DNA of 64,000 nucleotides from Alphaproteobacteria bacterium (lineage in GTDB: Bacteria; Pseudomonadota; Alphaproteobacteria; UBA8366; GCA-2717185): contig JBBDQU010000074.1 in assembly GCA_040905865.1 (NCBI GenBank), positions 124,001-188,000 on the forward strand, written 5' to 3'. Positions within the stretch are counted from its first letter, which is position 1. Each line of letters opens with the position of its first letter. Below the pieces are notes generated by a model. The model was given only the letters and a program-made list of their open reading frames with translations. It ran no database searches and was not told the DNA's origin. The position numbers and the translations under genes were made by a program. Shown here in pieces: positions 1 through 64,000 of the stretch.

Positions 1-2089
1 CATTGGCCACGGCCCCGCCGACGAACGGATTGCCGATCTCTCCCAGCCCGGTGGGCCTGGTATCCCTTTCCAGGAAATCCACATGGATTTCTTCGGGCGC
101 CTCGGACATGCGCAACACTTCGTAATCGTGGAAATTCGACTGTTCCACCGCGCCGTCCCGGATCGTCGCCCGTTCCTTCAGCACACTGGACAGGCCGTAG
201 ATCACGCCGCTTTCGACATTGGCCCGCGCCATGTCCGGCTGCACCACGATGCCGCCATCGACCGCGACCCAGACCTTGTGCACCCGGATTTTACCGGAAT
301 GGCGGTCGAGCGATATCTCCACCACGCCCGCCCCCAACGATCCGGACCGTTCCGATACCGACAGGCCCAGCGCGCGCCCTTCCGGGCGTTTCTCGCCCCA
401 GCGCGACATCGCCTCAACCCGGTCGAAGACGTCTTTCGCCCTCGGTGTCAGCGCCAGGCGCTCGCGGCGGAACGCCAGCGGGTCCTGTCCTTCCGCCGCC
501 GCCATTTCGTCGACCATGCTTTCGATGGCGAACATATTGAACGGATGCGCCACCGCCCGCCAGTGCTTCAACCGGATACCATGCGAGGCGCCGCGCAGTT
601 CAAGGTCGAGATTGGGGATGCCGTAATAGCGCTCGATCTTTATGCCGGAGGTGATCAGCCCGCCGCCATCGCCGATGACGCATTGCCGCCATGCCGAGAC
701 CCTGCCGTCGGTGTCGAGCGCCGTTTCGACACATTGCAGCGTCTGTGGGCGGAACATGCCGTAGGCGATATCCTCCTCGCGTGTCCAGATCATCTTCACC
801 GGCTTACCGGTGGCGCGGGACACCAGCGCCGCCTCAATGGTGTAGTCTGGCGCCGAGCGCCGCCCGAAGGCGCCCCCCATATACTGCTGGTGGTGGATGA
901 CCTGGTCGAAACCGAGCCCCAGCGCCGATGCGATGGCTGCCCGCGACGAACCCGGCGCCTGAGTCCCTTCCCAGATTTCCACCGTGTTCGCCGCCGCGTC
1001 GTAGCGGGCGACGGCATTCAGCGGCTCCATCTGCGCGTGGTAGCCGTAATCGCTGCGGTATTCCGCGCGGAACACCTTTGCCGCTCCCGCAAAAGCCGCA
1101 GGGGCATCGCCGGTACGGTTGACCGGCGATCCCTGCGCCGGGTCCTTGGCCATATCGGCATAGGTCTCGAACAGCGCGGTTTCGGAATCGTAGCCACGCG
1201 CGGCCGAGTCATCGCCCCACTCGACATTGAGGGCATCACGGGCGGCGATCACATGCTCGAATGTATCCGCAACGACCGCGACGCCGCGATCCAGCTTCAC
1301 GATATCCGACACCCCGTTCATCGCGCGGATTTCCGCTTCGTTCCAGCGCAACGGCGTCGCCAGTTGAACCGGCGAATGGACCGTACTGGCATAGACCATG
1401 CCCGGCACCTGCACATCGATGGAATACTGCGCGGTACCGTCCACCTTGGCCGGGATATCCGCGCGGGGTACCGGATGCCCGATGAGTCGGAAAGCGGTTT
1501 TCGGTTTCAGGTCGTCCATTGTAACCGCCGGCATGCGTGCCGGGATACTGGCCAGGGACGCGATCTCGCCATAGCCGAGCAGCCGCCCCGAAGCCGCATG
1601 AACGACCGTATTCGGTTCGGTTGTCAGTGAACCGGCATCGACTCCCCAATGTGTTGCCGCCGCGTTCAGCAGCACCTTGCGCACCTGCGCCCCCGCCAGG
1701 CGCATCTGGTCGAAATACATCATGACGGCGCGGCTGCCATAAATTCCCATACTCTTGCGGCCCGTGCCATAGCCGTAGATCCGGGGGTCGGCCGGCGCCA
1801 TTTCGAGTGTCACGGTCGACCAGTCGACGTCCATTTCCTCGGCCAGCGCGACAGGTACGCCCGTCATCGAACCCTGCCCCATTTCCGCCGCCGGGGTCAC
1901 GATGGTGATGCGGCCGTCGGCGGCGATTCGCACCCAGGCACCAATGGCCTGCCCGGCTGTACTGCCTTGCGCTTCCGGCAGCAGCACGAAGCCGTTCGCG
2001 CCCATCACGACGGCAAAGGAGAAACCCGCCGTACCGCCCAGGAATCCGCGCCGCGAAATGCCGGCATGCTTGCGTTCGATCGTATCCAT
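1..2089 (-). CDS. Molybdopterin-binding large subunit, isoquinoline 1-oxidoreductase beta (IorB)-like, 3' end cut off
   Basis: The minus-strand frame starts with ATG at 2089-2087 and stays open to the window edge, giving at least 696 residues; the C-terminus lies outside. The N-terminus has a twin-arginine-like stretch (SRRGFLGGTAGF, about residues 13-24) followed by hydrophobic residues, which suggests export or membrane delivery. Downstream come the repeated xanthine-oxidase-family Mo-cofactor segments, including EMGQGSMTGVPVALAEEMD near residue 75 and GGAFGRRS near residue 400. The ATG follows the stop of the upstream 2Fe-2S subunit by 3 nt, so the two are cotranscribed. The family hydroxylates N-heterocycles or aldehydes with water-derived oxygen; the actual substrate cannot be read. 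No FAD subunit gene is visible here, as expected for IorAB-type enzymes that pass electrons to a cytochrome. Family assignment is firm; substrate is unknown. Confidence 0.88.
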   Translation of the reverse strand, partial: MDTIERKHAGISRRGFLGGTAGFSFAVVMGANGFVLLPEAQGSTAGQAIGAWVRIAADGRITIVTPAAEMGQGSMTGVPVALAEEMDVDWSTVTLEMAPADPRIYGYGTGRKSMGIYGSRAVMMYFDQMRLAGAQVRKVLLNAAATHWGVDAGSLTTEPNTVVHAASGRLLGYGEIASLASIPARMPAVTMDDLKPKTAFRLIGHPVPRADIPAKVDGTAQYSIDVQVPGMVYASTVHSPVQLATPLRWNEAEIRAMNGVSDIVKLDRGVAVVADTFEHVIAARDALNVEWGDDSAARGYDSETALFETYADMAKDPAQGSPVNRTGDAPAAFAGAAKVFRAEYRSDYGYHAQMEPLNAVARYDAAANTVEIWEGTQAPGSSRAAIASALGLGFDQVIHHQQYMGGAFGRRSAPDYTIEAALVSRATGKPVKMIWTREEDIAYGMFRPQTLQCVETALDTDGRVSAWRQCVIGDGGGLITSGIKIERYYGIPNLDLELRGASHGIRLKHWRAVAHPFNMFAIESMVDEMAAAEGQDPLAFRRERLALTPRAKDVFDRVEAMSRWGEKRPEGRALGLSVSERSGSLGAGVVEISLDRHSGKIRVHKVWVAVDGGIVVQPDMARANVESGVIYGLSSVLKERATIRDGAVEQSNFHDYEVLRMSEAPEEIHVDFLERDTRPTGLGEIGNPFVGGAVAN

Positions 2090-2092
2090 GGC

Positions 2093-2545
2093 CTAACCCT
2101 CCCGCGCCGCGCGCTGGATGGCGGCGATAATCCGCGTATAGGTGCCGCAACGGCATATATTGCCGTTCATATGCGTGACGATTTCGTCCCGTGTGGGGTT
2201 GCCGTTGGCGGCCAGCAACTCGGCCGCCTTCATGATCTGGCCCGACTGGCAATAGCCGCATTGCGGCACCTGCTCGGCGACCCATGCCTTCTGTAGCGGG
2301 TGTTCCGACCGGGGCGAGAGACCCTCGATTGTGGTTACCGACGCCCCTTCGACATCGGACAGCACTGTCAGGCACGACCGAACCGCCCGGCCGTCCACAT
2401 GCACCGTGCAGGCCCCGCAAAGGCCGGCGCCGCAGCCGAACTTCGTACCCGTCAATTTAAGGTGTTCCCGCACTGCCCAGAGCAGCGGAGTTTCGGGTTC
2501 GGCGTCTACCGACACCCGTACACCGTTCACGCTGAATGCTGTCAT
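2093..2545 (-). CDS. (2Fe-2S)-binding small subunit of Mo hydroxylase (IorA-like)
   Basis: This 150-residue protein carries both iron-sulfur signatures of aldehyde-oxidase small subunits. The plant-ferredoxin-like cluster has C38, C43, C46 and C58. The second cluster has C96 and C99 (CGYCQSGQ) plus C131 and C133 (CRCG). It shuttles electrons from the Mo centre of the large subunit encoded 3 nt downstream. The start is ATG at 2545, preceded by AAGGAGG 11 nt upstream, a strong but slightly long Shine-Dalgarno arrangement. Length is normal for the family (about 150-165 residues). It is the first gene of a minus-strand operon, with AT-rich promoter-like sequence just upstream. Confidence 0.93.
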
Positions 2546-2576
2546 GGTTTCCGAATCCTCCTTGCCCGTCGTCAGG

Positions 2577-2601
2577 ATTATAGGTTTTGCAGGGAATTAT
2601 A
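2577..2601 (-). promoter_or_regulatory. Two candidate -10 boxes upstream of the iorA-like gene
   Basis: On the minus strand two perfect TATAAT hexamers lie at 2601-2596 and 2582-2577, in otherwise GC-rich DNA 30-60 nt upstream of the ATG at 2545. No -35 hexamer sits at ideal spacing: a TTGAGA lies 20 nt before the upstream box. They are plausible promoter elements for the Mo-hydroxylase pair. The assignment is by consensus only. Confidence 0.35.
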
Positions 2602-2717
2602 GTGTTCCGCACCGGTATGATTCTCAACCTTCATGTAACCGCCCGCCGCTCACGATATTGCGAGATACGCAGTGTCTGTTTACGCTTGCGCCAAACAGCC
2701 ATACCGGGGGGACAAAC

Positions 2718-4109
2718 ATGGCATCGATGAGCAGAACGCTGGCCGCGTGGGTTGCCGGACTAACCTATGACGACCTTTCGGCAGATGTCGTCGACCGCGC
2801 CCGGGGCGTCACCCTGCAGGCGCTGACCTCGGCGCTGGTCGGCGAACAGTTCCCGGATTCACGGGATGCGCTCGCGATGATGCGCGAAGAAGAGGAAGGC
2901 GGCGGCGGGGCCTGTACGACGCTTGGCAGCGGGGTGAAGCTGACCCGGGCCGGGGCGGCGCTGGTCAATGCGGAAACCATCTTTGCCGGCGGCAAGTGGG
3001 ACACATTCCGCATGCTGACCCATCCGGGCTGCGCGATCATCCCCGCGGCGCTGGTCGCGGCCGAAATCGCCGATGCCACCGGCAAGGACTTCATCACCGG
3101 CGTGGCGGCGGGATACGAGGTGATGGAACGCATGGCGGCCGACTTCATTCCGACCATCATGTCGCGCGGGTTCCATTCCGGTCCGGTCTTCGGCATCTTC
3201 GGCGCGGCGGTCGCACTGGCGAAAATCACCGGCCTGAATGCGGACCAGACCCATGCCGCCATCGCGCAATGCGTGAACCTGGCCAGCGGCAATCTGGAAG
3301 GCGCGCGCAGCGGCGGCAAGGCGCTGCGCGAAGGCGGCGCGGTCCGCAATGCGATGCTTGCCGTCGCGATGGCGCGGCACGGCGCCGCCGGCGGGGAAAC
3401 GGCGCTGGAGGGCAAGGCCGGATTCTACCATGCCTATATCGGCAATAACCGCGGCGACTTGCGTTACAGCTTCACCGCCGACAACCGCGCCGACATGGAC
3501 AGGATCACCGCCAATCTGGGCAAGGACTGGATGTTTCTGGAGACCCTGTACCGCATCTATTCGACCGCCGGATACAATATCGCCCATGTCGACGTGACCG
3601 CCGCGCTCTGCGCCGAGCACGGCATCAAGTACGACGACGTGGAACGCATCCACACCGTGGTGAACTGGCTCGAAACCGAATATCCCAGCCCGGCCTTCCC
3701 GTCGCGCAGCGGGCTGCCGGCCATCGACAACCCCCACTACTACGCCGCCTATGCGGTGGTGACCGGCGGGTTTCCGCTGGACAAGTTCGTGCAGCGCAAG
3801 ACCGGCGAGGCGGATCCTGCAGCGGTGCTGGAACTCATGCAGCGGGTGACGATCACACCGTCGCATCGCCACCCGCTGTTTGCGCCGTCGGTGACGATTC
3901 ACCTGAAGGACGGCCGCAGCGTGACCAAAGATGGGACAGGGCGCGAGTTCATCTTCGATTTCGAGGGCTTGGTCGCCCGCATCGGCGGCATCGCGCCCAG
4001 CCTGCCGATCCCGGCAACGCAATACGAGGCGCTGACGCAGGCCTGCCGAACGCTGGAAACGCTGGACCGGGCCGACAGCCTGATTCCCCTGACGCTCATT
4101 TCGAAATAG
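2718..4109 (+). CDS. MmgE/PrpD family protein (2-methylcitrate dehydratase-like)
   Basis: The 463-residue product matches the MmgE/PrpD fold family by length and by its all-helical N-terminal half with conserved segments such as GYEVMERMAADF, FHSGPVFGIFGAA and the following small-domain pattern. Family members include 2-methylcitrate dehydratase (propionate catabolism), cis-aconitate decarboxylase and several enzymes of unknown substrate. No prpB or prpC neighbour is present, so a methylcitrate role is not supported here. I chose ATG 2718, which follows a GGGGGG run 6 nt upstream. The frame is open further upstream but antisense to iorA and lacks coding character. The gene is divergent from the Mo-hydroxylase pair and ends 4 nt from the convergent MFS gene. 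Confidence 0.85.
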   Translation: MASMSRTLAAWVAGLTYDDLSADVVDRARGVTLQALTSALVGEQFPDSRDALAMMREEEEGGGGACTTLGSGVKLTRAGAALVNAETIFAGGKWDTFRMLTHPGCAIIPAALVAAEIADATGKDFITGVAAGYEVMERMAADFIPTIMSRGFHSGPVFGIFGAAVALAKITGLNADQTHAAIAQCVNLASGNLEGARSGGKALREGGAVRNAMLAVAMARHGAAGGETALEGKAGFYHAYIGNNRGDLRYSFTADNRADMDRITANLGKDWMFLETLYRIYSTAGYNIAHVDVTAALCAEHGIKYDDVERIHTVVNWLETEYPSPAFPSRSGLPAIDNPHYYAAYAVVTGGFPLDKFVQRKTGEADPAAVLELMQRVTITPSHRHPLFAPSVTIHLKDGRSVTKDGTGREFIFDFEGLVARIGGIAPSLPIPATQYEALTQACRTLETLDRADSLIPLTLISK

Positions 4110-4113
4110 GGCG

Positions 4114-5307
4114 TCAGACGGCGACCGGTGTTCCTCCGCGCCGCCGGAACGCCAGCCAGAGGGCCGCCAGGAAAGAAATGAACAGCAGCGGCATCGCGCC
4201 GATATTGACCCACTCCCAACCGAAATAATGCATCAGCCAGCCGGAGGATAGTGAACCGCCGGCCACGACCGTGAAGATGATGAAATTGTTCGCCGCCTGG
4301 GTCTTGGCCCGCTCCGACGGGGTATAGACCTCCGTCAGCAGGTTGGTGCCGGCGGTAAAGGCGTAATTCCAGCCCAGCCCCAGCAGCGCCATGGCGAGCC
4401 AGAAATCGAACACTTCGGTACCGGACAGAGCGACAACGACACTGCCCGTCTGGATCGCAATGCCGATACAGATCATCGTCACCGCGCCGAACCTGTTGAT
4501 CAGCGATCCTGTGAAGAATCCCGGCGCGTACATGAAGAAAATATGCCATTCGATGACCAGCGCCGTATCCGCGAATATATGCTCCGCGTGCAACATCGCC
4601 AGCGGTGTCGATGTCATCAGCAGGTTCATCACCGCCTGCGCCACCACGGCGCACAGCGTTGCGACGATAAACACCGGCTGGCGCATGATCTCCCGGATCG
4701 GGCGGCCCGGCGCCTTCGCCTCCTCCGGCGACAGTTTGGGGATGTCGACCGCCATGACGACAATTCCGCTCAGCACCGTGACACCGACCATGAACATATA
4801 GGAGGCAAAAAACTCGATGCCGTCGACCATGTACTGGCCGAGTTTGGCCATTTCAGGTCCGACAAAGGCCGCAACCAGCCCACCGGTCAGGACGAGCGAT
4901 ATGGCCTTGCTTTTGAACGCCGGCGCGGCGACGTCCGCCGCGGCGAAGCGATACAGATGGGCGAAGCCGGAAAAAAAGCCGAACAGCAGCGCCCCGGCGC
5001 AAAAGGTCAGGAAATCCTGGATATACAATCCGTACAGACAGGCCAGCCCGCCCAGCACGCCGATCAGCGACCCTGCCGCGAACCCCGGTCCGCGCCCGAT
5101 CCGCCGCATCAGCATCGCCGCCGGAATGGTCGCAGCGGCCGTACCGACAATGGCCAGCGTGATCGGTACCGTGGAAAGCGCCTTGTTGTCGGCAATTTCA
5201 TAAGCGATCAGGGGGCTGGTGGCGACCAGCAGCGAGCGGCCCGAATTGTACAGCATCTGGCAGGTTGCCAGAACGGCGACATTTCGCCAGTCGCGGTGTT
5301 GGCTCAT
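4114..5307 (-). CDS. MFS transporter
   Basis: This 397-residue polytopic inner-membrane protein has about 12 hydrophobic segments. Its layout is typical of the major facilitator superfamily: an N-terminal cytoplasmic stretch, a basic loop after TM2 (MLMRRIGRGPG) and a long mid loop with acidic and proline residues (KLSPEEAKAPGRPIREIM). The substrate cannot be inferred. ATG 5307 is preferred because AGAGGCGG precedes it; an upstream in-frame ATG at 5352 would add a basic 15-residue leader. It lies 76 nt downstream of the locus A transglutaminase on the same strand, at the place where an Anbu peptidase gene is often found in related operons. Whether it belongs to that operon is unproven. Confidence 0.87.
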   Translation of the reverse strand: MSQHRDWRNVAVLATCQMLYNSGRSLLVATSPLIAYEIADNKALSTVPITLAIVGTAAATIPAAMLMRRIGRGPGFAAGSLIGVLGGLACLYGLYIQDFLTFCAGALLFGFFSGFAHLYRFAAADVAAPAFKSKAISLVLTGGLVAAFVGPEMAKLGQYMVDGIEFFASYMFMVGVTVLSGIVVMAVDIPKLSPEEAKAPGRPIREIMRQPVFIVATLCAVVAQAVMNLLMTSTPLAMLHAEHIFADTALVIEWHIFFMYAPGFFTGSLINRFGAVTMICIGIAIQTGSVVVALSGTEVFDFWLAMALLGLGWNYAFTAGTNLLTEVYTPSERAKTQAANNFIIFTVVAGGSLSSGWLMHYFGWEWVNIGAMPLLFISFLAALWLAFRRRGGTPVAV

Positions 5308-5383
5308 GTTTTTCCGCCTCTTCCGCAGGCTGGTTACCGGAGCGAGCCGCACGGCGACTGCCGCACGACAGAAACGATACTCT

Positions 5384-6262
5384 TTACTGCCCCGCCGTGA
5401 CGCGGACGTCCACTTCCATGTTCAGGAAATCGGTCTGGGTACCGTCAAACGTGCCCTGCACCGGGACAGCCTGGCCCGGTTCGCGGACGACAGCTACCGG
5501 GATAAGATTGGCCCCACCGATGATGCCGTTTGTGGGGTCAAATTCCTGCCAACCCGCACCGGGCAGATAGACCTGCATCCAGGCATGGGTCGCCCCCGCG
5601 CCGACCATGGCATTCCCTGCGCCATCCAGCGAAGGGTCGTACAGATAACCGCTGACGAAACGGGCGGCGAGCCCGACGGAACGCACCGCCTCCATCATGA
5701 ACAGCGCGAAATCGCGACAGCTGCCGCTGCCGAGTTCAAGCGTTTGCGCCGGAGTCCGCGTGCCCGGATCGTCACGCGCTTCGTACTGGAAGGTATCCTT
5801 GATGCCTTCGGTGACGCCTATCAGAAACTCCTGGGTATCGGTCAGGCCGGTCGGCTTGAGGAACCTGCTGGTCCACTCGGTGATCCCGTGTTCCTGTTCG
5901 GGATACTGCCGTTCAATCGTGCGGCCCAGATCGGGAATTTCCGACGCCGGATAGCTGAACGGCAGGGTCTGCGCAAAGGGCTCGATCTTGAAATCGATAT
6001 TGGCGGCCGGATAGCGCTCAATCACGATCACGCTTTTAAAGGACAGCATGTCGCTTGGCGAACCGGGGCGAACCACGGTCACGGAATTGCTGAATACATC
6101 GTGATACCACCTGACCTCGCCCGGTGGTGAAATGGTCAGGCTGGCATCGATCAGGCGCAGGTCATGGCTGTCCCGCGGACGGAACATAAGCCGGTGATCG
6201 CCGAACGCGACCCGGCGCGCGTAATGATATGTTGTCCTGTGATCGACGGTCAGCCTCTGCAT
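5384..6262 (-). CDS. Transglutaminase-like cysteine peptidase-fold protein (locus A)
   Basis: The 292-residue protein has the bacterial transglutaminase-like N-terminal domain (about residues 1-80) followed by the papain-like transglutaminase core. The triad is intact: C182 (GSGSCRDFA), H226 (ATHAWMQVYLPG) and D242 (EFDPTNG). No signal peptide or membrane segment is seen, so it is probably cytoplasmic. It is the last gene of a set with an alpha-E protein (63 nt upstream) and a circularly permuted ATP-grasp protein. Comparative genomics (the amidoligase survey of Iyer and colleagues) links this trio to formation or trimming of peptide-like amide bonds, but the product is not known to me. It is paralogous to the proteins at 23502-24377 and 26959-30264. 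Confidence 0.9.
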   Translation of the reverse strand: MQRLTVDHRTTYHYARRVAFGDHRLMFRPRDSHDLRLIDASLTISPPGEVRWYHDVFSNSVTVVRPGSPSDMLSFKSVIVIERYPAANIDFKIEPFAQTLPFSYPASEIPDLGRTIERQYPEQEHGITEWTSRFLKPTGLTDTQEFLIGVTEGIKDTFQYEARDDPGTRTPAQTLELGSGSCRDFALFMMEAVRSVGLAARFVSGYLYDPSLDGAGNAMVGAGATHAWMQVYLPGAGWQEFDPTNGIIGGANLIPVAVVREPGQAVPVQGTFDGTQTDFLNMEVDVRVTAGQ

Positions 6263-6325
6263 CAGGATTTTTCCTGGGCATACGGTGGGTAGCGAGAACT
6301 CTTTAACAGCGGAATGTTAAAGATA

Positions 6326-7282
6326 TTACCCGAAATATGCATCGTCGATCGCGCTGGTGAGAATGCCCACCTTCAACTGCAACATGTCCAGATAGTCATG
6401 CAGGCCAGCGGCGTCCATTCCCGCTACGGTACCGCTATCGAGAAGCGCCCGGGCGTCGGCAAGGGCGGCGCGAATTTCCACATTCCGCCGCAAGCGATGG
6501 GTCTTCGATAAATCGCCGACCAGCGACTCCACCATGCCCAGTGAAAATGCAACCGACCGCGAAAACCGGTTGTCGAACAGCAGGAACGAAACGACATCTT
6601 CCGCCGTCATCCCCGCCGGATGAACCTGCCGGAAGGCGTGGAATCCGGCGAGCGACCGCAGCAGGGTATTGACCTCAATCAGATCGAGCTGCCGCGCCGC
6701 ATCGGCTTCGCCATCCCCGACATCGGCGCGGATCAGCATATGGCGGCGCATATCGACCAGCCGGGTCGTCTGGTCCGCGCGCTCCAGATACTTGCCTATA
6801 TGGTAGAACGTCCAGCCCTGGTTGCGGAAAAAGGTGCCTTCCGTAATTCCGGTGTGCGTCTGGCAGCCTTCCTTGATTTCGCGGCACAACTCCGAAAGGT
6901 TTCGCAGGTCGGCGGCCTTGACGTTGCGGATCCGGCTGTAGAACGTATTGATCTGGCGCCACATTTCCGTACTGATCAGGTGGCGCAGCGACCGGGCGTT
7001 TTCCCGGGCAAAATGCAGGCATGAAACGATCGAGTTCGGATTCCTGCGGTCGGTGATGTAAAAGGCAATGACGGCGCTCTCGTTCGCCTCCTCATGCCGC
7101 TCGAGATACGCCTCCTCATCGTGATGCAGCCGCAGGATGCGGCTCCAGTCGTTGTCGCCGGCGCGCCCGCGATTATAGGTTTCGTTGACGTCCAGGATAC
7201 GCGCAAGGTTTTCGATCCGCTCCATATACCGGGCGAGCCAGAAAATGTTTTCCGCAAACCGTGTGAGAAGACTGCTATCCAA
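6326..7282 (-). CDS. Alpha-E domain-containing protein (locus A)
   Basis: The 318-residue, largely helical protein begins with the hallmark LLTRFAENIFWLARYMERIE, in which the WLxRYxER motif typifies the alpha-E family. Further conserved-looking segments include YHIGKYLERADQTTRLVDMR near the middle and the C-terminal SLSRAVAF-type patch (FSRSVAFSLGMVE). Alpha-E proteins occur next to circularly permuted ATP-grasp enzymes and transglutaminases. They are thought to be partners or substrate-binding subunits, without proven chemistry. Its ATG overlaps the ATP-grasp gene stop by 8 nt, indicating translational coupling. In locus B the same domain is fused to the ATP-grasp protein. Confidence 0.92.
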   Translation of the reverse strand: MDSSLLTRFAENIFWLARYMERIENLARILDVNETYNRGRAGDNDWSRILRLHHDEEAYLERHEEANESAVIAFYITDRRNPNSIVSCLHFARENARSLRHLISTEMWRQINTFYSRIRNVKAADLRNLSELCREIKEGCQTHTGITEGTFFRNQGWTFYHIGKYLERADQTTRLVDMRRHMLIRADVGDGEADAARQLDLIEVNTLLRSLAGFHAFRQVHPAGMTAEDVVSFLLFDNRFSRSVAFSLGMVESLVGDLSKTHRLRRNVEIRAALADARALLDSGTVAGMDAAGLHDYLDMLQLKVGILTSAIDDAYFG

Positions 7283-8720
7283 GGACCCAGGTATCCTTCG
7301 TTCCGCCGCCCTGTGACGAGTTAACGACCAGCGAGCCGCGTTTCATCGCAACCCGCGTCAATCCGCCGGGCAATACCCAGGTGGAGTCGCCGGTCACCGC
7401 GAACGGGCGCAGGTCAACATGGCGCGGCTCCACCGCGTTCCGGATCAGCGTCGGCGTGACGGACAGATTGATCATGGGCTGGCTGATATAGTTATCCGGC
7501 TTCTTCCGCAAAACGGCGCGCAGTTCGCGAAGCTCCTTTTTGGTGGCGCGCGGTCCGATAACAACGCCATATCCGCCGGATTCGCCAACCGGCTTGGTCA
7601 CCAGTTCCTCCAGACGGTCGAGCGTGTAGGCGAGACCTTCGTCTTCCCGGCAGATATTCGTCTGCACGTTCTGAAGAATCGGATCTTCGTCCAGGTAATA
7701 GCGGATGATGCGCGGCATATAGGCGTAGATGGCCTTGTCGTCGGCAACCCCGGTTCCCACCGCATTGGCGATATTGACATTGCCCTTGCGGTAAGCGCGC
7801 ATCAGGCCCGGTACGCCCAGAACGCTTTCCGGGTTGAAGACCTCCGGGTCAAGAAAGGCATCGTCAATCCGCCGGTAAATGACATGTACGGGAACAAGTC
7901 CGCCGGTCGTCTTCATGAAGACGCGGTCCTTTTCAACCACAAGGTCCTGCCCTTCGACCAGCGGCACGCCCATTTCCCGCGCCAGAAATACATGCTCGAA
8001 ATACGCTGAATTAAACGTACCCGGCGACAACAGGACAATACACGGGTCATTCGGTGCATGTATCGGCGCGACCGCCGCCAGGGCGCCGGCCAGCTGGCTG
8101 CCATAGCCGTCCACCGGACGCAGATCGATGCCGTCGGTAAGATCGGCGAAGGCGCGCAGCATAAGGTGGCGGTTCTCGATGACATAGGAAACGCCCGACG
8201 GCGTCCGGGCGTTATCTTCCAGCACACGGAATTCGCCCGTTTCGTCGCGCACGATATCGGTACCGCAGATATGGACGTATACCCCGCCGGGAACGTCCAG
8301 CCCGACCATTTCCTTGCGATAATTCGCATTGCCGAGGACAAGATCCGCCGGCACGACCTTGTCATTCAGGATTTTTCGGTCGTTATAGATATCGCGCAGG
8401 AAAAGGTTCAAAGCCGCAACGCGCTGCTGTACGCCGGTCTCAATGATTTTCCAGTCTTTTGGCGAAATGACCCTGGGGATGACGTCGAAGGGTAGTATCC
8501 GGTCAATCACGTCCCGGTCGGAATAGACCGTAAATGTTATTCCCAGATCGTACAGTTCCTCGATCGCATCGCGGGACCTCCGCCGCAGCGACGGGATATT
8601 CAATTGCGAAAGGCGCTCACGCACCAGAGCGGTATGTTCCGGAGGCTTTCCGTCGCGACCGAAAAGTTCGCAGAAAAACCCACCCGCATCGTAATTGGCT
8701 AATGCGTTGTCCTGACTCAT
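7275..8720 (-). CDS. Circularly permuted type 2 ATP-grasp protein (locus A)
   Basis: The 481-residue protein is a stand-alone circularly permuted ATP-grasp enzyme. Family motifs visible are LEDNARTPSG (167-176), with acidic and amide residues placed for metal-ATP binding, YRRIDD (282-287), ANAVGTGVADDK (318-329) and the glycine-rich KPVGESGGYG (376-385). ATP-grasp enzymes form acyl-phosphate intermediates and ligate amines, so an amide-forming ligase is the likely activity; the substrate is unknown. I chose ATG 8720 (MSQDNALANYD). An in-frame ATG at 8804 would add 28 unlike residues. A TACAAT box on the minus strand at 8771-8766 fits transcription starting just before 8720. It is the first gene of locus A. 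Confidence 0.9.
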   Translation of the reverse strand: MSQDNALANYDAGGFFCELFGRDGKPPEHTALVRERLSQLNIPSLRRRSRDAIEELYDLGITFTVYSDRDVIDRILPFDVIPRVISPKDWKIIETGVQQRVAALNLFLRDIYNDRKILNDKVVPADLVLGNANYRKEMVGLDVPGGVYVHICGTDIVRDETGEFRVLEDNARTPSGVSYVIENRHLMLRAFADLTDGIDLRPVDGYGSQLAGALAAVAPIHAPNDPCIVLLSPGTFNSAYFEHVFLAREMGVPLVEGQDLVVEKDRVFMKTTGGLVPVHVIYRRIDDAFLDPEVFNPESVLGVPGLMRAYRKGNVNIANAVGTGVADDKAIYAYMPRIIRYYLDEDPILQNVQTNICREDEGLAYTLDRLEELVTKPVGESGGYGVVIGPRATKKELRELRAVLRKKPDNYISQPMINLSVTPTLIRNAVEPRHVDLRPFAVTGDSTWVLPGGLTRVAMKRGSLVVNSSQGGGTKDTWVLG

Positions 8721-8924
8721 GACATCTTTGCGCGGTCTCGCCGCTTGCGGTTCATCATATTCACCATTGTATCCGGTTTGACACGGCACGACACCAGCAA
8801 TCATTCAAAATCGGGTGCCTTCGGCCAGCCGGAGCAATATTGCTGTCGTCAATTAATTTCTGTCTGCTTGGAGGCCTGTTAATTGAATGGGTTCGAATCT
8901 CACGCTACGCCGGCCGAGGCCCGA

Positions 8925-9917
8925 TCAACGATTCGGCTGCAGTACAAGCCGCTTCCCTGCCGTCCTGTCGCGCATCCGCGTCAGGGCATCCCGATACCGG
9001 TCGAGCGGAAAGGTTTCCGACGCCGCCGGAATCAGATTTCCGGATTCGTAAAGGCTGAAAAGTTCGGCAAAACAAACCGCCATTTGGTCCGGATCCCGTT
9101 TGCGATAATCGCTGACCTGTAATCCGCTGACCTCAATATTTTTCAATAAAAGATAATTGGCCCGGATTTCGGGAATGCGCCCCGCGGCGAACCCGACCAC
9201 AACCAGGCGACCCCGCCAGGCCAGGGCGCGGATTGCCGCATCGAAGATATCGCCACCCAGCGGATCGATGACGATATCGACGCCGTTGCCGTCATTGGCC
9301 GCATGGACCTGCGCGCGAAGATCATCGCGCAGGTTTTTTCGCGACAGGTCGATAGCCGCATCCGCACCGGCCCGCAGGACATCGTCCATCCGGTCCGGCG
9401 ACGATGCGCCGGCCAGCACACGCGCGCCCCAGGCGTTCGCGAGTTGCAGCGCGGCGTTGCCGACGGCGCCAGTGGCGCCAAGGACCAGAACACTCTCCCC
9501 GGGCCGGATCCTCGCGCGGTCCCGCAGGGCAAACCAGGCGGTATCGAATGCCAGCGCCATTGACGCCGCATCCGTGAACGACAGGGTATCGGGCAAATGC
9601 AGACACTGGTCCTGGGGAACCGCCACCAGTTCCGCATAACCGCCATGTTCCGCCATGGTCTGGACCCGGTCGCCCGGTCGGAACGCCGTCACGGCGCTGC
9701 CGACTGCCTCGATGACGCCGCAAGGCAATTTGCCCGGCGCAAAGGGCCTGTCCGGGAGAAACTGGTATTTCCCTTCCATCACCAGCAGGTCGACAAAATT
9801 GACGGCGACGGCGTGGATGCGCACCAGTACCTCGTCTGGTCCGGGCGCCGGGTCGGGCAATGTCCCCAGCGGCACATCGCCGGCATCGCCAAATTCATGA
9901 ATTACGACGGCGCGCAT
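8925..9917 (-). CDS. NADPH:quinone oxidoreductase family, zinc-independent medium-chain dehydrogenase
   Basis: The 330-residue protein belongs to the quinone-oxidoreductase branch of medium-chain dehydrogenases. It has an N-terminal GroES-like domain (PGPDEVLVRIHAVAVNFVD), then the Rossmann nucleotide-binding motif VLGATGAVGNAALQLA (about residues 145-160) and a C-terminal segment ending in GKRLVLQP. No structural or catalytic zinc cysteines are seen, so it should be Zn-independent and use NADPH to reduce quinones or enoyl substrates. The ATG follows the stop of the acyl-CoA synthetase by 9 nt with GGAG as ribosome site. This suggests the two act in one pathway, perhaps reducing an enoyl-CoA formed from the activated acid; that is inference. 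Confidence 0.9.
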   Translation of the reverse strand: MRAVVIHEFGDAGDVPLGTLPDPAPGPDEVLVRIHAVAVNFVDLLVMEGKYQFLPDRPFAPGKLPCGVIEAVGSAVTAFRPGDRVQTMAEHGGYAELVAVPQDQCLHLPDTLSFTDAASMALAFDTAWFALRDRARIRPGESVLVLGATGAVGNAALQLANAWGARVLAGASSPDRMDDVLRAGADAAIDLSRKNLRDDLRAQVHAANDGNGVDIVIDPLGGDIFDAAIRALAWRGRLVVVGFAAGRIPEIRANYLLLKNIEVSGLQVSDYRKRDPDQMAVCFAELFSLYESGNLIPAASETFPLDRYRDALTRMRDRTAGKRLVLQPNR

Positions 9918-9926
9918 GGCCGGCTC

Positions 9927-11603
9927 CTATCCCTCGATCGGACGCCGCCAGCGTATCGGAGCGGGCGATAACGCGCCCGATGCAATCCGCTCCACCAGCG
10001 TCCGTTTCAATATCTTGCCGCTCGCGGTCAACGGGATGTCGTCGAGCAGCAGCCAGTATTCGGGCATGTCATATCGCGACAGGCCCGAAGCGTCCAGATG
10101 CCGCAGCAGGTCATCCGCCGTTACCGTCGCGTTGTCATACAGCATGACCGCAAGGCAGACTTTTTCACCCAACCGTCCGTCGGCCACGGGAACAGCGGCG
10201 GCGCGGCGCACCGCGGCATGACCCATCGCCAGGTTTTCCAGCTTGCCCGGATAGATGTTGCGCCCGCCACGGATGATCAGTTCCTTCTTGCGGCCGGTCA
10301 CGCGGACATAACCGTTGTCGTCCATCCATCCCAGGTCCCCGGTCATGAACCATCCCGAGCTGTTGAAGCAGCATTCCGTCGCGGCCTGGTCATTGAAATA
10401 ACCGACCATCAGGCTGGCGCCACGGCCGCCGATCTGACCGACTTCCCCCGGCGCCGCTTCGCGTTCCGGATCGTTCCGCCGCCAGATCTTCAGTTCATAT
10501 CCGGGGGCCGCGCGCCCCGAACTACCCGTTACCAGCGCCGGATCGTCATCGGGTAGCGTGTAATTATGCGAGCCCGCCTCGGTCATGCCGTATCCGCTCT
10601 GCGGGCGGACACCGTATGCCAGTAACCGGTCGACGACATCGCCGGATGCCGCCGCGCCCGAAATCCGGAATCCTTTCAGATACGGCAGGCTCGGGTCTTT
10701 CCGGGCCCGCAATTCCGAAAGCAGATCGACCGCATGGGTCGGCACTCCGACCAGGAAACTGGCCCGGGTTTCCAGCAGGCGATCCAGCAGACTGGCCTGA
10801 CGGGGCAGGTCATGCACCACAAGCTCGGCCCCCGTCAGCAGGGCGTTTACCAGCGCCCCCAGCCCGAGATTGTGGCTGAGCGGGCTCATCGTATAGAGGA
10901 CCGAATCCGCGTCGAGCCCCCAGTCCGCGGTAAAAACACGGCAGTTCGCCAGTATCGTATTATCGCTGTGCATCACCCCCTTGGGCGCATCCGTCGTACC
11001 GGAAGTGAATGCGAGATAGACGACACCGTCCGGTTCGGAAACCCGTGCCGGATCCGCCACCCGGCCCGGCGCGGCATCCAGCATCCCGGCAAACGGCGCT
11101 GCCGGAGCCGGTTCATCAGCCAGCGGCGGCAGGATATAGGCATGGCACAGCGATTCAATGTCATCCGGCACCCAGGCCGCATGCGCGGACACCGAATCCA
11201 CGCCGTAGCCTTCCTGATAAATCAATGCGCTCGCGCGCATCCGGCGCAACAGGTTTCCAACATCCGCGACAGTATGGTCCCGGTGCAGGGACGGACACAG
11301 TACATAACCGTTGCGCGAACAGGCCAGCAGGGCGATGGCGACTTCAACCCGACCCGGCAACCACACCGCCACGCGCTGCCCGTGACACACGCCGCGCCGG
11401 TGAAGATCGGCCGCCAGTTCATCCGCCACCGCAACGAGATTCCGGTAGGTCATGCGCCGGTACCGGTCGCGGAATGCGGGCGCATCCGGGGTCCGCGCAG
11501 CATGTGCGCACGCCAGGTCGTAAATTGTATCGCCCCGCCAGAAACCGGCGTCATAGAATTCTCGCACCCGTTCCGGGTCGAGCAATGTCAGGATGGTGTT
11601 CAT
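9927..11603 (-). CDS. AMP-dependent acyl-CoA synthetase/ligase
   Basis: This is an ANL-superfamily adenylating enzyme of about 558 residues. It has the phosphate-binding loop FTSGTTDAPKGVMHS, the A5 motif YGMTEAGSH, the hinge-containing TGDLGWMDDNGYVRVTGRKK and the following RGGRNIYPGKLE. The C-terminal catalytic lysine region is present (ASGKILKRTLVE). It activates a carboxylic acid to acyl-AMP and then the CoA thioester; the N-terminal layout resembles cyclohexanecarboxylate-CoA and medium-chain ligases rather than acetyl-CoA synthetase. The start is uncertain between ATG 11603 and ATG 11627; neither has a good ribosome site. It is followed at 9 nt by the quinone-oxidoreductase gene. Confidence 0.9.
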   Translation of the reverse strand: MNTILTLLDPERVREFYDAGFWRGDTIYDLACAHAARTPDAPAFRDRYRRMTYRNLVAVADELAADLHRRGVCHGQRVAVWLPGRVEVAIALLACSRNGYVLCPSLHRDHTVADVGNLLRRMRASALIYQEGYGVDSVSAHAAWVPDDIESLCHAYILPPLADEPAPAAPFAGMLDAAPGRVADPARVSEPDGVVYLAFTSGTTDAPKGVMHSDNTILANCRVFTADWGLDADSVLYTMSPLSHNLGLGALVNALLTGAELVVHDLPRQASLLDRLLETRASFLVGVPTHAVDLLSELRARKDPSLPYLKGFRISGAAASGDVVDRLLAYGVRPQSGYGMTEAGSHNYTLPDDDPALVTGSSGRAAPGYELKIWRRNDPEREAAPGEVGQIGGRGASLMVGYFNDQAATECCFNSSGWFMTGDLGWMDDNGYVRVTGRKKELIIRGGRNIYPGKLENLAMGHAAVRRAAAVPVADGRLGEKVCLAVMLYDNATVTADDLLRHLDASGLSRYDMPEYWLLLDDIPLTASGKILKRTLVERIASGALSPAPIRWRRPIEG

Positions 11604-11688
11604 CAATCTTTCACAAACGTCGGGCATTCATGTACCGGTAACCGACTATCGCGGGCCGCGGGCCGAAGCTCAACCGTTTTGACCGGAA

Positions 11689-11749
11689 AGAGCACCTTCA
11701 CAGGTTTATATGGAACCTGTTGCGGTTCCAATTAAACCTGATGTGCTCT
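11689..11749. repeat. 61-nt perfect-armed palindromic element
   Basis: Three nested inverted arms are seen. AGAGCAC (11689-11695) pairs with GTGCTCT (11743-11749). CAGGTTTA (11701-11708) pairs with TAAACCTG (11733-11740). TGGAACC (11711-11717) pairs with GGTTCCA (11724-11730). The loop is TGTTGC. AGAGCA...TGCTCT termini with a GGAACC-type core resemble the interspersed palindromes common in alphaproteobacterial genomes, so it is probably one copy of a genome-wide repeat. No second copy was noticed in this window. It lies between the divergent acyl-CoA synthetase and MFS genes, 33 nt before the MFS start. Confidence 0.72.
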
Positions 11750-11781
11750 AAGTCTGGGTCGGTACTGAAGAGGTCAGTGTA

Positions 11782-13026
11782 ATGAATCTTGCCCCCATTG
11801 CCGCGCTGTTGCTCAGCGTTTTTATCCTTCTTGTCGGAAACGGGCTCCAGGGTACTGTTCTACCAATCCGGGCCGATATTGATGGATTCTCCGCGTTCGA
11901 AATTGGCGGCATCGGCGCTGCGTATTATCTCGGCTTCACGGTCGGATGTATCGCGGGACCTTACGCGATCAAGCGGGTCGGCCATATTCGCGCCTTTGCG
12001 GCGCTCGCCGCCATCGCCGCCGCCTCGACGATGCTGCACGCCCTCATCGTTTCACCTGTCCCCTGGTATGTCTTCCGGTGCCTGACCGGCGTTTGTTTCG
12101 CCGGCCTGTACATGATTATCGAAAGCTGGCTGAACGAACACAGCAGCAACGAAAACCGGGGCCTCGTGCTGTCAATTTACCAGGTCGTGAACCTGACGGC
12201 GATCACCGGCGGTCAGTTCCTGCTGAATGCCGCCAAACCCGCAGGGTTCGAACTCTTTGCAATTGTTACCGTGCTGATCGCCATAGGGCTGGTTCCCGTC
12301 GCGCTGACCACCGCGACCGCTCCGCGGCCGATCCAGCAGACCCGACTGCGGATTCGCTGGCTGTACAGCATTTCGCCTGTCGCCGTTCTGGGATGTATCG
12401 CGGTCGGCATGGCGAATGGCGCATTCTGGGGGCTCGCCCCCGTTTACGCGCGGCTGAACGGCCTTCCGGTTTCGGAAATCGCCTTTTTCATGGCCGTAAC
12501 CATCATCGGCGGCGCGATATTGCAGTTTCCGCTGGGGCGACTGTCGGATCACTATGACCGGCGTTACGTCCTGATTGCCGCCTGCCTGCTGTGCGCCCTG
12601 GCCGGGCTGGGGCTGGCGACGCTCAGTGGTTATTCGCACATCCTGATGCTCGCCCTGGCGTTTCTGTTCGGTGGCTTCGCCTTCCCCATCTATGCGCTGA
12701 GCATCGCCCACGCCAACGACCTGGTCGAACCGGGCGACCGGGTCGATGTCAGTAGCGGGTTGCTGCTGATTTTCGGCCTCGGCGCCGTGGTCGGACCGGT
12801 CATCGCATCGGCGATCATGGAAACGACCTCTTATCATGCGCTGTTCTATTTCACCGCGGCGGTTCACATTCTGACGGCAGGATTTGCCTATTACCGGACG
12901 ACCCGCAGCGATGCCCCGATAGCGGAGGAACGCGACAATTTCGTCCTGGTGAACGTTTCCTCGCCGGCCGTTTTCGCCATCGATCCACGGACGCCGGAAC
13001 CGCCGCCCGCGGATACGGATACGTAA
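11782..13026 (+). CDS. MFS transporter, YcaD-like
   Basis: The 414-residue protein has 12 predicted membrane segments. It shows the short-loop arrangement of YcaD-type MFS proteins: FRCLTGVCFAGLYMIIESWLNE near TM5 and QFPLGRLSDHYDRRYVLI in the second half, with the MFS basic loop (LSDHYDRR). A cytoplasmic tail of about 40 residues (ITTRSDAPIAEERDN onward) ends in acidic and proline residues. Substrate is unknown. ATG 11782 is preceded by GAAGAGGT. It is divergent from the acyl-CoA synthetase gene, with a large palindrome in the intergenic space, and is followed by a GC-rich hairpin. Confidence 0.88.
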   Translation: MNLAPIAALLLSVFILLVGNGLQGTVLPIRADIDGFSAFEIGGIGAAYYLGFTVGCIAGPYAIKRVGHIRAFAALAAIAAASTMLHALIVSPVPWYVFRCLTGVCFAGLYMIIESWLNEHSSNENRGLVLSIYQVVNLTAITGGQFLLNAAKPAGFELFAIVTVLIAIGLVPVALTTATAPRPIQQTRLRIRWLYSISPVAVLGCIAVGMANGAFWGLAPVYARLNGLPVSEIAFFMAVTIIGGAILQFPLGRLSDHYDRRYVLIAACLLCALAGLGLATLSGYSHILMLALAFLFGGFAFPIYALSIAHANDLVEPGDRVDVSSGLLLIFGLGAVVGPVIASAIMETTSYHALFYFTAAVHILTAGFAYYRTTRSDAPIAEERDNFVLVNVSSPAVFAIDPRTPEPPPADTDT

Positions 13027-13042
13027 ATCAAAAAAGTGCGCC

Positions 13043-13077
13043 CGGAGGGAGCGCCATTAACGCCGGCGCTCCCTCCG
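13043..13077 (-). terminator. GC-rich hairpin, 13-bp perfect stem, T-run on the minus-strand side
   Basis: CGGAGGGAGCGCC (13043-13055) pairs perfectly with GGCGCTCCCTCCG (13065-13077) around a 9-nt loop. Reading the minus strand, TTTTTT occurs 7 nt past the stem (13035-13030). It therefore looks like a terminator for transcription from the right, where the possible gene remnant lies. It may also serve the plus-strand MFS gene ending at 13026, but no T-run follows on that side. Confidence 0.55.
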
Positions 13078-13079
13078 TT

Positions 13080-13310
13080 CAAATTCAGGACGAACATGCG
13101 TCGCGGATTGCCGTCGTCGAATTCCTCTGCCGCCTCGTCGATATAGTTCATGGTGAAGGCGGAGATAAAGTCGCGCCGGCATCCCGGAGCCAACCGCGTC
13201 GGCATTGCCGGCAAAATGACCACCATTTGGATTCTGCACCAGCGGGACCGTGGTACAGCTTGCACGATAAGGTTTCTCCCCTCATTTCAATCAGATAACG
13301 GGTAACCGGC
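13080..13310 (-). pseudogene. Possible frameshifted gene remnant
   Basis: The 430 bases between the MFS gene and metY contain no intact gene. Two adjacent minus-strand frames nevertheless look protein-like. The upstream one reads CTTVPLVQNPNGGHFAGNAD and continues DAVGSGMPAR. After a one-base shift near 13170 the second reads DFISAFTMNYIDEAAEEFDD and continues GNPRRMFVLN. A stop and then the 13-bp terminator hairpin follow. That order (protein-like ending, then terminator) suggests the 3' part of a decayed or frameshifted gene. I do not recognise the family. The remaining sequence (13311-13398) holds only a weak hairpin at 13300-13333. Confidence 0.3.
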
Positions 13311-13398
13311 AATTCCCAGCGGCCCGGCTACCCGACAGACCGGGGAAACTGTACTTCCGGTATGGTTTTCGGGACAGGCAAGATGCCATGACAGCGTA

Positions 13399-13427
13399 TT
13401 GCCATTACCGGTCCCAGGACGGATAGT
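13399..13427 (+). promoter_or_regulatory. Candidate sigma-70 promoter of metY
   Basis: TTGCCA (13399-13404) and GATAGT (13422-13427) are separated by 17 nt, matching 5/6 and 4/6 of the consensus hexamers. The start of transcription would fall about 23 nt before the metY ATG, leaving room only for the GGGGGAAA ribosome site. No SAM-II-like leader is evident. Confidence 0.42.
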
Positions 13428-13456
13428 GTTCGAAAGCGAAAGGCACGGGGGAAATC

Positions 13457-14746
13457 ATGACCGATAGCAAGCATCCGGAAACAATCGTGCTGCATGCGGG
13501 GTACCGCAGCGACCCGGCAACAGGCGCCGTTGCTGTGCCAATCTATCAGACGACCTCGTTCCAGTTTCAGGATACAGGACATGCAAGTCGCCTGTTTGCC
13601 CTGCAGGAACTGGGCAACATCTACACACGAATCATGAACCCAACACAGGACGCGCTGGAACAACGCATCGTCGCGCTGGAAGGCGGCGTCGCCGCCCTTG
13701 CGGTTGCGTCGGGCCAGGCGGCCTCGGCCCTGGCGGTGCAAAACCTGGCCTGGGCCGGTGACAATATCGTCAGCTCCACCGACCTGTATGGCGGGACCTG
13801 GAACCTGTTCGCCAATACGCTGAAACAGCAGGGTATCGAAGTACGCTTCGTCGATCCTGCCGATCCGGAAAATTTCCGCCGCGCGACCGATGACCGGACC
13901 CGCGCCTATTACGCGGAAACCCTGCCGAACCCAAAGCTGAAGGTGTTCCCGATCAGGGAAGTCGCCGATATCGGCCGGCCGCTGGGCATTCCGCTGATCA
14001 TGGACAACACCGCCGCGCCGGTCATCTGCCGGCCTTTCGACCATGGCGCCGCGATCAACGTTTATTCGCTGACCAAATACATCGGCGGACACGGCACCTC
14101 CATCGGCGGCATCATCGTCGACAGCGGCGCCTTCGACTGGGAAGCGGTGCCGGAACGTCAGCCGGCGCTGAACACGCCGGATAACAGCTATCACGGTGCG
14201 GTCTGGACCGAGGCGGTCAAGCCGCTGGGCCCGATTGCCTATATCATCCGGGCGCGCGTCGCCCTGCTGCGCGATCTAGGCCCCGCCATCAGCCCGCAGA
14301 ATGCCTTCCACTTCATTCAGGGACTGGAAACCCTGCCGCTTCGCATGCGCGAACACTGCCGCAATGCAGTGGCGGTCGCGGAATATCTCGGCAAGCATGC
14401 CAGGGTCACGAAAGTCATCCATCCGGGCAACCAGACCGGTGAAGACAGACGGCGCGCCGATACCTACCTCAAAGGCGGGCTGGGCGGGCTGGTCGGTTTC
14501 GAACTGGCCGGCGGCAAGGAAGCCGGGCAGGCCTTCATCGAGGCGTTGAAGATGTTCTATCATGTCGCCAATATCGGCGACGCGCGAAGCCTCGCAATCC
14601 ATCCCGCATCGACGACGCATTCCCAGCTTACAGCCGATGAACAGATCGCCACCGGCGTTACCGATGGCTATGTCCGCCTGTCGATCGGTATCGAGCATAT
14701 CGATGACATCCTGGCCGATCTGGATCAGGCGCTCGCGACTGTCTGA
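13457..14746 (+). CDS. metY: O-acetylhomoserine (thiol)-lyase / O-acetylserine sulfhydrylase
   Basis: The 429-residue PLP enzyme of the Cys/Met-metabolism family (length typical of the large MetY subgroup) makes homocysteine from O-acetylhomoserine and sulfide. The Schiff-base lysine is K207 in SLTKYIGGHGTSIGG. The N-terminus HAGYRSDPATGAVAVPIYQT and the C-terminal VRLSIGIEHIDDILADL are characteristic. Active-site tyrosine and arginine fall in NIYTRIMNPTQDALEQR. The start ATG 13457 follows GGGGGAAATC. It stands alone on the plus strand, with an MFS gene 76 nt downstream. The sister gene metX is not in the window, so sulfhydrylation of O-acetylserine cannot be excluded. Confidence 0.92.
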   Translation: MTDSKHPETIVLHAGYRSDPATGAVAVPIYQTTSFQFQDTGHASRLFALQELGNIYTRIMNPTQDALEQRIVALEGGVAALAVASGQAASALAVQNLAWAGDNIVSSTDLYGGTWNLFANTLKQQGIEVRFVDPADPENFRRATDDRTRAYYAETLPNPKLKVFPIREVADIGRPLGIPLIMDNTAAPVICRPFDHGAAINVYSLTKYIGGHGTSIGGIIVDSGAFDWEAVPERQPALNTPDNSYHGAVWTEAVKPLGPIAYIIRARVALLRDLGPAISPQNAFHFIQGLETLPLRMREHCRNAVAVAEYLGKHARVTKVIHPGNQTGEDRRRADTYLKGGLGGLVGFELAGGKEAGQAFIEALKMFYHVANIGDARSLAIHPASTTHSQLTADEQIATGVTDGYVRLSIGIEHIDDILADLDQALATV

Positions 14747-14792
14747 CCCGGACCGGACGGACAAGATGCAAATCGGCACAGCTTCCGCTGTT

Positions 14793-14818
14793 CAGCCGCG
14801 TCATATTTGACGCGGTTG
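14793..14818 (+). promoter_or_regulatory. Hairpin abutting the start codon of the MFS gene at 14823
   Basis: CCGCGTCA (14796-14803) and TGACGCGG (14808-14815) form a perfect 8-bp stem with a TATT loop. It extends by two pairs and a wobble to 14793-14818 and ends 4 nt before the ATG at 14823. It occupies the whole ribosome-binding region, where no Shine-Dalgarno sequence is visible. It could be a metY terminator without a T-run, a palindromic operator, or a translation-blocking stem. Confidence 0.45.
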
Positions 14819-14822
14819 TAGC

Positions 14823-16040
14823 ATGCTTGCCGCGTTCAGGGTCCGCAGTTACCGGTTTCAGTGGCCCGCCGACCTGGCAGCCTCCTGGGCGTTTGAAATG
14901 GAGACGCTGATCCTCGGCTGGTTCATCCTGGTCGAAACGGGATCAGTGAAGCTGCTCGCGGTCATGGCCGCACTGGCCTATCTGGGTACTCTTATCGCGC
15001 CGCTGTTCGGCGTGATCGGCGACCGCTACGGGCACAAGAACGTCTACTGCGCTGTACGCGCTTCCTATGCGGTGCTCGCCGGTACGATGATGGCCTTCGG
15101 CCTTTCCGGTAACCTCACCCCCACGGTGGTCTTCGTCATCGTCACGCTGATGGGGATCATCCGGCCCTCCGATATCTCGCTGCGCAACGTGCTGATCGGC
15201 AACACCATCCCGCCAGCCAATTTTGGCGGTGCGCTGGGCCTGTCGCGCGCGACGCAGGATTCGGCACGGATCATCGGCGCACTGGTTGGCGCCGGACTGT
15301 TTACCGCGCTGGGCATCGGTTACACCTATGTCGTCATTACCGGCTTTTATGCTGCCAGCCTGTGCTTCACCTTCGGCATCTCGCGGCAGCTCGAGCCCGG
15401 CGCCGAGCCGGTCGCTCCGGTGGCGCAGGGGACGCCCGTATCGCCATGGCGGGACCTGAAAGACGGGCTTGCCTATGTCTGGCGCACGCCAGGCGTGCTG
15501 GCGATCATGTGGCTCGCCTTTTTCATCAATTTCACCGCCGTGCCGCTGACCTCCAACATGCTGCCCTATGTGGCCAAGGAACTGTTCCACCTGGACGCAA
15601 CAGGGCTGGGACTCCTGGTCGCGTGCTACGCGGGCGGCGCGCTGACCGGATCGCTGTTGATGTCGTGGATCGGCCCGCTGCGCCGACCGGGCCGGTTCTG
15701 CGTGCAGAGCGCCATCGTCTGGTACGGAGTGCTGCTCCTGTTCGGCCAGACCGACGGTTCCATCGCCGGAAGCGTGATGCTGTACGCCGTCGGCATGGGT
15801 CACAGCATCTTCATGATTTCTCTCGCCGTGACCCTCCTCAACGGGCTCGATTCCCGTTTCCGTGGCCGCGCGATGGGCGTGCGGACGCTGGCGGTATACG
15901 GGCTGCCCCTGGGACTGACGCTGGCGGGGTGGCTGATCGACGCATACGGCTATCACGCAACCCTGGCGCTGTATTGCGGCAGCGGCGTGACCGTTACCAT
16001 ACTGACCGCCATCAAGTTCCGTCACGTGCTGTGGCGCTAG
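14823..16040 (+). CDS. MFS transporter, EntS/MFS_3-like
   Basis: The 405-residue membrane protein has about 11-12 hydrophobic segments. Its N-terminus (FRVRSYRFQWPADLAASWAF) and the pattern GDRYGHKNVY after TM2 are typical of the EntS/MFS_3 branch of the major facilitator superfamily, which includes siderophore and drug exporters. A mid-protein loop, GAEPVAPVAQGTPVSPWRDL, separates two six-helix bundles. The only in-frame start after the upstream stop is ATG 14823, which lacks a ribosome site and directly follows a hairpin. It lies 76 nt downstream of metY on the same strand. Substrate is unknown. Confidence 0.85.
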   Translation: MLAAFRVRSYRFQWPADLAASWAFEMETLILGWFILVETGSVKLLAVMAALAYLGTLIAPLFGVIGDRYGHKNVYCAVRASYAVLAGTMMAFGLSGNLTPTVVFVIVTLMGIIRPSDISLRNVLIGNTIPPANFGGALGLSRATQDSARIIGALVGAGLFTALGIGYTYVVITGFYAASLCFTFGISRQLEPGAEPVAPVAQGTPVSPWRDLKDGLAYVWRTPGVLAIMWLAFFINFTAVPLTSNMLPYVAKELFHLDATGLGLLVACYAGGALTGSLLMSWIGPLRRPGRFCVQSAIVWYGVLLLFGQTDGSIAGSVMLYAVGMGHSIFMISLAVTLLNGLDSRFRGRAMGVRTLAVYGLPLGLTLAGWLIDAYGYHATLALYCGSGVTVTILTAIKFRHVLWR

Positions 16041-16119
16041 GAATCCGCCGCGCCGGCTCCCTTGTCATGGTTGTTTCATGTCGTGAGGATGTGTCCATAA
16101 GCAGTGTATCACCCCGGGA

Positions 16120-16148
16120 TTGACATCGATGAGCGTTTAGGGCGTCAT
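16120..16148 (+). promoter_or_regulatory. Candidate promoter of the tct operon
   Basis: A perfect TTGACA at 16120-16125 is followed after 17 nt by CGTCAT (16143-16148), a poor -10 element (3/6). The candidate lies 91 nt upstream of the tctC-like start within the 198-nt intergenic region. The weak -10 could mean an activated promoter. Support is the -35 match and position only. Confidence 0.28.
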
Positions 16149-16238
16149 TCGATCCTGTTATCCGGGAAGGCATGGAGGCCAAGCCTGCCGGGTTCCGCTT
16201 GTGCCGAACAGCACTTTCCATTCAACCGGGAGAGACGA

Positions 16239-17216
16239 ATGACGAACAAATCAATACGCCCGCTTGGTAAACTTGCCCTGGCCGCAGTTGCCCTGTCGGT
16301 TGTTACGCTTGCGCCGGCGCAAGCCGCCTGGCCGGAAAAACCGATCACCATCATCGTCCCCTTCGGGGCCGGTGGCGTGACCGACATCACCGCCCGCACC
16401 TTCCAAAAAGCCGCAGCCGACAACAACCTGTTGCCGCAGCCGATGGCCGTCCTGAACATCACCGGCGGGACCGGCGGCTCGGTCGGTTCAAACCGCGCGA
16501 AGTCATCGGCTCCGGATGGGCACACCTTCCTGCTGCTCCACCTTGCGCTGATGTCGGCGGAAGCGTCCGGCCAATCCCAGGTCAGTTACCGCGACTTCGA
16601 GGCGGTTGCCGGCACGACAAATTCCTGCATGGCGTCCATCGTCCCGCAGGAAGCGAAGTGGCAGACTTTCAAGGAACTGATGGACGAGGCGAAGGCAAAG
16701 CCGAACACCATTCCCTTCGCGACCAATCTCGGCTCCGTGTTCCACATGACGACGCTGATCATGGAAAATTCCGACCCGGGCGCAAAGTTCCGCCTCGTGC
16801 AGGTTGGCGGCGAGGCGAATGCGATCTCGTCGCTGAAAGGCGGGCACACGGCAGCCGGGTTGCTGAGCGTGGGGTCCTACCTGCGCTACAAAGAAGAAGG
16901 CTTCCGGCTTCTCGCCGTACTGGCCCCGGAACGCCAGCCGGGCGTCATGGACCATCCGACGGCGAAGGAACAAGGCTACGACGCGTCGCTCTGCATCGAG
17001 CATTGGTGGTTCGCGCCCAAGGGAACGCCAAAGGAAGCCATGGACGGCATGGCGGCGATGCTGAAGAAGGCAATGGAAACGGATTACATCAAGAAGGCGC
17101 TTTTTGAGGACCGCGGCATGGCCCTGACCTATGACACCGGGCCGGGCTTCGCCAAGAAACTTGATGCAACCTATGAATGGATCGCACCGCTGGCGAAAAG
17201 CGTGGCGAAGAAGTAA
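16239..17216 (+). CDS. tctC: Tripartite tricarboxylate transporter substrate-binding protein (Bug/TctC family)
   Basis: The 325-residue periplasmic binding protein has a signal peptide (KSIRPLGKLALAAVAL region, cleavage expected after APAQA near residue 28). The mature start AWPEKPITIIVPFGAGGVTD is the signature of Bug/TctC receptors: beta1, then the PFGAGG ligand loop. The second family segment TGGTGGSVG lies near residue 80. It captures a carboxylate, often citrate or another di/tricarboxylate, and delivers it to TctAB encoded downstream. ATG 16239 has GGGAGAGA 6 nt upstream; in-frame codons further upstream add an unrelated basic leader. A hairpin follows the gene. Confidence 0.92.
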   Translation: MTNKSIRPLGKLALAAVALSVVTLAPAQAAWPEKPITIIVPFGAGGVTDITARTFQKAAADNNLLPQPMAVLNITGGTGGSVGSNRAKSSAPDGHTFLLLHLALMSAEASGQSQVSYRDFEAVAGTTNSCMASIVPQEAKWQTFKELMDEAKAKPNTIPFATNLGSVFHMTTLIMENSDPGAKFRLVQVGGEANAISSLKGGHTAAGLLSVGSYLRYKEEGFRLLAVLAPERQPGVMDHPTAKEQGYDASLCIEHWWFAPKGTPKEAMDGMAAMLKKAMETDYIKKALFEDRGMALTYDTGPGFAKKLDATYEWIAPLAKSVAKK

Positions 17217-17230
17217 ATCCACCCAGGGCG

Positions 17231-17260
17231 ACGGGCGCGGCTGGCATATGCCGCGCCCGT
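17231..17260 (+). terminator. Intercistronic GC-rich hairpin between tctC and tctB
   Basis: ACGGGCGCGGC (17231-17241) pairs perfectly (11 bp) with GCCGCGCCCGT (17250-17260) across an 8-nt loop. It is followed by TTTCGG rather than a long T-run. Such stems after binding-protein genes often stabilise the upstream message or partly terminate transcription, giving more receptor than permease. It is not a strong terminator by sequence. Confidence 0.5.
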
Positions 17261-17392
17261 TTCGGCTTGTAATGTTTCTTAAGGTACAATCTTGCACCGA
17301 TGGTCCGGCGCCCAATCGCGCGGCAGGACCGGGGGACGAACCGGACCGGCGTTCGCCGACTACTGGAATTACCTTCACAGCGATCAGGAACC

Positions 17393-17833
17393 ATGCGCGA
17401 CCGTATCCTTGGCTTACTGCTTTTATTTGTCTGCGGTGCTGTCTACTGGGCCACCGGAGACCTGCCCCCACCAAGCTACGAACCGCTTGGCCCGGCGGCC
17501 TTTCCGCGCATTCTGGCCATCGCGATCGCCGTACTGGCGGTACCGCTGATCATCAAGCCCGAGCGCTACAACCGTAATCTGGAGGACGACGGGGTCACAC
17601 CGACGCCCTGGATGGCAGTCTGGCTGGTGCTGGCGGCAGTCGCCTTTGCCGCAGCGCTGCATACCCGAATCGTACCGTTCTATATTATCGCTACGGTGTT
17701 CCTCGTGGTCTCCATGGCGATCCTGACGCGGTTCGACAGGCGCGGCTGGCTGCCGACACTCTTAGCCAGCCCGTTCATTGGGTTCGGACTCCATTATATT
17801 TTCACCAACGTCTTCATCATCGACCTGCCGTAA
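17393..17833 (+). CDS. tctB: Tripartite tricarboxylate transporter small membrane subunit
   Basis: The 146-residue protein has four hydrophobic segments, typical of TctB: LLLLFVCGAVYWAT, AFPRILAIAIAVLAVPLI, WLVLAAVAFAAAL with FYIIATVFLVVSMAIL, and LLASPFIGFGLHYIFTNVF. The GPAAFPRILA motif after TM1 is a family landmark. It forms the inner-membrane carrier with TctA. I chose ATG 17393 because its product starts at the first membrane segment (MRDRILGLLLLF), with AGGA upstream. An open frame from 17300 would add a basic unrelated leader. It ends 21 nt before tctA. Confidence 0.88.
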   Translation: MRDRILGLLLLFVCGAVYWATGDLPPPSYEPLGPAAFPRILAIAIAVLAVPLIIKPERYNRNLEDDGVTPTPWMAVWLVLAAVAFAAALHTRIVPFYIIATVFLVVSMAILTRFDRRGWLPTLLASPFIGFGLHYIFTNVFIIDLP

Positions 17834-17854
17834 ACGGCGGACGGGACAACGATC

Positions 17855-19342
17855 ATGGATATTCTTTCCGCCATCGGCGCACTGTTCGGATTGACTCCCC
17901 TGTTCTTTATCGCCCTGGGTACGCTCCTCGGCATCGTCGTGGGCGCGATTCCCGGGCTGACCGGAACGATGCTCATCGCCTTGAGCCTGCCGCTGACCTT
18001 CAGCATGACGCCGGCCAACGCGCTGGCACTGCTGGTCGCCATGTATGTGGGCGCGATATCCGGCGGACTGATCTCCGCCACCTTGCTGCGCATGCCGGGC
18101 ACTCCGGCCTCGGTCATGACAACGCTGGACGGCTATCCCATGGCGCGCAGCGGTCAGCCGGCGCGCGCGCTCGGCTTTGGCATCAGCGCGTCGTTCTTTG
18201 GCGGCTGCGTCTCGTGGCTGTTCCTCGTCGGGCTGTCGCGCCCCCTCGCCGACCTCGCCACGAAATTCGGCCCGTTCGAAATCTTTGCTCTGGTCATGAT
18301 GGCCATCGTCCTCATCGCTTCGGTCAGCGAAGGCTCCCTGCTGAAGGGGTTGATTTCCGGCTTCCTGGGCATGCTGGTCGCTATTCCGGGCGTCGACCCG
18401 GCCGGGGGATCGATGCGCCTTACCTTCGGATTCCAGGAATTGACCGGTGGATTGGGGCTGCTACCGGTGCTTATCGGCGTGTTCGCCGTGGGGCAGATCA
18501 TTTCGGATGTCTGTGAAGTCGACCGCAAGGGCGAACTGATCAGGGTCCGCGGCAAGGGCATATTTCTCGGCGTAAGGGACTGGACCCGCAACATGGGTAA
18601 CCTGATCCGTTCCAGCCTGATCGGCACCTGGATCGGCATCCTGCCGGGAGTCGGCGCCAACATCGCCTCGATCATCGCCTATACCACCACCAAGAACCTG
18701 TCGAAGACGCCGGAACGGTTCGGCAAGGGGGCGGAAGAAGGCATCATCGCCTCCGAGGCCGCCAATAACGCCAGCGTCAACGGCGCGCTGATCCCCCTGA
18801 TCGCGATGGGTATTCCGGGCAGCGTCATCGACGCCATCCTGCTCGGCGCCATGACGATCCATGCGGTGACGCCCGGCGCCCTGCTCTTCGTCAACAGCCC
18901 GGACCTCGTCGTCGCCATCATGGGTTCCGCCTTTATCGCCAACGTCTTGATGTTCTTCATGATGGTGTTCGGCGCCATCTACTTCGCGAGGCTGACCCTT
19001 GTGCCGCGGTCGCGAATCCTGCCCGTCATTCTGCTGTTCTGCCTGCTGGGATCCTATGCGACATCGAATTCGATCTTTGACGTCTGGGTAATGCTGGCGT
19101 TCGGCGTTATTGGTTTCGCCATGGAGCGCTGCAAAGTGCCGCTCGGCCCGTTCGTCATCGGACTCGTCCTCGCGCCGATCGCCGAGTCGGGGCTGCGTTC
19201 CGGCCTGATGATCACCGCCGGCGATATCGTGCCGCTGTTCACACGACCCATTTCGGGCGTGTTCATGGCAATTTGCGTCGGTATGGTGATCTGGCAGGGC
19301 TACGGCGAATTCAAGCGCCGAGGGAAGTACGCAGCGGACTGA
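17855..19342 (+). CDS. tctA: Tripartite tricarboxylate transporter permease
   Basis: The 495-residue large permease has about 12 membrane segments. Family landmarks are GAIPGLTGTMLIALSLPLTF (signature near residue 35), GGLISATLLRMPGTPASVMT, GLLPVLIGVFAVGQ and the second-half repeat ILPGVGANIASIIAYT with the NNASVNGALIPLIAMGIPG motif near residue 310. Together with TctB and TctC it drives cation-coupled uptake of carboxylates. The gene is the last of the C-B-A operon. Downstream lies an AT-rich promoter region and a porin gene, so outer- and inner-membrane uptake functions are adjacent. Confidence 0.95.
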   Translation: MDILSAIGALFGLTPLFFIALGTLLGIVVGAIPGLTGTMLIALSLPLTFSMTPANALALLVAMYVGAISGGLISATLLRMPGTPASVMTTLDGYPMARSGQPARALGFGISASFFGGCVSWLFLVGLSRPLADLATKFGPFEIFALVMMAIVLIASVSEGSLLKGLISGFLGMLVAIPGVDPAGGSMRLTFGFQELTGGLGLLPVLIGVFAVGQIISDVCEVDRKGELIRVRGKGIFLGVRDWTRNMGNLIRSSLIGTWIGILPGVGANIASIIAYTTTKNLSKTPERFGKGAEEGIIASEAANNASVNGALIPLIAMGIPGSVIDAILLGAMTIHAVTPGALLFVNSPDLVVAIMGSAFIANVLMFFMMVFGAIYFARLTLVPRSRILPVILLFCLLGSYATSNSIFDVWVMLAFGVIGFAMERCKVPLGPFVIGLVLAPIAESGLRSGLMITAGDIVPLFTRPISGVFMAICVGMVIWQGYGEFKRRGKYAAD

Positions 19343-19442
19343 CCACCGGCGGGACGATCATCGCGCCTGATGCGCCATAGTGGCCGTTCGCGCGGCCCGC
19401 CGCGTGTAATTACGTCGACTGAACAGCCCACCAAATTCCGAA

Positions 19443-19489
19443 TTGACACCGAGGATAGTCACAACATAATGTTATGTTATAATATTATG
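19443..19489 (+). promoter_or_regulatory. AT-rich promoter with possible operator upstream of the LbtU-type porin
   Basis: TTGACA (19443-19448) is followed after 16 nt by CATAAT (19465-19470), a near-consensus promoter. A second perfect TATAAT lies at 19478-19483. The CATAAT (19465-19470) and ATTATG (19484-19489) hexamers form an inverted repeat flanking GTTATGTTATAAT. This is the most AT-rich stretch seen in the neighbourhood. A dyad overlying a -10 region suggests repressor control, for instance by a metal regulator, but no canonical Fur box is recognisable. The remaining sequence to the porin start holds only the ribosome site. Confidence 0.5.
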
Positions 19490-19610
19490 TTTATTCGGCA
19501 CGACGACGGCAAAGCAGGCGTTGCGGCATGGGAAGCGACGCCCGGCGCCGGGAGCCGGCAACACCAGAATATCCCGCGACCGCCCCAACAGTAAAAAAGG
19601 AAACAATAAA

Positions 19611-20807
19611 ATGAAGCTATCGATACTCAGCTCTACCGTCGCCATGGCGATTGTTACGGCTGCGACTCACCCGGCAATTGCGGCGGACGGCGTACCCGGC
19701 AACGCACAGCTTCTGCAGCTTATCCAGCAGCAGCAGAAAGCTATTGAGGAGCTGAAATCAGCGCTGTCAACGGCGCAGAAAACGTCGGAAGAGGCAGCGA
19801 TGAAGGCCGACGAAGCTGTCACGGTAAAGGATGCCGAAAGCGAGGAGGCGTGGTGGAAGCGCGTGAAGATTGGCGGCGTGATCGAAGCCGAAGCGACGAG
19901 TACGAGCAGCTTCGGCAATAACGATTCGAGCGACCTGACTCTGGCCAAGGTCGAATTATATTTCGACGCAAACCCGGTCAAATACGTTAACACCCATGTC
20001 CAGCTTCTGTTCGAGGACGGCAGCAACAACATCACGCTCGACGAAGCCTTCGTCACCCTGGGCGATACCGGGGAATTCCCCGCCTACCTGCAGGTCGGAC
20101 AATTCGCCGTGCCTTTCGGTAACTTCGATACTGACATGAGCACCGACCCGGTCACCAAGGACATGGCGGAAACCAAGGAAGCGGCGGCGTTGGTCGGTGC
20201 GGAATGGGGCGGGTTCTCGCTAGGCGGCTATGTCTATAACGGTGACAGCCAGCGTTCCGGTAACGGCGACCATATCAACCAGGGCGGCCTCTTTGCCGGT
20301 TACACCGGCGAAACAGGAAGCGTCAAATACGATTTCGGGGCCGAATATATTTCCAATCTGGCCGATTCCGACGGACTTACCGATACGTTGGGCGCGACAG
20401 CGACGACACTGAATAACTACATTCCCGGCGCATCGGTGCACGGCAGCCTGGGCTTCGGACCGGCCACCCTGCGCGGCGCATATATCGCGGCGCTTGAAGA
20501 CTTCGACGCCGCGGAAATTCCGTTCGCCGCCAACGGCGCGCGGCCCGGTGCATGGCATATCGAAAGCGCCTATACGATTACACTGCTCGGCAAGGAGACG
20601 ACCTTCGCCGCGACCGCACAGGGGACGGAAGAAGCGCTGGCGCTCGGACTGCCCGAATACCGGTACGGTGGCGCGATCACGGTCGGCATTGTCGAGCATG
20701 TCGCCGTAACCGCCGAGTACCTGCATGACGAGGACTACGAAATCAGCAATGGCGGAACCGGCGAGGACGCCCACACCGCGACACTGAAACTCGCCGTGGA
20801 TTTTTAG
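19611..20807 (+). CDS. LbtU family porin (putative siderophore/ferric-chelate outer-membrane protein)
   Basis: The 398-residue outer-membrane protein has a signal peptide (cleavage near HPAIA-ADG, residue 24), a periplasmic coiled-coil segment (about 33-75, QLLQLIQQQQKAIEELKSAL) and a beta-barrel. The barrel opens with WWKRVKIGGVIEAEA and contains the LbtU landmarks VGQFAVPFGNFDTDM, STDPVTKDMAETKE and GGYVYNGDSQ. It ends in phenylalanine (KLAVDF), as barrels require. Legionella LbtU mediates legiobactin uptake; for other members the substrate is unproven. ATG 19611 has AAAAAAGGA 9 nt upstream. It follows tctCBA and ends 1 nt from the convergent gene. Confidence 0.85.
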   Translation: MKLSILSSTVAMAIVTAATHPAIAADGVPGNAQLLQLIQQQQKAIEELKSALSTAQKTSEEAAMKADEAVTVKDAESEEAWWKRVKIGGVIEAEATSTSSFGNNDSSDLTLAKVELYFDANPVKYVNTHVQLLFEDGSNNITLDEAFVTLGDTGEFPAYLQVGQFAVPFGNFDTDMSTDPVTKDMAETKEAAALVGAEWGGFSLGGYVYNGDSQRSGNGDHINQGGLFAGYTGETGSVKYDFGAEYISNLADSDGLTDTLGATATTLNNYIPGASVHGSLGFGPATLRGAYIAALEDFDAAEIPFAANGARPGAWHIESAYTITLLGKETTFAATAQGTEEALALGLPEYRYGGAITVGIVEHVAVTAEYLHDEDYEISNGGTGEDAHTATLKLAVDF

Positions 20808-20808
20808 A

Positions 20809-21489
20809 TCAGATATCCGACAGGAACGCCTTCTCGCCAAAATTCATGAGTTGGTGGCGGGAGATGACCGGGGACACCGCACCATGGGCAACGATATTTT
20901 CCACAGATAGTGGGCCGTTCTCCAGTTCCTCCAGCGCCGCCATCCCCGTCGCTTCGATGAAGACGGTGAGGCCCGAGGTCCGGTCCTGCCCGCGTGTCTT
21001 TTCGTCCAGTACCTTCCTGCGAGTCGCTTCCATATCCGCCTTCCAGATCTGCAGGCCGATAATTCCCGGCCGCTTCAGCAGAGCCGGGAACTGATCCTGC
21101 CCCAACCAGCGCACCAATGCGTCCTCGCATCCGTTTGCGGGTTCCATGCGGATGGTCATGGCGGCCGCGCCATAGCCCCAGCCGATGCGGCGGATGACAT
21201 TGTAAGCCGTGCGGTTCGTATTGCGGAAATGCGGCTGAATGCGCCGGGACCAGGCTGACGTGTTGTCGGTACTGTGAAAATAGCCGGGGCTCTGCATGAC
21301 GGCGGCATTGTCGGTAATAAAATAGGTGAAGAACATCTGTTGCCCGGACACGGTGCAATAATGTCGCGCGCCATGGAAGCCATCGACGACCAGCCGCTCG
21401 AACATATGTTCCTCTTCGTACCACCGGTCGTATTCCGCTGCCGCCTCCGGCGTGATGTCCGACCACACCGCGAGTATCCCCCTGATCAT
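20809..21489 (-). CDS. Conserved hypothetical protein, dimeric alpha/beta-barrel-like, copy 1 of a tandem pair
   Basis: This 226-residue soluble protein has no signal peptide. It begins GILAVWSDITPEAAAEYDRW followed by YEEEHMFERL, the strand-helix pattern with WYEEEH of EthD/dimeric alpha-beta-barrel proteins. A second similar half begins around AMTIRMEPANG (residue 110), so the fold may be a two-repeat barrel. It is about two-thirds identical by eye to the protein encoded immediately upstream, including the end ISRHQLMNFGEK. I chose ATG 21489 (MIRGILAV), matching the paralog. It appears to be the last gene of an operon behind an FMN-dependent hydroxy-acid oxidase. Function is unknown. Confidence 0.8.
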   Translation of the reverse strand: MIRGILAVWSDITPEAAAEYDRWYEEEHMFERLVVDGFHGARHYCTVSGQQMFFTYFITDNAAVMQSPGYFHSTDNTSAWSRRIQPHFRNTNRTAYNVIRRIGWGYGAAAMTIRMEPANGCEDALVRWLGQDQFPALLKRPGIIGLQIWKADMEATRRKVLDEKTRGQDRTSGLTVFIEATGMAALEELENGPLSVENIVAHGAVSPVISRHQLMNFGEKAFLSDI

Positions 21490-21538
21490 GTCATATCCCT
21501 TCCTGAAAGCGGCGAAAGCCGCCGGCAACCAACAGCGC

Positions 21539-22222
21539 CTAAATCACCGCCATGGGCTCCTTCTCGCCATAATTCATGAGCTGGTGGCGGGAAATGATGA
21601 TGTCTTCGGCACCGTGAGCAGCGAGGCTGTCCGCTGACAGCGGTCCCGATTCCAGACTCTCCAGCGCCGCCATCCCCGTCGCCTCAACGAACACGGTGAA
21701 AGGCGCGGTTTCATCCTCCTTGCCCCGCAGGCTGGCGTCCTGCACCTTGAGGACGGTGGAATCCAGGTCGCGCTCCCATATCTGCAAGCCTATAATCCCC
21801 GGCTTCCTCAGCAGCTCGGGAAACAACTCCTGACCCAGCCAGCGCATCAGTTCGCCCGCGCGTCCTTCGGCGGCGCCCATGCGGATGGTCATCGAAACGG
21901 CGCCAAAGCCCCAGCCGATGCGGCGGACGACATTGAAGGCCGTGCGGTTGGTGTTGCGGAAATGGGGTAGTATGCGCTTCGTCCAGTCCGAGGAATTGTT
22001 GGCGCTTTCGAAATAGGCGGGGCTTTTCATCACCCTGGAATCGTCCGTGACGAAATAGGTGAAGAACATCTGCGATCCGGACACGGTCCGGTAGTGTCGA
22101 GCCCGGTGGAACCCGTCGACCACCAGCCGCTCGAACATGTGCTCTTCCTCGTACCACCTGTCGTAATCCGCCGCCGCATCCGGCGTGATATCGGACCAGA
22201 CGGCGAGTATCCCCTTGGTCAT
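21539..22222 (-). CDS. Conserved hypothetical protein, dimeric alpha/beta-barrel-like, copy 2 of a tandem pair
   Basis: The 227-residue paralog of the downstream gene shares GILAVWSDITP, YDRWYEEEHMFERLVVDGFH, PHFRNTNRTA and VFVEATGMAALE with it, and ends ISRHQLMNYGEK. Conserved tryptophan, glutamate and histidine residues in WYEEEH and the NTNRTA-NV-RRIGWG block are candidates for a ligand site. It lies 42 nt after the hydroxy-acid oxidase gene and 49 nt before its twin. Conservation of both copies with divergence mainly in the linker (residues 155-175) suggests both are functional, perhaps as a heterodimer. No function can be named. Confidence 0.82.
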   Translation of the reverse strand: MTKGILAVWSDITPDAAADYDRWYEEEHMFERLVVDGFHRARHYRTVSGSQMFFTYFVTDDSRVMKSPAYFESANNSSDWTKRILPHFRNTNRTAFNVVRRIGWGFGAVSMTIRMGAAEGRAGELMRWLGQELFPELLRKPGIIGLQIWERDLDSTVLKVQDASLRGKEDETAPFTVFVEATGMAALESLESGPLSADSLAAHGAEDIIISRHQLMNYGEKEPMAVI

Positions 22223-22264
22223 GCTTCCCCTCGTTATGGATTGTTATCGGTGACGGGCGCCGCC

Positions 22265-23461
22265 CTAGTTCCGGTTGGTCGGGCCGAAAATCGTGGGATC
22301 CAGTTCCTGGACATTGCGGCACCCGACATACCCCATCGACCGCTCGAACTCCTCTCCGAGAATTCCGAGCGCCTTTGTTGCCCCCGCCATGCCGGCGGCG
22401 GCGGTGCCATAAAGTGTCGCGCGGCCGACCATGACCGCATCGGCGCCCAGCGCCACCGCCTTCACGATGTCGCTGCCGCGGCGGATGCCGCTGTCGAGGA
22501 TGATCGTCGTGCGCTCGCCGACGGCGGCAACGATTTCCGGCAGGACATCGATGGTCGGCACGGAGCCATCCAGCGCCCGTCCGCCGTGGTTGGAAACGAC
22601 AATGGCGTCCGCGCCGTGATCCACCGCCTGCCGCGCCTGGTCGGCGCTGAGAATACTCTTGACGATCAGCTTGCCCGGCCAGAAATCGCGCATCCTGGCA
22701 ATATCCTTCCAGGTCATCGCCTCATGGCGTTTGGGTGTGCGACCGTTCCTGCTGGCGATCACGGGCTTGTACTGGGCGGGATAATTGGCGTGGTTTGGCA
22801 TGCCGCCATTCATGAAATAGCGGAACATCACGGAGGTCAGCCAGCGCGGATGCATCATCAGGTCCGTCATCAGGGTCGGGTTGATTTTCAGCGGTACGCT
22901 GAACCCGTTGCGGTGATTGTATTCACGGGCCCGTCCCAGGGCGCTGTCGATTGTCACGACCAGCGCCTCGAAATTCAGGTCCCGGGCGCGCCCGACCATT
23001 TCATAGGATAGTTCCTCCTCTTCCCACATGTACAGCTGATACCAGGGACGGCCGCCGGCTTGCGCCGCGATGGATTCCAGCGGCGTCAGCGAACTCATGG
23101 CCAGGGTAAAGGGAATGCCCGCGGCGGCGGCCGCCTGGGCCAGCGCCAATTCCCCTTCATACCAGCAAAGGCCGGCGATACCGGTCGGCGCGATGATGAT
23201 CGGCAGGTCGATGCGCTTGCCGAAAATTTCGGTGCCCATGTCCCGTTCGCTGAGATCCACCATGAACCGGGTGCGCAGCGTCAACCGGTTGAAGGCCGCG
23301 CGGTTCTCCGACAGCGATACCTCGTCCTCGGTACCCCGGTCGATGTATTCGAACACGGCTTTCGGCAAACGGCGGCGCGCCGCCTCGCGTAAATCGGCAA
23401 TATTATAAAATTTTTCCAACTGAGCCACCGGCACGCCCCTCGCAACACTGATCAGGTGCAT
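22265..23461 (-). CDS. FMN-dependent alpha-hydroxy-acid oxidase/dehydrogenase (LldD/mandelate dehydrogenase family)
   Basis: The 398-residue TIM-barrel flavoenzyme oxidises an L-2-hydroxy acid to the 2-oxo acid. Conserved residues are visible: APTGIAGL (91-98), YQLY (141-144), K268 in LIVKSIL, the catalytic H292 and R295 in SNHGGRALDG, and the FMN phosphate site LDSGIRRGSDI. The segment GRAREYNHRNGFSVP resembles mandelate and lactate dehydrogenases. A 2-hydroxy acid imported by the nearby TctCBA system would be a logical substrate, but this is inference. The gene starts 40 nt after the locus B transglutaminase stop and is followed by the tandem paralog pair on the same strand. Confidence 0.9.
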   Translation of the reverse strand: MHLISVARGVPVAQLEKFYNIADLREAARRRLPKAVFEYIDRGTEDEVSLSENRAAFNRLTLRTRFMVDLSERDMGTEIFGKRIDLPIIIAPTGIAGLCWYEGELALAQAAAAAGIPFTLAMSSLTPLESIAAQAGGRPWYQLYMWEEEELSYEMVGRARDLNFEALVVTIDSALGRAREYNHRNGFSVPLKINPTLMTDLMMHPRWLTSVMFRYFMNGGMPNHANYPAQYKPVIASRNGRTPKRHEAMTWKDIARMRDFWPGKLIVKSILSADQARQAVDHGADAIVVSNHGGRALDGSVPTIDVLPEIVAAVGERTTIILDSGIRRGSDIVKAVALGADAVMVGRATLYGTAAAGMAGATKALGILGEEFERSMGYVGCRNVQELDPTIFGPTNRN

Positions 23462-23501
23462 ATCAGCTTACAGCGGCCAGTCATGCGCGAAAAGTCCCTG
23501 C

Positions 23502-24377
23502 TCAGTCGACCCTTGGCTCGACGGAGACGGAAACCTCGATCTCGTGATTTCCGCCGCCGATCACCAGCCCGTTGATGGGACTGACATCCGCATAGTCGCG
23601 ACCCCAGGCGACTGTTATATGTTCGCCGGACGGAATCTGATTGTTGGTCGGGTCCAGGTCCGTCCAGCCGTCACCCGGCACCCAGACCGACAGCCAGGCA
23701 TGCGACGCATCGGCCCCGACCAGCTTTTCCTTGCCTTCCGGCGGATGGGTAAGAATGTAACCGCTGACATAACGGGCCGGCAGCCCCATCGACCGCAGGC
23801 AGGATATCTGCAGATGCGCGAAATCCTGACAGACGCCGCGGCGATCCTTCAGGATGGTGTCGACCGGCGTGGAAATATCCGTGACGCCGCCCTCATAGTG
23901 GAACTCGTGAAAAATTCGACCCATCAGATCGACAGCCGCTTCCAGAACAGGCCGGCCCGGCGGAAAGGAGGCCAGCGCATATTCCCGCGCGGCGCCGTCC
24001 GAGATCGTCTGCGGGGAATCGAAGACGAACTGGCAGATATCGATCATATCGCCGCTGGACGACTGCTGAAACTGCGTTGCATGCTCCCAGGGCGGCGAAA
24101 GACCCGGATGCCCGGGCGGCGGCTGATGCACTTCGACCTGACTGCGGGAGACAATCGACAGGACATCATGTGTCCCCTCAATGGTGATGTAGGTCGTGGG
24201 GTTGCCGAAATAGTCCGTTGCGTTTTCGATGACGGCGGGAGAAGGGTCAACAAACAGTGCGTGGCGATGGCAGACCTGCCAGGGATTTGGGCGCGGCGCC
24301 AGGTGCAGCAGGTGATGGGAGATCGATACGCTTTGCGTATACTCGAACGTGGTTCGGTGGGTGACCTCGTAAATCAC
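23502..24377 (-). CDS. Transglutaminase-like protein (locus B, small)
   Basis: The 291-residue protein has the bacterial transglutaminase N-terminal domain (1-85) and a transglutaminase core. The triad is C183 (RRGVCQDFAHLQ), H226 (ASHAWLSVWVPG) and D242 (LDPTNN), all intact. It is probably cytoplasmic, with no signal peptide. Its ATG overlaps the stop of the ATP-grasp/alpha-E gene by 4 nt (ATGA), so the two are translationally coupled. It is paralogous to the locus A protein at 5384-6262, with the same length and triad spacing. The substrate is unknown; the family includes amide-bond-cleaving as well as cross-linking enzymes. Confidence 0.9.
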   Translation of the reverse strand: MIYEVTHRTTFEYTQSVSISHHLLHLAPRPNPWQVCHRHALFVDPSPAVIENATDYFGNPTTYITIEGTHDVLSIVSRSQVEVHQPPPGHPGLSPPWEHATQFQQSSSGDMIDICQFVFDSPQTISDGAAREYALASFPPGRPVLEAAVDLMGRIFHEFHYEGGVTDISTPVDTILKDRRGVCQDFAHLQISCLRSMGLPARYVSGYILTHPPEGKEKLVGADASHAWLSVWVPGDGWTDLDPTNNQIPSGEHITVAWGRDYADVSPINGLVIGGGNHEIEVSVSVEPRVD

Positions 24378-26956
24378 GGCTGGCGCCTGCTGCTTCCGCT
24401 ACGGATCGGCAGAACATGGGTAAAGTAGGCACGGGAAATATCGTCGGACAGCATCACGGCCATTTCCTGCTGTCGCCGCAGGAATCGGTCGAGCTTGACA
24501 CGCCGCCCCCTGCTGTCGCGGCTATCCGCCAGTTCATACACCATGGCCAGTTTCAGACTGCTGCGCATTTCCTCGACCAGATATTCCTGGTTCGTCAGCG
24601 TGGCCATCCGCACGTCACGCGGCAGGGCGGCAATGTGTTCGTTCAACACGTTGGCCTGAAAAATCAGTGACCGCGGATTGGTTTCATCGCACATCAGCAG
24701 GTCGAGTACCGGCGCGAATTGCGCCGTCGTCAGATACCGTGTCCGATAGGTCATCGTACTGTCGCCCAGTTCCAGCAACAGGTCGAGCCCGCCATCGCTT
24801 TCCGGATTGCCGGCCCCGGCAAGTTCCCGGATCAAAATGGCCGTATGTCCGCTGCGTTCGATGCGTCGTCCGACATCCAGCAGTCGCCAGCCAACGCTGC
24901 GGGTCATGTTTTCCATCTGCATCCCGTTGAACGCCGTCAGCAGCCGCAGCAGTTCGTTCAGGAACGCATGCGCGTTGTCGATGCCAATCGGCGCCATACC
25001 CGCATAGCGCGCCGCCAGACGATGCGGCATATCGAGAATCTGCCAAGCATCCTCGCTCAGCCTGTCCCGCACCAGCGATGCCGTCCGCATCAGGTTTCCG
25101 AGAAGGCTCAGGAGCCCGTTATTGACGTTCCGGTCGAACAGCAGATTGCCGATCTCCCGCTCGAATGCCGAAAGACCGGCTGATTCCGCACGGCGCGCCG
25201 ATCGCTTCGGCAGATATCCCAACCCTGTAAGAATACCGATCAGCCGGCGGAGGATTACCGGGTCATCGGTTGCCCCCACTTCACCCAGCATACGGCGGAT
25301 CAGGCTGCGCATCAGCCGGACCGTGCTTTCCGTCCGTTCCGCATACCGGCCCAGCCACAACAGGTTATCGGCGACCCGGCTGGGGATATTCTCGCCGCTG
25401 CGGCGCAGCACCGACCCGCCTTCCAGCACGGGCAGGCGGCTGAACGTACTGACCGGACCGTCCGACAGAACCCACGTGTCCTTACTGGCATCCCCCTGCT
25501 GCATGGAGACAGCGTGGGTGTAGGGCTCATCGGATATCCGGGTCAGCCCACCCGGCATCACCCGGTATCCGCCGCCATCCGCACAGATGAACACCCGCAA
25601 CATCATGGGGCTGGGACGCAGCCCGCCATCGCGCCATGCCGGTGTCGTCGACAGGGGCAAAACTTCCTGTCCGATAAAGTCGCGCTCGCGCGATACGAGA
25701 CGCTCGACAATTGCCCGCCGGTCGGGGTCCGACAATTGCTGCGGCAAAACGGAATGCATGCGATCGGTCAGGATGGTGCGGTTGGAGAATGTCGGCCGGA
25801 GAACGAGGTTGTCCAGGTTGTTCAGAACAAAGTCGCGTTCCTTTTCCTGTCCGCACCACCAGGTCGCCACCGACGGCAAAATCAGATCGTCGCCAAGCAA
25901 ATGACGGCACAGGCCGGGCAGAAAGCCCATCAGCGCTTCGCATTCAACAATGCCACTGCCCAGGGAATTGGCGACGACGACATTCCCTGCGCGAACCGCG
26001 GCGACAAGGCCCGCCACGCCGAGCAGTGATTCCGTCCGCAGTTCCAGTGGATCGCAGAAATCGCCATCGACCCGCCGGTAGATCAGGTCTACCTGCCGCA
26101 ACCCGCTCAGCGTTTTCAGATAAACCCGGCTGTCGCGGACGGTCAGATCCGCCCCTTCGACCAGCGGATAACCCAGATACCGGGCCAGATAGGCGTGTTC
26201 AAAAAAAGTTTCGTTGGATGGCCCCGGCGTCATGAGGACGATCAGCGGGTTTTCCCGCCCGGTCTGCGCAACAAGATTGTCACTGAACGCCTGAAAAAAC
26301 GCCGCCAGTCGCTGGACCGGCGCATTCCGGAACACGGTGGGCAGCGAACGCCGCATGACCAGGCGGTTTTCCAGGGCATAGCCGGCGCCGGAAGGCGCCT
26401 GGGTCCGATCGCTGACGACCCACCAAGTATTATTGGCCGCGCGGGCAAGGTCAACCGCCATGAACTGCAGATGCACGTTTCCCGGCGGAACAACACCGTG
26501 CAGCGGCCGCAGAAAATTGGGATTTTCAAAAATTATCGCCGGCGGAATACGGCCTTCCCGCAGCAGGGTCTGCGGGCCATACAGATCGGCGACAATGGCG
26601 TTCAGCAGAGTCGCCCGCTGGGTCAGCCCGGCTTCCAGTTGCCGCCATTCCGCAGCATCAATGATAAAGGGAACCGGGTCCATCCGCCAGGGACGGGCGC
26701 CGCCGTTTTCCTCATCATAAACATTGTAGGTCGTTCCGTTTTCGCGGATCAGCCGCTGCGCCGTTTCCCAGGCGCCTTCCAGTTCAACCCGCCGGGTCGC
26801 ATCCAGTTCATCCAGAACCGCGCGCCAATGCGGCCGGACGTTCCCGTTGGCGTCGACCATCTCGTCATACGCACCTTCAACGGGCCAGTATCCGTTCGCG
26901 AGTCCGGGGCCGCGACTGTCCTTTTCGGCGTCGCTCGTCTGATGGGGAATGCTCAT
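24374..26956 (-). CDS. Circularly permuted ATP-grasp / alpha-E fusion protein (locus B)
   Basis: The 860-residue product joins an ATP-grasp half (about 25-500) to an alpha-E half (about 520-855). The ATP-grasp half has YDEMVDANGNVRPHW, SDRTQAPSGAGYALENR (182-198), LIYRRVDGDF (291-300) and VVANSLGSGIVE. The alpha-E half begins IPSRVADNLLWLGRYAERTE. The two halves correspond to separate genes in locus A. Where locus A has E168-D169-N170 and a KPVGESGGYG loop, this protein has S182-D183-R184 and R387 in LVLRPTF, so its nucleotide site differs. I chose ATG 26956, 2 nt after the preceding stop; an open frame upstream is antisense-like and basic. It is coupled to the small transglutaminase gene downstream. 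Confidence 0.92.
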   Translation of the reverse strand: MSIPHQTSDAEKDSRGPGLANGYWPVEGAYDEMVDANGNVRPHWRAVLDELDATRRVELEGAWETAQRLIRENGTTYNVYDEENGGARPWRMDPVPFIIDAAEWRQLEAGLTQRATLLNAIVADLYGPQTLLREGRIPPAIIFENPNFLRPLHGVVPPGNVHLQFMAVDLARAANNTWWVVSDRTQAPSGAGYALENRLVMRRSLPTVFRNAPVQRLAAFFQAFSDNLVAQTGRENPLIVLMTPGPSNETFFEHAYLARYLGYPLVEGADLTVRDSRVYLKTLSGLRQVDLIYRRVDGDFCDPLELRTESLLGVAGLVAAVRAGNVVVANSLGSGIVECEALMGFLPGLCRHLLGDDLILPSVATWWCGQEKERDFVLNNLDNLVLRPTFSNRTILTDRMHSVLPQQLSDPDRRAIVERLVSRERDFIGQEVLPLSTTPAWRDGGLRPSPMMLRVFICADGGGYRVMPGGLTRISDEPYTHAVSMQQGDASKDTWVLSDGPVSTFSRLPVLEGGSVLRRSGENIPSRVADNLLWLGRYAERTESTVRLMRSLIRRMLGEVGATDDPVILRRLIGILTGLGYLPKRSARRAESAGLSAFEREIGNLLFDRNVNNGLLSLLGNLMRTASLVRDRLSEDAWQILDMPHRLAARYAGMAPIGIDNAHAFLNELLRLLTAFNGMQMENMTRSVGWRLLDVGRRIERSGHTAILIRELAGAGNPESDGGLDLLLELGDSTMTYRTRYLTTAQFAPVLDLLMCDETNPRSLIFQANVLNEHIAALPRDVRMATLTNQEYLVEEMRSSLKLAMVYELADSRDSRGRRVKLDRFLRRQQEMAVMLSDDISRAYFTHVLPIRSGSSRRQP

Positions 26957-26958
26957 AT

Positions 26959-29900
26959 TCAATGCGCGCGCCGCAGGTCCAGGGTCATCGGAAATTCTGA
27001 ATTGGGTATCGGACGCGGCGCGGTGCCGCTGCCGGGCGTATGCCCGAAATTGAAATAACGGGACAGGCGCCGGCTTTCCGCCTCGTAGGAATTGACCGGG
27101 AAATGCTCGAAGTTTCGGCCGCCGGGATGCGCCACATGATAGGTGCAACCTGCCACGACACGATTTGTCCATGTATCGAACAGGTCGAAAACAAGGGGCG
27201 CATCCACACCGATCGTCGGGTGCAGCGCCGATTCCGGTTGCCAGGCCCGGAACCGCACCCCGGCGATGTATTCGCCGTTCGTGCCGGTGGATGACAGCGG
27301 CACCTGGTATCCGTTGCAGCCGAGCAGATAGCGGCCATCCGTCATGCCGCGGAGTCGAAGCTGAATCCGCTCCACGGACGAATCGACATAACGCACCGTA
27401 CCGCCGACAGCCCCTTCCTCGCCCATCACATGCCAGGGCTCCAGCGCCTGGCGGATTTCAATTTCGACGTCACGGTACTGGGTTGCACCATAGCGCGGAA
27501 ACCGGAATTCGAAATGCGGAGCGAACCAGTCCAGTTCGAACGGAAAACCCGCATCACGCATTTCATCGACCACACCGGCGATATCCGCCCAGACCGCATG
27601 CGGCAGCATGAACCGGTCATGCAGCGACGTTCCCCAGCGGACCAGCGGCGCGATATAGGGTGTCTTCCAGAACCGCGCAATCAACCCGCGCAACAGCAAT
27701 TGCTGCGTCAGGCTCATCCGCGCATGCGGCGGCATCTCGAAGGCGCGGAATTCAACCAGGCCCAGTCGCCCGGTCGGGCCATCCGGCGAATACAGCTTGT
27801 CGATACAGATTTCGGTCCGGTGCGTATTGCCGGACACATCGATCAGCAGATTGCGCAGCAGGCGGTCGATCAGCCAGGGCGGGCTTTCCTCACCCGGATC
27901 GGGGACCTGGCTGAAGGCGATTTCCATTTCATACAGCCCGTCATGGCGCGCCTCGTCGATGCGCGGCGCCTGGCTGGTCGGACCGATGAACATACCGGAA
28001 AACAGATAGCTGAGGCCCGGATGATGCTGCCAGTAGGTAATCAGGCTGCGCAGCAGGTCGGGGCGGCGCAGGAAAGGGCTGTCCGCCGGGGTCGCTCCGC
28101 CCGCAACGACATGATTTCCGCCGCCGGTACCGGTGTGCCGTCCATCCAGCATGAATTTCTCGGTGCCGAGCCGCGTCAGCCGCGCTTCCTCGTAAAGTGT
28201 GGTCGTGATATCGACCATTTCGCTCCAGTTATGCGCCGGCTGGATATTGACCTCCAGCACGCCGGGATCGGGAGTCACCTTGATGACGTTGAGGCGCGGG
28301 TCGTTCGGCGGCGCATAGCCTTCGACATGGATTTCCATTGACGATTCCGCCGCGGTTTCCTCCACCGCCAGCAAAAGCTCCAGATAATCCGCCAGCGTCT
28401 CTGTCGGCGGCATAAAGACGCAAAGCCGGCCATCGCGTGGCTCTACGGTCAACGCCGCGCGCGCGACCCCCTTGTCGCCGCCGCCGGTCGACTGGCCGGC
28501 CTGAACCTGCCGTCCCGCCACGGGCTGATCCTGTCCGGCGATATACGGCTGGCGCCGTTCGTCGGGATCGGGCAGCTCTGTAAGCTCCGCAAAAGGATCC
28601 GCCGGAACGATATAGGGATAATCGACCTCGGGAATATGCGGCAGGGACCCTAGCGGTAACCGGTATCCGACCGGGGAATCGCCCGGAATCAGGTGCAAAT
28701 GTTTGCTTCGGGTTGTCCAGGGCTCGCTGACCCAGCGTCTTTCGCTGGCTTTCGCGTTCCAGCGCTGCACCGGGAGAACGAAGCCGGTCGGCGTCTGCAA
28801 TCCCCGTTCGAAGGTTTTGGCCAGGCGCTCCCGCTCCATCGGATCGTCCAGCTTGGAATCCGCCGGGTCGACATTTTCCGGGAGATGCCGTTCCTTCTCC
28901 AGAAAATGCCAGGGGTTTTCATAGGCCGCCGTCGCCGCATCCGGGTTGATGTCCAGGCGCTGCGCCACGCTGCGCGCAAAAGCGCCGGCCTCCTCGATAT
29001 CCGGCGCAACGTTCTCGTCTTCATCCGCGATCAGTTCCGGATGGCGCCACATCGGCTTGCCATCGACCCGCCAGTACAGCGCAAAGGCCCATCGCGGCAA
29101 CTGTTCGCCGGGATACCACTTTCCCTGCCCGTAATGCAGAAGTCCGTCCGGCGCGTATTTCGCCTGCAAACGGCGGATCAGATCGTCCGCCAGCGGGCGC
29201 TTGGTCGGACCCACGGCCGCAGTATTCCATTCCGCGGCATCGGGATGATCGATGGATACGAAGGTCGGTTCGCCGCCCATTGTAAGTCGAACGTCGCCGG
29301 CTTCGAGGCTGGCATCGATCTGCCGGCCCAGAGCGTCAATTGCCTGCCAGGTTTCCTCGGTATAGGGCTTGGTGACGCGCGGCGTTTCGAGAACCCGCGT
29401 AATCTTCATGTCGAAGGAAAAGTCGACTTCCGCTTCCCCGACGACGCCGGAAATCGGCGCCGCGCTCTGCGGCCGCGGTGTCGCCGCCAGCGGAACATGC
29501 CCTTCGCCCGCGAACAATCCGGAGGTCGGATCGAGACCGACCCAACCCGCGCCGGGCAGATAGACCTCCGCCCAGGCGTGCAGGTCGGTAAAGTCTTCCT
29601 CCGCACCGGACGGCCCATCAAGGGATTTCACATCGGGTTTCAACTGGAACAGGTAGCCCGACACGAACCGCGCGGCGAGACCCAGATGCCGCAATATCTG
29701 AACCAGAAGCCAGCCGGTATCGCGGCACGACCCCTTGCCCCGCTCCAGCGTTTCCTCACAGGTCTGCACGCCGGGTTCCATGCGGATCAGATACGTGATT
29801 TCCGTTTGCAGCCGCTGGTTCAGCGCAACAAGGAAATTGACCGTCTGTTCCGGTTCCTTCGGCACCGATTCCAGCCATGCGGACAGCAGCGGCCCGGCGG

Positions 29901-30264
29901 ATTCCGTCTCCAGATAGGATTCGAGTTCCCGCTTCAGATCCGCATCGTACCGAAAGGGAAATTCCTCCGCATCCGGCTCCAGGAAAAAGTCGAACGGGTT
30001 CTGGACAGACATATCGGCGACGAGGTCCGTCTGCACGATGAAACGATCAACCGGGTCGGGGAAGACGATTCGCGCCTGATAATTGCCGTAGGGGTCCTGC
30101 TGCCAGTTGATGAAATGCCCTTCGGGCTCGATTTTCAACGCGTAGCTGATAATCGGCGTGCGGGCATGCGGCGCGGGGCGCAGGCGTATAATCTGCGGGC
30201 CGACTTCTACCTTCCGGTCGTATACGTAGCTCGTTTTATGGTGCAATGCGACATGAATACTCAT
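26959..30264 (-). CDS. Large transglutaminase-DUF2126 protein (locus B)
   Basis: The 1101-residue protein consists of a transglutaminase-like N-terminal part (1-290) followed by a DUF2126 region (about 295-1095). The triad is C180 (GKGSCRDTGWLL), H229 (DLHAWAEVYLPG) and D245 (LDPTSG). The DUF2126 part includes LTMGGEPTFVSIDHPDA (start of the domain), TGTGGGNHVVAGG, SYLFSGMFIGPTSQAPR and VEFRAFEMPPHARMSL. The latter resembles glutamine-synthetase/amidoligase-like sheets, but I cannot assign catalysis. It is the first gene of locus B: start ATG 30264, stop 2 nt before the fusion gene. The order DUF2126, ATP-grasp/alpha-E, transglutaminase recurs in proteobacteria. Confidence 0.93.
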   Translation of the reverse strand: MSIHVALHHKTSYVYDRKVEVGPQIIRLRPAPHARTPIISYALKIEPEGHFINWQQDPYGNYQARIVFPDPVDRFIVQTDLVADMSVQNPFDFFLEPDAEEFPFRYDADLKRELESYLETESAGPLLSAWLESVPKEPEQTVNFLVALNQRLQTEITYLIRMEPGVQTCEETLERGKGSCRDTGWLLVQILRHLGLAARFVSGYLFQLKPDVKSLDGPSGAEEDFTDLHAWAEVYLPGAGWVGLDPTSGLFAGEGHVPLAATPRPQSAAPISGVVGEAEVDFSFDMKITRVLETPRVTKPYTEETWQAIDALGRQIDASLEAGDVRLTMGGEPTFVSIDHPDAAEWNTAAVGPTKRPLADDLIRRLQAKYAPDGLLHYGQGKWYPGEQLPRWAFALYWRVDGKPMWRHPELIADEDENVAPDIEEAGAFARSVAQRLDINPDAATAAYENPWHFLEKERHLPENVDPADSKLDDPMERERLAKTFERGLQTPTGFVLPVQRWNAKASERRWVSEPWTTRSKHLHLIPGDSPVGYRLPLGSLPHIPEVDYPYIVPADPFAELTELPDPDERRQPYIAGQDQPVAGRQVQAGQSTGGGDKGVARAALTVEPRDGRLCVFMPPTETLADYLELLLAVEETAAESSMEIHVEGYAPPNDPRLNVIKVTPDPGVLEVNIQPAHNWSEMVDITTTLYEEARLTRLGTEKFMLDGRHTGTGGGNHVVAGGATPADSPFLRRPDLLRSLITYWQHHPGLSYLFSGMFIGPTSQAPRIDEARHDGLYEMEIAFSQVPDPGEESPPWLIDRLLRNLLIDVSGNTHRTEICIDKLYSPDGPTGRLGLVEFRAFEMPPHARMSLTQQLLLRGLIARFWKTPYIAPLVRWGTSLHDRFMLPHAVWADIAGVVDEMRDAGFPFELDWFAPHFEFRFPRYGATQYRDVEIEIRQALEPWHVMGEEGAVGGTVRYVDSSVERIQLRLRGMTDGRYLLGCNGYQVPLSSTGTNGEYIAGVRFRAWQPESALHPTIGVDAPLVFDLFDTWTNRVVAGCTYHVAHPGGRNFEHFPVNSYEAESRRLSRYFNFGHTPGSGTAPRPIPNSEFPMTLDLRRAH

Positions 30265-30407
30265 ACGCCATCAGGTCCTAATCATCGTTGTTGCGGCCAT
30301 AATCGACTGCAACAGGCACGCAACATATTCGCCCGGAGTCTGGCCTCGTCAATAGGTATTGTAGTTCAAATCGCCGTCTGCGTCACGTGCAAGCCGGTGC
30401 CGCACGC

Positions 30408-31586
30408 CTAGCGGACGATCCGCGTTTCGACCGCCGCCTTCGCAATTGCAACCCAATCATAGGTCACGCCGAGGCCTGGCGCATCGGGGACACCGACACA
30501 GCCGTCATCGCCGACACAATCCAGTTGGTCGGAATATCCGCCTTCATAGAACGGCAGGGACCAGGCGTTCGGGCAATCCGGATGCACCAGATTGACCTCA
30601 TAGTAATTGGAATTGCGGCACGCCGCCATCAGCTGCCGCATCGCCGGGCCGCAGGAATGGATTTCGCAATCCATGCCCAGCCCCTCCGCCGCGGCCGCAA
30701 CCTTGTGGCAGCCGGTAATGCCGCCGTCGTAATCGGGGTCGGCACGGGCGAAATCGGTCGCGCCGGCGACCATCATGTCGGTGGTTGTCTCCAGATTCCG
30801 GACGTGTTCGGTAATCAGGATCGGCGTATTGATATATTCCTTCAACACCTGATGCCCGCGGACGGAAACGCCGCCATCCGAATAGGGGTCTTCCAGCCAG
30901 TAAAGCCCGCATTCGTCGCAGACCTTGCCGAGCTGGATGGCGTCCGCCAGCGTCTTCATATGGCCCGAACCGTCATACATGATCACCATGCGGTCGCCGA
31001 CCCGCTTGGCCACTTCCCGGATCATCGCCGATTCCTGCGCGAGATCGCCATGCCAGCCATGCATCTTGTAGGCGCGATAGCCCAGTTCGTGGCACTGCTC
31101 GGCGAAATCCGCATAGGCCCCCGGGCTGGAAAGGCCCTTGGGCAGGTTGTCGCCATGAATGGTGCTGGCATAGGCTGGCAGGCGCGTCCGGTACCCGCCC
31201 AGCAGTTCACCGACCGACGCGTCGTAATGTTTCCCGGCAAGGTCCCACAGGGCGATATCCAGCGCGCCGATTCCAACCTCGCCGATATGCTTGGTCAGTT
31301 GGCGCATCGACCGGTAATGCTTTTCCCGCTGCAGGGCGGGCTGGCCGATCAGCCGATGCGCCAGGGCCTCGCAGGCGGTCATGATTACCTTCGCGCGCCC
31401 GCGGCCCGGCACATATTCACCGACAACGCCCGTATCGGTGTGGATGCGAAGCCCGAAGCGAAGCTGCGGCTTCGCCGTGCCCGGCGTGTAGGATATTCCG
31501 AAGCCGGCAGCGTCCGCCGACATGTCGGGGATGGTGACTTCAAAGGCGGTGAATTCGATCCGTTCGATGATGGGTGTACCGGTCAT
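30408..31586 (-). CDS. Mandelate racemase/muconate lactonizing enzyme family protein
   Basis: This 392-residue enolase-superfamily enzyme has a capping domain (1-135) and a barrel with K174-x-H176 on strand 2, metal ligands D205 (MYDGSG), E232 (WLEDPY) and E260 (LITEHV), D285-D287 in RADPDYDGG, and H310 in CEIHSCGP. It should abstract a proton alpha to a carboxylate, with Mg2+, as in sugar-acid dehydratases or racemases; the K-x-H pattern is not diagnostic of a single reaction. Its ATG lies 3 nt after the CoxS-like stop, so it belongs to the Mo-hydroxylase operon. The pairing suggests a carboxylate product of the hydroxylase, or a carboxylate substrate shared by the pathway. Confidence 0.88.
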   Translation of the reverse strand: MTGTPIIERIEFTAFEVTIPDMSADAAGFGISYTPGTAKPQLRFGLRIHTDTGVVGEYVPGRGRAKVIMTACEALAHRLIGQPALQREKHYRSMRQLTKHIGEVGIGALDIALWDLAGKHYDASVGELLGGYRTRLPAYASTIHGDNLPKGLSSPGAYADFAEQCHELGYRAYKMHGWHGDLAQESAMIREVAKRVGDRMVIMYDGSGHMKTLADAIQLGKVCDECGLYWLEDPYSDGGVSVRGHQVLKEYINTPILITEHVRNLETTTDMMVAGATDFARADPDYDGGITGCHKVAAAAEGLGMDCEIHSCGPAMRQLMAACRNSNYYEVNLVHPDCPNAWSLPFYEGGYSDQLDCVGDDGCVGVPDAPGLGVTYDWVAIAKAAVETRIVR

Positions 31587-31589
31587 TTG

Positions 31590-32081
31590 TTATTTTGCCT
31601 TCCGCTTCTGTCCGGCCAGCCGGACCGCCTTGATGATTTCGGGATAGGTGCCGCAACGGCACAGGTTTCCGGACAGGTAATGCATTATCTCATCGTCGTT
31701 CGGCGCCGGATTTTCATCGAGCAACTGCTTCGTCATGAGGATAAACCCCGGCGTACAATAGCCGCACTGCGAAGCGCCACATTCGATGAACGCCTCCTGT
31801 TCCGGGCTCAGGCTGTCGCCGTCGCTCAACCCTTCGATCGTGCCCACCTCAGCGCCATCGACGAAGGCGGCCAGCGACAGGCAGCCCGTCACCGCCGTAC
31901 CGTCGATCAGCACCGTGCAGCAGCCGCACAGGCCCTGCCCGCAGCTTTCCCGCGACCCGAACAGACCGAAACTTTCCTGCAGCACCTCGGTCAGGTTCTG
32001 GTGCACGCCGATATCGGCCACGACCGGCCGTCCATTGAGGGTAAAGCGGATCGTTCTGCGTTCAGCGGTCATCGCAGTCAT
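31590..32081 (-). CDS. (2Fe-2S) small subunit of Mo hydroxylase (CoxS-like)
   Basis: The 163-residue protein has C47, C52, C55 and C67 for the first 2Fe-2S cluster (ESCGQGLCGCCTV) and C106, C109, C141 and C143 for the second (QCGYCTPG, LCRCG). It passes electrons from the Mo site to the FAD subunit. ATG 32081 overlaps the large-subunit gene by 20 nt; ATG 32072 (MTAERRT) is an alternative with 11-nt overlap. It is the third gene of a medium-large-small operon and is followed at 3 nt by the enolase-superfamily gene. Confidence 0.92.
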   Translation of the reverse strand: MTAMTAERRTIRFTLNGRPVVADIGVHQNLTEVLQESFGLFGSRESCGQGLCGCCTVLIDGTAVTGCLSLAAFVDGAEVGTIEGLSDGDSLSPEQEAFIECGASQCGYCTPGFILMTKQLLDENPAPNDDEIMHYLSGNLCRCGTYPEIIKAVRLAGQKRKAK

Positions 32082-34362
32082 CCTCCAGCGGCCGACCCTG
32101 CTTTTCCCGCAACGCGCGGAAAACCGCCTCGGCGGTAATCGGCATCTGCGTTATCCGCACACCCACCGCATCCTCGATGGCGTTGGCGATGGCGGGCGAG
32201 ACACCGAACGTGCCTGATTCTCCCGCCCCCTTCGCGCCGAACGGGCCGTTATGCTGCTCTGCCTCAATAAAGCCGTTTTCCATCGTTTCCGGCATATCAA
32301 AGAAACCGGGGATCTTGTAATCCGCCAGCGACGGATTGGTAAGCTGGCCGTTTTCGATGATCATGTTTTCGGTCATCGTGAAACCGAGCTGCATGACGGC
32401 CGCGCCGGAAATCTGCGTCTCCACGACCACCGGATTGATCGGCTTGCCGATGTCGCAGACATTGACCAGCCGCAGGATGCGGATCTGCCCGGTTTCCGTA
32501 TCCACCTCGACCTCGGCGCCGGTCGCGCCGATCATCCAGAACGGCGTCGCGTTGGAGGACTGCCCGGTATCGTAATTGGGCGGCGAAAAATCGGGAATAT
32601 AATTGGCCGTGCCGACGATATTCCCCGCCCGCATCCCGAATTTCCGGATGAACAGTTCCGGCAGCGGCGTATTGGCCCCTTCCGGCACGCCGACTTCCCG
32701 GGCCAGCGCCTTCAGCTTGTCTCGCGCATCCGACGTCGCCAGCCGCACGGCATGCCCCATATGGAAGGTCGAACGGGACCCCAGGGTGGACATGTCATAG
32801 GGCGTCACATCCGTATCGGGATTGACGATCCGGATCAGTTCTATCGGAATATTCAGCACTTCCGACGCGATCTGCGCCATCGCCGTATCCGAGCCCTGCC
32901 CCATATCGACGGTGCTGCAATAGACAATGCAGCTGCCATCGGCGTTAACGTTGACGATGGCGCTGGATGTTGTCGGTGAAATTGACGCCTTGAACCCCAG
33001 TGCGACTCCCCGGCCCCGCAGTTTCGTACCGCTGCCCTTGTCGAATGGCCGGTTCCAGCCCATTCGCAAAGCCGTTTCATCCAGCACCGCCTCGAACTCG
33101 CCGTCCTCGACGATGGTACCGACTGCCTGCGGCCGACCATTGCGCAGGATGTTCCGCTTGCGGAAGTCCACCGGGTCGATGCCGAGTTCGCGCGCGATGA
33201 TATCCGTGTGGCTTTCATAGGCCCAGACGAGCTGCGGAATGCCGAATCCGCGCAACGCCCCGGCGGGCGGCCGGTTGGTGTAGAGCGCGTAGGAATCGAT
33301 CGCCACGTTGTCGATGTCGTAGGGACCCGCCGCCGTGAATCCCGATTTCTGCGTCACCCGCGGGCCGATATCGGCATAGGCGCCCCCATTCCACCAGACC
33401 TCGCATTTACGGCCGGTTACCTTGCCGTCCCTGCTGACGGCGCTGCGGATACGGAATGTACAGGGGTGCTTGGTGATGGTGTAGAACTGTTCCTCCATGG
33501 TCTGCGCCACCCGCACCGGGCGGTGCGCGATCAGCGACAGCGCCAGCGCCAGCGCCTCAACCTTCACATAGACCTTCGCGCCGAATCCGCCGCCCAGATG
33601 CGCGGTCTTCACCCGCACATTGCTTTCCGGCCAGCCGAGCAGCCGGGCCAGTTCGAAACGCACGAAGGACGGGCTCTGCGTCGAGGAGTAGACCGTCGCC
33701 CGGTCATTTCGCACATCCGCCAGCGCCACCATCGGCTCGAAGGGCGTATGCATCGTCTGCTGGGTGCTGAATGTATGGTCGAAGACATGGTCCGCCTCTT
33801 CGAAGGCTTTGTCCGCATCGCCGTGGCGCAGGTGATACTCCAGCGCCAGATTGGTATCCCGCTTGCCCGCGAGATGCTTCAGGTCGGCGAAGGTGCCGGC
33901 CGGCTTCAGTTCGTCATGGACGATGATGTCGGAGGTCATCGCCGCGACTTCGTCATAGATGCCCGGCAATTCCTCATATTCGACGACGATCCGCTGCGCC
34001 GCCGATTCGGCGATATGCGGATCCGTGGCCAGCACCACCGCGACCGGTTCACCGAAATGGCGCACCTTGCCCAGCGCCAGGATCGGCTGGTCATGGAAGG
34101 CGGGGCCGTAATAGGGCTCTGGCAGCACCGATTTCACATCCTCGCCGGTGATGACGCGATGCACGCCGGGCGTCGCCGCCGCTTCGCTGGTATCGATGGA
34201 CAGGATGCGCCCGTGCGAGATCGGGCTGCGATGCACCTTGGCGTGCAGCATCGACGGCAGGCGCAGATTATAAATGTATTCGGCCTGCCCCGTTACCTTG
34301 GCCCGCGCCTCGATCCGGGGATAGGAATGGCCGACCGTCGTCGTCGTTGTTCCGCCGGCCAT
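32062..34362 (-). CDS. Molybdopterin-binding large subunit of Mo hydroxylase (CoxL/xanthine dehydrogenase family)
   Basis: The 766-residue protein has aldehyde-oxidase a/b hammerhead and Mo-cofactor domains. Seen are ARAKVTGQAEYIYNL at the N-terminus, HLGGGFGAKVYVKVE (about residue 255), PPAGALRGFGIPQ (about 355), DMGQGSDTAMAQI (about 485) and the catalytic-glutamate segment GAKGAGESGTFGVSPA near residue 725. The AYRCSFR active loop of form I CO dehydrogenase is absent; ALRGFG is the general hydroxylase form, so this is not an aerobic CO dehydrogenase. It probably hydroxylates an aldehyde or N-heterocycle with water-derived oxygen. Its ATG overlaps the FAD-subunit stop by 1 nt (TGATG). Confidence 0.93.
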   Translation of the reverse strand: MAGGTTTTTVGHSYPRIEARAKVTGQAEYIYNLRLPSMLHAKVHRSPISHGRILSIDTSEAAATPGVHRVITGEDVKSVLPEPYYGPAFHDQPILALGKVRHFGEPVAVVLATDPHIAESAAQRIVVEYEELPGIYDEVAAMTSDIIVHDELKPAGTFADLKHLAGKRDTNLALEYHLRHGDADKAFEEADHVFDHTFSTQQTMHTPFEPMVALADVRNDRATVYSSTQSPSFVRFELARLLGWPESNVRVKTAHLGGGFGAKVYVKVEALALALSLIAHRPVRVAQTMEEQFYTITKHPCTFRIRSAVSRDGKVTGRKCEVWWNGGAYADIGPRVTQKSGFTAAGPYDIDNVAIDSYALYTNRPPAGALRGFGIPQLVWAYESHTDIIARELGIDPVDFRKRNILRNGRPQAVGTIVEDGEFEAVLDETALRMGWNRPFDKGSGTKLRGRGVALGFKASISPTTSSAIVNVNADGSCIVYCSTVDMGQGSDTAMAQIASEVLNIPIELIRIVNPDTDVTPYDMSTLGSRSTFHMGHAVRLATSDARDKLKALAREVGVPEGANTPLPELFIRKFGMRAGNIVGTANYIPDFSPPNYDTGQSSNATPFWMIGATGAEVEVDTETGQIRILRLVNVCDIGKPINPVVVETQISGAAVMQLGFTMTENMIIENGQLTNPSLADYKIPGFFDMPETMENGFIEAEQHNGPFGAKGAGESGTFGVSPAIANAIEDAVGVRITQMPITAEAVFRALREKQGRPLEDDCDDR

Positions 34363-35231
34363 CAGCCTGCCCTCCCCGTTTCGACGCCTGCCGCAAGCGC
34401 CTGACGGATCGCCCGCTGCATGAAGACGCGGATGAGTTCACGCTTGTAGGCGGCCGAACCGCGCGCATCGGTATGCACTTCGGCTTCGGATGCCGCCGCA
34501 TCGCCGGCCGCCGCGAGAACCGTGTCATCAGGAACGCAGCCGTTCAGGACCGCTTCCACCGATTTCAACCGCCGCGGGGTATCGGTCGCGGCGCCGATGG
34601 CCACACGCGTGCTCCCGTCGCTTTCCAGCGAAACGGCGATCCCCAGCGCCGGCCAGTCATCCGCGGAGCGGGTGGTGTGCTTCAGATAGGCGGACCGGCG
34701 GCCCGCCAGGGCGGGAACAATGACCTCGGCGATCAGGTCATCCGGGTTGAGCACGGTTTCCAGATAGCCGCGAAACATATCCTCGACCTCGATCACCCTT
34801 TCGCCGCCAGGGCTGACGATCACAATTTTCGCGCCGAGCGCGATCAGCACCGGCGGCAGGTCCAGGTGCGGATCGCCATGCGCCAGATGGCCGCCCAGCG
34901 TCGCCACATTGCGCACCCGCACATTCGACAGCCGCCGCAACGCGCGGGCGATGACCGGCGCGATTTTCGCCACTTCCGTCGACTTTTCGATTTTCCGCAA
35001 TGGCGTCATCGCGCCGATCCGCAAATCGCCGCCACCCGTTATGCCGATTTCGGAATAGCGCGACTCGATTCCGCGCAGGCTGATCAGCCGGTCCGGCTGG
35101 AAAATGCCGGTTTTCATCATCAGCATCACGGCCGTTCCGCCCGCGATCGGCCGGATCTGCGTATCCGACGCATCGAGCATCCCGACGGCTTCCTTCAGCG
35201 TTGCCGGCTCCGACAGTCCGAATGGATTCAT
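34362..35231 (-). CDS. FAD-binding medium subunit of Mo hydroxylase (CoxM-like)
   Basis: The 289-residue FAD subunit has IRPIAGGTAVMLMMK (FAD loop, about 27-41) and TLGGHLAHGDPHLDLPPVL (about 115-133), in place of the CoxM AGGHS and TIGG motifs. The CO-dehydrogenase FAD-subunit C-terminal domain follows. It receives electrons from the CoxS-like subunit and passes them to the respiratory chain or oxygen. It is the first gene of the operon, order FAD-Mo-FeS-enolase; its stop overlaps the next start. The start ATG 35231 lies 154 nt from the divergent arfB gene. Confidence 0.9.
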   Translation of the reverse strand: MNPFGLSEPATLKEAVGMLDASDTQIRPIAGGTAVMLMMKTGIFQPDRLISLRGIESRYSEIGITGGGDLRIGAMTPLRKIEKSTEVAKIAPVIARALRRLSNVRVRNVATLGGHLAHGDPHLDLPPVLIALGAKIVIVSPGGERVIEVEDMFRGYLETVLNPDDLIAEVIVPALAGRRSAYLKHTTRSADDWPALGIAVSLESDGSTRVAIGAATDTPRRLKSVEAVLNGCVPDDTVLAAAGDAAASEAEVHTDARGSAAYKRELIRVFMQRAIRQALAAGVETGRAG

Positions 35232-35385
35232 GACGCGCCCGCTCCCTGCGCGCGCATATGATTATTCCGCATCGATGAACGCTCCCCCTGCCTTCCGGTA
35301 GCCGCCGATCACGTATCATGTTCCTATGAATTCGCGGGTCCTGCAACCGCGCCGGAATTTTCGATGCTGTGCTACACTGCATGTC

Positions 35386-35808
35386 ATGATTCAGGTTACC
35401 GATTCCATCAGCATCGACGAAAGCGAGATTGAGGAAAGCTTCGTCCGGTCTCCCGGCGCCGGCGGGCAGAAGGTCAACAAGACCGCCAGCGCCGTACAGT
35501 TGCGGTTCGACGCGCGCAAATGCCGGGCCCTGTCCAACGCGCAATTCCTGCGCCTGCAGCCGCTTGCGGGCCGCCGCATGACGCGGAACGGCGTCATTGT
35601 CATCGTCGCCAACCGGTTCCGCACCCAGGAACAGAACCGCCGCGATGCGCTGGACCGGCTGGTTGCCCTGATCCGCGAGGCGGCAACGCCGCCGAAGTAC
35701 CGGCGGCCCACCAAACCGACCAAAGGGTCGAAACTGCGGCGCCTTGACAGCAAACGTCGCCAGGCCGATATCAAGAAGAACCGCGGCAAGGCGCGTGGCT
35801 TCGACTGA
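35386..35808 (+). CDS. arfB: Alternative ribosome-rescue peptidyl-tRNA hydrolase (ArfB/ICT1 family)
   Basis: The 140-residue protein has the class I release-factor catalytic motif GGQ at 26-28 in RSPGAGGQKVNKTASAV. Its basic C-terminal tail (GSKLRRLDSKRRQADIKKNR) inserts in the empty mRNA channel of stalled ribosomes. It hydrolyses peptidyl-tRNA on non-stop ribosomes. Length and tail are typical of ArfB. ATG 35386 is chosen because homologs start close to the first beta strand; an in-frame ATG at 35326 would add 20 residues without family character. It is divergent from the Mo-hydroxylase operon and precedes a DEAD-box helicase by 123 nt. Confidence 0.93.
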   Translation: MIQVTDSISIDESEIEESFVRSPGAGGQKVNKTASAVQLRFDARKCRALSNAQFLRLQPLAGRRMTRNGVIVIVANRFRTQEQNRRDALDRLVALIREAATPPKYRRPTKPTKGSKLRRLDSKRRQADIKKNRGKARGFD

Positions 35809-35931
35809 TTCACGCTGTGTTTACCCTCTGTACAACAGGGTCAACTCCACGTAGAAAACCGGCAAAGCGCCATGTTTTGCCGATTTTGATGACCGGCGCC
35901 GCGCACCCGTCCCGCAACCGGAAGAAAACAC

Positions 35932-38070
35932 ATGACTATACCCGAAGGTGTCGTTCCGGCACTGCGCGAAGCATTGCAGAAACGCGAATACACCGAACTG
36001 ACCCCGGTGCAGGAAGCGGTCCTGGCCCCCGAACTGACCGATGCCGACCTGCTGGTTTCCGCCCAGACCGGATCCGGCAAGACCGTCGCGTTCGGCCTGT
36101 CGCTGGCGCCGACCCTGCTGAGCGGCGCGGAGCGCTTCCCCCGGGCCGATGCGCCGCTCGCGCTGGTCGTCGCCCCGACGCGGGAGCTGGCGCTGCAGGT
36201 CAAGCGCGAACTGGAATGGCTCTACCAGGAAACCGGCGCGGCCATCGCATCCTGTGTCGGCGGCATGGATATGCGCACCGAACGCAACAACCTGAATCGC
36301 GGCGCCCATATCGTGGTCGGTACGCCGGGGCGGTTGCGCGACCATATCGAGCGCGGTTCACTGAATACAAAGTCGTTCCGGGCCATCGTACTGGACGAGG
36401 CCGACGAAATGCTCGATCTGGGCTTTCGCGACGATCTGGAATACATCCTCGATTCCGCGCCTGCCGAGCGGCGCACCCTGATGTTTTCCGCCACCGTGCC
36501 GCGCGCCATCGCGACCCTGGCCAAGCGCTACCAGCGCGACGCCGTGCGCGTCTCCACCAAAGCGGAGCGCGAACAGCATGTGGATATCGAATACCGCGCC
36601 CTTGCCGTTGCCCCCAATGACCGCGAAAACGCCATCATCAACCTGCTGCGCTATTACGAAGCGCAGAGCGCGCTCGTCTTCTGCGCCACCCGCGCCACCG
36701 TCAACCACATGGCCAGTCGCTTCACCAACCGGGGCTTCTCAGTCGTCTCGCTGTCCGGCGAATTGAGCCAGAACGAGCGCAGCCACGCACTTCAGGCCAT
36801 GCGCGACGGCCGGGCCCGGGTCTGTATCGCCACCGACGTGGCCGCGCGCGGAATCGACCTGCCGAACCTGGAACTGGTGATCCACGCCGATATTCCCCGG
36901 AACAGCGAGACCCTGCTGCATCGCAGCGGGCGGACGGGCCGCGCCGGGCGCAAGGGCGTCTGCGCGATCATCGTGCCCTATAATACGCGGTCGCGCGCGG
37001 AGCGACTCTTGCGGGGCGCCGGGGTAAAGGCCGACTGGGGCAAGCCGCCATCGGTCGACGATATCATGAAACGCGATGACGAGCGCATCCTCGCCGATCC
37101 GGCGCTGAACGAACCCGTCCGGGAAGACGAGCAGGCTTTCATTGCGACGCTGCTGGCGCAGCACAGCCCGGAACAGGTCGCGGCCGCCTTCACCCGGCTG
37201 TACCGGGCCAACCGCTCCGCGCCGGAAGAACTGCTGGATTCCGCACCGATGCCACAGCAGTCGCGGGAGCGGCCGCACGGCCGGGATCGAGATCAGGGCC
37301 GGAGCCGGGAACGCAGCGCCCCCGCCAGCGCCGGATTCAGCGACGGCGTCTGGTTCTCGCTGTCGGTCGGCAGGAAACATACCGCCGAAGCGCGCTGGCT
37401 GCTACCGATGCTGTGCCGCGCCGGACATGTCACCAAGGACGAAATCGGGGCGATCCGGGTGCAGTACGAGGAAACCTACGTGGAACTGGCGCCCGATTGC
37501 ATCGACCGCTTCCTCCAGGCGGTCGGCCCCGGCGGCAAGGTGGAGCGAACCGTTTCCGTAACCCGCCTGCCCGGCAAGCCCGACCTGAACAGTCCGGACG
37601 GGCCGCCCGCCGGGCGCGGCGACACGCGCCGGGACACGCGTCGCGAAGCGGTTCCTGACCGGCGGCCCGCCGCGCGGCCGGACCGGCATACGAACCGGAC
37701 ACCGGCGCCAGAGGCAACCCTCGCGCCGCGCAGCACCGCGCCAGCCATTCCCGAACCGCGGCCAGCCGCGCCCGTCGAAGGCCCGCACACCGCGCCAACG
37801 GCGGAAAAACCCTATACGCCGCGCAAGCCCCGGAACGATGCCGCACCAGCGGCAGACAAACCCGGCACGCCCCGGAAACCCCGGGACAAGGCGTCGCCGG
37901 CAGCGACGAAACCCGCCACGGGGCGGAAGCCCTGGGACAAGGGGCCGGCTAAAAACAGGGGCAAGAAATACCACAAGCCGGTAAAGCCCCGCACCGTCAC
38001 CTTCAACAAGGGCGTCGCACAGGACCAGGAAGCGGCCAGACCCGGCTGCGGCCCGATGAAACGGAAATAA
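35932..38070 (+). CDS. DEAD-box RNA helicase with DbpA-like RNA-binding domain and long basic tail
   Basis: The 712-residue ATP-dependent RNA helicase shows motif I AQTGSGKT (44-51), Ia PTRELA (82-87), Ib TPGR (131-134), II DEAD (155-158), III SAT (186-188) and VI HRSGRTGRAGR. After an arginine/serine-rich linker (about 440-465), a DbpA-type RNA-binding domain follows (about 467-547, GVWFSLSVGRKHTAEARWLL). A disordered Pro/Lys/Arg tail (548-712) includes three 17-residue repeats. It likely works in ribosome assembly or RNA decay; the DbpA domain suggests 23S rRNA. The start ATG 35932 has weak ribosome-site support. The tail makes it longer than E. coli DbpA (457 residues). Confidence 0.93.
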   Translation: MTIPEGVVPALREALQKREYTELTPVQEAVLAPELTDADLLVSAQTGSGKTVAFGLSLAPTLLSGAERFPRADAPLALVVAPTRELALQVKRELEWLYQETGAAIASCVGGMDMRTERNNLNRGAHIVVGTPGRLRDHIERGSLNTKSFRAIVLDEADEMLDLGFRDDLEYILDSAPAERRTLMFSATVPRAIATLAKRYQRDAVRVSTKAEREQHVDIEYRALAVAPNDRENAIINLLRYYEAQSALVFCATRATVNHMASRFTNRGFSVVSLSGELSQNERSHALQAMRDGRARVCIATDVAARGIDLPNLELVIHADIPRNSETLLHRSGRTGRAGRKGVCAIIVPYNTRSRAERLLRGAGVKADWGKPPSVDDIMKRDDERILADPALNEPVREDEQAFIATLLAQHSPEQVAAAFTRLYRANRSAPEELLDSAPMPQQSRERPHGRDRDQGRSRERSAPASAGFSDGVWFSLSVGRKHTAEARWLLPMLCRAGHVTKDEIGAIRVQYEETYVELAPDCIDRFLQAVGPGGKVERTVSVTRLPGKPDLNSPDGPPAGRGDTRRDTRREAVPDRRPAARPDRHTNRTPAPEATLAPRSTAPAIPEPRPAAPVEGPHTAPTAEKPYTPRKPRNDAAPAADKPGTPRKPRDKASPAATKPATGRKPWDKGPAKNRGKKYHKPVKPRTVTFNKGVAQDQEAARPGCGPMKRK
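37804..37953 (+). repeat. Three degenerate 51-nt tandem repeats in the helicase tail
   Basis: Codons 625-674 of the helicase encode EKPYTPRKPRNDAAPAA, then DKPGTPRKPRDKASPAA, then the shortened TKPATGRKPWDKGPAK. The 17-residue unit follows a KPxTPRKPRDKAxPAA pattern, giving tandem repeats of 51 nt with a partly decayed third copy. They are basic, proline-rich and presumably disordered, suitable for nonspecific RNA contact. Confidence 0.75.
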
Positions 38071-38105
38071 CCGGGCGGAACATCGGGAGGGAACCGGCGG
38101 CGGGC

Positions 38106-38804
38106 ATGGCAACGTCATCGCGCATGAATCAGCAGCCGGCAACAGCGAGCGACAGGGTTGTCCTGCTGCACGGGATCGGCCATTCGCGGCATAATATGTA
38201 TTTCACCGCGCGGGCGCTGCGGCGGGAAGGCTTCACCGTGACCGCCATCTCCTACCCGTCCCTGCGCCACAATATCGCCGCGCTTGCCGGTTTTCTGGAA
38301 CAGCGGCTGGGTGACCTGGAAATCTGGAAGCAGCCCGGTCGGGTGCATTTCGTCACGCATTCGATGGGCGGCCTTCTGCTGCGCCACTACCTCGACACCC
38401 GAAGGGATCGGATTCCGGCAGGCAGGCTGGGCCGTGTCGTCATGTTGGGTCCGCCCCATGGCGGCAGCGAATTCGCCGATTTCCTGCGGAACTTCCCGCC
38501 CTATAAATGGATTTACGGCCCGGCGGGCCAGGAACTGACCACCGCGGCGCGGGCGCTGGACGGAACGGAGCCGTATTACGAGCTTGGCATCGTCGCCGGC
38601 ACAAGCGGCTGGCCCTGTGTCATCGCCAACCGGCTGATCCCCGCCCCGCATGACGGCCGTGTCGCGGTGGCGCGCACAAGGCTGCCGGGCATGAAAGACC
38701 ATATCACCCTGCCCGCCACGCATACGCTGATGGCCTGGCAACCCGCCGTTCACCGGCAGATCGTCCATTTCCTGCAAGAGGGCGTGTTTCTGCGCGGCCG
38801 ATAG
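38106..38804 (+). CDS. Alpha/beta hydrolase (lipase/PGAP1-like)
   Basis: The 232-residue protein has an oxyanion-hole segment VVLLHGIGHSRHN (18-30) and the nucleophile S86 in HFVTHSMGGLLLRHY, a GxSxG-type elbow with THSMG. A PPHGG loop follows, and the late histidine in LPATHTLMAW is a likely triad base. There is no signal peptide, so it is likely a cytoplasmic esterase/lipase. The DHI-THTLMAW ending resembles lipases and triacylglycerol hydrolase-like proteins of unknown substrate. It starts at ATG 38106, 35 nt after the helicase stop, on the same strand, and ends 13 nt from the convergent DUF350 gene. Confidence 0.85.
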   Translation: MATSSRMNQQPATASDRVVLLHGIGHSRHNMYFTARALRREGFTVTAISYPSLRHNIAALAGFLEQRLGDLEIWKQPGRVHFVTHSMGGLLLRHYLDTRRDRIPAGRLGRVVMLGPPHGGSEFADFLRNFPPYKWIYGPAGQELTTAARALDGTEPYYELGIVAGTSGWPCVIANRLIPAPHDGRVAVARTRLPGMKDHITLPATHTLMAWQPAVHRQIVHFLQEGVFLRGR

Positions 38805-38817
38805 AGTGGCGTACCGG

Positions 38818-39228
38818 TCAGGTGGTCATGGCGGCGGCGTTCAGCAGGCCGCCGGCAAGCGACGTCGCGCCGAGCCACAGGCCGCTGGCGCTGTCTCCTT
38901 TTTCGATCCGCTCGGAAATACCGGGAATGGGCAGGCGGACGACGAAAAAGATTACCACCTGAATGACCAGGGCGATCACGCCCCAAAGGACGCAATCCAC
39001 CAGCGCGACCGAATGGGCCATCGCGCTGGCCAGCGGCAGGCAGAAGCCGACAAGGCTCCCGCCAAAGGCCAGCGCCGCCGCCTGGTTGCCATCGCGAATC
39101 AATGCGATTTCGGAATGCGGCGTCACCCACGTGTAGATGAAGACATATACCAGGGTCATGACCGCCCCGGTTGCGAAATAGGCCAGAAACCACGGCAACC
39201 CTGCCAGCGATGCGCCAATGACTTCCAT
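38818..39228 (-). CDS. DUF350 membrane protein
   Basis: The 136-residue protein has four hydrophobic segments: LPWFLAYFATGAVMTLVYVF, AALAFGGSLVGFCLPLASAM, VDCVLWGVIALVIQVVIFFV and a C-terminal GLWLGATSLAGGLLNA. The IRDGNQAAALAFGG motif is the DUF350/UPF0719 hallmark. The family usually forms tandem two-TM repeats; no biochemical role is established. It is divergent from nothing nearby and lies 121 nt from tRNA-Glu, on the same strand. Confidence 0.85.
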   Translation of the reverse strand: MEVIGASLAGLPWFLAYFATGAVMTLVYVFIYTWVTPHSEIALIRDGNQAAALAFGGSLVGFCLPLASAMAHSVALVDCVLWGVIALVIQVVIFFVVRLPIPGISERIEKGDSASGLWLGATSLAGGLLNAAAMTT

Positions 39229-39349
39229 ACGACCCCGCCCCCTGCTCTATATTTCCGCATGCTACGGGATGCTATCACACCCGGCCATCGACCAGAAGCT
39301 GCAAAAAAGTTGCAAGGTTGCAAAGCGCTCGGCTAAGCCATTGAAAAAA

Positions 39350-39425
39350 TGGCGTCCCCAAGGGGATTCGAACCCCTGTTACCGCCGTGAGAGGGCAGCG
39401 TCCTAGGCCACTAGACGATGGGGAC
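39350..39425 (-). tRNA. tRNA-Glu (anticodon CUC)
   Basis: Reading the minus strand from 39425, GTCCCCA pairs with TGGGGAC to form the 7-bp acceptor stem. The D-arm follows. The anticodon arm CTGCC-CTCTCAC-GGCGG has CUC at loop positions 34-36. The T-arm AGGGG-TTCGAAT-CCCCT is intact. CCA is encoded (39352-39350), followed directly by TTTTTT. The anticodon reads GAG (Glu). Confidence 0.95.
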
Positions 39426-39490
39426 ATGGCCGGACGCCCCTTCTAGCAACGGCCACGCAAAGCCGCAACTGTTTTGGCGCGACGACCCGG

Positions 39491-40543
39491 CTAGCCCGCG
39501 CCCGCATGGCGGCGCGCGCTGGCGATGAAGGCGTCGACGGCGTCCACCGGGGTATCGAAGGCGGTGACGAGGCGCACGCATTCGGGCCCGCCGGCGGGCC
39601 AGGGATAAAACGCGAAGCCATCCGCCGCGAGGCCCTCGCGGATTTCAACCGGCAGGCTGATGAAGAGTTCGTTCGCTTCCACCGGATGGACGAAGCGGGC
39701 CGCCGCGATACCGCGCAACCCTGCCGCCAGGCGCGCGGCCATCGCGTTGGCATGGCGCGCATTGGCCAGCCACAGGCCGCCTTCCAGATAGGCGTCGAAC
39801 TGCGCCGAAACGAAGCGCATTTTCGACACCAGATGCCCCGCGCGCTTGCGGCGGAACCGGAACCCCGCGGCATCGTCGCGGCGGAAGAACAGCACGGCCT
39901 CGGCGGCGAGGGCGCCATTCTTGGTCGCGCCGAAGGACAGCACATCCACCCCGGCGCGCCAGCTGACCGCCGCCGGGGCGCAGCCCAGCGTCGCCAGCGC
40001 GTTGGCGAAGCGGGCGCCGTCCACATGCAGGCCCAGCCCGTGCCTGCGGCAGACTTCCGCAATCGCGGCGGTTTCGTCCGGGCGGTAAACGGTGCCGGCC
40101 TCGCTCGCCTGGGTCAGGCTGACCGCCGCCGGCTGCGCATGGTGTTCGACGCCGGCCCAGCCCTGGTCCAGCGCAATCTCCAGTGCACCGGGATCCAGCT
40201 TGCCATCCGGCCCGCCCACGGTCACCAGCTTCGCGCCGCCGGTGAAAAACTCCGGGCCGTTGCATTCGTCCACATTGACGTGACTGTCCGGATGGCAATA
40301 GATCGCGCCGTAAGGCGGGCAGAGCGCCGCCAGCGCGAGCGAATTCGCCGCCGTGCCCGTGGCGACAAAGCAGACCGTCAGATCGGTGTCGAAGATTTCC
40401 GCCAGCCGCTTTTCAACCTTCCGCGACAGCGGGTCCGCGCCGTAGGGCATCATCGCCCCCGCCCGGCCGGCCCTGCTCAGCGCGTCCAGGATTTCCGGGG
40501 ACGCGCCGGCGGTATTGTCGCTGCAGAAGTTCCAGCCGGTCAC
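39491..40543 (-). CDS. Threonine aldolase family, PLP-dependent beta-elimination/aldol enzyme
   Basis: The 350-residue fold-type I PLP enzyme has the aldolase landmarks SDNTAGASPEILDAL (start), FVATGTAANSLALAAL (59-74), HVDGARFANALA (173-184) and the Schiff-base lysine K208 in SFGATKNGALAAE. It should cleave threonine or allo-threonine and related beta-hydroxy amino acids into glycine and aldehyde. The C-terminal half is unremarkable. Its ATG overlaps the stop of the upstream small membrane-protein gene by 4 nt (ATGA). It lies next to tRNA-Glu on the same strand. Confidence 0.9.
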   Translation of the reverse strand: MTGWNFCSDNTAGASPEILDALSRAGRAGAMMPYGADPLSRKVEKRLAEIFDTDLTVCFVATGTAANSLALAALCPPYGAIYCHPDSHVNVDECNGPEFFTGGAKLVTVGGPDGKLDPGALEIALDQGWAGVEHHAQPAAVSLTQASEAGTVYRPDETAAIAEVCRRHGLGLHVDGARFANALATLGCAPAAVSWRAGVDVLSFGATKNGALAAEAVLFFRRDDAAGFRFRRKRAGHLVSKMRFVSAQFDAYLEGGLWLANARHANAMAARLAAGLRGIAAARFVHPVEANELFISLPVEIREGLAADGFAFYPWPAGGPECVRLVTAFDTPVDAVDAFIASARRHAGAG

Positions 40544-40854
40544 GGTGCGGGGACCAGCCGCACCGTTCCCAGGGCGGCGCCGCCGGCCAGGTCGAAGACC
40601 CGGATCTCCTCGCCGCCTCCGGCCAGTTGCACCCGGACGACGATCCGGCCCTCCGCGACCTCGACACCGGCAATCGATGCGCCGGCCGGCAGGTATGATT
40701 CCGTGACGCCGAAGCCCTGGCCCGCGATTGGCGGATACCCGGAAACCGCATCCTCCGCCGGATCGGGCCTGGTCATCAGGCCGTAGACGAGAAAACCCAT
40801 GGCAATAAAAATCAGGATCGCCATGAAAACGACAAGGGCTTGCAGCAGGCGCAT
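40540..40854 (-). CDS. Small single-pass membrane protein, possibly DUF6476-like
   Basis: The 104-residue protein has one N-terminal membrane anchor (ALVVFMAILIFIAMGFLVYG, residues 6-25) and a soluble periplasmic domain of about 75 residues rich in beta (AGASIAGVEVAEGRIVVRVQ). It is of the short alphaproteobacterial type sometimes listed as DUF6476; I cannot name a function. It is translationally coupled (ATGA) to the threonine aldolase-family gene downstream. It is divergent from the pseudouridine synthase gene, 55 nt apart. Confidence 0.72.
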   Translation of the reverse strand: MRLLQALVVFMAILIFIAMGFLVYGLMTRPDPAEDAVSGYPPIAGQGFGVTESYLPAGASIAGVEVAEGRIVVRVQLAGGGEEIRVFDLAGGAALGTVRLVPAP

Positions 40855-40909
40855 GCTATGAGTTCCGCTTCATTGCTGGAAACAGGATAAACGGGCGGGT
40901 CACTGGACG

Positions 40910-41893
40910 ATGACGCAAGAATCGCTGTCCCATACGGTTTCCGAAAACGACGCCGGCGACCGGCTCGACCGGCTGCTGGCCCGCGCCTTTCCGGCGTTGT
41001 CACGAACAAGGCTGAAAGTCCTGATCGAATCCGGCGCGGTACGGTCCGGCGCGCGGACGATAACGGAGGCCTCCTACCGGGTCAAACCGGGCGAAACGCT
41101 GATAACAACCGTACCCGAAATCACGCCGACACATATCGCCGCACAGGCCATATCCCTCGATATCCGCTACGAGGATGACGACCTGCTGATCGTTGACAAG
41201 CCGGCCGGAATGGTCGTCCATCCCGCCCCCGGCAACCCGGACCGCACGCTGGTCAATGCGCTGCTAGCGCATTGCGGCGACAGCCTGTCCGGCATTGGCG
41301 GCATCCGGCGGCCGGGGATTGTGCACCGGATCGACAAGGACACCAGCGGCCTTCTGGTTGTTGCCAAAAACGACGCGGCGCATGCCGGATTGGCGGCACA
41401 GTTCGAGGCGCATTCGATCGACCGCGAGTATATCGCCGTCGTCTGGGGCAGACCGGCATCGCCAACCGGAACGGTCGAGGGCAATATCGGCCGAAACCCG
41501 GGGAACCGCAAGAAAATGGCGGTTGTGCGCCCCGGCAACGGCAAGCCCGCGATTACCCGTTATACGGTGGACAGATGGCTGGGGCTGAACGCCTGCGTGC
41601 TGCGCTGCCGGCTTGAAACCGGACGCACCCACCAAATCCGGGTCCATTGCGCCCATATCGGCCATTCCGTGATCGGCGATCCGCTATATGGCGGCCGCAA
41701 TCCCGGCCGGCGATCGCGCCTGTCACCGGAACACGCCACCATCGTCCGCCGTTTCGACCGGCAGGCATTACACGCACACGTGATCGGCTTCGATCACCCC
41801 CTCAGCGGCCGAAAAATCCGCGTGGTTTCCGAATTACCGCCGGATATCATAGGGTTAATAGAAACCCTGAACGACAAAAGCGCTCCACAATAA
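40910..41893 (+). CDS. RluA-family 23S rRNA pseudouridine synthase (RluD-like)
   Basis: The 327-residue enzyme has an N-terminal S4-like RNA-binding domain (about 17-75, RLDRLLARAFPALSRTRL) and a pseudouridine synthase core. The catalytic aspartate is D142 in HRIDKDTSG, and the later family segment RLETGRTHQIRVHCAHIGH follows. The S4 domain points to RluD-type (large-subunit helix 69) rather than RluA; this is inference. It is adjacent to rpoH in the same orientation, 129 nt apart. Confidence 0.92.
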   Translation: MTQESLSHTVSENDAGDRLDRLLARAFPALSRTRLKVLIESGAVRSGARTITEASYRVKPGETLITTVPEITPTHIAAQAISLDIRYEDDDLLIVDKPAGMVVHPAPGNPDRTLVNALLAHCGDSLSGIGGIRRPGIVHRIDKDTSGLLVVAKNDAAHAGLAAQFEAHSIDREYIAVVWGRPASPTGTVEGNIGRNPGNRKKMAVVRPGNGKPAITRYTVDRWLGLNACVLRCRLETGRTHQIRVHCAHIGHSVIGDPLYGGRNPGRRSRLSPEHATIVRRFDRQALHAHVIGFDHPLSGRKIRVVSELPPDIIGLIETLNDKSAPQ

Positions 41894-42022
41894 TACATAA
41901 AGTTTGTGGAAAACCCTTGAAGCCGGACAAGAAAGAGATAAATATGCATCTATATCTTGCTTCATGCCTCCCGACCTCATCGCAGGCACTCGCATGGAGC
42001 GACTACACAGGAGTACAGTTAT

Positions 42023-42925
42023 ATGGCCACCCTCCCTACCCTGGCGATTAGCCCCGAAGGGAACCTGCAGCGCTACCTCGAAAGCATCCGGGCGTTCCCG
42101 ATGTTGACGCAGGACGAGGAGTACATGCTGGCAAAGTCCTATCAGGACCATGACGATGTCGAAGCGGCGCACAAGATGGTGACCAGTCACTTACGGCTCG
42201 TTGCGAAGATTGCAATGGGTTACCGCGGCTATGGCCTGCCCATGAACGAGCTCATTTCTGAAGGCAATATCGGACTGATGCAGGCGGTGAAGCGGTTCGA
42301 CCCCGAACGCGGCTTTCGGCTGGCGACCTATGCGATGTGGTGGATCCGGGCATCAATCCAGGAATACATCCTGCATTCCTGGTCGCTGGTGAAGATCGGC
42401 ACCACGGCGTCCCAGAAGAAGCTCTTTTTCAACCTGCGCAAGCTGAAAGGCCGGTTGCAGGCCATCAACGACGGCGACATGACGCCGGAAGTCGTGAAGA
42501 AGATTTCCGAGGAACTGAACGTTCCCGAGATCGATGTCGTATCGATGAATCAGCGCATGGCAGGCGGCGATCATTCGCTGAACGCACCCCTGCGGGCCGA
42601 TAGCGACGGCGAATGGATGGACTGGCTGGAAGACGATACCGACAATCAGGAAACCGTTGTCGCCGAAACGCAGGAAATGGACAAGCGCCGCGATCTGCTT
42701 CAGAACGCGCTGGAAACCCTGAACGATCGGGAACGCTTCATCCTCAATGAACGGCGCCTCAAGGACGAGCCATCGACCCTTGAGGAACTGAGCCAAGTTT
42801 ATAATATCAGCCGCGAACGCGTCCGCCAGATCGAAGTCCGCGCTTTCGAAAAACTGCAGAAAGCAATCCGCAATGCGGCGGTCGAGCAGCAACTCGCGAT
42901 GGGCAGTCTCGCCGGGGCCAAGTAA
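42023..42925 (+). CDS. rpoH: RNA polymerase heat-shock sigma factor (sigma-32)
   Basis: The 300-residue sigma-70-family factor carries the RpoH box QKKLFFNLR (131-139), which distinguishes RpoH from RpoD. Region 2 runs from VTSHLRLVAKIAMGYRGYGL to RLATYAMWWIRASIQEYIL; region 4 is LEELSQVYNISRERVRQIEVRAFEKLQKAI. It directs transcription of chaperones and proteases. ATG 42023 is supported by AGGAG 9 nt upstream. An upstream ATG at 41957 would add 22 residues not expected for RpoH. The leader (41894-42022) contains TTGAAG at 41917-41922 followed by an AT-rich segment at 41938-41945, a possible promoter. A short hairpin (42930-42946) follows the stop. Confidence 0.96.
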   Translation: MATLPTLAISPEGNLQRYLESIRAFPMLTQDEEYMLAKSYQDHDDVEAAHKMVTSHLRLVAKIAMGYRGYGLPMNELISEGNIGLMQAVKRFDPERGFRLATYAMWWIRASIQEYILHSWSLVKIGTTASQKKLFFNLRKLKGRLQAINDGDMTPEVVKKISEELNVPEIDVVSMNQRMAGGDHSLNAPLRADSDGEWMDWLEDDTDNQETVVAETQEMDKRRDLLQNALETLNDRERFILNERRLKDEPSTLEELSQVYNISRERVRQIEVRAFEKLQKAIRNAAVEQQLAMGSLAGAK

Positions 42926-42994
42926 AGGGCGCCAATGAATTTGGCGGCGATCAGTCAGGATTGATGCGCCGCACCTTTTACCGCGTGCATTGGT

Positions 42995-43549
42995 CTACTC
43001 TGCCTTGGCCGGTGGCGGAGGTTTTTCGGCGTCATCCTGCTTTTCGGCCTCTGTATCGTCTTCCAGTTCCATCCCCATATCGCCATACCGGACATTTCGT
43101 CCCCAGGTCTCCACCAGTTCTTTCTGCCGCGCCTTGTACCGCGTTTCCTTCATCTCGAAGGAAACGGTCAGGTAGGATGCGACGACGGGCGGCGTCAGGT
43201 AGAGGATAATCCAGCCAACCGCCGCCGCCGAATACATCACTAGCAGCGAAAACGGGTTCGATATGATTTCGATCAGCCGGCTGAAATCCCAGAACCCGCT
43301 GTTTTTCCAAAGATCCAGCGTATACATCAGACAGCCCGCAAAATTGAGATAGCCAACCGTCCGCGACGTGTATTTCAGAGGATGCCGGTCCAGCAGCAAC
43401 AGGGCGACGATGGTCGGCGCCATGCCAACCATCAACAGAATCACCGTCGACGGCGCCAGCACGAATATCGCGGGCGCGATGACCCAGGCGAGCGCCGCGC
43501 CCTTCGCTTTTGCGCCGCCGGCGACGCCATTCCCGGGTTTCCTAGCCAT
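42995..43549 (-). CDS. Hypothetical membrane protein, partner of the kinase-like protein
   Basis: The 184-residue protein has three to four membrane segments: WVIAPAIFVLAPSTVILLMV, MAPTIVALLLL, AGCLMYTLDLW, and LLVMYSAAAVGWIILYLTPP. A charged cytoplasmic C-terminal region (YKARQKELVETWGRNVRYGD) ends in an acidic/proline stretch (EDDTEAEKQDDAEKPPPP). The N-terminus is basic (MARKPGNGVAGGAKAKG). No family is recognised. Its ATG sits 1 nt after the stop of the kinase-like gene, so it is cotranscribed with it. Confidence 0.78.
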   Translation of the reverse strand: MARKPGNGVAGGAKAKGAALAWVIAPAIFVLAPSTVILLMVGMAPTIVALLLLDRHPLKYTSRTVGYLNFAGCLMYTLDLWKNSGFWDFSRLIEIISNPFSLLVMYSAAAVGWIILYLTPPVVASYLTVSFEMKETRYKARQKELVETWGRNVRYGDMGMELEDDTEAEKQDDAEKPPPPAKAE

Positions 43550-43550
43550 C

Positions 43551-45554
43551 CTATGACGCCATTATAAATGTAAACAGGACAATGACCAGCAGCGAAACCG
43601 TCGTCAGCACCCCGGATATGACCGACGACACCTGGCCGCCAAGTTCACGGGCGATCGCCATCCGGTTGCGTTTGTCTGAATCCAGTTGCTCCAATCGTCT
43701 GGCGATGTCGCGGTATTCATGTGAGGCCCTTTCGAACCGGCGGTTATCGTCATCCAGAACCTGACTGTTGTCCGCGATCGCCAGCAGTTCCGACAGGCGT
43801 CCGGTCGCGCCCGCTTCCCGCATCGCACCGGAAATCCGTTCCCGCGTTTCGCGATTGTGGTAGCGCTTTATCGTCGGCGCCAGCATTTTAACGGCGAGTT
43901 GCCCCAGATTGGTATAGGGCTTGATCCGCGTATCGCGCTCCTGGATCTGGGACAGCAGACGGATACTGGCGAGTATCGGCAGGTTGGGGTCCGCCTGGTT
44001 GTCCAGGTCGCGCATTTCGGAGCCCCGCAGGCCGCTGAAATGCGTTGCGATATACGCCGCAAGATGCCTGTCGATGAGATAACGCACATCGTCCTGGTTG
44101 GCGGCCAGCCAATCGAGTGCCGGCAGGACGCTATTGATATCAAGGATATAGTATGCATCGACAAGGGGTGACTGACAGGCCAATCTCGGGTTGAGATCGT
44201 AAATGACCCGTTCGATACCCTCGCCGGAAGCCGTCCGCGCCATGACTTCGCGCGCCCGCTTCAGGTCGCGATACAGTGTCAACAGATCAATCCGTGGCCT
44301 CGGCTGGTTGTCTTCCCAGAATTCGATAAGTTCATATTGCAGAATCGCGGCGAAGGCGTTCCGGGTTTCGCCGCTCTCGCTGTAAAGCGCCATCATGTTG
44401 GGAATACCGTCGATAATGGCGCTGAAATCGCGATACCGGATCGGCGCGGCCGGATCCAGTGCGATACAGCAGCGGCCGATCAGGTTATCGTCCGTCGCCA
44501 TTGCTTCGGGAACATCTTTCGCCTCATTGAACGCGTTCACAACCGTGTCGTCACCCAGGGCGCGGCGAAGCCAGGTGTCCACCGACCCGTCACGGATAAT
44601 ATTGATCGATTTATTCCAGTTGCTGACCATGGTGTGGGCCAGTTCACGGCAGGTAAAATGTTCCTTGTTCATAAATGAATACGAACGGGCGGCGCGGCTC
44701 TGCATCGATTGCTGAACCGGGCTGCCCCGGTGTCCGTTCGACCACATGCCGACATCGTCAACCGTCCAGCGTTCGTCCGGGTCGTCCGTCAGCAATCCGC
44801 GCAGGGCCTCCATCATCGTCAGGGAAATCCGCGACGACTGGGTCAGCGCGCCATAGGACCCCATGCTGAGCTTGGCGTTCAGGATTTCCTGATCCGACAT
44901 GCCCCTGCAGGGACTGTGACCGATCATCAGCGCCAGGATCGTAACGCCCAGTTCGTACATGTCGTCGGCGGAACCGCCCATTCCCCGGCCCGCCGGATTG
45001 GCCATGCAGGCTTCGATGGGTTCATAGACGAAGGACTGCGCCATCGCCGGCGGCGATGAGATGCAGTCGCCAAGAATGAGCCTGCTTCCCCTGGCGCCGC
45101 CGAAATACAGGTTGTTGGGGCGGATAGCCCGGTGGGTAATGTCGAATTCGCGAAATTCGCGCAAAACCTGATTGGCCGGCTCGGCGAAGAACTTGATGAT
45201 CTCCTCTTCGCGCATCGGCTCGAAATCATCATCCAGCGACGCTGCGACGCGCCCTCCCGCGGGCGGTTCGTAAATGAGAACCGGGCAACGCCGGCCTTCC
45301 GGCGGCCAGTCCACCACGCCCCAGTCCAGCAACGCCATCAGATAGGGGATTTCGACCTTGCTCAACGAATTGATCATGTCCAGCCGGACCGGTAGCTTCG
45401 GATCGCAGACCAGCGCCATCAACTCACGGCTCGCATCGCGAAGATGCCGTACCTTGAACGCCATGGCAGGCGGATTGTCATATGTGCTTAGCGGTTCATC
45501 GACGGCGATTTCATATCGGTCCCGCAGACTGACCCGCTTCGGATTTTTCGCCAT
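43551..45554 (-). CDS. Membrane-anchored protein kinase-like protein lacking catalytic residues (pseudokinase)
   Basis: Residues about 30-275 of this 667-residue protein follow the eukaryotic-like kinase lobe pattern. THRAIRPNNLYF (140-151) corresponds to the catalytic loop HRDxKxxN, but A143 replaces the aspartate and R145 the lysine, while N148 remains. GDC (162-164) stands at the DFG position, and DDMYELGVTILALMIG (197-212) matches the F helix. No VAIK lysine is evident and the N-lobe glycine loop is weak. The rest (280-640) is helical and unrecognised. A C-terminal membrane anchor (VLTTVSLLVIVLFTFIMAS) ends the protein. It probably binds rather than phosphorylates. It is 176 nt downstream of purA and pairs with the membrane protein downstream. 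Confidence 0.75.
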   Translation of the reverse strand: MAKNPKRVSLRDRYEIAVDEPLSTYDNPPAMAFKVRHLRDASRELMALVCDPKLPVRLDMINSLSKVEIPYLMALLDWGVVDWPPEGRRCPVLIYEPPAGGRVAASLDDDFEPMREEEIIKFFAEPANQVLREFREFDITHRAIRPNNLYFGGARGSRLILGDCISSPPAMAQSFVYEPIEACMANPAGRGMGGSADDMYELGVTILALMIGHSPCRGMSDQEILNAKLSMGSYGALTQSSRISLTMMEALRGLLTDDPDERWTVDDVGMWSNGHRGSPVQQSMQSRAARSYSFMNKEHFTCRELAHTMVSNWNKSINIIRDGSVDTWLRRALGDDTVVNAFNEAKDVPEAMATDDNLIGRCCIALDPAAPIRYRDFSAIIDGIPNMMALYSESGETRNAFAAILQYELIEFWEDNQPRPRIDLLTLYRDLKRAREVMARTASGEGIERVIYDLNPRLACQSPLVDAYYILDINSVLPALDWLAANQDDVRYLIDRHLAAYIATHFSGLRGSEMRDLDNQADPNLPILASIRLLSQIQERDTRIKPYTNLGQLAVKMLAPTIKRYHNRETRERISGAMREAGATGRLSELLAIADNSQVLDDDNRRFERASHEYRDIARRLEQLDSDKRNRMAIARELGGQVSSVISGVLTTVSLLVIVLFTFIMAS

Positions 45555-45730
45555 ACCAGCAATTCCCAGCCATTACCGCCGCGTTGATGCGGCCACGCGG
45601 TTGGCAGGAAATATATACATCAAATGGTTAACGGAAGCCTTCGGGCCTGCGAAACTCGTTCGCGGCAACCGCGGGAAGAACTTTCATCCCTGTAAGGAAA
45701 TAACGTGAATTCAATAGCCTTGCACCCGAT

Positions 45731-47023
45731 TCAGGACGCAAAGGGATCCCGTACCATGATTGTATCGTCGCGTTCAGGACTGGTCGATAACAGCGTCACG
45801 GGAGCCTCGATAAGCTCTTCGATTCGCCGGATATACTTTATCGCCGTTGCGGGCAGGTCGGCCCAGGAACGGGCGCCTTCGGTGCTGTCCGCCCAGCCCT
45901 CCATCAATTCATAGACCGGTTCAGCCACAGCCTGCTTCGCCATGGAAGACGGCAGGTGGTCGAAAACCTTCCCGTCTATCCGGTAGCCGGTACAGATTCC
46001 AATTTCCTTGAGCCCGTCCAGCACATCCAGCTTGGTCAGCGCGATACCATCGATTCCACCGACCTTGATGGCCTGCCGCACCAGGACCGCATCAAACCAG
46101 CCGCAGCGTCGGCGCCGGCCCGTTACGGTCCCGAATTCATGCCCCCGCTCGCCCAGCAGGTTCCCGATTTCGTTCTTGAGTTCGGTCGGGAACGGCCCCG
46201 CGCCGACCCTGGTCGTATAGGCCTTGGTAATTCCAAGAACATATCCCAGTCCGCGTGGCGTGAACCCCGCGCCGGCGGCGGCCTGCCCCGCTACCGTATT
46301 GGAGGAGGTAACATAGGGAAACGTGCCGTGGTCGATGTCCAGCATGATGCCCTGGGCGCCCTCAAACAGGATGCGCTGACCGGCCTTGTTCGCCGCGTCA
46401 AGCACGCGCCACGCCGTCCCGACATAGGGCAGGATTTTCGGCGCGATCGCCAGCAACTCGCCCAGCAGGTCATCCGCATCGATTTCCGGTTCGCCGAAGC
46501 CCCGCAAAATCGCATTGTGGTGAAACAGCAGATGACGCAGCTTTTCCGCCAACACGTCACTGTCGGCCAGATCGCAGACACGGATCGCGCGCCGACCGAC
46601 CTTGTCCTCGTAGGCTGGTCCGATACCGCGGCCGGTCGTTCCGATCTGCGCATTGCCGCGGGCCGCTTCACGCGCATGATCCAGATTGCGATGCAACGGC
46701 AGGATCAGCGCAGCATTCTCCGCGACCATCAGCTTTTCGGGGCCAATCGCCACTCCGGCGACACGGATCCTGTCGATCTCATCCAGCAGCGCCCATGGAT
46801 CGACCACAACGCCATTGCCGATGATCGACAGCTTGCCATCCCGGACAACGCCGGAGGGCAGCAGGCTAAGCTTGTAGGTCTTGCCGTCGATAACCAGCGT
46901 ATGACCGGCATTATGGCCGCCCTGGAATCGCACGACCACATCGGCGCGCTCCGAAAGCCAGTCGACGATCTTGCCTTTACCCTCGTCGCCCCACTGCGAT
47001 CCCACGACCACGACATTCGTCAT
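45731..47023 (-). CDS. purA: Adenylosuccinate synthetase
   Basis: The 430-residue GTP-dependent enzyme catalyses the first step from IMP to AMP. It has the P-loop-like [16 protein letters not shown] at the start, and [20 protein letters not shown] (35-54). [18 protein letters not shown] and [20 protein letters not shown] follow, and the end-region [13 protein letters not shown] is present. Length is standard. Its ATG overlaps the hisZ stop by 4 nt, so the pair is translationally coupled. The 176 nt downstream, before the kinase-like gene, show no strong terminator. Confidence 0.97.
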
Positions 47024-48186
47024 TTCCCGTCCAATCCTTCGTCTGATTCGAGGACGACTACGCGGCCGTCAATGAAAATTTCCGTGCAACCCAGTCGCCG
47101 GGCTTCCCGTTCCGGTTCCACAACCGGCGCCAGGCCGGCAACCGCGACCCGCCCGTTTCCGCGCAGCGACGCCGCATCCCCGGGCGAGGTCCCGAAAGGC
47201 AGAAATACGCGGCCCGCCGCTTCGGGCGCGGCGACAGCGCGCAGAACGCTGTCGAGAAACAGGGTAAAGCCGGTCGCCGGCTCGCTAGCCGCACCTGCCC
47301 GGTAACGACCGCCGCTACCGATTTCCCCGCGAACGCCGCGCGCAAACAGCGTAAAGCTCAATCCCGTATGATATTCGAAGCCCCGGTGCTCAACAGGATC
47401 GACTGTCAGCATGACATCCGGCATCGCCTTCGATACCAGTTCGATTACGGCGCCAAGCCGGTCCCGCTCGATGATTGCGACGGGCAGCAGGTCCAGGGCA
47501 TCCAGCGCCGCCATCGCCTCGACAGCCGGTCCGGACGCATTCAGCAGCGCGGCAAACAGGACGGATGCCGGCCCGCCAACGGCTTCGACTTCCGCGATAT
47601 CCTTGCGGTCGAGCGCTGCCCGAAGCCGCTGCGCCACGGCCGGCGCAAGGTTCAGGGCACCGCACAGGGATGGCACCAGGGTCGGCAGGTTGATATCGAC
47701 GGAAACGTCACGGACCCCCACGCCCTGCAGGGCCGCCGCGGCCAGGCTGATGGTTTCCGCATCCGCGGTCGGCTCCGCCGATCCGATGAGTTCCGCACCC
47801 GCCTGCAGGAATTCCCGTTCGGGACGAAGCTGGCTGCCCCGCACCCGCAGCACCTGGCCGGAATACGCCAGTCGCAGCGGCCGCGGCGCACGCGCCAGGC
47901 GGGTCGTCGCGATGCGGGCGACCTGTTGCGTCATATCGGCACGGACCCCCATCATGCGCTGGCTGACGGGATCCATCAGGCGAAACGTGGCATTCGCGAT
48001 ACGCTGCGCCGCGCCGGCCAGCAGCGTGTCCTCAAATTCGACCAATGGCGGCGAAACGCGCATATATCCATAACGCGTGAAGGCCTCGACAAGGCGGTTT
48101 GCGATATCGGCCTCATGCGCTGCATCCGGCGGTAGTCCGTCCCGCAATCCGTCGGGCAGCAAGGCGTCCCTGCCTGCTTCGATCAT
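47020..48186 (-). CDS. hisZ: ATP phosphoribosyltransferase regulatory subunit
   Basis: The 388-residue paralog of histidyl-tRNA synthetase catalytic domain lacks the anticodon domain, as expected for HisZ. Class II motifs are [20 protein letters not shown] (motif 1), [17 protein letters not shown] (motif 2 area) and [13 protein letters not shown] (motif 3 area). It activates the short HisG in histidine synthesis; hisG is not in the window. I chose ATG 48186 because homologs begin near LLPDGLRD; an upstream frame from 48246 would add 20 residues. It is coupled to purA by ATGA. Confidence 0.92.
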
Positions 48187-48293
48187 GGCGTCCGATGTCC
48201 GAAATTCATTCCTGTCTGGCGGGTGCCTACCTAGCGGTTTTGGCACCCCGGGGCAAGCGATGACTGGTGCAATTTTACCGAAGTCGACCGGCG

Positions 48294-49298
48294 CTATCGC
48301 CTGATGACGGTGACCGCGCCGTTGGCGAGACCGTATACGATTTCCGGTGTGCCGTTGCGATCGATATCTGCCATGACGATCGAGGTTGCGATCGGGCTGT
48401 CATGGGCAATCGACTGCACTTCGCGCGCCGAGCCGCCGGCAAAGGAAATGGCTACCAGCCTGCGGCGGTCGAGCGACGGAATGATGATGTCAGCAAGGCC
48501 ATCGGCATCGACATCCGCCACGGCATGCATGGCCAGAACCGTAGAGCCGATAAAATGATTGGCATATCCGTGTATCGACGCGACCGGCTCCAGAATACGC
48601 CCTATTCGCCGGAACAGGGTCAGCGTTCCGGACAGGTGCGGCGTCACAACCGATGCGATTTCGGTTTTTCCATCGCCATCGAAATCAGCCGCGCCGACAG
48701 GATTCTGCCAGCGATGCGACTGCCCGATGGGCCGGGACTCCGCCACCGGCTGTATGGCGCCCCCGACAACACCGAAAAGCGCCAGCGCCGCGCCGGCGTG
48801 AGGATATGATCGGACCACAAGTATCGTTTCCACGCCATCGACATTGACGATCCGTGGCTCAAGGTCCTCGAAAACGGATTCGTCGGGGAGCCGGTATGTC
48901 GCCTCGCGCCCGTTCGCAAACGCAACCTGCAATGCGGTCGCTTCGATTGGGTCGCCCAGGACGCCATGGCGGTAACGGTTTGTCGGGCCGGTCAGCCAGG
49001 TTCCGGCCACCGCGCCGTGCCCCGACGCGACACGGCCCTGCGGAATGATGTTGGCGGGGACTGTCTCATTCGATGTTTTCAGCGGCGACACCAGAAACAG
49101 CCCGCGTGGCAGGGATAATCTGAAACGCCGGTCGCCGGTGTGCAGGATGACGCGGTCCTTTCCAGACGACAGCGTGATATCCCTCAGGTCGTCAATATGC
49201 GTCGCCGTTTCCGCCTTCCAGCCCGTCTCCTGCGCCGCTGCCGTGGCGGCAATCGCGGCAAACAGCAGGATCGCCGGAATTGCGGATTTAGAATGCAA
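48294..49298 (-). CDS. Exported FG-GAP/VCBS-type repeat protein
   Basis: The protein of about 334 residues has a signal peptide (SKSAIPAILLFAAIAATAAAQ). It contains at least three Asp-rich calcium-binding-like repeats of FG-GAP type: DFDGDGKTEIASV, DVDADGLADIIIPS and DIDRNGTPEIVYG. These are typical of beta-propeller or VCBS domains that bind Ca2+. It likely acts in the periplasm or outside the cell; the role is unknown. I propose a TTG start at 49298, overlapping the end of serA by 11 nt, because it places the signal peptide at the N-terminus. An ATG at 49358 would add a basic stretch inside serA. It is coupled to serA. Confidence 0.72.
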   Translation of the reverse strand: MHSKSAIPAILLFAAIAATAAAQETGWKAETATHIDDLRDITLSSGKDRVILHTGDRRFRLSLPRGLFLVSPLKTSNETVPANIIPQGRVASGHGAVAGTWLTGPTNRYRHGVLGDPIEATALQVAFANGREATYRLPDESVFEDLEPRIVNVDGVETILVVRSYPHAGAALALFGVVGGAIQPVAESRPIGQSHRWQNPVGAADFDGDGKTEIASVVTPHLSGTLTLFRRIGRILEPVASIHGYANHFIGSTVLAMHAVADVDADGLADIIIPSLDRRRLVAISFAGGSAREVQSIAHDSPIATSIVMADIDRNGTPEIVYGLANGAVTVIRR

Positions 49299-50865
49299 GC
49301 TGCTTGACCTGGAAGATATTCGGCAGCCTGGACACCGCATCCACGACCGCCGCGTCAAGCGGCTGGTCGATCTGCAACAGCGCTATGGCGTCATTACCCT
49401 GGCTGGCGCGGCCCAGATGGAATGTCGCGATGTTCACCCCGGCATCGCCTAGTGTCCTGCCCAGATTGCCGATGACGCCGGGCGTGTCCTTGTTGGTGAT
49501 ATACAGCATATATGGCGACATCTCGGCCTCGATATCGATGCCTTTGATGTTGACGATCCGCGCCCGCGAACCGCTGAACAGGGTGCCGGTGACGCTGCGC
49601 TCCTGCCGTTCGGTCGTTACGGTGATGCGAATCATCGTCTCGTAATCGCCGTGCTGCTCGTCCTTCGATTCCGTGACGCGGATATTGCGTTCGCGGGCAA
49701 TCGACGGGGCGCTGACCATGTTGACGGCATCCAGCATGGGCCGTAGCAGGCCCGTCAGCGCCGCCGCCATCAGGGGGCGGGTATTGAGCGTCGCCACATG
49801 GCCCCGAAATTCAATTGTTACCGCCGAAATTCCCGTTTCAGTGAGTTGCCCCGCGAAGCTGCCGAGATGTTCCGCGAGCGCCATATAGGGGCGCAGCCGC
49901 GGCGCTTCATCGGCGGTCACCGACGGCATGTTGATGGCGTTGGTCACGGCGCCCGTCAGCAGGTAGTCGGACATCTGCTCCGCCACCTGGATGGCGACGT
50001 TTTCCTGCGCCTCGGTTGTTGCCGCGCCGAGATGGGGCGTGCAGACCACATTATCGCGGCCGAACAGGATGTTTTCCCTCGCCGGTTCCTTGACGAACAC
50101 GTCGAATCCGGCGCCGGCGACATGGCCGGAATCAAGCGCCGCCGCAAGGTCTTCCTCGACCACCAGCCCGCCGCGGGCGCAGTTGATGATGTAGACGCCC
50201 TTCTTTGTTTTGGCGAGCGCCCCGGCGTCGATGATGCCGCGGGTGCTGTCGGTCAGCGGCGCGTGCAGGGTGATGAAGTCCGACCGGGCAAGCAGGTCGT
50301 CCAGTTCGAGTTTTTCGATGGACAGGTCGGCCGCGCGTTCCGGCGTCAGGTAGGGATCATAGGCGACGACCCGCATATGCAGCCCGCGCGCCCGGTCCGC
50401 GACAATGGAGCCGATATTGCCGCAGCCGATCAGCCCCAGCGTCTTGCCCGTCAATTCGGCGCCCATGAAGCGGGATTTCTCCCACTTGCCCGCCTGGGTC
50501 GAGGCATTTGCCGCGGTAATCTGGCGTGCCAGGGCAAACATCATGCCGATTGCGTGCTCGGCTGTCGTCGTCGCGTTGCCGAAGGGCGTGTTCATGACGA
50601 CGACGCCTTTCTGCGTCGCCTGCGGCACATCGATATTGTCGACGCCAATTCCTGCCCTGCCGACAACTTTCAGCTTCGCCGCGGCATCAAGAACAGCCGC
50701 CGTTACTTTCGTGGCTGACCGGACGGCAAGTCCGTCAAATTCACCGATACATGCGATCAATTCGTCCGGCGACATGCCGACCTTAACGTCGACGTCGATC
50801 CCGTTCTTCTTGAATACCGCCTCGGCGTTGGCGCTAAGCTCATCCGCAATCAAAACTCTGGTCAT
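49288..50865 (-). CDS. serA: D-3-phosphoglycerate dehydrogenase
   Basis: The 525-residue NAD-dependent enzyme starts serine synthesis. It has the nucleotide loop LGLIGCGNIGSIVADRARGL (about 148-167), catalytic arginine and histidine regions NCARGGLVVEEDL and CTPHLGAATTEAQENVA, and a C-terminal ACT domain (YITNKDTPGVIGNLGRTLG). The long type I form with the intervening domain is seen. ATG 50865 (MTRVLIADEL) fits homologs; the frame upstream adds a short basic tag. It follows serC by 16 nt, and the exported repeat protein overlaps its end. Confidence 0.95.
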   Translation of the reverse strand: MTRVLIADELSANAEAVFKKNGIDVDVKVGMSPDELIACIGEFDGLAVRSATKVTAAVLDAAAKLKVVGRAGIGVDNIDVPQATQKGVVVMNTPFGNATTTAEHAIGMMFALARQITAANASTQAGKWEKSRFMGAELTGKTLGLIGCGNIGSIVADRARGLHMRVVAYDPYLTPERAADLSIEKLELDDLLARSDFITLHAPLTDSTRGIIDAGALAKTKKGVYIINCARGGLVVEEDLAAALDSGHVAGAGFDVFVKEPARENILFGRDNVVCTPHLGAATTEAQENVAIQVAEQMSDYLLTGAVTNAINMPSVTADEAPRLRPYMALAEHLGSFAGQLTETGISAVTIEFRGHVATLNTRPLMAAALTGLLRPMLDAVNMVSAPSIARERNIRVTESKDEQHGDYETMIRITVTTERQERSVTGTLFSGSRARIVNIKGIDIEAEMSPYMLYITNKDTPGVIGNLGRTLGDAGVNIATFHLGRASQGNDAIALLQIDQPLDAAVVDAVSRLPNIFQVKQLAF

Positions 50866-50881
50866 TTTACGCGTCTTCCTT

Positions 50882-52039
50882 TCAGACTGTCGTGGCAGCC
50901 TCGAGAAATTCTTCATAGGCCCAATCGAGCCACGGCGTCAGCGCCGCCATATCGGCGCTTTCCACAGTCGCGCCGCCCCAGATCCGCAGCCCCGGAGGCG
51001 CATCCCGGTATGCACCGATATCGTAGGCCACACCGACTTCATCAAGGCGCTGCGCGATGCGCTTTGGCGCCCCTGCCAGGGCATTCGCATCGAGCGGCAC
51101 GTTTTCCGACAATGCAAGACAGATGGACGTGCAGGATCGTGTGACCGGTTCCCTGGCCAGGAATTCGATCCAGTCACGTGACGCAACCCACTTGTCGATC
51201 ACATCGAAATTTGCATTGCATCGCGCGATCAGGGCATCAAGGCCGCCAATGGATTCAGCCCATTTCAATGTATCGATACAATCCTCCACCGCCAGCATCG
51301 ACGGCGTATTGATCGTCAACCCCTTGAAGGGACCCTCTTCCAGCTTGCCGCCCTTGGTCAGGCGGAAGATTTTTGGCAGGGGACGGGGCGGCACAAAGGA
51401 TTCGAGCCGTTCGACCGCGCGTGGCGACAGCACCAGCATGCCATGCGCCGCTTCGCCACCAAGCACCTTCTGCCAGGACCACGTCGCGATATCGATCTTT
51501 TCCCACGGAATTTCCATCGCGAATACCGCCGATGTTGCGTCACAGAAAGTCAGGCCCTTGCGGTCGGCGGGGATCCAGTCGCCATTCGGCACACGCACGC
51601 CGCTGGTCGTTCCGTTCCACGTAAAAACCACGTCGCGGTCGAAATCAACCTGGCCGAGGTCGGGCAACAGCCCGTATTCGGCCTTGAGGGCGCGGACATC
51701 CTGCAGCTTCAACTGGTTCGACACATCGTTGACCCAGCCGGCGCCAAATGATTCCCAGGCCAGCATATCGACGCCGCGCGCGCCCAGCATCGTCCACATG
51801 GCCATTTCCATGGCGCCCGTGTCGGAAGCCGGCACAATTGCCAGCCGATAATCGTTCGGCAGACGCAACAGCGCACGATGGCGGTCGATGACCTCCGCCA
51901 GCCGCGCCTTGCCTTCCGTCGAGCGATGCGACCGGCCCAGAAATGCACCGGCCAGCGCCGCCGGCGTCCAGCCCGGGCGCTTGGCGCAGGGTCCTGAAGA
52001 AAAATTCGGGTTCCCTGGTCGTGTGTGCGGCATCGACAT
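50882..52039 (-). CDS. serC: Phosphoserine aminotransferase, alphaproteobacterial type
   Basis: The 385-residue PLP enzyme makes phosphoserine from phosphohydroxypyruvate. It starts [20 protein letters not shown], has [20 protein letters not shown], and the Schiff-base lysine lies in [19 protein letters not shown]. Its sequence form is the alphaproteobacterial-type SerC. ATG 52039 has AAAGGAAACGACA upstream, a clear ribosome site; in-frame upstream codons (to 52174) look like leader without homology. It is the first gene of the serC-serA run; the divergent SLC13 gene starts 214 nt away. Confidence 0.94.
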
Positions 52040-52253
52040 TGTCGTTTCCTTTCGCGAAAACAGCGACATGAAATTTCCAGATTTGCGGTAAGCCGAAGCG
52101 GCTGCGAGATTAGGGGTCACGTTCCAGACGGTCAACAGCCGGGATGTTGCGGCGCAATATTCTGCGGACGCCATCCTGTTTCAACCTTTATGTGCGTTCT
52201 GCGACATTCCGTCATAGGTTAGGGCCAGTCGTATTGAACAGGGTGCCAATCCC

Positions 52254-54035
52254 GTGACAACCGAACAAATATACATTCTGGTCGTATTAACCGTAACGAT
52301 GGGACTCTTCGTCTGGGGCCGCTGGCGATATGACATAGTGGCCCTGATGGCGCTGCTGGCGGTCGTGATCGGCGGCCTTGTCCCGGCTTCGGACGCCTTT
52401 GCCGGGTTCGGCCATTCCGCCGTCATTACAGTCGCCGCCGTTCTGGCAATCTCCCGGGCCATCCAGAATTCCGGACTGGTCGCCTGGCTGGCGCGCGGCC
52501 TGGACCGCAGCGGCAAGGATCCGACCATGCAAACCGGGGCTGTCGTAACCCTCGTCGCGGCGCTGTCGGGCTTCATGAATAATGTCGGTGCGCTGGCGCT
52601 GCTGTTGCCGGTTGTGATCCGGACGGCACGGAATGCCGACCGGTCGCCGGCCACGTTGCTGATGCCGCTGTCATTCGGCTCGCTGCTGGGCGGACTGATC
52701 ACGCTGATCGGCACGCCGCCGAATATCATCATCGCAACCTTTCGCGCGCAATCCGCCGGTGCGCCATTCGGCATGTTCGACTTTGCCCCCGTGGGGATCA
52801 TCATTGCCATTGTCGGCACCGTTTTCATCGCCGTGATCGGCTGGCGGCTGATTCCCGCGCGGGAAACCGGCGGCGGCGAAGGCGAAATGTTCCAGATTGC
52901 CGACTACATCACCGAAGTGGTGGTAACCGAGGAATCGAAAGTCGAAGGGGCGACAATCGCAGAATTGCTTGAACCGGCCGGACAGGGGGAAATCATTGTT
53001 GTCGCCCTTCAACGGGGTGGCCGGCGCCGGCCGCGACCCAGCCGATACGAACGATTGCAGGCCGATGACCATCTGATGCTCGAAGGCAGTGCGGAGGCAA
53101 TCGAAACCGTCATTCACGAAGCCAGGCTGAAACTGGAAGGCACGGCAACCCTCAAGCCCGAAGAACTCGAAACCGAGGACATTTCCCTGATCGAGGCGGT
53201 GGTGACACCGACATCTCAACTCCCCGGACGGACCGTGGCGCAATCGATGCTGGACCGGCGATACGGGGTCAACCTTCTGGCGCTTGCCCGACAGGGACGT
53301 CCCGTGCGGGAAAACCTGCGTCGCGTGCAGCTTCAGGCCGGCGATGTCCTGTTGCTGCAGGGCAACTCGGACGCCATGCGGGAATCCCTGCACGCCATGG
53401 GGTGCCTGCCCCTGGCGGAACGGGACCTCGGGCTGCATCGGACACCCAGCCCCCTGCCCCTCATCATTTTCGCCGCCGCTATCGCACTCGGCGTCTTCGG
53501 ACTGCTGTCCATCCCGGTCGCTTTCACCGCCGCGGTCGTGGCCCTGATCCTGACGCGCTGTCTGACTCTGCGCGACCTGTACGCCAGCGTTGACTGGCCT
53601 GTCATTGTCCTGCTGGCGGCCATGGTGCCGGTGGGCATGGCGGTCGAATCATCCGGTGCTACCGATCTGATCGTCGGCGGCATCGCCGGCCTGTCGGATA
53701 TCCTGCCACCGTGGTCGATCGTCCTGATCGTCCTGGTTACGGCGATGGTCCTATCGGACATAGTGAACAACGCTGCGACGGCAGTATTGATGGCGCCCCT
53801 GGCAATTGGCATCGCGAACCATATGCAGGTCAGCGCCGACCCCCTGCTGATGGCCGTCGCCATCGGTAGTTCCTGTGCCTTCCTGACGCCCATCGGACAC
53901 CAATCCAACGTTCTGGTCATGGGACCGGCGGGATACCGGTTTGGCGATTACTGGAGAATGGGCCTGCCGCTGGAGATACTGATCGTCGTCGTCGCCGTAC
54001 CCGCAATCCTCTGGGTCTGGCCGCTACAGGGATAA
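52254..54035 (+). CDS. SLC13/DASS-family permease with RCK_C (TrkA-C) domains
   Basis: The 593-residue inner-membrane carrier has two membrane blocks. Between them (about residues 205-385) lie two TrkA-C domains, seen in EESKVEGATIAELL and LPGRTVAQSML. Family motifs are GFMNNVGALALLLPV and the following LIGTPPNIIIATF in the first half, and DIVNNAATAVLMAPLAIG plus IGHQSNVLVMGPAGY in the second. Transport of anions (sulfate, dicarboxylates) is likely; the ligand is unclear. The predicted start is GTG at 52254, within a GGGTGCCAATCCCGTG context lacking a strong ribosome site. It is convergent with the paralogous gene, 6 nt between stops. Confidence 0.87.
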   Translation: MTTEQIYILVVLTVTMGLFVWGRWRYDIVALMALLAVVIGGLVPASDAFAGFGHSAVITVAAVLAISRAIQNSGLVAWLARGLDRSGKDPTMQTGAVVTLVAALSGFMNNVGALALLLPVVIRTARNADRSPATLLMPLSFGSLLGGLITLIGTPPNIIIATFRAQSAGAPFGMFDFAPVGIIIAIVGTVFIAVIGWRLIPARETGGGEGEMFQIADYITEVVVTEESKVEGATIAELLEPAGQGEIIVVALQRGGRRRPRPSRYERLQADDHLMLEGSAEAIETVIHEARLKLEGTATLKPEELETEDISLIEAVVTPTSQLPGRTVAQSMLDRRYGVNLLALARQGRPVRENLRRVQLQAGDVLLLQGNSDAMRESLHAMGCLPLAERDLGLHRTPSPLPLIIFAAAIALGVFGLLSIPVAFTAAVVALILTRCLTLRDLYASVDWPVIVLLAAMVPVGMAVESSGATDLIVGGIAGLSDILPPWSIVLIVLVTAMVLSDIVNNAATAVLMAPLAIGIANHMQVSADPLLMAVAIGSSCAFLTPIGHQSNVLVMGPAGYRFGDYWRMGLPLEILIVVVAVPAILWVWPLQG

Positions 54036-54041
54036 CCAGGC

Positions 54042-55871
54042 TTACAGCCCATAGAACCAGGGCGCGAACAGGCTGAATACGACCCACAGCAGCCCGACCA
54101 GGGGCAGGCCGGCCTTCGCGAAATCGATGAACCGGTATCCCGCCGGCCCCATCACCAGCAGGTTGGTCTGATACCCGACCGGCGACGCGAAGGAACAGTT
54201 CGCGGCGAAGACGACGGCGACGGCGAATGGCTCGACCGGCGCGCCGACCGCCTTGGCGACCCCGACGGCTATAGGCGTGAACAGGACCGCCGTCGCCTTG
54301 GTGCTGAGAACGTTGGATAGCAAGGCCACCAGCAGGAAGAAGGCGGAAAGGACGATAGGGATCGACGAATTCCCGACAACCGCCAGCATCGCTTCCGCCA
54401 TGAAATCGGCGCCGCCGGTTTCCTGCATGGCCGCCCCGAGCGCCAGCGCCGATGCGATCAGCATCACAAGCTGCCGGTCCAGCGCCCGCATTGCGTCGCG
54501 AACCTGCAACACGCCTGTCGCGACCATGGCGACGGCGCCCGTCAGCGCCGCGACGGAAATCGGAACCAATCCGGTCGCCGCGGAAGCCACAACGGCAAGA
54601 AAGATCAGGCCGGCCCGCACTGCGTGATGAACCGCCGGAATTTCCTCCGCCGACCATTCCAGCAGCACCGCATCGTGATCCCCGCGCAACTTGCGGATAT
54701 CGCGCAGTTGGCCCTGAACAAGAAGCGTATCGCCTGCTTCCATACGAATTTCGGTCAGTCGCTGCCGCAACAGACGGCCCCGCCGCTGTATCCCGACGAC
54801 AATGCAGTGATGGCGGTAACGGAAACCGAATTCTTCGAGTGTGCGGCCGGTCATGGCGGACCCGGGCGGCACCATGACATCGGCGACGACCTGCCCGCCG
54901 ATCAGCCAGCGTTCCGGCGATTCGACCTGGTCATCGAGGCGCGGATGCATTGCCGCCGGATCGGCTTTCATGGCGTCGACCAGCGCGTCCCGCGTCGCCG
55001 CTACGACAATGACATCCTTATCCTGCAACCGGACATCCATATACGGGGACTCGAATGCGTGCTCACCCCGCTGAACCGTCAGGACCCTCATATCCGGCAG
55101 GTTTTCCAGTTTGCCGGAAGTGAATTCCGCTCCGACCAGGTGAGATTTCGGCGTAATCGTGATCTGCGCAATGAACTGTCGGTTATCCTGCGCCAGACCT
55201 TCGGCAATATCCTCGTTTTCCGGCAGCAGTCGGGGCGCGACGAACAGGAGATACAGCAACCCGGCGGCAGCGAGGACAATGCCCGGAATGGAAAAATCGA
55301 AAAACCCGAACGGGGCTTCGCCCAGTTGGACCAGGGCACTTGATACCAGAAGGTTTGTGGACGACCCGATCAGCGTCGTCATACCGCCCAGCATGGCCGC
55401 GAAGCTGAGCGGCATCAGCAGGTGGCTGGGACGCCTGCCCAGACGCTTGGCAATGGCCTGCATGATCGGAATGAAAATAACGACTACGGGGATATTGTTC
55501 ATCACTGCGCTGACGGCCATAACCGTCGTCAGCGCCATCGTCACGGTCAGCCAGGGGCTGCCACGCCCCGCCGCCAGGACCGTGGCAGCCCCCTTGTCCA
55601 GTGCCCCGGTGCGCTCCAGCGCGTCGCCGATGACGAGCAGCCCCAGCACGGCAAACAGGGCCGGGTTTGCGAAACCGGACAACAGGCGCACCGCATCCAG
55701 CCGGTTGGCGCCGTCATCCCCCGGGACCGGCAGCAGATGGAACATGATCAATAAGGCGCAAAGGACGCCGAGTGACGTCACCTCCAGCGGCAGCTTTTCC
55801 GTCGCGTAAAGAACCAGCGACCCCGCGATCAACGCGAATACCGCCAGCATCTGAATTGTCGCGATTTCCAT
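54042..55871 (-). CDS. SLC13/DASS-family permease with RCK_C (TrkA-C) domains
   Basis: The 609-residue paralog of the convergent gene has the same architecture: membrane segments, two TrkA-C domains (seen in SHLVGAEFTSGKLENL and PGSAMTGRTLEEFGFRYRHH), then a second membrane block. Key motifs are AVMNNIPVVVIFIPIM, LIGSSTNLLVSSALV, SNVLSTKATAVLFTPIAVG and SPVGYQTNLLVMGPAGY. It likely transports a divalent organic or inorganic anion. It is 51 nt downstream of the EamA gene and with ttuC forms a same-strand trio, which suggests import of tartrate or a similar acid; this is inference from context. Confidence 0.87.
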   Translation of the reverse strand: MEIATIQMLAVFALIAGSLVLYATEKLPLEVTSLGVLCALLIMFHLLPVPGDDGANRLDAVRLLSGFANPALFAVLGLLVIGDALERTGALDKGAATVLAAGRGSPWLTVTMALTTVMAVSAVMNNIPVVVIFIPIMQAIAKRLGRRPSHLLMPLSFAAMLGGMTTLIGSSTNLLVSSALVQLGEAPFGFFDFSIPGIVLAAAGLLYLLFVAPRLLPENEDIAEGLAQDNRQFIAQITITPKSHLVGAEFTSGKLENLPDMRVLTVQRGEHAFESPYMDVRLQDKDVIVVAATRDALVDAMKADPAAMHPRLDDQVESPERWLIGGQVVADVMVPPGSAMTGRTLEEFGFRYRHHCIVVGIQRRGRLLRQRLTEIRMEAGDTLLVQGQLRDIRKLRGDHDAVLLEWSAEEIPAVHHAVRAGLIFLAVVASAATGLVPISVAALTGAVAMVATGVLQVRDAMRALDRQLVMLIASALALGAAMQETGGADFMAEAMLAVVGNSSIPIVLSAFFLLVALLSNVLSTKATAVLFTPIAVGVAKAVGAPVEPFAVAVVFAANCSFASPVGYQTNLLVMGPAGYRFIDFAKAGLPLVGLLWVVFSLFAPWFYGL

Positions 55872-55922
55872 TATCTTCCCGCCAATGACAACCCACGGAA
55901 CAGCATTTTATATGTACGCTTA

Positions 55923-56855
55923 TTAATTGGTTCGATTTTTGCCATCGCCCTCATAGGCGATGGCTGGCCGTTTCTTCAGCTTGCTTTCGCGATAGGCAAT
56001 ATAGGTTGCGCTGACGAAAATCATACCGCCGCCCAGGAGCGTCATCGCGTCGGGATGTTCCGCAAACAGGAAGAATCCGAACGCCGTCGCCCAGATCAGC
56101 TTGAAAAAATCAATCGGCATGACGACGGCGGTCTCAGCCAGCCGCAATGCCTGGGTGACGCTGAGCTGCGTCACCGTGCCAAAGGCCGCGATCAGCAGCA
56201 GCCACAGGTAATGATGAGGTTCCGGCCACAACCAGACCGTGGTCGCGGGCACGAACGACAACACCGTCATGACCAGCGCAAGATAGAATGTGATCGTATG
56301 ACTGGACTCGGTGCGCCCCAGTATGCGCGTCACGATGATCGCGGCGCCCCAGGCAAGGGCTGAAAACAGCGTCAGCACCGATCCCAGATCGAGTTCGACG
56401 ATTCCGGGCCGCAGAATCACCAGCGTCCCGGCGAACCCGACGACAATGGCGGCCCAACGCCGGATTCGCACAACCTCGCCCAGGAAGAATATCGCCAGGA
56501 TCGTGGCGAAGAGCGGCGCGGTAAAGGACAGCGCCGTTACCTGCGCCAGCGGCGAGATGCTAAGGGCGGTGAAGAAGGCCAGCATCGAACTGGTGGTCAG
56601 CGCCCCCCGCAACAGGTGCAGCCAGGGATGGCTCGTGCGCAGCGGCGCGATGCCGAGACGAAGCAGCGGGACGGCAAGGAAGACCAGGGCGAACGAGTTC
56701 CGGAAGAAGGCCAGTTCGAACGGCTCCAGTGCGGCGCTCATATGCCGGACCGTCGCATGCATACAGACGCCGGTGACTGTTCCCACGAACATGAACATCA
56801 TCCCGCGCAGACCGGCGGGCAAACTGGCAAACAGCGTGCGCGTGGCGTTTACCAA
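55923..56855 (-). CDS. EamA/DMT superfamily transporter
   Basis: The 310-residue membrane protein has ten hydrophobic segments in two repeated EamA units: FELAFFRNSFALVFLAVPLLRL in the first and SSHTITFYLALVMTVLSFVP then TQALRLAETAVVMPIDFFKL in the second. A short basic C-terminus (YRESKLKKRPAIAYE) is cytoplasmic. EamA proteins export metabolites; the ligand is not inferable. It sits between ttuC (25 nt upstream) and the SLC13 gene. Confidence 0.88.
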   Translation of the reverse strand: MVNATRTLFASLPAGLRGMMFMFVGTVTGVCMHATVRHMSAALEPFELAFFRNSFALVFLAVPLLRLGIAPLRTSHPWLHLLRGALTTSSMLAFFTALSISPLAQVTALSFTAPLFATILAIFFLGEVVRIRRWAAIVVGFAGTLVILRPGIVELDLGSVLTLFSALAWGAAIIVTRILGRTESSHTITFYLALVMTVLSFVPATTVWLWPEPHHYLWLLLIAAFGTVTQLSVTQALRLAETAVVMPIDFFKLIWATAFGFFLFAEHPDAMTLLGGGMIFVSATYIAYRESKLKKRPAIAYEGDGKNRTN

Positions 56856-56880
56856 AGGCAGCTCCGCGCAGGCCGGATCG

Positions 56881-57945
56881 TCAACCGATAGCCGCTACGA
56901 TGGCGTCGCCCAGTTCGGATGTCGTCGCCTTGCCGCCCATATCCCGCGTCTTGGGGGCACCGGGATCGGACAGCACCGCTTCGATGGCGTTGTATATCGC
57001 CGCCCCGGCCTTTGGCGCGCCGACATGCTCCAGCAAGAGCGCGGCCGACCAGATCTGGCCGATCGGATTGGCGATACCCTTGCCGGCAATGTCGGGCGCG
57101 GAGCCGTGCACGGGTTCGAACATGGACGGAAACTCGCGCGCCGGGTTAATATTGGCGGAGGGCGCGACGGCAATTGTTCCGGTAACGCCCGGTCCCAGAT
57201 CCGACAGAATATCCCCGAACAGATTGCTGCCGACGACGACGTCGAACCAGTCCGGATGCTGTACGAAATGGGCGCACAGGATGTCGATATGGTACTGGTC
57301 CGTCTTCACTTCCGGATAATCGGAGGAGAGCAGCTTGAACCGTTCATCCCAGTACGGCATCGTGTGCATGATGCCGTTGGACTTGGTCGCCGAAGTCAGG
57401 TGCTTTTTCTTGCGGCTCGCCGCCAGATCGAAGGCGTAGCGCATGATCCGGTCAACGCCCTGGCGGGTAAAGATGTTTTCCTGAAGCACGAATTCCTGCG
57501 GCGTGCCTTCATACATGCGGCCGCCTATTTCCGAATATTCGCCTTCGTTATTTTCACGGACAACGAAAAAATCGATATCGCCGGGTTTGTAACCATGCAC
57601 CGGCGGCGTAATGCCGGGCAGCAGGCGGACCGGCCGTAAGTTCACATATTGCTGGAATTCCCGCCGGATCGGTATCAGCAGGCCCCAAAGCGAAATATGA
57701 TCGGGAACACCCGGAAAGCCCACCGCACCCAGGAAAATGGCGTCATGATCGCGAAGCTGGTCCAGGCCGTCTTCAGGCATCATCCGACCGGTTTTGGCAT
57801 AGGTCTCGCAACTCCAGTCATAATGGTCGAACGCCAGTTCGAAGCCGCATTTCCGGCTCGCGGCTTCCAGCGCCTTGATGCCTTCAGGCACCGTTTCGTT
57901 CCCGATACCGTCTCCTGGAATCACAGCGATCCTGAATCGTGCCAT
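56881..57945 (-). CDS. ttuC: Tartrate dehydrogenase/decarboxylase-like (isopropylmalate dehydrogenase family)
   Basis: The 354-residue beta-decarboxylating dehydrogenase is of the TtuC branch. It begins RIAVIPGDGIGNETVPEGIK, has LRPVRLLPGITPPVHGYKPG, and the active-site segments VVRENNEGEYSEIGGRMYEG and DRIMRYAFDLAASRKKKHL. The metal-binding region VVVGSNLFGDILSDLGPGVTG follows. TtuC oxidises tartrate to oxaloglycolate and decarboxylates malate-type substrates with NAD+ and Mn2+. Substrate preference versus D-malate cannot be told from sequence. It heads a same-strand run with EamA and SLC13 genes. Confidence 0.9.
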   Translation of the reverse strand: MARFRIAVIPGDGIGNETVPEGIKALEAASRKCGFELAFDHYDWSCETYAKTGRMMPEDGLDQLRDHDAIFLGAVGFPGVPDHISLWGLLIPIRREFQQYVNLRPVRLLPGITPPVHGYKPGDIDFFVVRENNEGEYSEIGGRMYEGTPQEFVLQENIFTRQGVDRIMRYAFDLAASRKKKHLTSATKSNGIMHTMPYWDERFKLLSSDYPEVKTDQYHIDILCAHFVQHPDWFDVVVGSNLFGDILSDLGPGVTGTIAVAPSANINPAREFPSMFEPVHGSAPDIAGKGIANPIGQIWSAALLLEHVGAPKAGAAIYNAIEAVLSDPGAPKTRDMGGKATTSELGDAIVAAIG

Positions 57946-58039
57946 GTCAGACCTCCCGATTTAAAAAACTGGCGGACACTAACCACTAGTCCGGAAAGAA
58001 GAAAGCCCCAACTTACGCCATTTAAATACACCTGGCTTC

Positions 58040-58067
58040 TTTACAGCCCGGCCGAAAACGCTATGGT
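58040..58067 (+). promoter_or_regulatory. Candidate promoter of the DUF3126 gene
   Basis: TTTACA (58040-58045, 5/6) and TATGGT (58062-58067, 4/6) are separated by 16 nt. Transcription starting near 58074 would leave about 29 nt before the GTG at 58103 but only 8 nt before the alternative ATG at 58082, which favours the GTG start. Confidence 0.35.
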
Positions 58068-58102
58068 CCCATCGTCTCCAAATGCAAGCCAAGGAAGCTG
58101 TC

Positions 58103-58333
58103 GTGAAACGATCAGAACTCCTCAGTGTCGAAAAATACCTGCGCCGCAAGTTCCGCAACAATGCCATCACGCTGAAGGAACAGAAAGACGGTTCGTGCGA
58201 AGTCCTGATCGACGATGAATTTATCGGCGTCCTCTTCCGCGACGAAGAGGATGGCGAGCTCTCCTATGCCTTTAACATGGCGATCCTCGATATCGACCTC
58301 GAAGACGGGACGGATATCCCGGTTCCCAACTAG
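58103..58333 (+). CDS. DUF3126 family protein
   Basis: The 76-residue acidic protein is typical of alphaproteobacterial DUF3126, with EKYLRRKFRNNAITLKEQKD, VLIDDEFIGVLFRDEEDGEL and SYAFNMAILDIDLE. The role is unknown. I chose GTG 58103 (MKRSELLSVEK) because AAGGAA lies 7 nt upstream and family members begin just before the EKYLR helix. ATG 58082 has no ribosome site and would add seven residues. It is followed at 20 nt by the Sua5-type gene, probably in an operon. Confidence 0.88.
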   Translation: MKRSELLSVEKYLRRKFRNNAITLKEQKDGSCEVLIDDEFIGVLFRDEEDGELSYAFNMAILDIDLEDGTDIPVPN

Positions 58334-58353
58334 GACGCTTCCACAGCCCGATC

Positions 58354-59301
58354 ATGGCGCGTGTCCTCCCCCTTACGCCTGAGAACATCGCGGAAGCCGC
58401 CAGGGCACTGAAGGCCGGTGAACTGGTGGCGTTTCCGTCAGAAACCGTTTACGGGCTGGGCGCCGACGCGACCAACGACCGGGCGGTGGCGGCGATATTT
58501 GCCGCCAAGGGCCGGCCCCGGTTCAATCCCCTGATCGTCCATGTTCCGGATGCCGAAGCGGCCCGCCACATCGCGGCTTTGCCACCGGTTGCGGAGCGTC
58601 TGGCCGCCCGTTTCTGGCCCGGCGCATTGAGCCTGGTTGCGCCCCGGCGAGCCGCTTCCGGCCTGTCGCTTCTGGTCAGTGCGGGCCTTGATACCGTCGC
58701 AATCCGTGTACCCGCACATGAAGGCGCGCGGTCCCTGTTGCGCGTGGCGGGTATACCCGTCGCCGCACCCAGCGCCAATGTCTCCGGCCGGATCAGTTCG
58801 ACGACAGCGCAGCATGTCGTGGCGGAACTCGGCGACCATGTCGCCATTATCCTGGACGGCGGTCCCTGCGCGATTGGCCTGGAATCGACCGTGCTCGACA
58901 CCACCGGTACGCCCCCGGCCCTGCTACGCGGCGGCGGCGTCACGGCCGAAGACGTCGAGTCGTTTCTGGGCCTCACCCTGATGCTCGCCGGCAGCGAAGA
59001 CAATGCGCCGAAATCACCCGGCATGCTGACAAGTCATTATGCGCCTGCCCGACACCTGCGAATGAACGCGGTGACCGCGGCCTCCGGCGAGGCGCTGCTG
59101 GGTTTTGGCCCGGCGCCGGAAGCCGTGAAAAACCTCAGCGTCACCGGAGACCTGACCGAAGCGGCCGCGAACCTGTTCGCCAGCCTGCGCCTGCTCGATA
59201 CGCCGCCCTGGACCGGTATCGCGGTCATGAAAATTCCGGAAACCGGCCTGGGCCGGGCCATCAATGACCGGCTGCGGCGGGCCGCCGCGCCACGCGGCTG
59301 A
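58354..59301 (+). CDS. sua5: L-threonylcarbamoyladenylate synthase (Sua5/TsaC type)
   Basis: The 315-residue enzyme makes threonylcarbamoyl-AMP from threonine, bicarbonate and ATP for tRNA t6A37. The YrdC domain has FPSETVYGLGADATND (28-43) and AAKGRPRFNPLIVHV (50-64). Later segments are AAPSANVSGRISSTTAQHV and DGGPCAIGLESTVLD. The C-terminal part (SPGMLTSHYAPARHLRMN) is the extra Sua5 domain missing in short TsaC proteins. It is essential in most bacteria. ATG 58354 is 20 nt after the DUF3126 stop. Confidence 0.94.
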   Translation: MARVLPLTPENIAEAARALKAGELVAFPSETVYGLGADATNDRAVAAIFAAKGRPRFNPLIVHVPDAEAARHIAALPPVAERLAARFWPGALSLVAPRRAASGLSLLVSAGLDTVAIRVPAHEGARSLLRVAGIPVAAPSANVSGRISSTTAQHVVAELGDHVAIILDGGPCAIGLESTVLDTTGTPPALLRGGGVTAEDVESFLGLTLMLAGSEDNAPKSPGMLTSHYAPARHLRMNAVTAASGEALLGFGPAPEAVKNLSVTGDLTEAAANLFASLRLLDTPPWTGIAVMKIPETGLGRAINDRLRRAAAPRG

Positions 59302-59375
59302 TCCGGACCCTGTTTGCCGCTTCTTGCGGCGAACGTGGCGATGCAATACATCCCGCTTTGCAGGAAGGAACCAGC

Positions 59376-60809
59376 ATGTCCCCTGAGGACACATTATCGC
59401 TACGCGCGGCCGCACTGGCCCGGATCAGGCAGATCGTCGGTCCGAACGGGTGGCATGACACGCCAGCCGATATAGCGCCTTATCTCGCCGAGCAACGCGG
59501 CATGTTCCATGGCGACTGCAAGCTTGTGGTGCGCCCGGCCAGCACCAACGACGTCGCCGCCGTGGTGTCGGCCTGCGCCGAAACAGGTATTGCCATCGTG
59601 CCGCAGGGCGGCAATACCGGCCTGGTCGGCGGCGGCATCCCGATGGCCGCGGACGCCGCGATCATTCTCAGCCTTGGCCGCATGAACCGGATCCGTGAAA
59701 TCGATCCCCTGAACGCGACGATTACCGTGGAAGCCGGCTGTATTCTGGCCAATATTCAGGCGGCGGCCGCGGCCGAGGACCGGCTGTTCCCCTTGAGCCT
59801 CAGCGCCGAAGGCAGTTGCCAGATCGGCGGCAACCTTTCCACCAATGCCGGCGGCGTCAATGTGCTGCGCTACGGCAACGCCCGCGATCTTGTGCTGGGC
59901 CTCGAAGTTGTCCTGCCCGACGGCCGGGTCTGGAACGGATTGAAACGGCTGCGCAAGGACAATACGGGCTACGACCTGAAACAGCTGTATATCGGCGGCG
60001 AGGGAACGCTTGGCGTCATCACGGCGGCGGTCTGCAAGCTGTTTCCACGCCCGAAGGATGTACAGACTGCCTTTGTCGGCCTGCGCAGCCTTGATGCGTC
60101 GCTCGACCTGCTGGCGCGGGCCCGGTCCGCCAGCGGCGACCGCGTGACCAGTTTCGAACTGATCTGCCACCGGTCCTTTGCCGCGGCTGTGGCGCACATC
60201 CCCGGGATTCGCGACCCGCTGACCCGGAAGTTCGACGATTACGCCCTGTTCGAACTGTCCGGCGCCAATGCGAATGGCGACATGGCCGATGCCATGGAAA
60301 CCCTGCTGTCGGAAGCACTGGCGGCTGGTGAAATCGATGACGCCACCGTTGCACAGTCGGATGGCCAGCGCGCGGATTTCTGGCGCATCCGCGACGCGGT
60401 CGTCGAATCGCAGAAATTTCTGGGCGGCAGCATCAAGCACGACATCTCGATCGGCGTCAGCCGCGTGCCGGCGTTCATCCGCCGCACCAATGCGGCGGTG
60501 CTGGCCCTGTTACCGGGCGCCCGCCCGGTGCCTTTCGGGCATTGCGGCGACGGCAACATCCATTACAACATCTCGCAACCGCTGGACATGGACCTGGACA
60601 CGTTCCTGTCGCACCGGGAGGCGATCACGCGGAATGTCTATGACATCGTCGTCGATATGGGCGGATCGTTCAGCGCCGAACACGGCGTAGGGCAGCTCAA
60701 GCTGCGTGAAATGGCCCGCTACAAACAGCCGCTGGAACTCGACCTGATGCGCCGGGTAAAATCGGCGCTCGACCCGGACGCGATCATGAATCCGGGCAAG
60801 ATGCTGTAG
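59376..60809 (+). CDS. FAD-linked oxidase (D-2-hydroxyglutarate/D-lactate dehydrogenase, GlcD-like)
   Basis: The 477-residue flavoenzyme of the VAO/PCMH family has the FAD loop VPQGGNTGLVGGGIPM and the LSAEGSCQIGGNLSTNAGG segment. The C-terminal region GHCGDGNIHYNISQP carries the metal-binding-like histidines, and FSAEHGVGQLKLREMARYK is the active-site end seen in D-2-hydroxyglutarate dehydrogenases. It oxidises a D-2-hydroxy acid, electrons going to an acceptor flavoprotein or quinone. ATG 59376 has AGGAAGGA upstream; an alternative TTG at 59358 lacks it. It ends 28 nt before the acyl-CoA dehydrogenase gene on the same strand. Confidence 0.9.
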   Translation: MSPEDTLSLRAAALARIRQIVGPNGWHDTPADIAPYLAEQRGMFHGDCKLVVRPASTNDVAAVVSACAETGIAIVPQGGNTGLVGGGIPMAADAAIILSLGRMNRIREIDPLNATITVEAGCILANIQAAAAAEDRLFPLSLSAEGSCQIGGNLSTNAGGVNVLRYGNARDLVLGLEVVLPDGRVWNGLKRLRKDNTGYDLKQLYIGGEGTLGVITAAVCKLFPRPKDVQTAFVGLRSLDASLDLLARARSASGDRVTSFELICHRSFAAAVAHIPGIRDPLTRKFDDYALFELSGANANGDMADAMETLLSEALAAGEIDDATVAQSDGQRADFWRIRDAVVESQKFLGGSIKHDISIGVSRVPAFIRRTNAAVLALLPGARPVPFGHCGDGNIHYNISQPLDMDLDTFLSHREAITRNVYDIVVDMGGSFSAEHGVGQLKLREMARYKQPLELDLMRRVKSALDPDAIMNPGKML

Positions 60810-60837
60810 ATCGTGATTCTCGGACAACGGAATATTC

Positions 60838-62622
60838 ATGAGCACCTACAACGCACCAATCCGGGACATGAAGTTCCTGTTTCACGACCTCGGGCTATTG
60901 AAGGCGGTACAGGAACTGCCGGGCTGCGAGGATGCCAGCGCCGATCTGGTGGATGCGATACTCGAAGAATCCGGCAAACTGGCCGGCGGCATCCTGGCGC
61001 CGCTGAATACGGTCGGCGATACGGAAGGCGCGGTGCTGGAAAACGGTATGGTGCGCACGGCGAAGGGTTTTACCGAAGCCTATCGGGCCTTTATCGACGG
61101 CGGCTGGAACAGCCTGCCCTTCGATCCCAAGAATGGCGGCCAGGGGCTGCCCTGGCTTGTCGGCATGGCTGCCGAGGAAATGTGGTTTTCCGCAAACAGC
61201 GCCTGGGCGCTGTGTCCGCTGCTGACCTGGGGCGCGGTGGACCTTCTCGAAGCCCATGCGAGCCCGGAACAGAAGGCAAGGTATCTCGACAAGATGACAT
61301 CCGGCGAATGGACCGGAACGATGAACCTTACCGAACCGCAGGCCGGATCGGATGTCGGCGCGCTACGCTGCCAGGCGACGCCCGAAGGCGACCACTACCG
61401 TATTCGGGGTCAGAAAATCTTCATCAGCTGGGGCGAACACGATATGACGGACAACATAGTCCATCTGGTGCTGGCCCGCACCCCTGACGCGCCTGCGGGG
61501 ACAAAGGGAATCTCGCTCTTTATCGTGCCAAAGTTTCTGGTCAACGATGACCGATCGCTTGGAGCGCGGAACGATCTGCGCGTCATGTCGCTGGAACACA
61601 AGCTCGGCATCCGGGCATCGCCAACCTGCGTCATGTCCTATGGCGAAAATGAAGGCGCTATCGGCTATCTGGTCGGCACGGAAAATCGCGGGCTGAACTG
61701 TATGTTCACGATGATGAACAATGCCCGCATTAATGTCGGCCTGTCCGGGCTGGCCATTGCTGAACGGGCCTATCAGCAGGCAGCGGCCTACGCCCGCGAC
61801 CGGGTGCAGGGCCGTGCCCCGGACGGCGCCCCGCAATCGATTATCCGGTATCCCGACGTCCGGCGCATGTTACTGACAATGAAAGCCAGCACTGAGGCGA
61901 TGCGCGCGGTCACCTTGGACACGGTGACATACCTGGACCGGTCCCGGCGGGCCCGGACGCCCGAAGATCGCGCCAGGGCGCAAACCCGGCTGGAGCTGAT
62001 GACCCCGATCGTGAAAGCGTGGTGTACGGACCTTGGTGTGGAGGTTGCGTCGCTTGGCATACAGGTGCATGGCGGCATGGGCTATATCGAAGAGATCGGG
62101 GCCGTGCAGCATCTGCGTGACGCCCGCATTGCGCCGATATACGAAGGCACCAATGGCATCCAGGCCATCGACCTGCTGACCCGCAAGGTGTTGCGCGACG
62201 GCGGCGATGCCGTGAAAACCTATATCGGCGAAATCGATACGCTGCTGGCATTGCTGGACGCGCAGCCGGACCCCGCCTTCAAGGCAATCTGCAGCCAGCT
62301 CGCCAGGGCGGTGCAGGCGCTTTGCACGACAACGGACTGGCTGCTGGAACAGGGCAGTGAGGGTTCCGACCGGGCGCTGGCCGGGGCGACGCCTTATCTG
62401 CGGCTGTTCGGCACCGTCGCCGGCGGCGCGATGATGGCCCGCAGCGCGCTTGCAGCGCAGGCGGCGCTGGAAAGCGGCGCGGGGGATACAGCCTTTCTCA
62501 AGGCGAAACTCGTGACGGCCAGATTCCACGCGGAAAATATCCTGCCGCAGGCCGAGGCGCTGGTCGACCCGATCTGCGACGGACATGCCGCGATCCTCGC
62601 CCTGCCCGAGGATCAGTTCTGA
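60838..62622 (+). CDS. Acyl-CoA dehydrogenase, DmdC-like long type
   Basis: The 594-residue flavoprotein is of the long acyl-CoA dehydrogenase subgroup with extra N- and C-terminal domains, like DmdC (3-methylthiopropanoyl-CoA dehydrogenase). Seen are SGEWTGTMNLTEPQAGSDVG (FAD/substrate segment), EHKLGIRASPTCVMSYGE and the YEGTNGIQAIDLLTRKVL region that carries the catalytic glutamate. It dehydrogenates acyl-CoA at the alpha-beta bond; the chain length is not inferable. The adjacent FAD oxidase may be functionally linked only by location. Its last 10 nt overlap the convergent folK. Confidence 0.9.
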   Translation: MSTYNAPIRDMKFLFHDLGLLKAVQELPGCEDASADLVDAILEESGKLAGGILAPLNTVGDTEGAVLENGMVRTAKGFTEAYRAFIDGGWNSLPFDPKNGGQGLPWLVGMAAEEMWFSANSAWALCPLLTWGAVDLLEAHASPEQKARYLDKMTSGEWTGTMNLTEPQAGSDVGALRCQATPEGDHYRIRGQKIFISWGEHDMTDNIVHLVLARTPDAPAGTKGISLFIVPKFLVNDDRSLGARNDLRVMSLEHKLGIRASPTCVMSYGENEGAIGYLVGTENRGLNCMFTMMNNARINVGLSGLAIAERAYQQAAAYARDRVQGRAPDGAPQSIIRYPDVRRMLLTMKASTEAMRAVTLDTVTYLDRSRRARTPEDRARAQTRLELMTPIVKAWCTDLGVEVASLGIQVHGGMGYIEEIGAVQHLRDARIAPIYEGTNGIQAIDLLTRKVLRDGGDAVKTYIGEIDTLLALLDAQPDPAFKAICSQLARAVQALCTTTDWLLEQGSEGSDRALAGATPYLRLFGTVAGGAMMARSALAAQAALESGAGDTAFLKAKLVTARFHAENILPQAEALVDPICDGHAAILALPEDQF

Positions 62623-63110
62623 TCGCTGGGGGCGAACAGACGAACGTCCTTATCGGGCGGCAGCGCTGCCAGCATGTCCGAAACGCTTTGCCCCGTGGCG
62701 GGATGCCGGAACTTGGCCGCGATATCGTTCAACGGCTGCAAAACGAAGCGACGCTCCGCGATGCGGGGATGCGGCACCGTAAGTTCCGGTAGGTCAATCG
62801 CCTCGTCACCGTAGAACAGAATATCAAGGTCAATCGCCCGTGGCCCGAAACGCTGGCCCGGTATCCGCCCAAGCGCCTTTTCGATGGACTGCGTCGCCGC
62901 CAGCAACGCCAGCGGCGCAAGGCCGGTCCTCGCCAGGACGGCCATGTTCAGAAACGCGGGCTGGTCGGTCACGTATTTCGGCGCGGTTTCATAAACCCGC
63001 GAGCGTTTCTCGATGGTTGCAATTGCCGACAGCCGCTCCACGGCCGCGTCGATCTGCGCCGCCCGGTCGCCCAGATTGCTGCCCAGCGCGATATAAACCG
63101 GAACGGTCAT
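62613..63110 (-). CDS. folK: 2-amino-4-hydroxy-6-hydroxymethyldihydropteridine pyrophosphokinase
   Basis: The 165-residue enzyme transfers pyrophosphate from ATP in folate synthesis. It starts VPVYIALGSNLGDR and contains YETAPKYVTDQPAFLNMAV and FGPRAIDLDILFYGDEAID; the aspartates of DLDIL bind Mg-ATP. A C-terminal 10-residue extension overlaps the acyl-CoA dehydrogenase gene. Its ATG overlaps the folP stop by 4 nt, so folP-folK are translationally coupled. Confidence 0.95.
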   Translation of the reverse strand: MTVPVYIALGSNLGDRAAQIDAAVERLSAIATIEKRSRVYETAPKYVTDQPAFLNMAVLARTGLAPLALLAATQSIEKALGRIPGQRFGPRAIDLDILFYGDEAIDLPELTVPHPRIAERRFVLQPLNDIAAKFRHPATGQSVSDMLAALPPDKDVRLFAPSDQN

Positions 63111-63967
63111 GTCAACGGCGCCCGCAGCATTGCGTCAGTCATCCGGGCAACCTGCGCCATTTCAGCCACGTCATGCACCCGCACGATATCCGCACCGCGA
63201 ATGATGGCCAGCGCCACAGTAGCGGCGGTGCCGAACTGTCGGGCGTTTACCGGCGCATCCAGCACCTTCCCGATGAACGATTTCCGGCTCGCGCCAAGCA
63301 GCAGCGGATAGCCAAGCGCCCTGAATTGATCCAGATGGTTTATCAGCGCCAGATTCTGATTGACCGTTTTGCCGAACCCAAGTCCCGGGTCGAGGATAAT
63401 CCGGTCCGGCTCAATACCGGCATCGCGGGCCTGCTGCGCCAGTGCGGCGAGTTCGCCGCCGACCTCTCCCAGCAGGTCGCCGTAATCTGGCGGAATATAC
63501 CGTCCGCCGAGCCGGGCATCGATTTCGGCATGCCCCGGCCTGCTGCGGTTATGCATCAGGATCACGGTCGCTCCGCGCGCCGCCGCCAGAGTCGCCATAT
63601 CCGGGTCCGCCCGCAAGCTCCAGACATCGTTGATAATATCCGCGCCGGCATCGAGCGCTGCTTCCGCCACCTTCGCCCGGTAAGTATCGATGGAGACGAC
63701 CATATCAGGCAGGGCATCGCGAACCGCGGCGATGACCGGCAGGACGCGCGCCGCCTCGGCTGCGGCGCCGATCGCCTCTGCCCCCGGACGCGTACTTTCA
63801 CCTCCGATATCGACGATATCCGCGCCGGACGCGGCAAATGCCCTGGCTTGCGCAACCGCCGCCGCCGTCGACGCCACGCCATCGCCGGAAAAAGAATCGG
63901 GCGTGACGTTCAAAATGCCCATCACATGGGTTCTTGCCCCCCAGGTAAACCGTTCCTCAAGCCGCAT
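63107..63967 (-). CDS. folP: Dihydropteroate synthase
   Basis: The 286-residue TIM-barrel enzyme joins p-aminobenzoate to dihydropterin pyrophosphate. It has GILNVTPDSFSGDG, the phosphate-loop-like DIGGESTRPGAEAIG, IINDVWSLRAD and DPGLGFGKTVNQN, and the C-terminal IIRGADIVRVHDV. I chose ATG 63967 because GGAG lies 9 nt upstream; ATG 63985 would add six residues and has no ribosome site. It is the first visible gene of the folP-folK pair, with the promoter outside the window. Confidence 0.95.
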   Translation of the reverse strand: MRLEERFTWGARTHVMGILNVTPDSFSGDGVASTAAAVAQARAFAASGADIVDIGGESTRPGAEAIGAAAEAARVLPVIAAVRDALPDMVVSIDTYRAKVAEAALDAGADIINDVWSLRADPDMATLAAARGATVILMHNRSRPGHAEIDARLGGRYIPPDYGDLLGEVGGELAALAQQARDAGIEPDRIILDPGLGFGKTVNQNLALINHLDQFRALGYPLLLGASRKSFIGKVLDAPVNARQFGTAATVALAIIRGADIVRVHDVAEMAQVARMTDAMLRAPLT

Positions 63968-64000
63968 GCGGCAATTCTCCATCAAGGCAGGTGGGCGGCG

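Follow-up and report, generated by a model that had tools for sequence, protein, structure and literature searches.

The locus described here raises the question of what a kinase-like protein does once its catalytic residues are gone and its host encodes no active kinase of the same type. Bacterial pseudokinases have hardly been explored with regard to function (PMC12599244). The protein in question, here called K, is encoded in the window, the whole stretch of 64,000 nucleotides that was analysed, and is single-copy in the surrounding 4.37-Mb alphaproteobacterial genome. K is found in about one third of the sampled Alphaproteobacteria, is paired with one membrane protein, here called M, and usually has no same-type active kinase to regulate. 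Together K and M look like an ancient membrane complex, and the pair turns "what does a pseudokinase do alone" into a two-gene knock-out question that can be put to culturable strains such as Azospirillum.

Organization and genomic context of the locus

The open reading frames are as claimed in an earlier reading made from the DNA letters alone (the sequence-only reading), with K 667 residues long and the ATG of M 1 nt past the K stop codon (Table 1). A frequent synteny of K loci is purA-hisZ-K-M-rpoH; hisZ, which lies upstream of K and shares its strand, is present in 46 of the 92 K loci with flanks. This setting looks like an old chromosomal site with vertical inheritance. A viral origin was rejected, a single scan over viral contigs having found no relative. 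Housekeeping neighbours alone give away no function for K. A promoter and terminator scan of positions 42800-47100 remained at chance level. Between hisZ and serA, the window also encodes a putative small secreted protein (48294-49358) with repeats that may be of VCBS/FG-GAP type.

Table 1. Features of the K-M locus. Positions are those of the window and residues are those of K.
Feature	Position	Strand	Basis
K: 667-aa tail-anchored pseudokinase	43551..45554	-	ORF; AF2 model; homologs in class genomes
Pseudokinase domain, residues 5-275	44730..45542	-	PDB sequence profile; VIA-align
Former VAIK site, residues 47-50 (A-L-V-C, no Lys)	45405..45416	-	122-homolog alignment
Pseudo-catalytic loop HRAIRPNN, residues 141-148	45111..45134	-	122-homolog alignment
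DFG-equivalent G-D-C, residues 162-164	45063..45071	-	122-homolog alignment
Post-kinase repeat region, residues 286-440 (motifs GxxxxWL...LDPxxPI)	44235..44699	-	Common to K, L164/L165 and L167
Family-specific C-terminal domain, residues 441-596	43767..44234	-	No match in active kinases; no recurrent Pfam family in 57 members; no convincing PDB structure
GxGxER..Y...NP...C.SP motif, residues 444-463 (Y452, C460, S462)	44166..44225	-	Conservation
D495-R496-H497 motif	44064..44072	-	D 147/151, R 122/151, H 137/151
Long helix, residues 597-638 (D603 149/151)	43641..43766	-	AF2 secondary structure; conservation
C-terminal transmembrane anchor, residues 643-666	43557..43628	-	AF2 helix (low-confidence region); hydrophobic C terminus in relatives
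M: 184-aa small multi-pass membrane protein, cytosolic-looking C-terminal helix	42995..43549	-	ORF; conserved family; AF2
purA, upstream neighbour (context)	45731..47023	-	Found in 56/92 K loci with flanks
rpoH-like sigma factor gene, downstream, convergent neighbour (context)	41957..42925	+	Homolog in 46/92 K loci with flanks

K has a predicted kinase fold and a conserved pseudo-active site

As a single sequence, K matches Pfam Pkinase with E=6e-5 and 22.9 bits, which does not reach the curated PF00069 gathering score of 31.7, and MAPKAPK3 with E=2e-7; a family profile of 30 relatives finds MAPKAPK2 in the PDB with E=1e-12. The AF2 model of K (pLDDT 85.5, pTM 0.81), whose input was taken from the window and related loci and left out the relatives from the class genome search, agrees in VIA-align with WNK3 (5o21_A) over 252 residues of the segment 3-274 (Z 23.7, rmsd 2.6 A) and with PknA and PknB (Z 22-23), while Foldseek matches it to kinases with E 8e-9. 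The N-terminal part of K is accordingly predicted by the model to have a kinase fold, and not the non-kinase structure that the sequence-only reading had named as evidence against itself.

The catalytic-loop sequence THRAIRPNNLYF is confirmed in K. It retains H141 and N148 and carries, as had been read from the letters, A143 for the catalytic Asp and R145 for the loop Lys; the VAIK Lys is equally missing from A47-L-V-C50. Conservation was followed in 122 full-length alphaproteobacterial relatives, drawn from 385 class genomes and from named records (Azospirillum, Ferruginivarius, unclassified Rhodospirillales and other alphaproteobacterial MAGs). Lys occurs at position 50 in 0 and at position 49 in 2 of these 122, and no conserved Lys was found among the N-lobe sites of the family. 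The catalytic position is Ala in 58 relatives and otherwise Ser, Gly, Asn and others, with Asp once, in a protein (L025, HGDIRPTN) without loop Lys, beta3 Lys or DFG. Homologs with both an intact HRD and the Lys, which would have spoken for a diverged active kinase, number 0 in the orthologous family; kinases that combine an intact HRD with the kinase-plus-repeat layout were found only among distant relatives from outside the class.

What replaces the catalytic motifs is itself strongly conserved, at H141 (111/122), I144, R145 (98/122), N148 (117/122) and G162 (118/122), giving a family consensus of H-[RG]-x-I-R-x-x-N and G-[DE]-C. Position 163 is Glu in 65, Asp in 42, Gln in 8 and Pro in 7 relatives, and Cys follows at 164 in 94 of the 122. 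Against near relatives, K shows a dN/dS of about 0.05-0.16 and M one of 0.16. Since the pseudo-active site is conserved under purifying selection despite the lost catalytic residues, these changes do not reflect decay, and the site appears to be retained for a purpose different from ordinary phosphotransfer. Judged by these motifs, K and its whole family are predicted to be pseudokinases, and the label "serine/threonine protein kinase" which public records give to such proteins is misleading. The K gene of one 74%-identical MAG relative contains an in-frame TGA (L002:7087-7089), either a sequencing error or a recent break.

Repeats in common with active kinases, and a family-specific domain

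About 360 residues following the kinase-like part had been described as unrecognised. This does not hold for their first half, a repeat region also found in active kinases, and does hold for the remainder, a domain specific to the family. The repeat region matches that of the active kinases L164/L165 and that of L167. Taken by itself it is moderately supported, with E near 1e-8 against a small database and single stretches being weak, and the internal repeat comparison in K is weak as well (hhalign E 0.0015, probability 17%). L164, L165 and L166, all from other classes, are kinases with intact HRDIKPGN and DFG, followed by a repeat region as in K; L167 is kinase-like, includes DUF4011 and AAA_11 domains and bears a K-type repeat region. 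In the three active kinases (L164:3424-5487, L165:931-3330 and L166:2660-5380) several GxxxxWL...LxPxxP repeats can be seen, on which Pfam is silent. Because the region is common to K and to active kinases, K appears to descend from a kinase-plus-repeat architecture whose active form is extant outside the class.

Residues 441-640 were found in the K family only, and the domain 441-596 has no match in the active kinases. A Pfam search with the C-terminal regions of 57 members gave no recurring family. When residues 285-667 were searched as a profile against the PDB, only designed repeat proteins and coiled coils came back, with no convincing match; the matches in the VIA list are those of the kinase domain. 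Among 151 family sequences, the set used for motif counts in this domain, Y452 (151/151), C460 (150/151) and S462 (146/151) are some of the most conserved sites of K. The C-terminal anchor of the sequence-only reading is borne out by a hydrophobic C-terminal segment in 112 of 122 relatives, which supports helix 643-666 as a tail anchor.

K and M behave as a pair

Among the 385 class genomes, a K homolog is present in 131, M in 130 and both in 129. Both of the K-only genomes have a weak M beside K (L126, L147), and in the one M-only genome M lies at a contig end. M is directly downstream of K for 115 of 121 K copies. Tandems of the form K-M-K-M occur at L082 (genome G355) and L113 (genome G133); in G133 both genes are present three times. 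Two genomes have K and M unlinked yet retain both (L128/L172, L131/L173). In a phylum-wide sample, full-length K and M are restricted to Alphaproteobacteria, and all 15 genomes with M carry K. Even near-complete genomes as small as 1.4-2 Mb have retained K. The distances among K proteins and those among M proteins, compared for 55 loci, show a correlation of 0.70, and one of 0.64 as a partial correlation with purA distances removed (0 of 999 permutations); by this measure the two proteins appear to co-evolve beyond species history.

Co-occurrence, adjacency, joint duplication and co-evolution give good support to the interpretation that K and M act as a single functional unit. Of the earlier proposal, the pairing of the two products stands, as do the pseudokinase and the membrane anchor; physical binding and a role in signalling or as a scaffold are inferences. 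Some copies occur singly. Second K copies without M are found at L129, L134 and L139, and extra M copies without an adjacent K at L169, L170, L171 (genome G014) and L174 (G147), so that M would not be solely a partner of K. At L170 and L174 the extra M precedes a Ysc84/SYLF lipid-binding gene, and at L171 it follows a histidine kinase and a response regulator.

M is multi-pass, as had been proposed, with about 3-4 hydrophobic segments; the acidic-proline tail ascribed to it is present but is not conserved. Its AF2 model, of moderate confidence (pLDDT 74), is all-helical with a charged C-terminal helix, and a fold search with this model against known structures reached a best Foldseek E of 0.69 and a best Z of 5.3. 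No match to known families, including those of transporters or channels, was obtained. Assignment to EMC3/TMCO1 (Oxa1 superfamily), which calls for a score over the curated cut-off and for a core of three TM segments that includes a coiled coil, was rejected: the match is partial, at 15.7 bits versus 27.1, and is seen in 2 of 13 members.

Absence of a partner kinase

No Pkinase match in the host genome exceeds the cut-off, that of K itself being sub-threshold; there is one FHA match, and no PP2C_2 was found. Among the matches listed, a kinase match of at least 60 bits is present in 36 of 131 K-bearing genomes versus 50 of 254 without K, an association that is not significant. As most K-bearing genomes have no active kinase of the same type, K appears to be independent of one and is not in general its regulator. 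In one genome of 1.9 Mb (G146), four ORFs encode kinases, each ORF being about 1755-1759 codons long.

Possible roles of K

We consider it fairly probable that K serves as a scaffold without catalytic activity, held by its tail anchor at the inner membrane, where it works with M. The pseudokinase domain, the helical repeats and the C-terminal domain, probably all cytosolic, would dock a partner or ligand; helix 643-666 would anchor K in the membrane, and K would act with the multi-pass M as a unit. Several observations count against such a scaffold. Conserved Y452, C460, D495 and H497 in the C-terminal domain could perhaps be enzymatic, the preserved pseudo-active site (N148, D/E163, R145) could allow nucleotide or metal binding, and co-evolution is not equal to contact. 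The near-invariance of these four C-terminal residues and the conserved non-canonical pocket residues would also suit a non-kinase enzyme, with the pocket performing another transfer or the C-terminal domain being active. SelO, whose pseudokinase pocket performs AMPylation, and SidJ are precedents (PMC12599244). Such an enzyme nevertheless seems unlikely, given the lack of a conserved N-lobe Lys for holding ATP, the variation of position 163 between Glu, Asp, Gln and Pro, and a C-terminal domain that matches no known enzyme family and whose conserved residues could be structural. The roles might also be reversed: M, as a channel, transporter or assembly factor, would be the effector, regulated by K as its cytosolic subunit. 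M is multi-pass and conserved, and in a few genomes stands alone, beside the Ysc84/SYLF gene or behind the two-component genes, where it may have its own function; yet it matches no known transporter or channel family or fold, and 160-180 residues with 3-4 hydrophobic segments equally suit a docking adaptor, and we rate this arrangement as rather improbable.

That K is a diverged and still active protein kinase is very hard to maintain. The catalytic-loop Asn is kept in 117 of 122 relatives and Asp or Glu occupies the DFG Asp position in 107, and WNK kinases are a precedent for a shift in the position of the Lys; the catalytic base Asp, however, is missing in 121 of 122, and another residue, in most cases Arg, stands in for the loop Lys. 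A WNK-type relocation was rejected for K, as the family has no conserved N-lobe Lys and the HRD Asp is absent. Assignment to the active Ser/Thr kinases of PF00069 was likewise rejected: K has the fold, but the VAIK Lys, the HRD Asp and the DFG motif are absent family-wide. A functionless kinase gene in decay, to which the score below the Pfam gathering threshold and the in-frame stop of the MAG relative could point, has a negligible probability and was rejected, considering the class-wide conservation of the motif set, the purifying selection seen in dN/dS and the retention in small near-complete genomes.

A more far-reaching form of the scaffold proposal, which we offer only tentatively, is that the K family is an unnamed, class-wide pseudokinase family. 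Its kinase fold, with no active kinase to pair with, would have been captured as the cytosolic portion of an ancient inner-membrane complex that consists of two proteins and fulfils a core housekeeping role; the C-terminal domain (Tyr, Cys, Asp and His near-invariant) might have a new activity.

Comparison with known systems

None of the families in Pfam, NCBIfam and PADLOC, or of the published pseudokinase families that could be checked, fits K, and no literature on the K family was found. Kwon et al. 2019 reportedly named a pseudokinase family "HGA-Pseudo", which may be the K family, as we presume from the HGA or HRA of many K members. Were the two identical, the sequence family would already be named, but not, as far as we can tell, its pairing with M, its descent from a repeat-bearing kinase or its C-terminal domain, which would seem new. 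A defence kinase was rejected: matches to MADS6, PD-T4-6 and LanL in PADLOC/NCBIfam are far below the cut-offs and cover the kinase domain alone, and the synteny is housekeeping.

A 2025 review of bacterial pseudokinases lists ActPs1-3, GLW, CP1, DYD and DLHK, plus EssB, SidJ and SelO (PMC12599244). GLW pseudokinases, found mainly in proteobacteria, have GLW for HRD and poly-Leu at beta3 (PMC12599244), whereas the K family has H[RG]x, never GLW, and A-L-[VI]-C; K lacks the defining motifs and was rejected as a member. DLHK kinase-helicases share with K an HRxxRP-type loop, in which Arg takes the place of Lys, but retain the catalytic Asp, have helicase domains and lack a transmembrane region (PMC12599244). 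Their likeness to K extends to the repeats behind the kinase part, as in L167 with its DUF4011 and AAA_11 domains; K, with no HRD Asp, no helicase domains and a transmembrane anchor, was rejected here too. The active kinases L164, L165 and L166 resemble K in having a kinase domain followed by GxxxxWL...LxPxxP repeats, and L166 also has C-terminal hydrophobic segments; they differ in their intact HRDIKPGN and DFG, in lacking the family-specific C-terminal domain and in occurring outside the class.

Two further systems are membrane-linked. The pseudokinase domain of MviN (ActPs3) is non-catalytic and membrane-linked like K, and recruits FhaA once phosphorylated by PknB (PMC12599244), whereas no intact kinase of this type that could do so was found in the genome carrying K; K, unlike MviN, keeps the H-x-x-I-R-x-x-N loop and has no MviN domain. 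EssB/YukC, the transmembrane pseudokinase of T7SSb, has like K a pseudokinase domain, has lost all catalytic motifs and has a single transmembrane segment (PMC12599244). It is a scaffold working with other membrane proteins (PMC12599244), a role that K may share. The recurrent neighbours of K are purA, hisZ and rpoH, with no T7SS gene among them. K differs from EssB/YukC in its restriction to Alphaproteobacteria, its long repeat region and C-terminal domain, its tail anchor at the extreme C terminus and its dedicated partner M.
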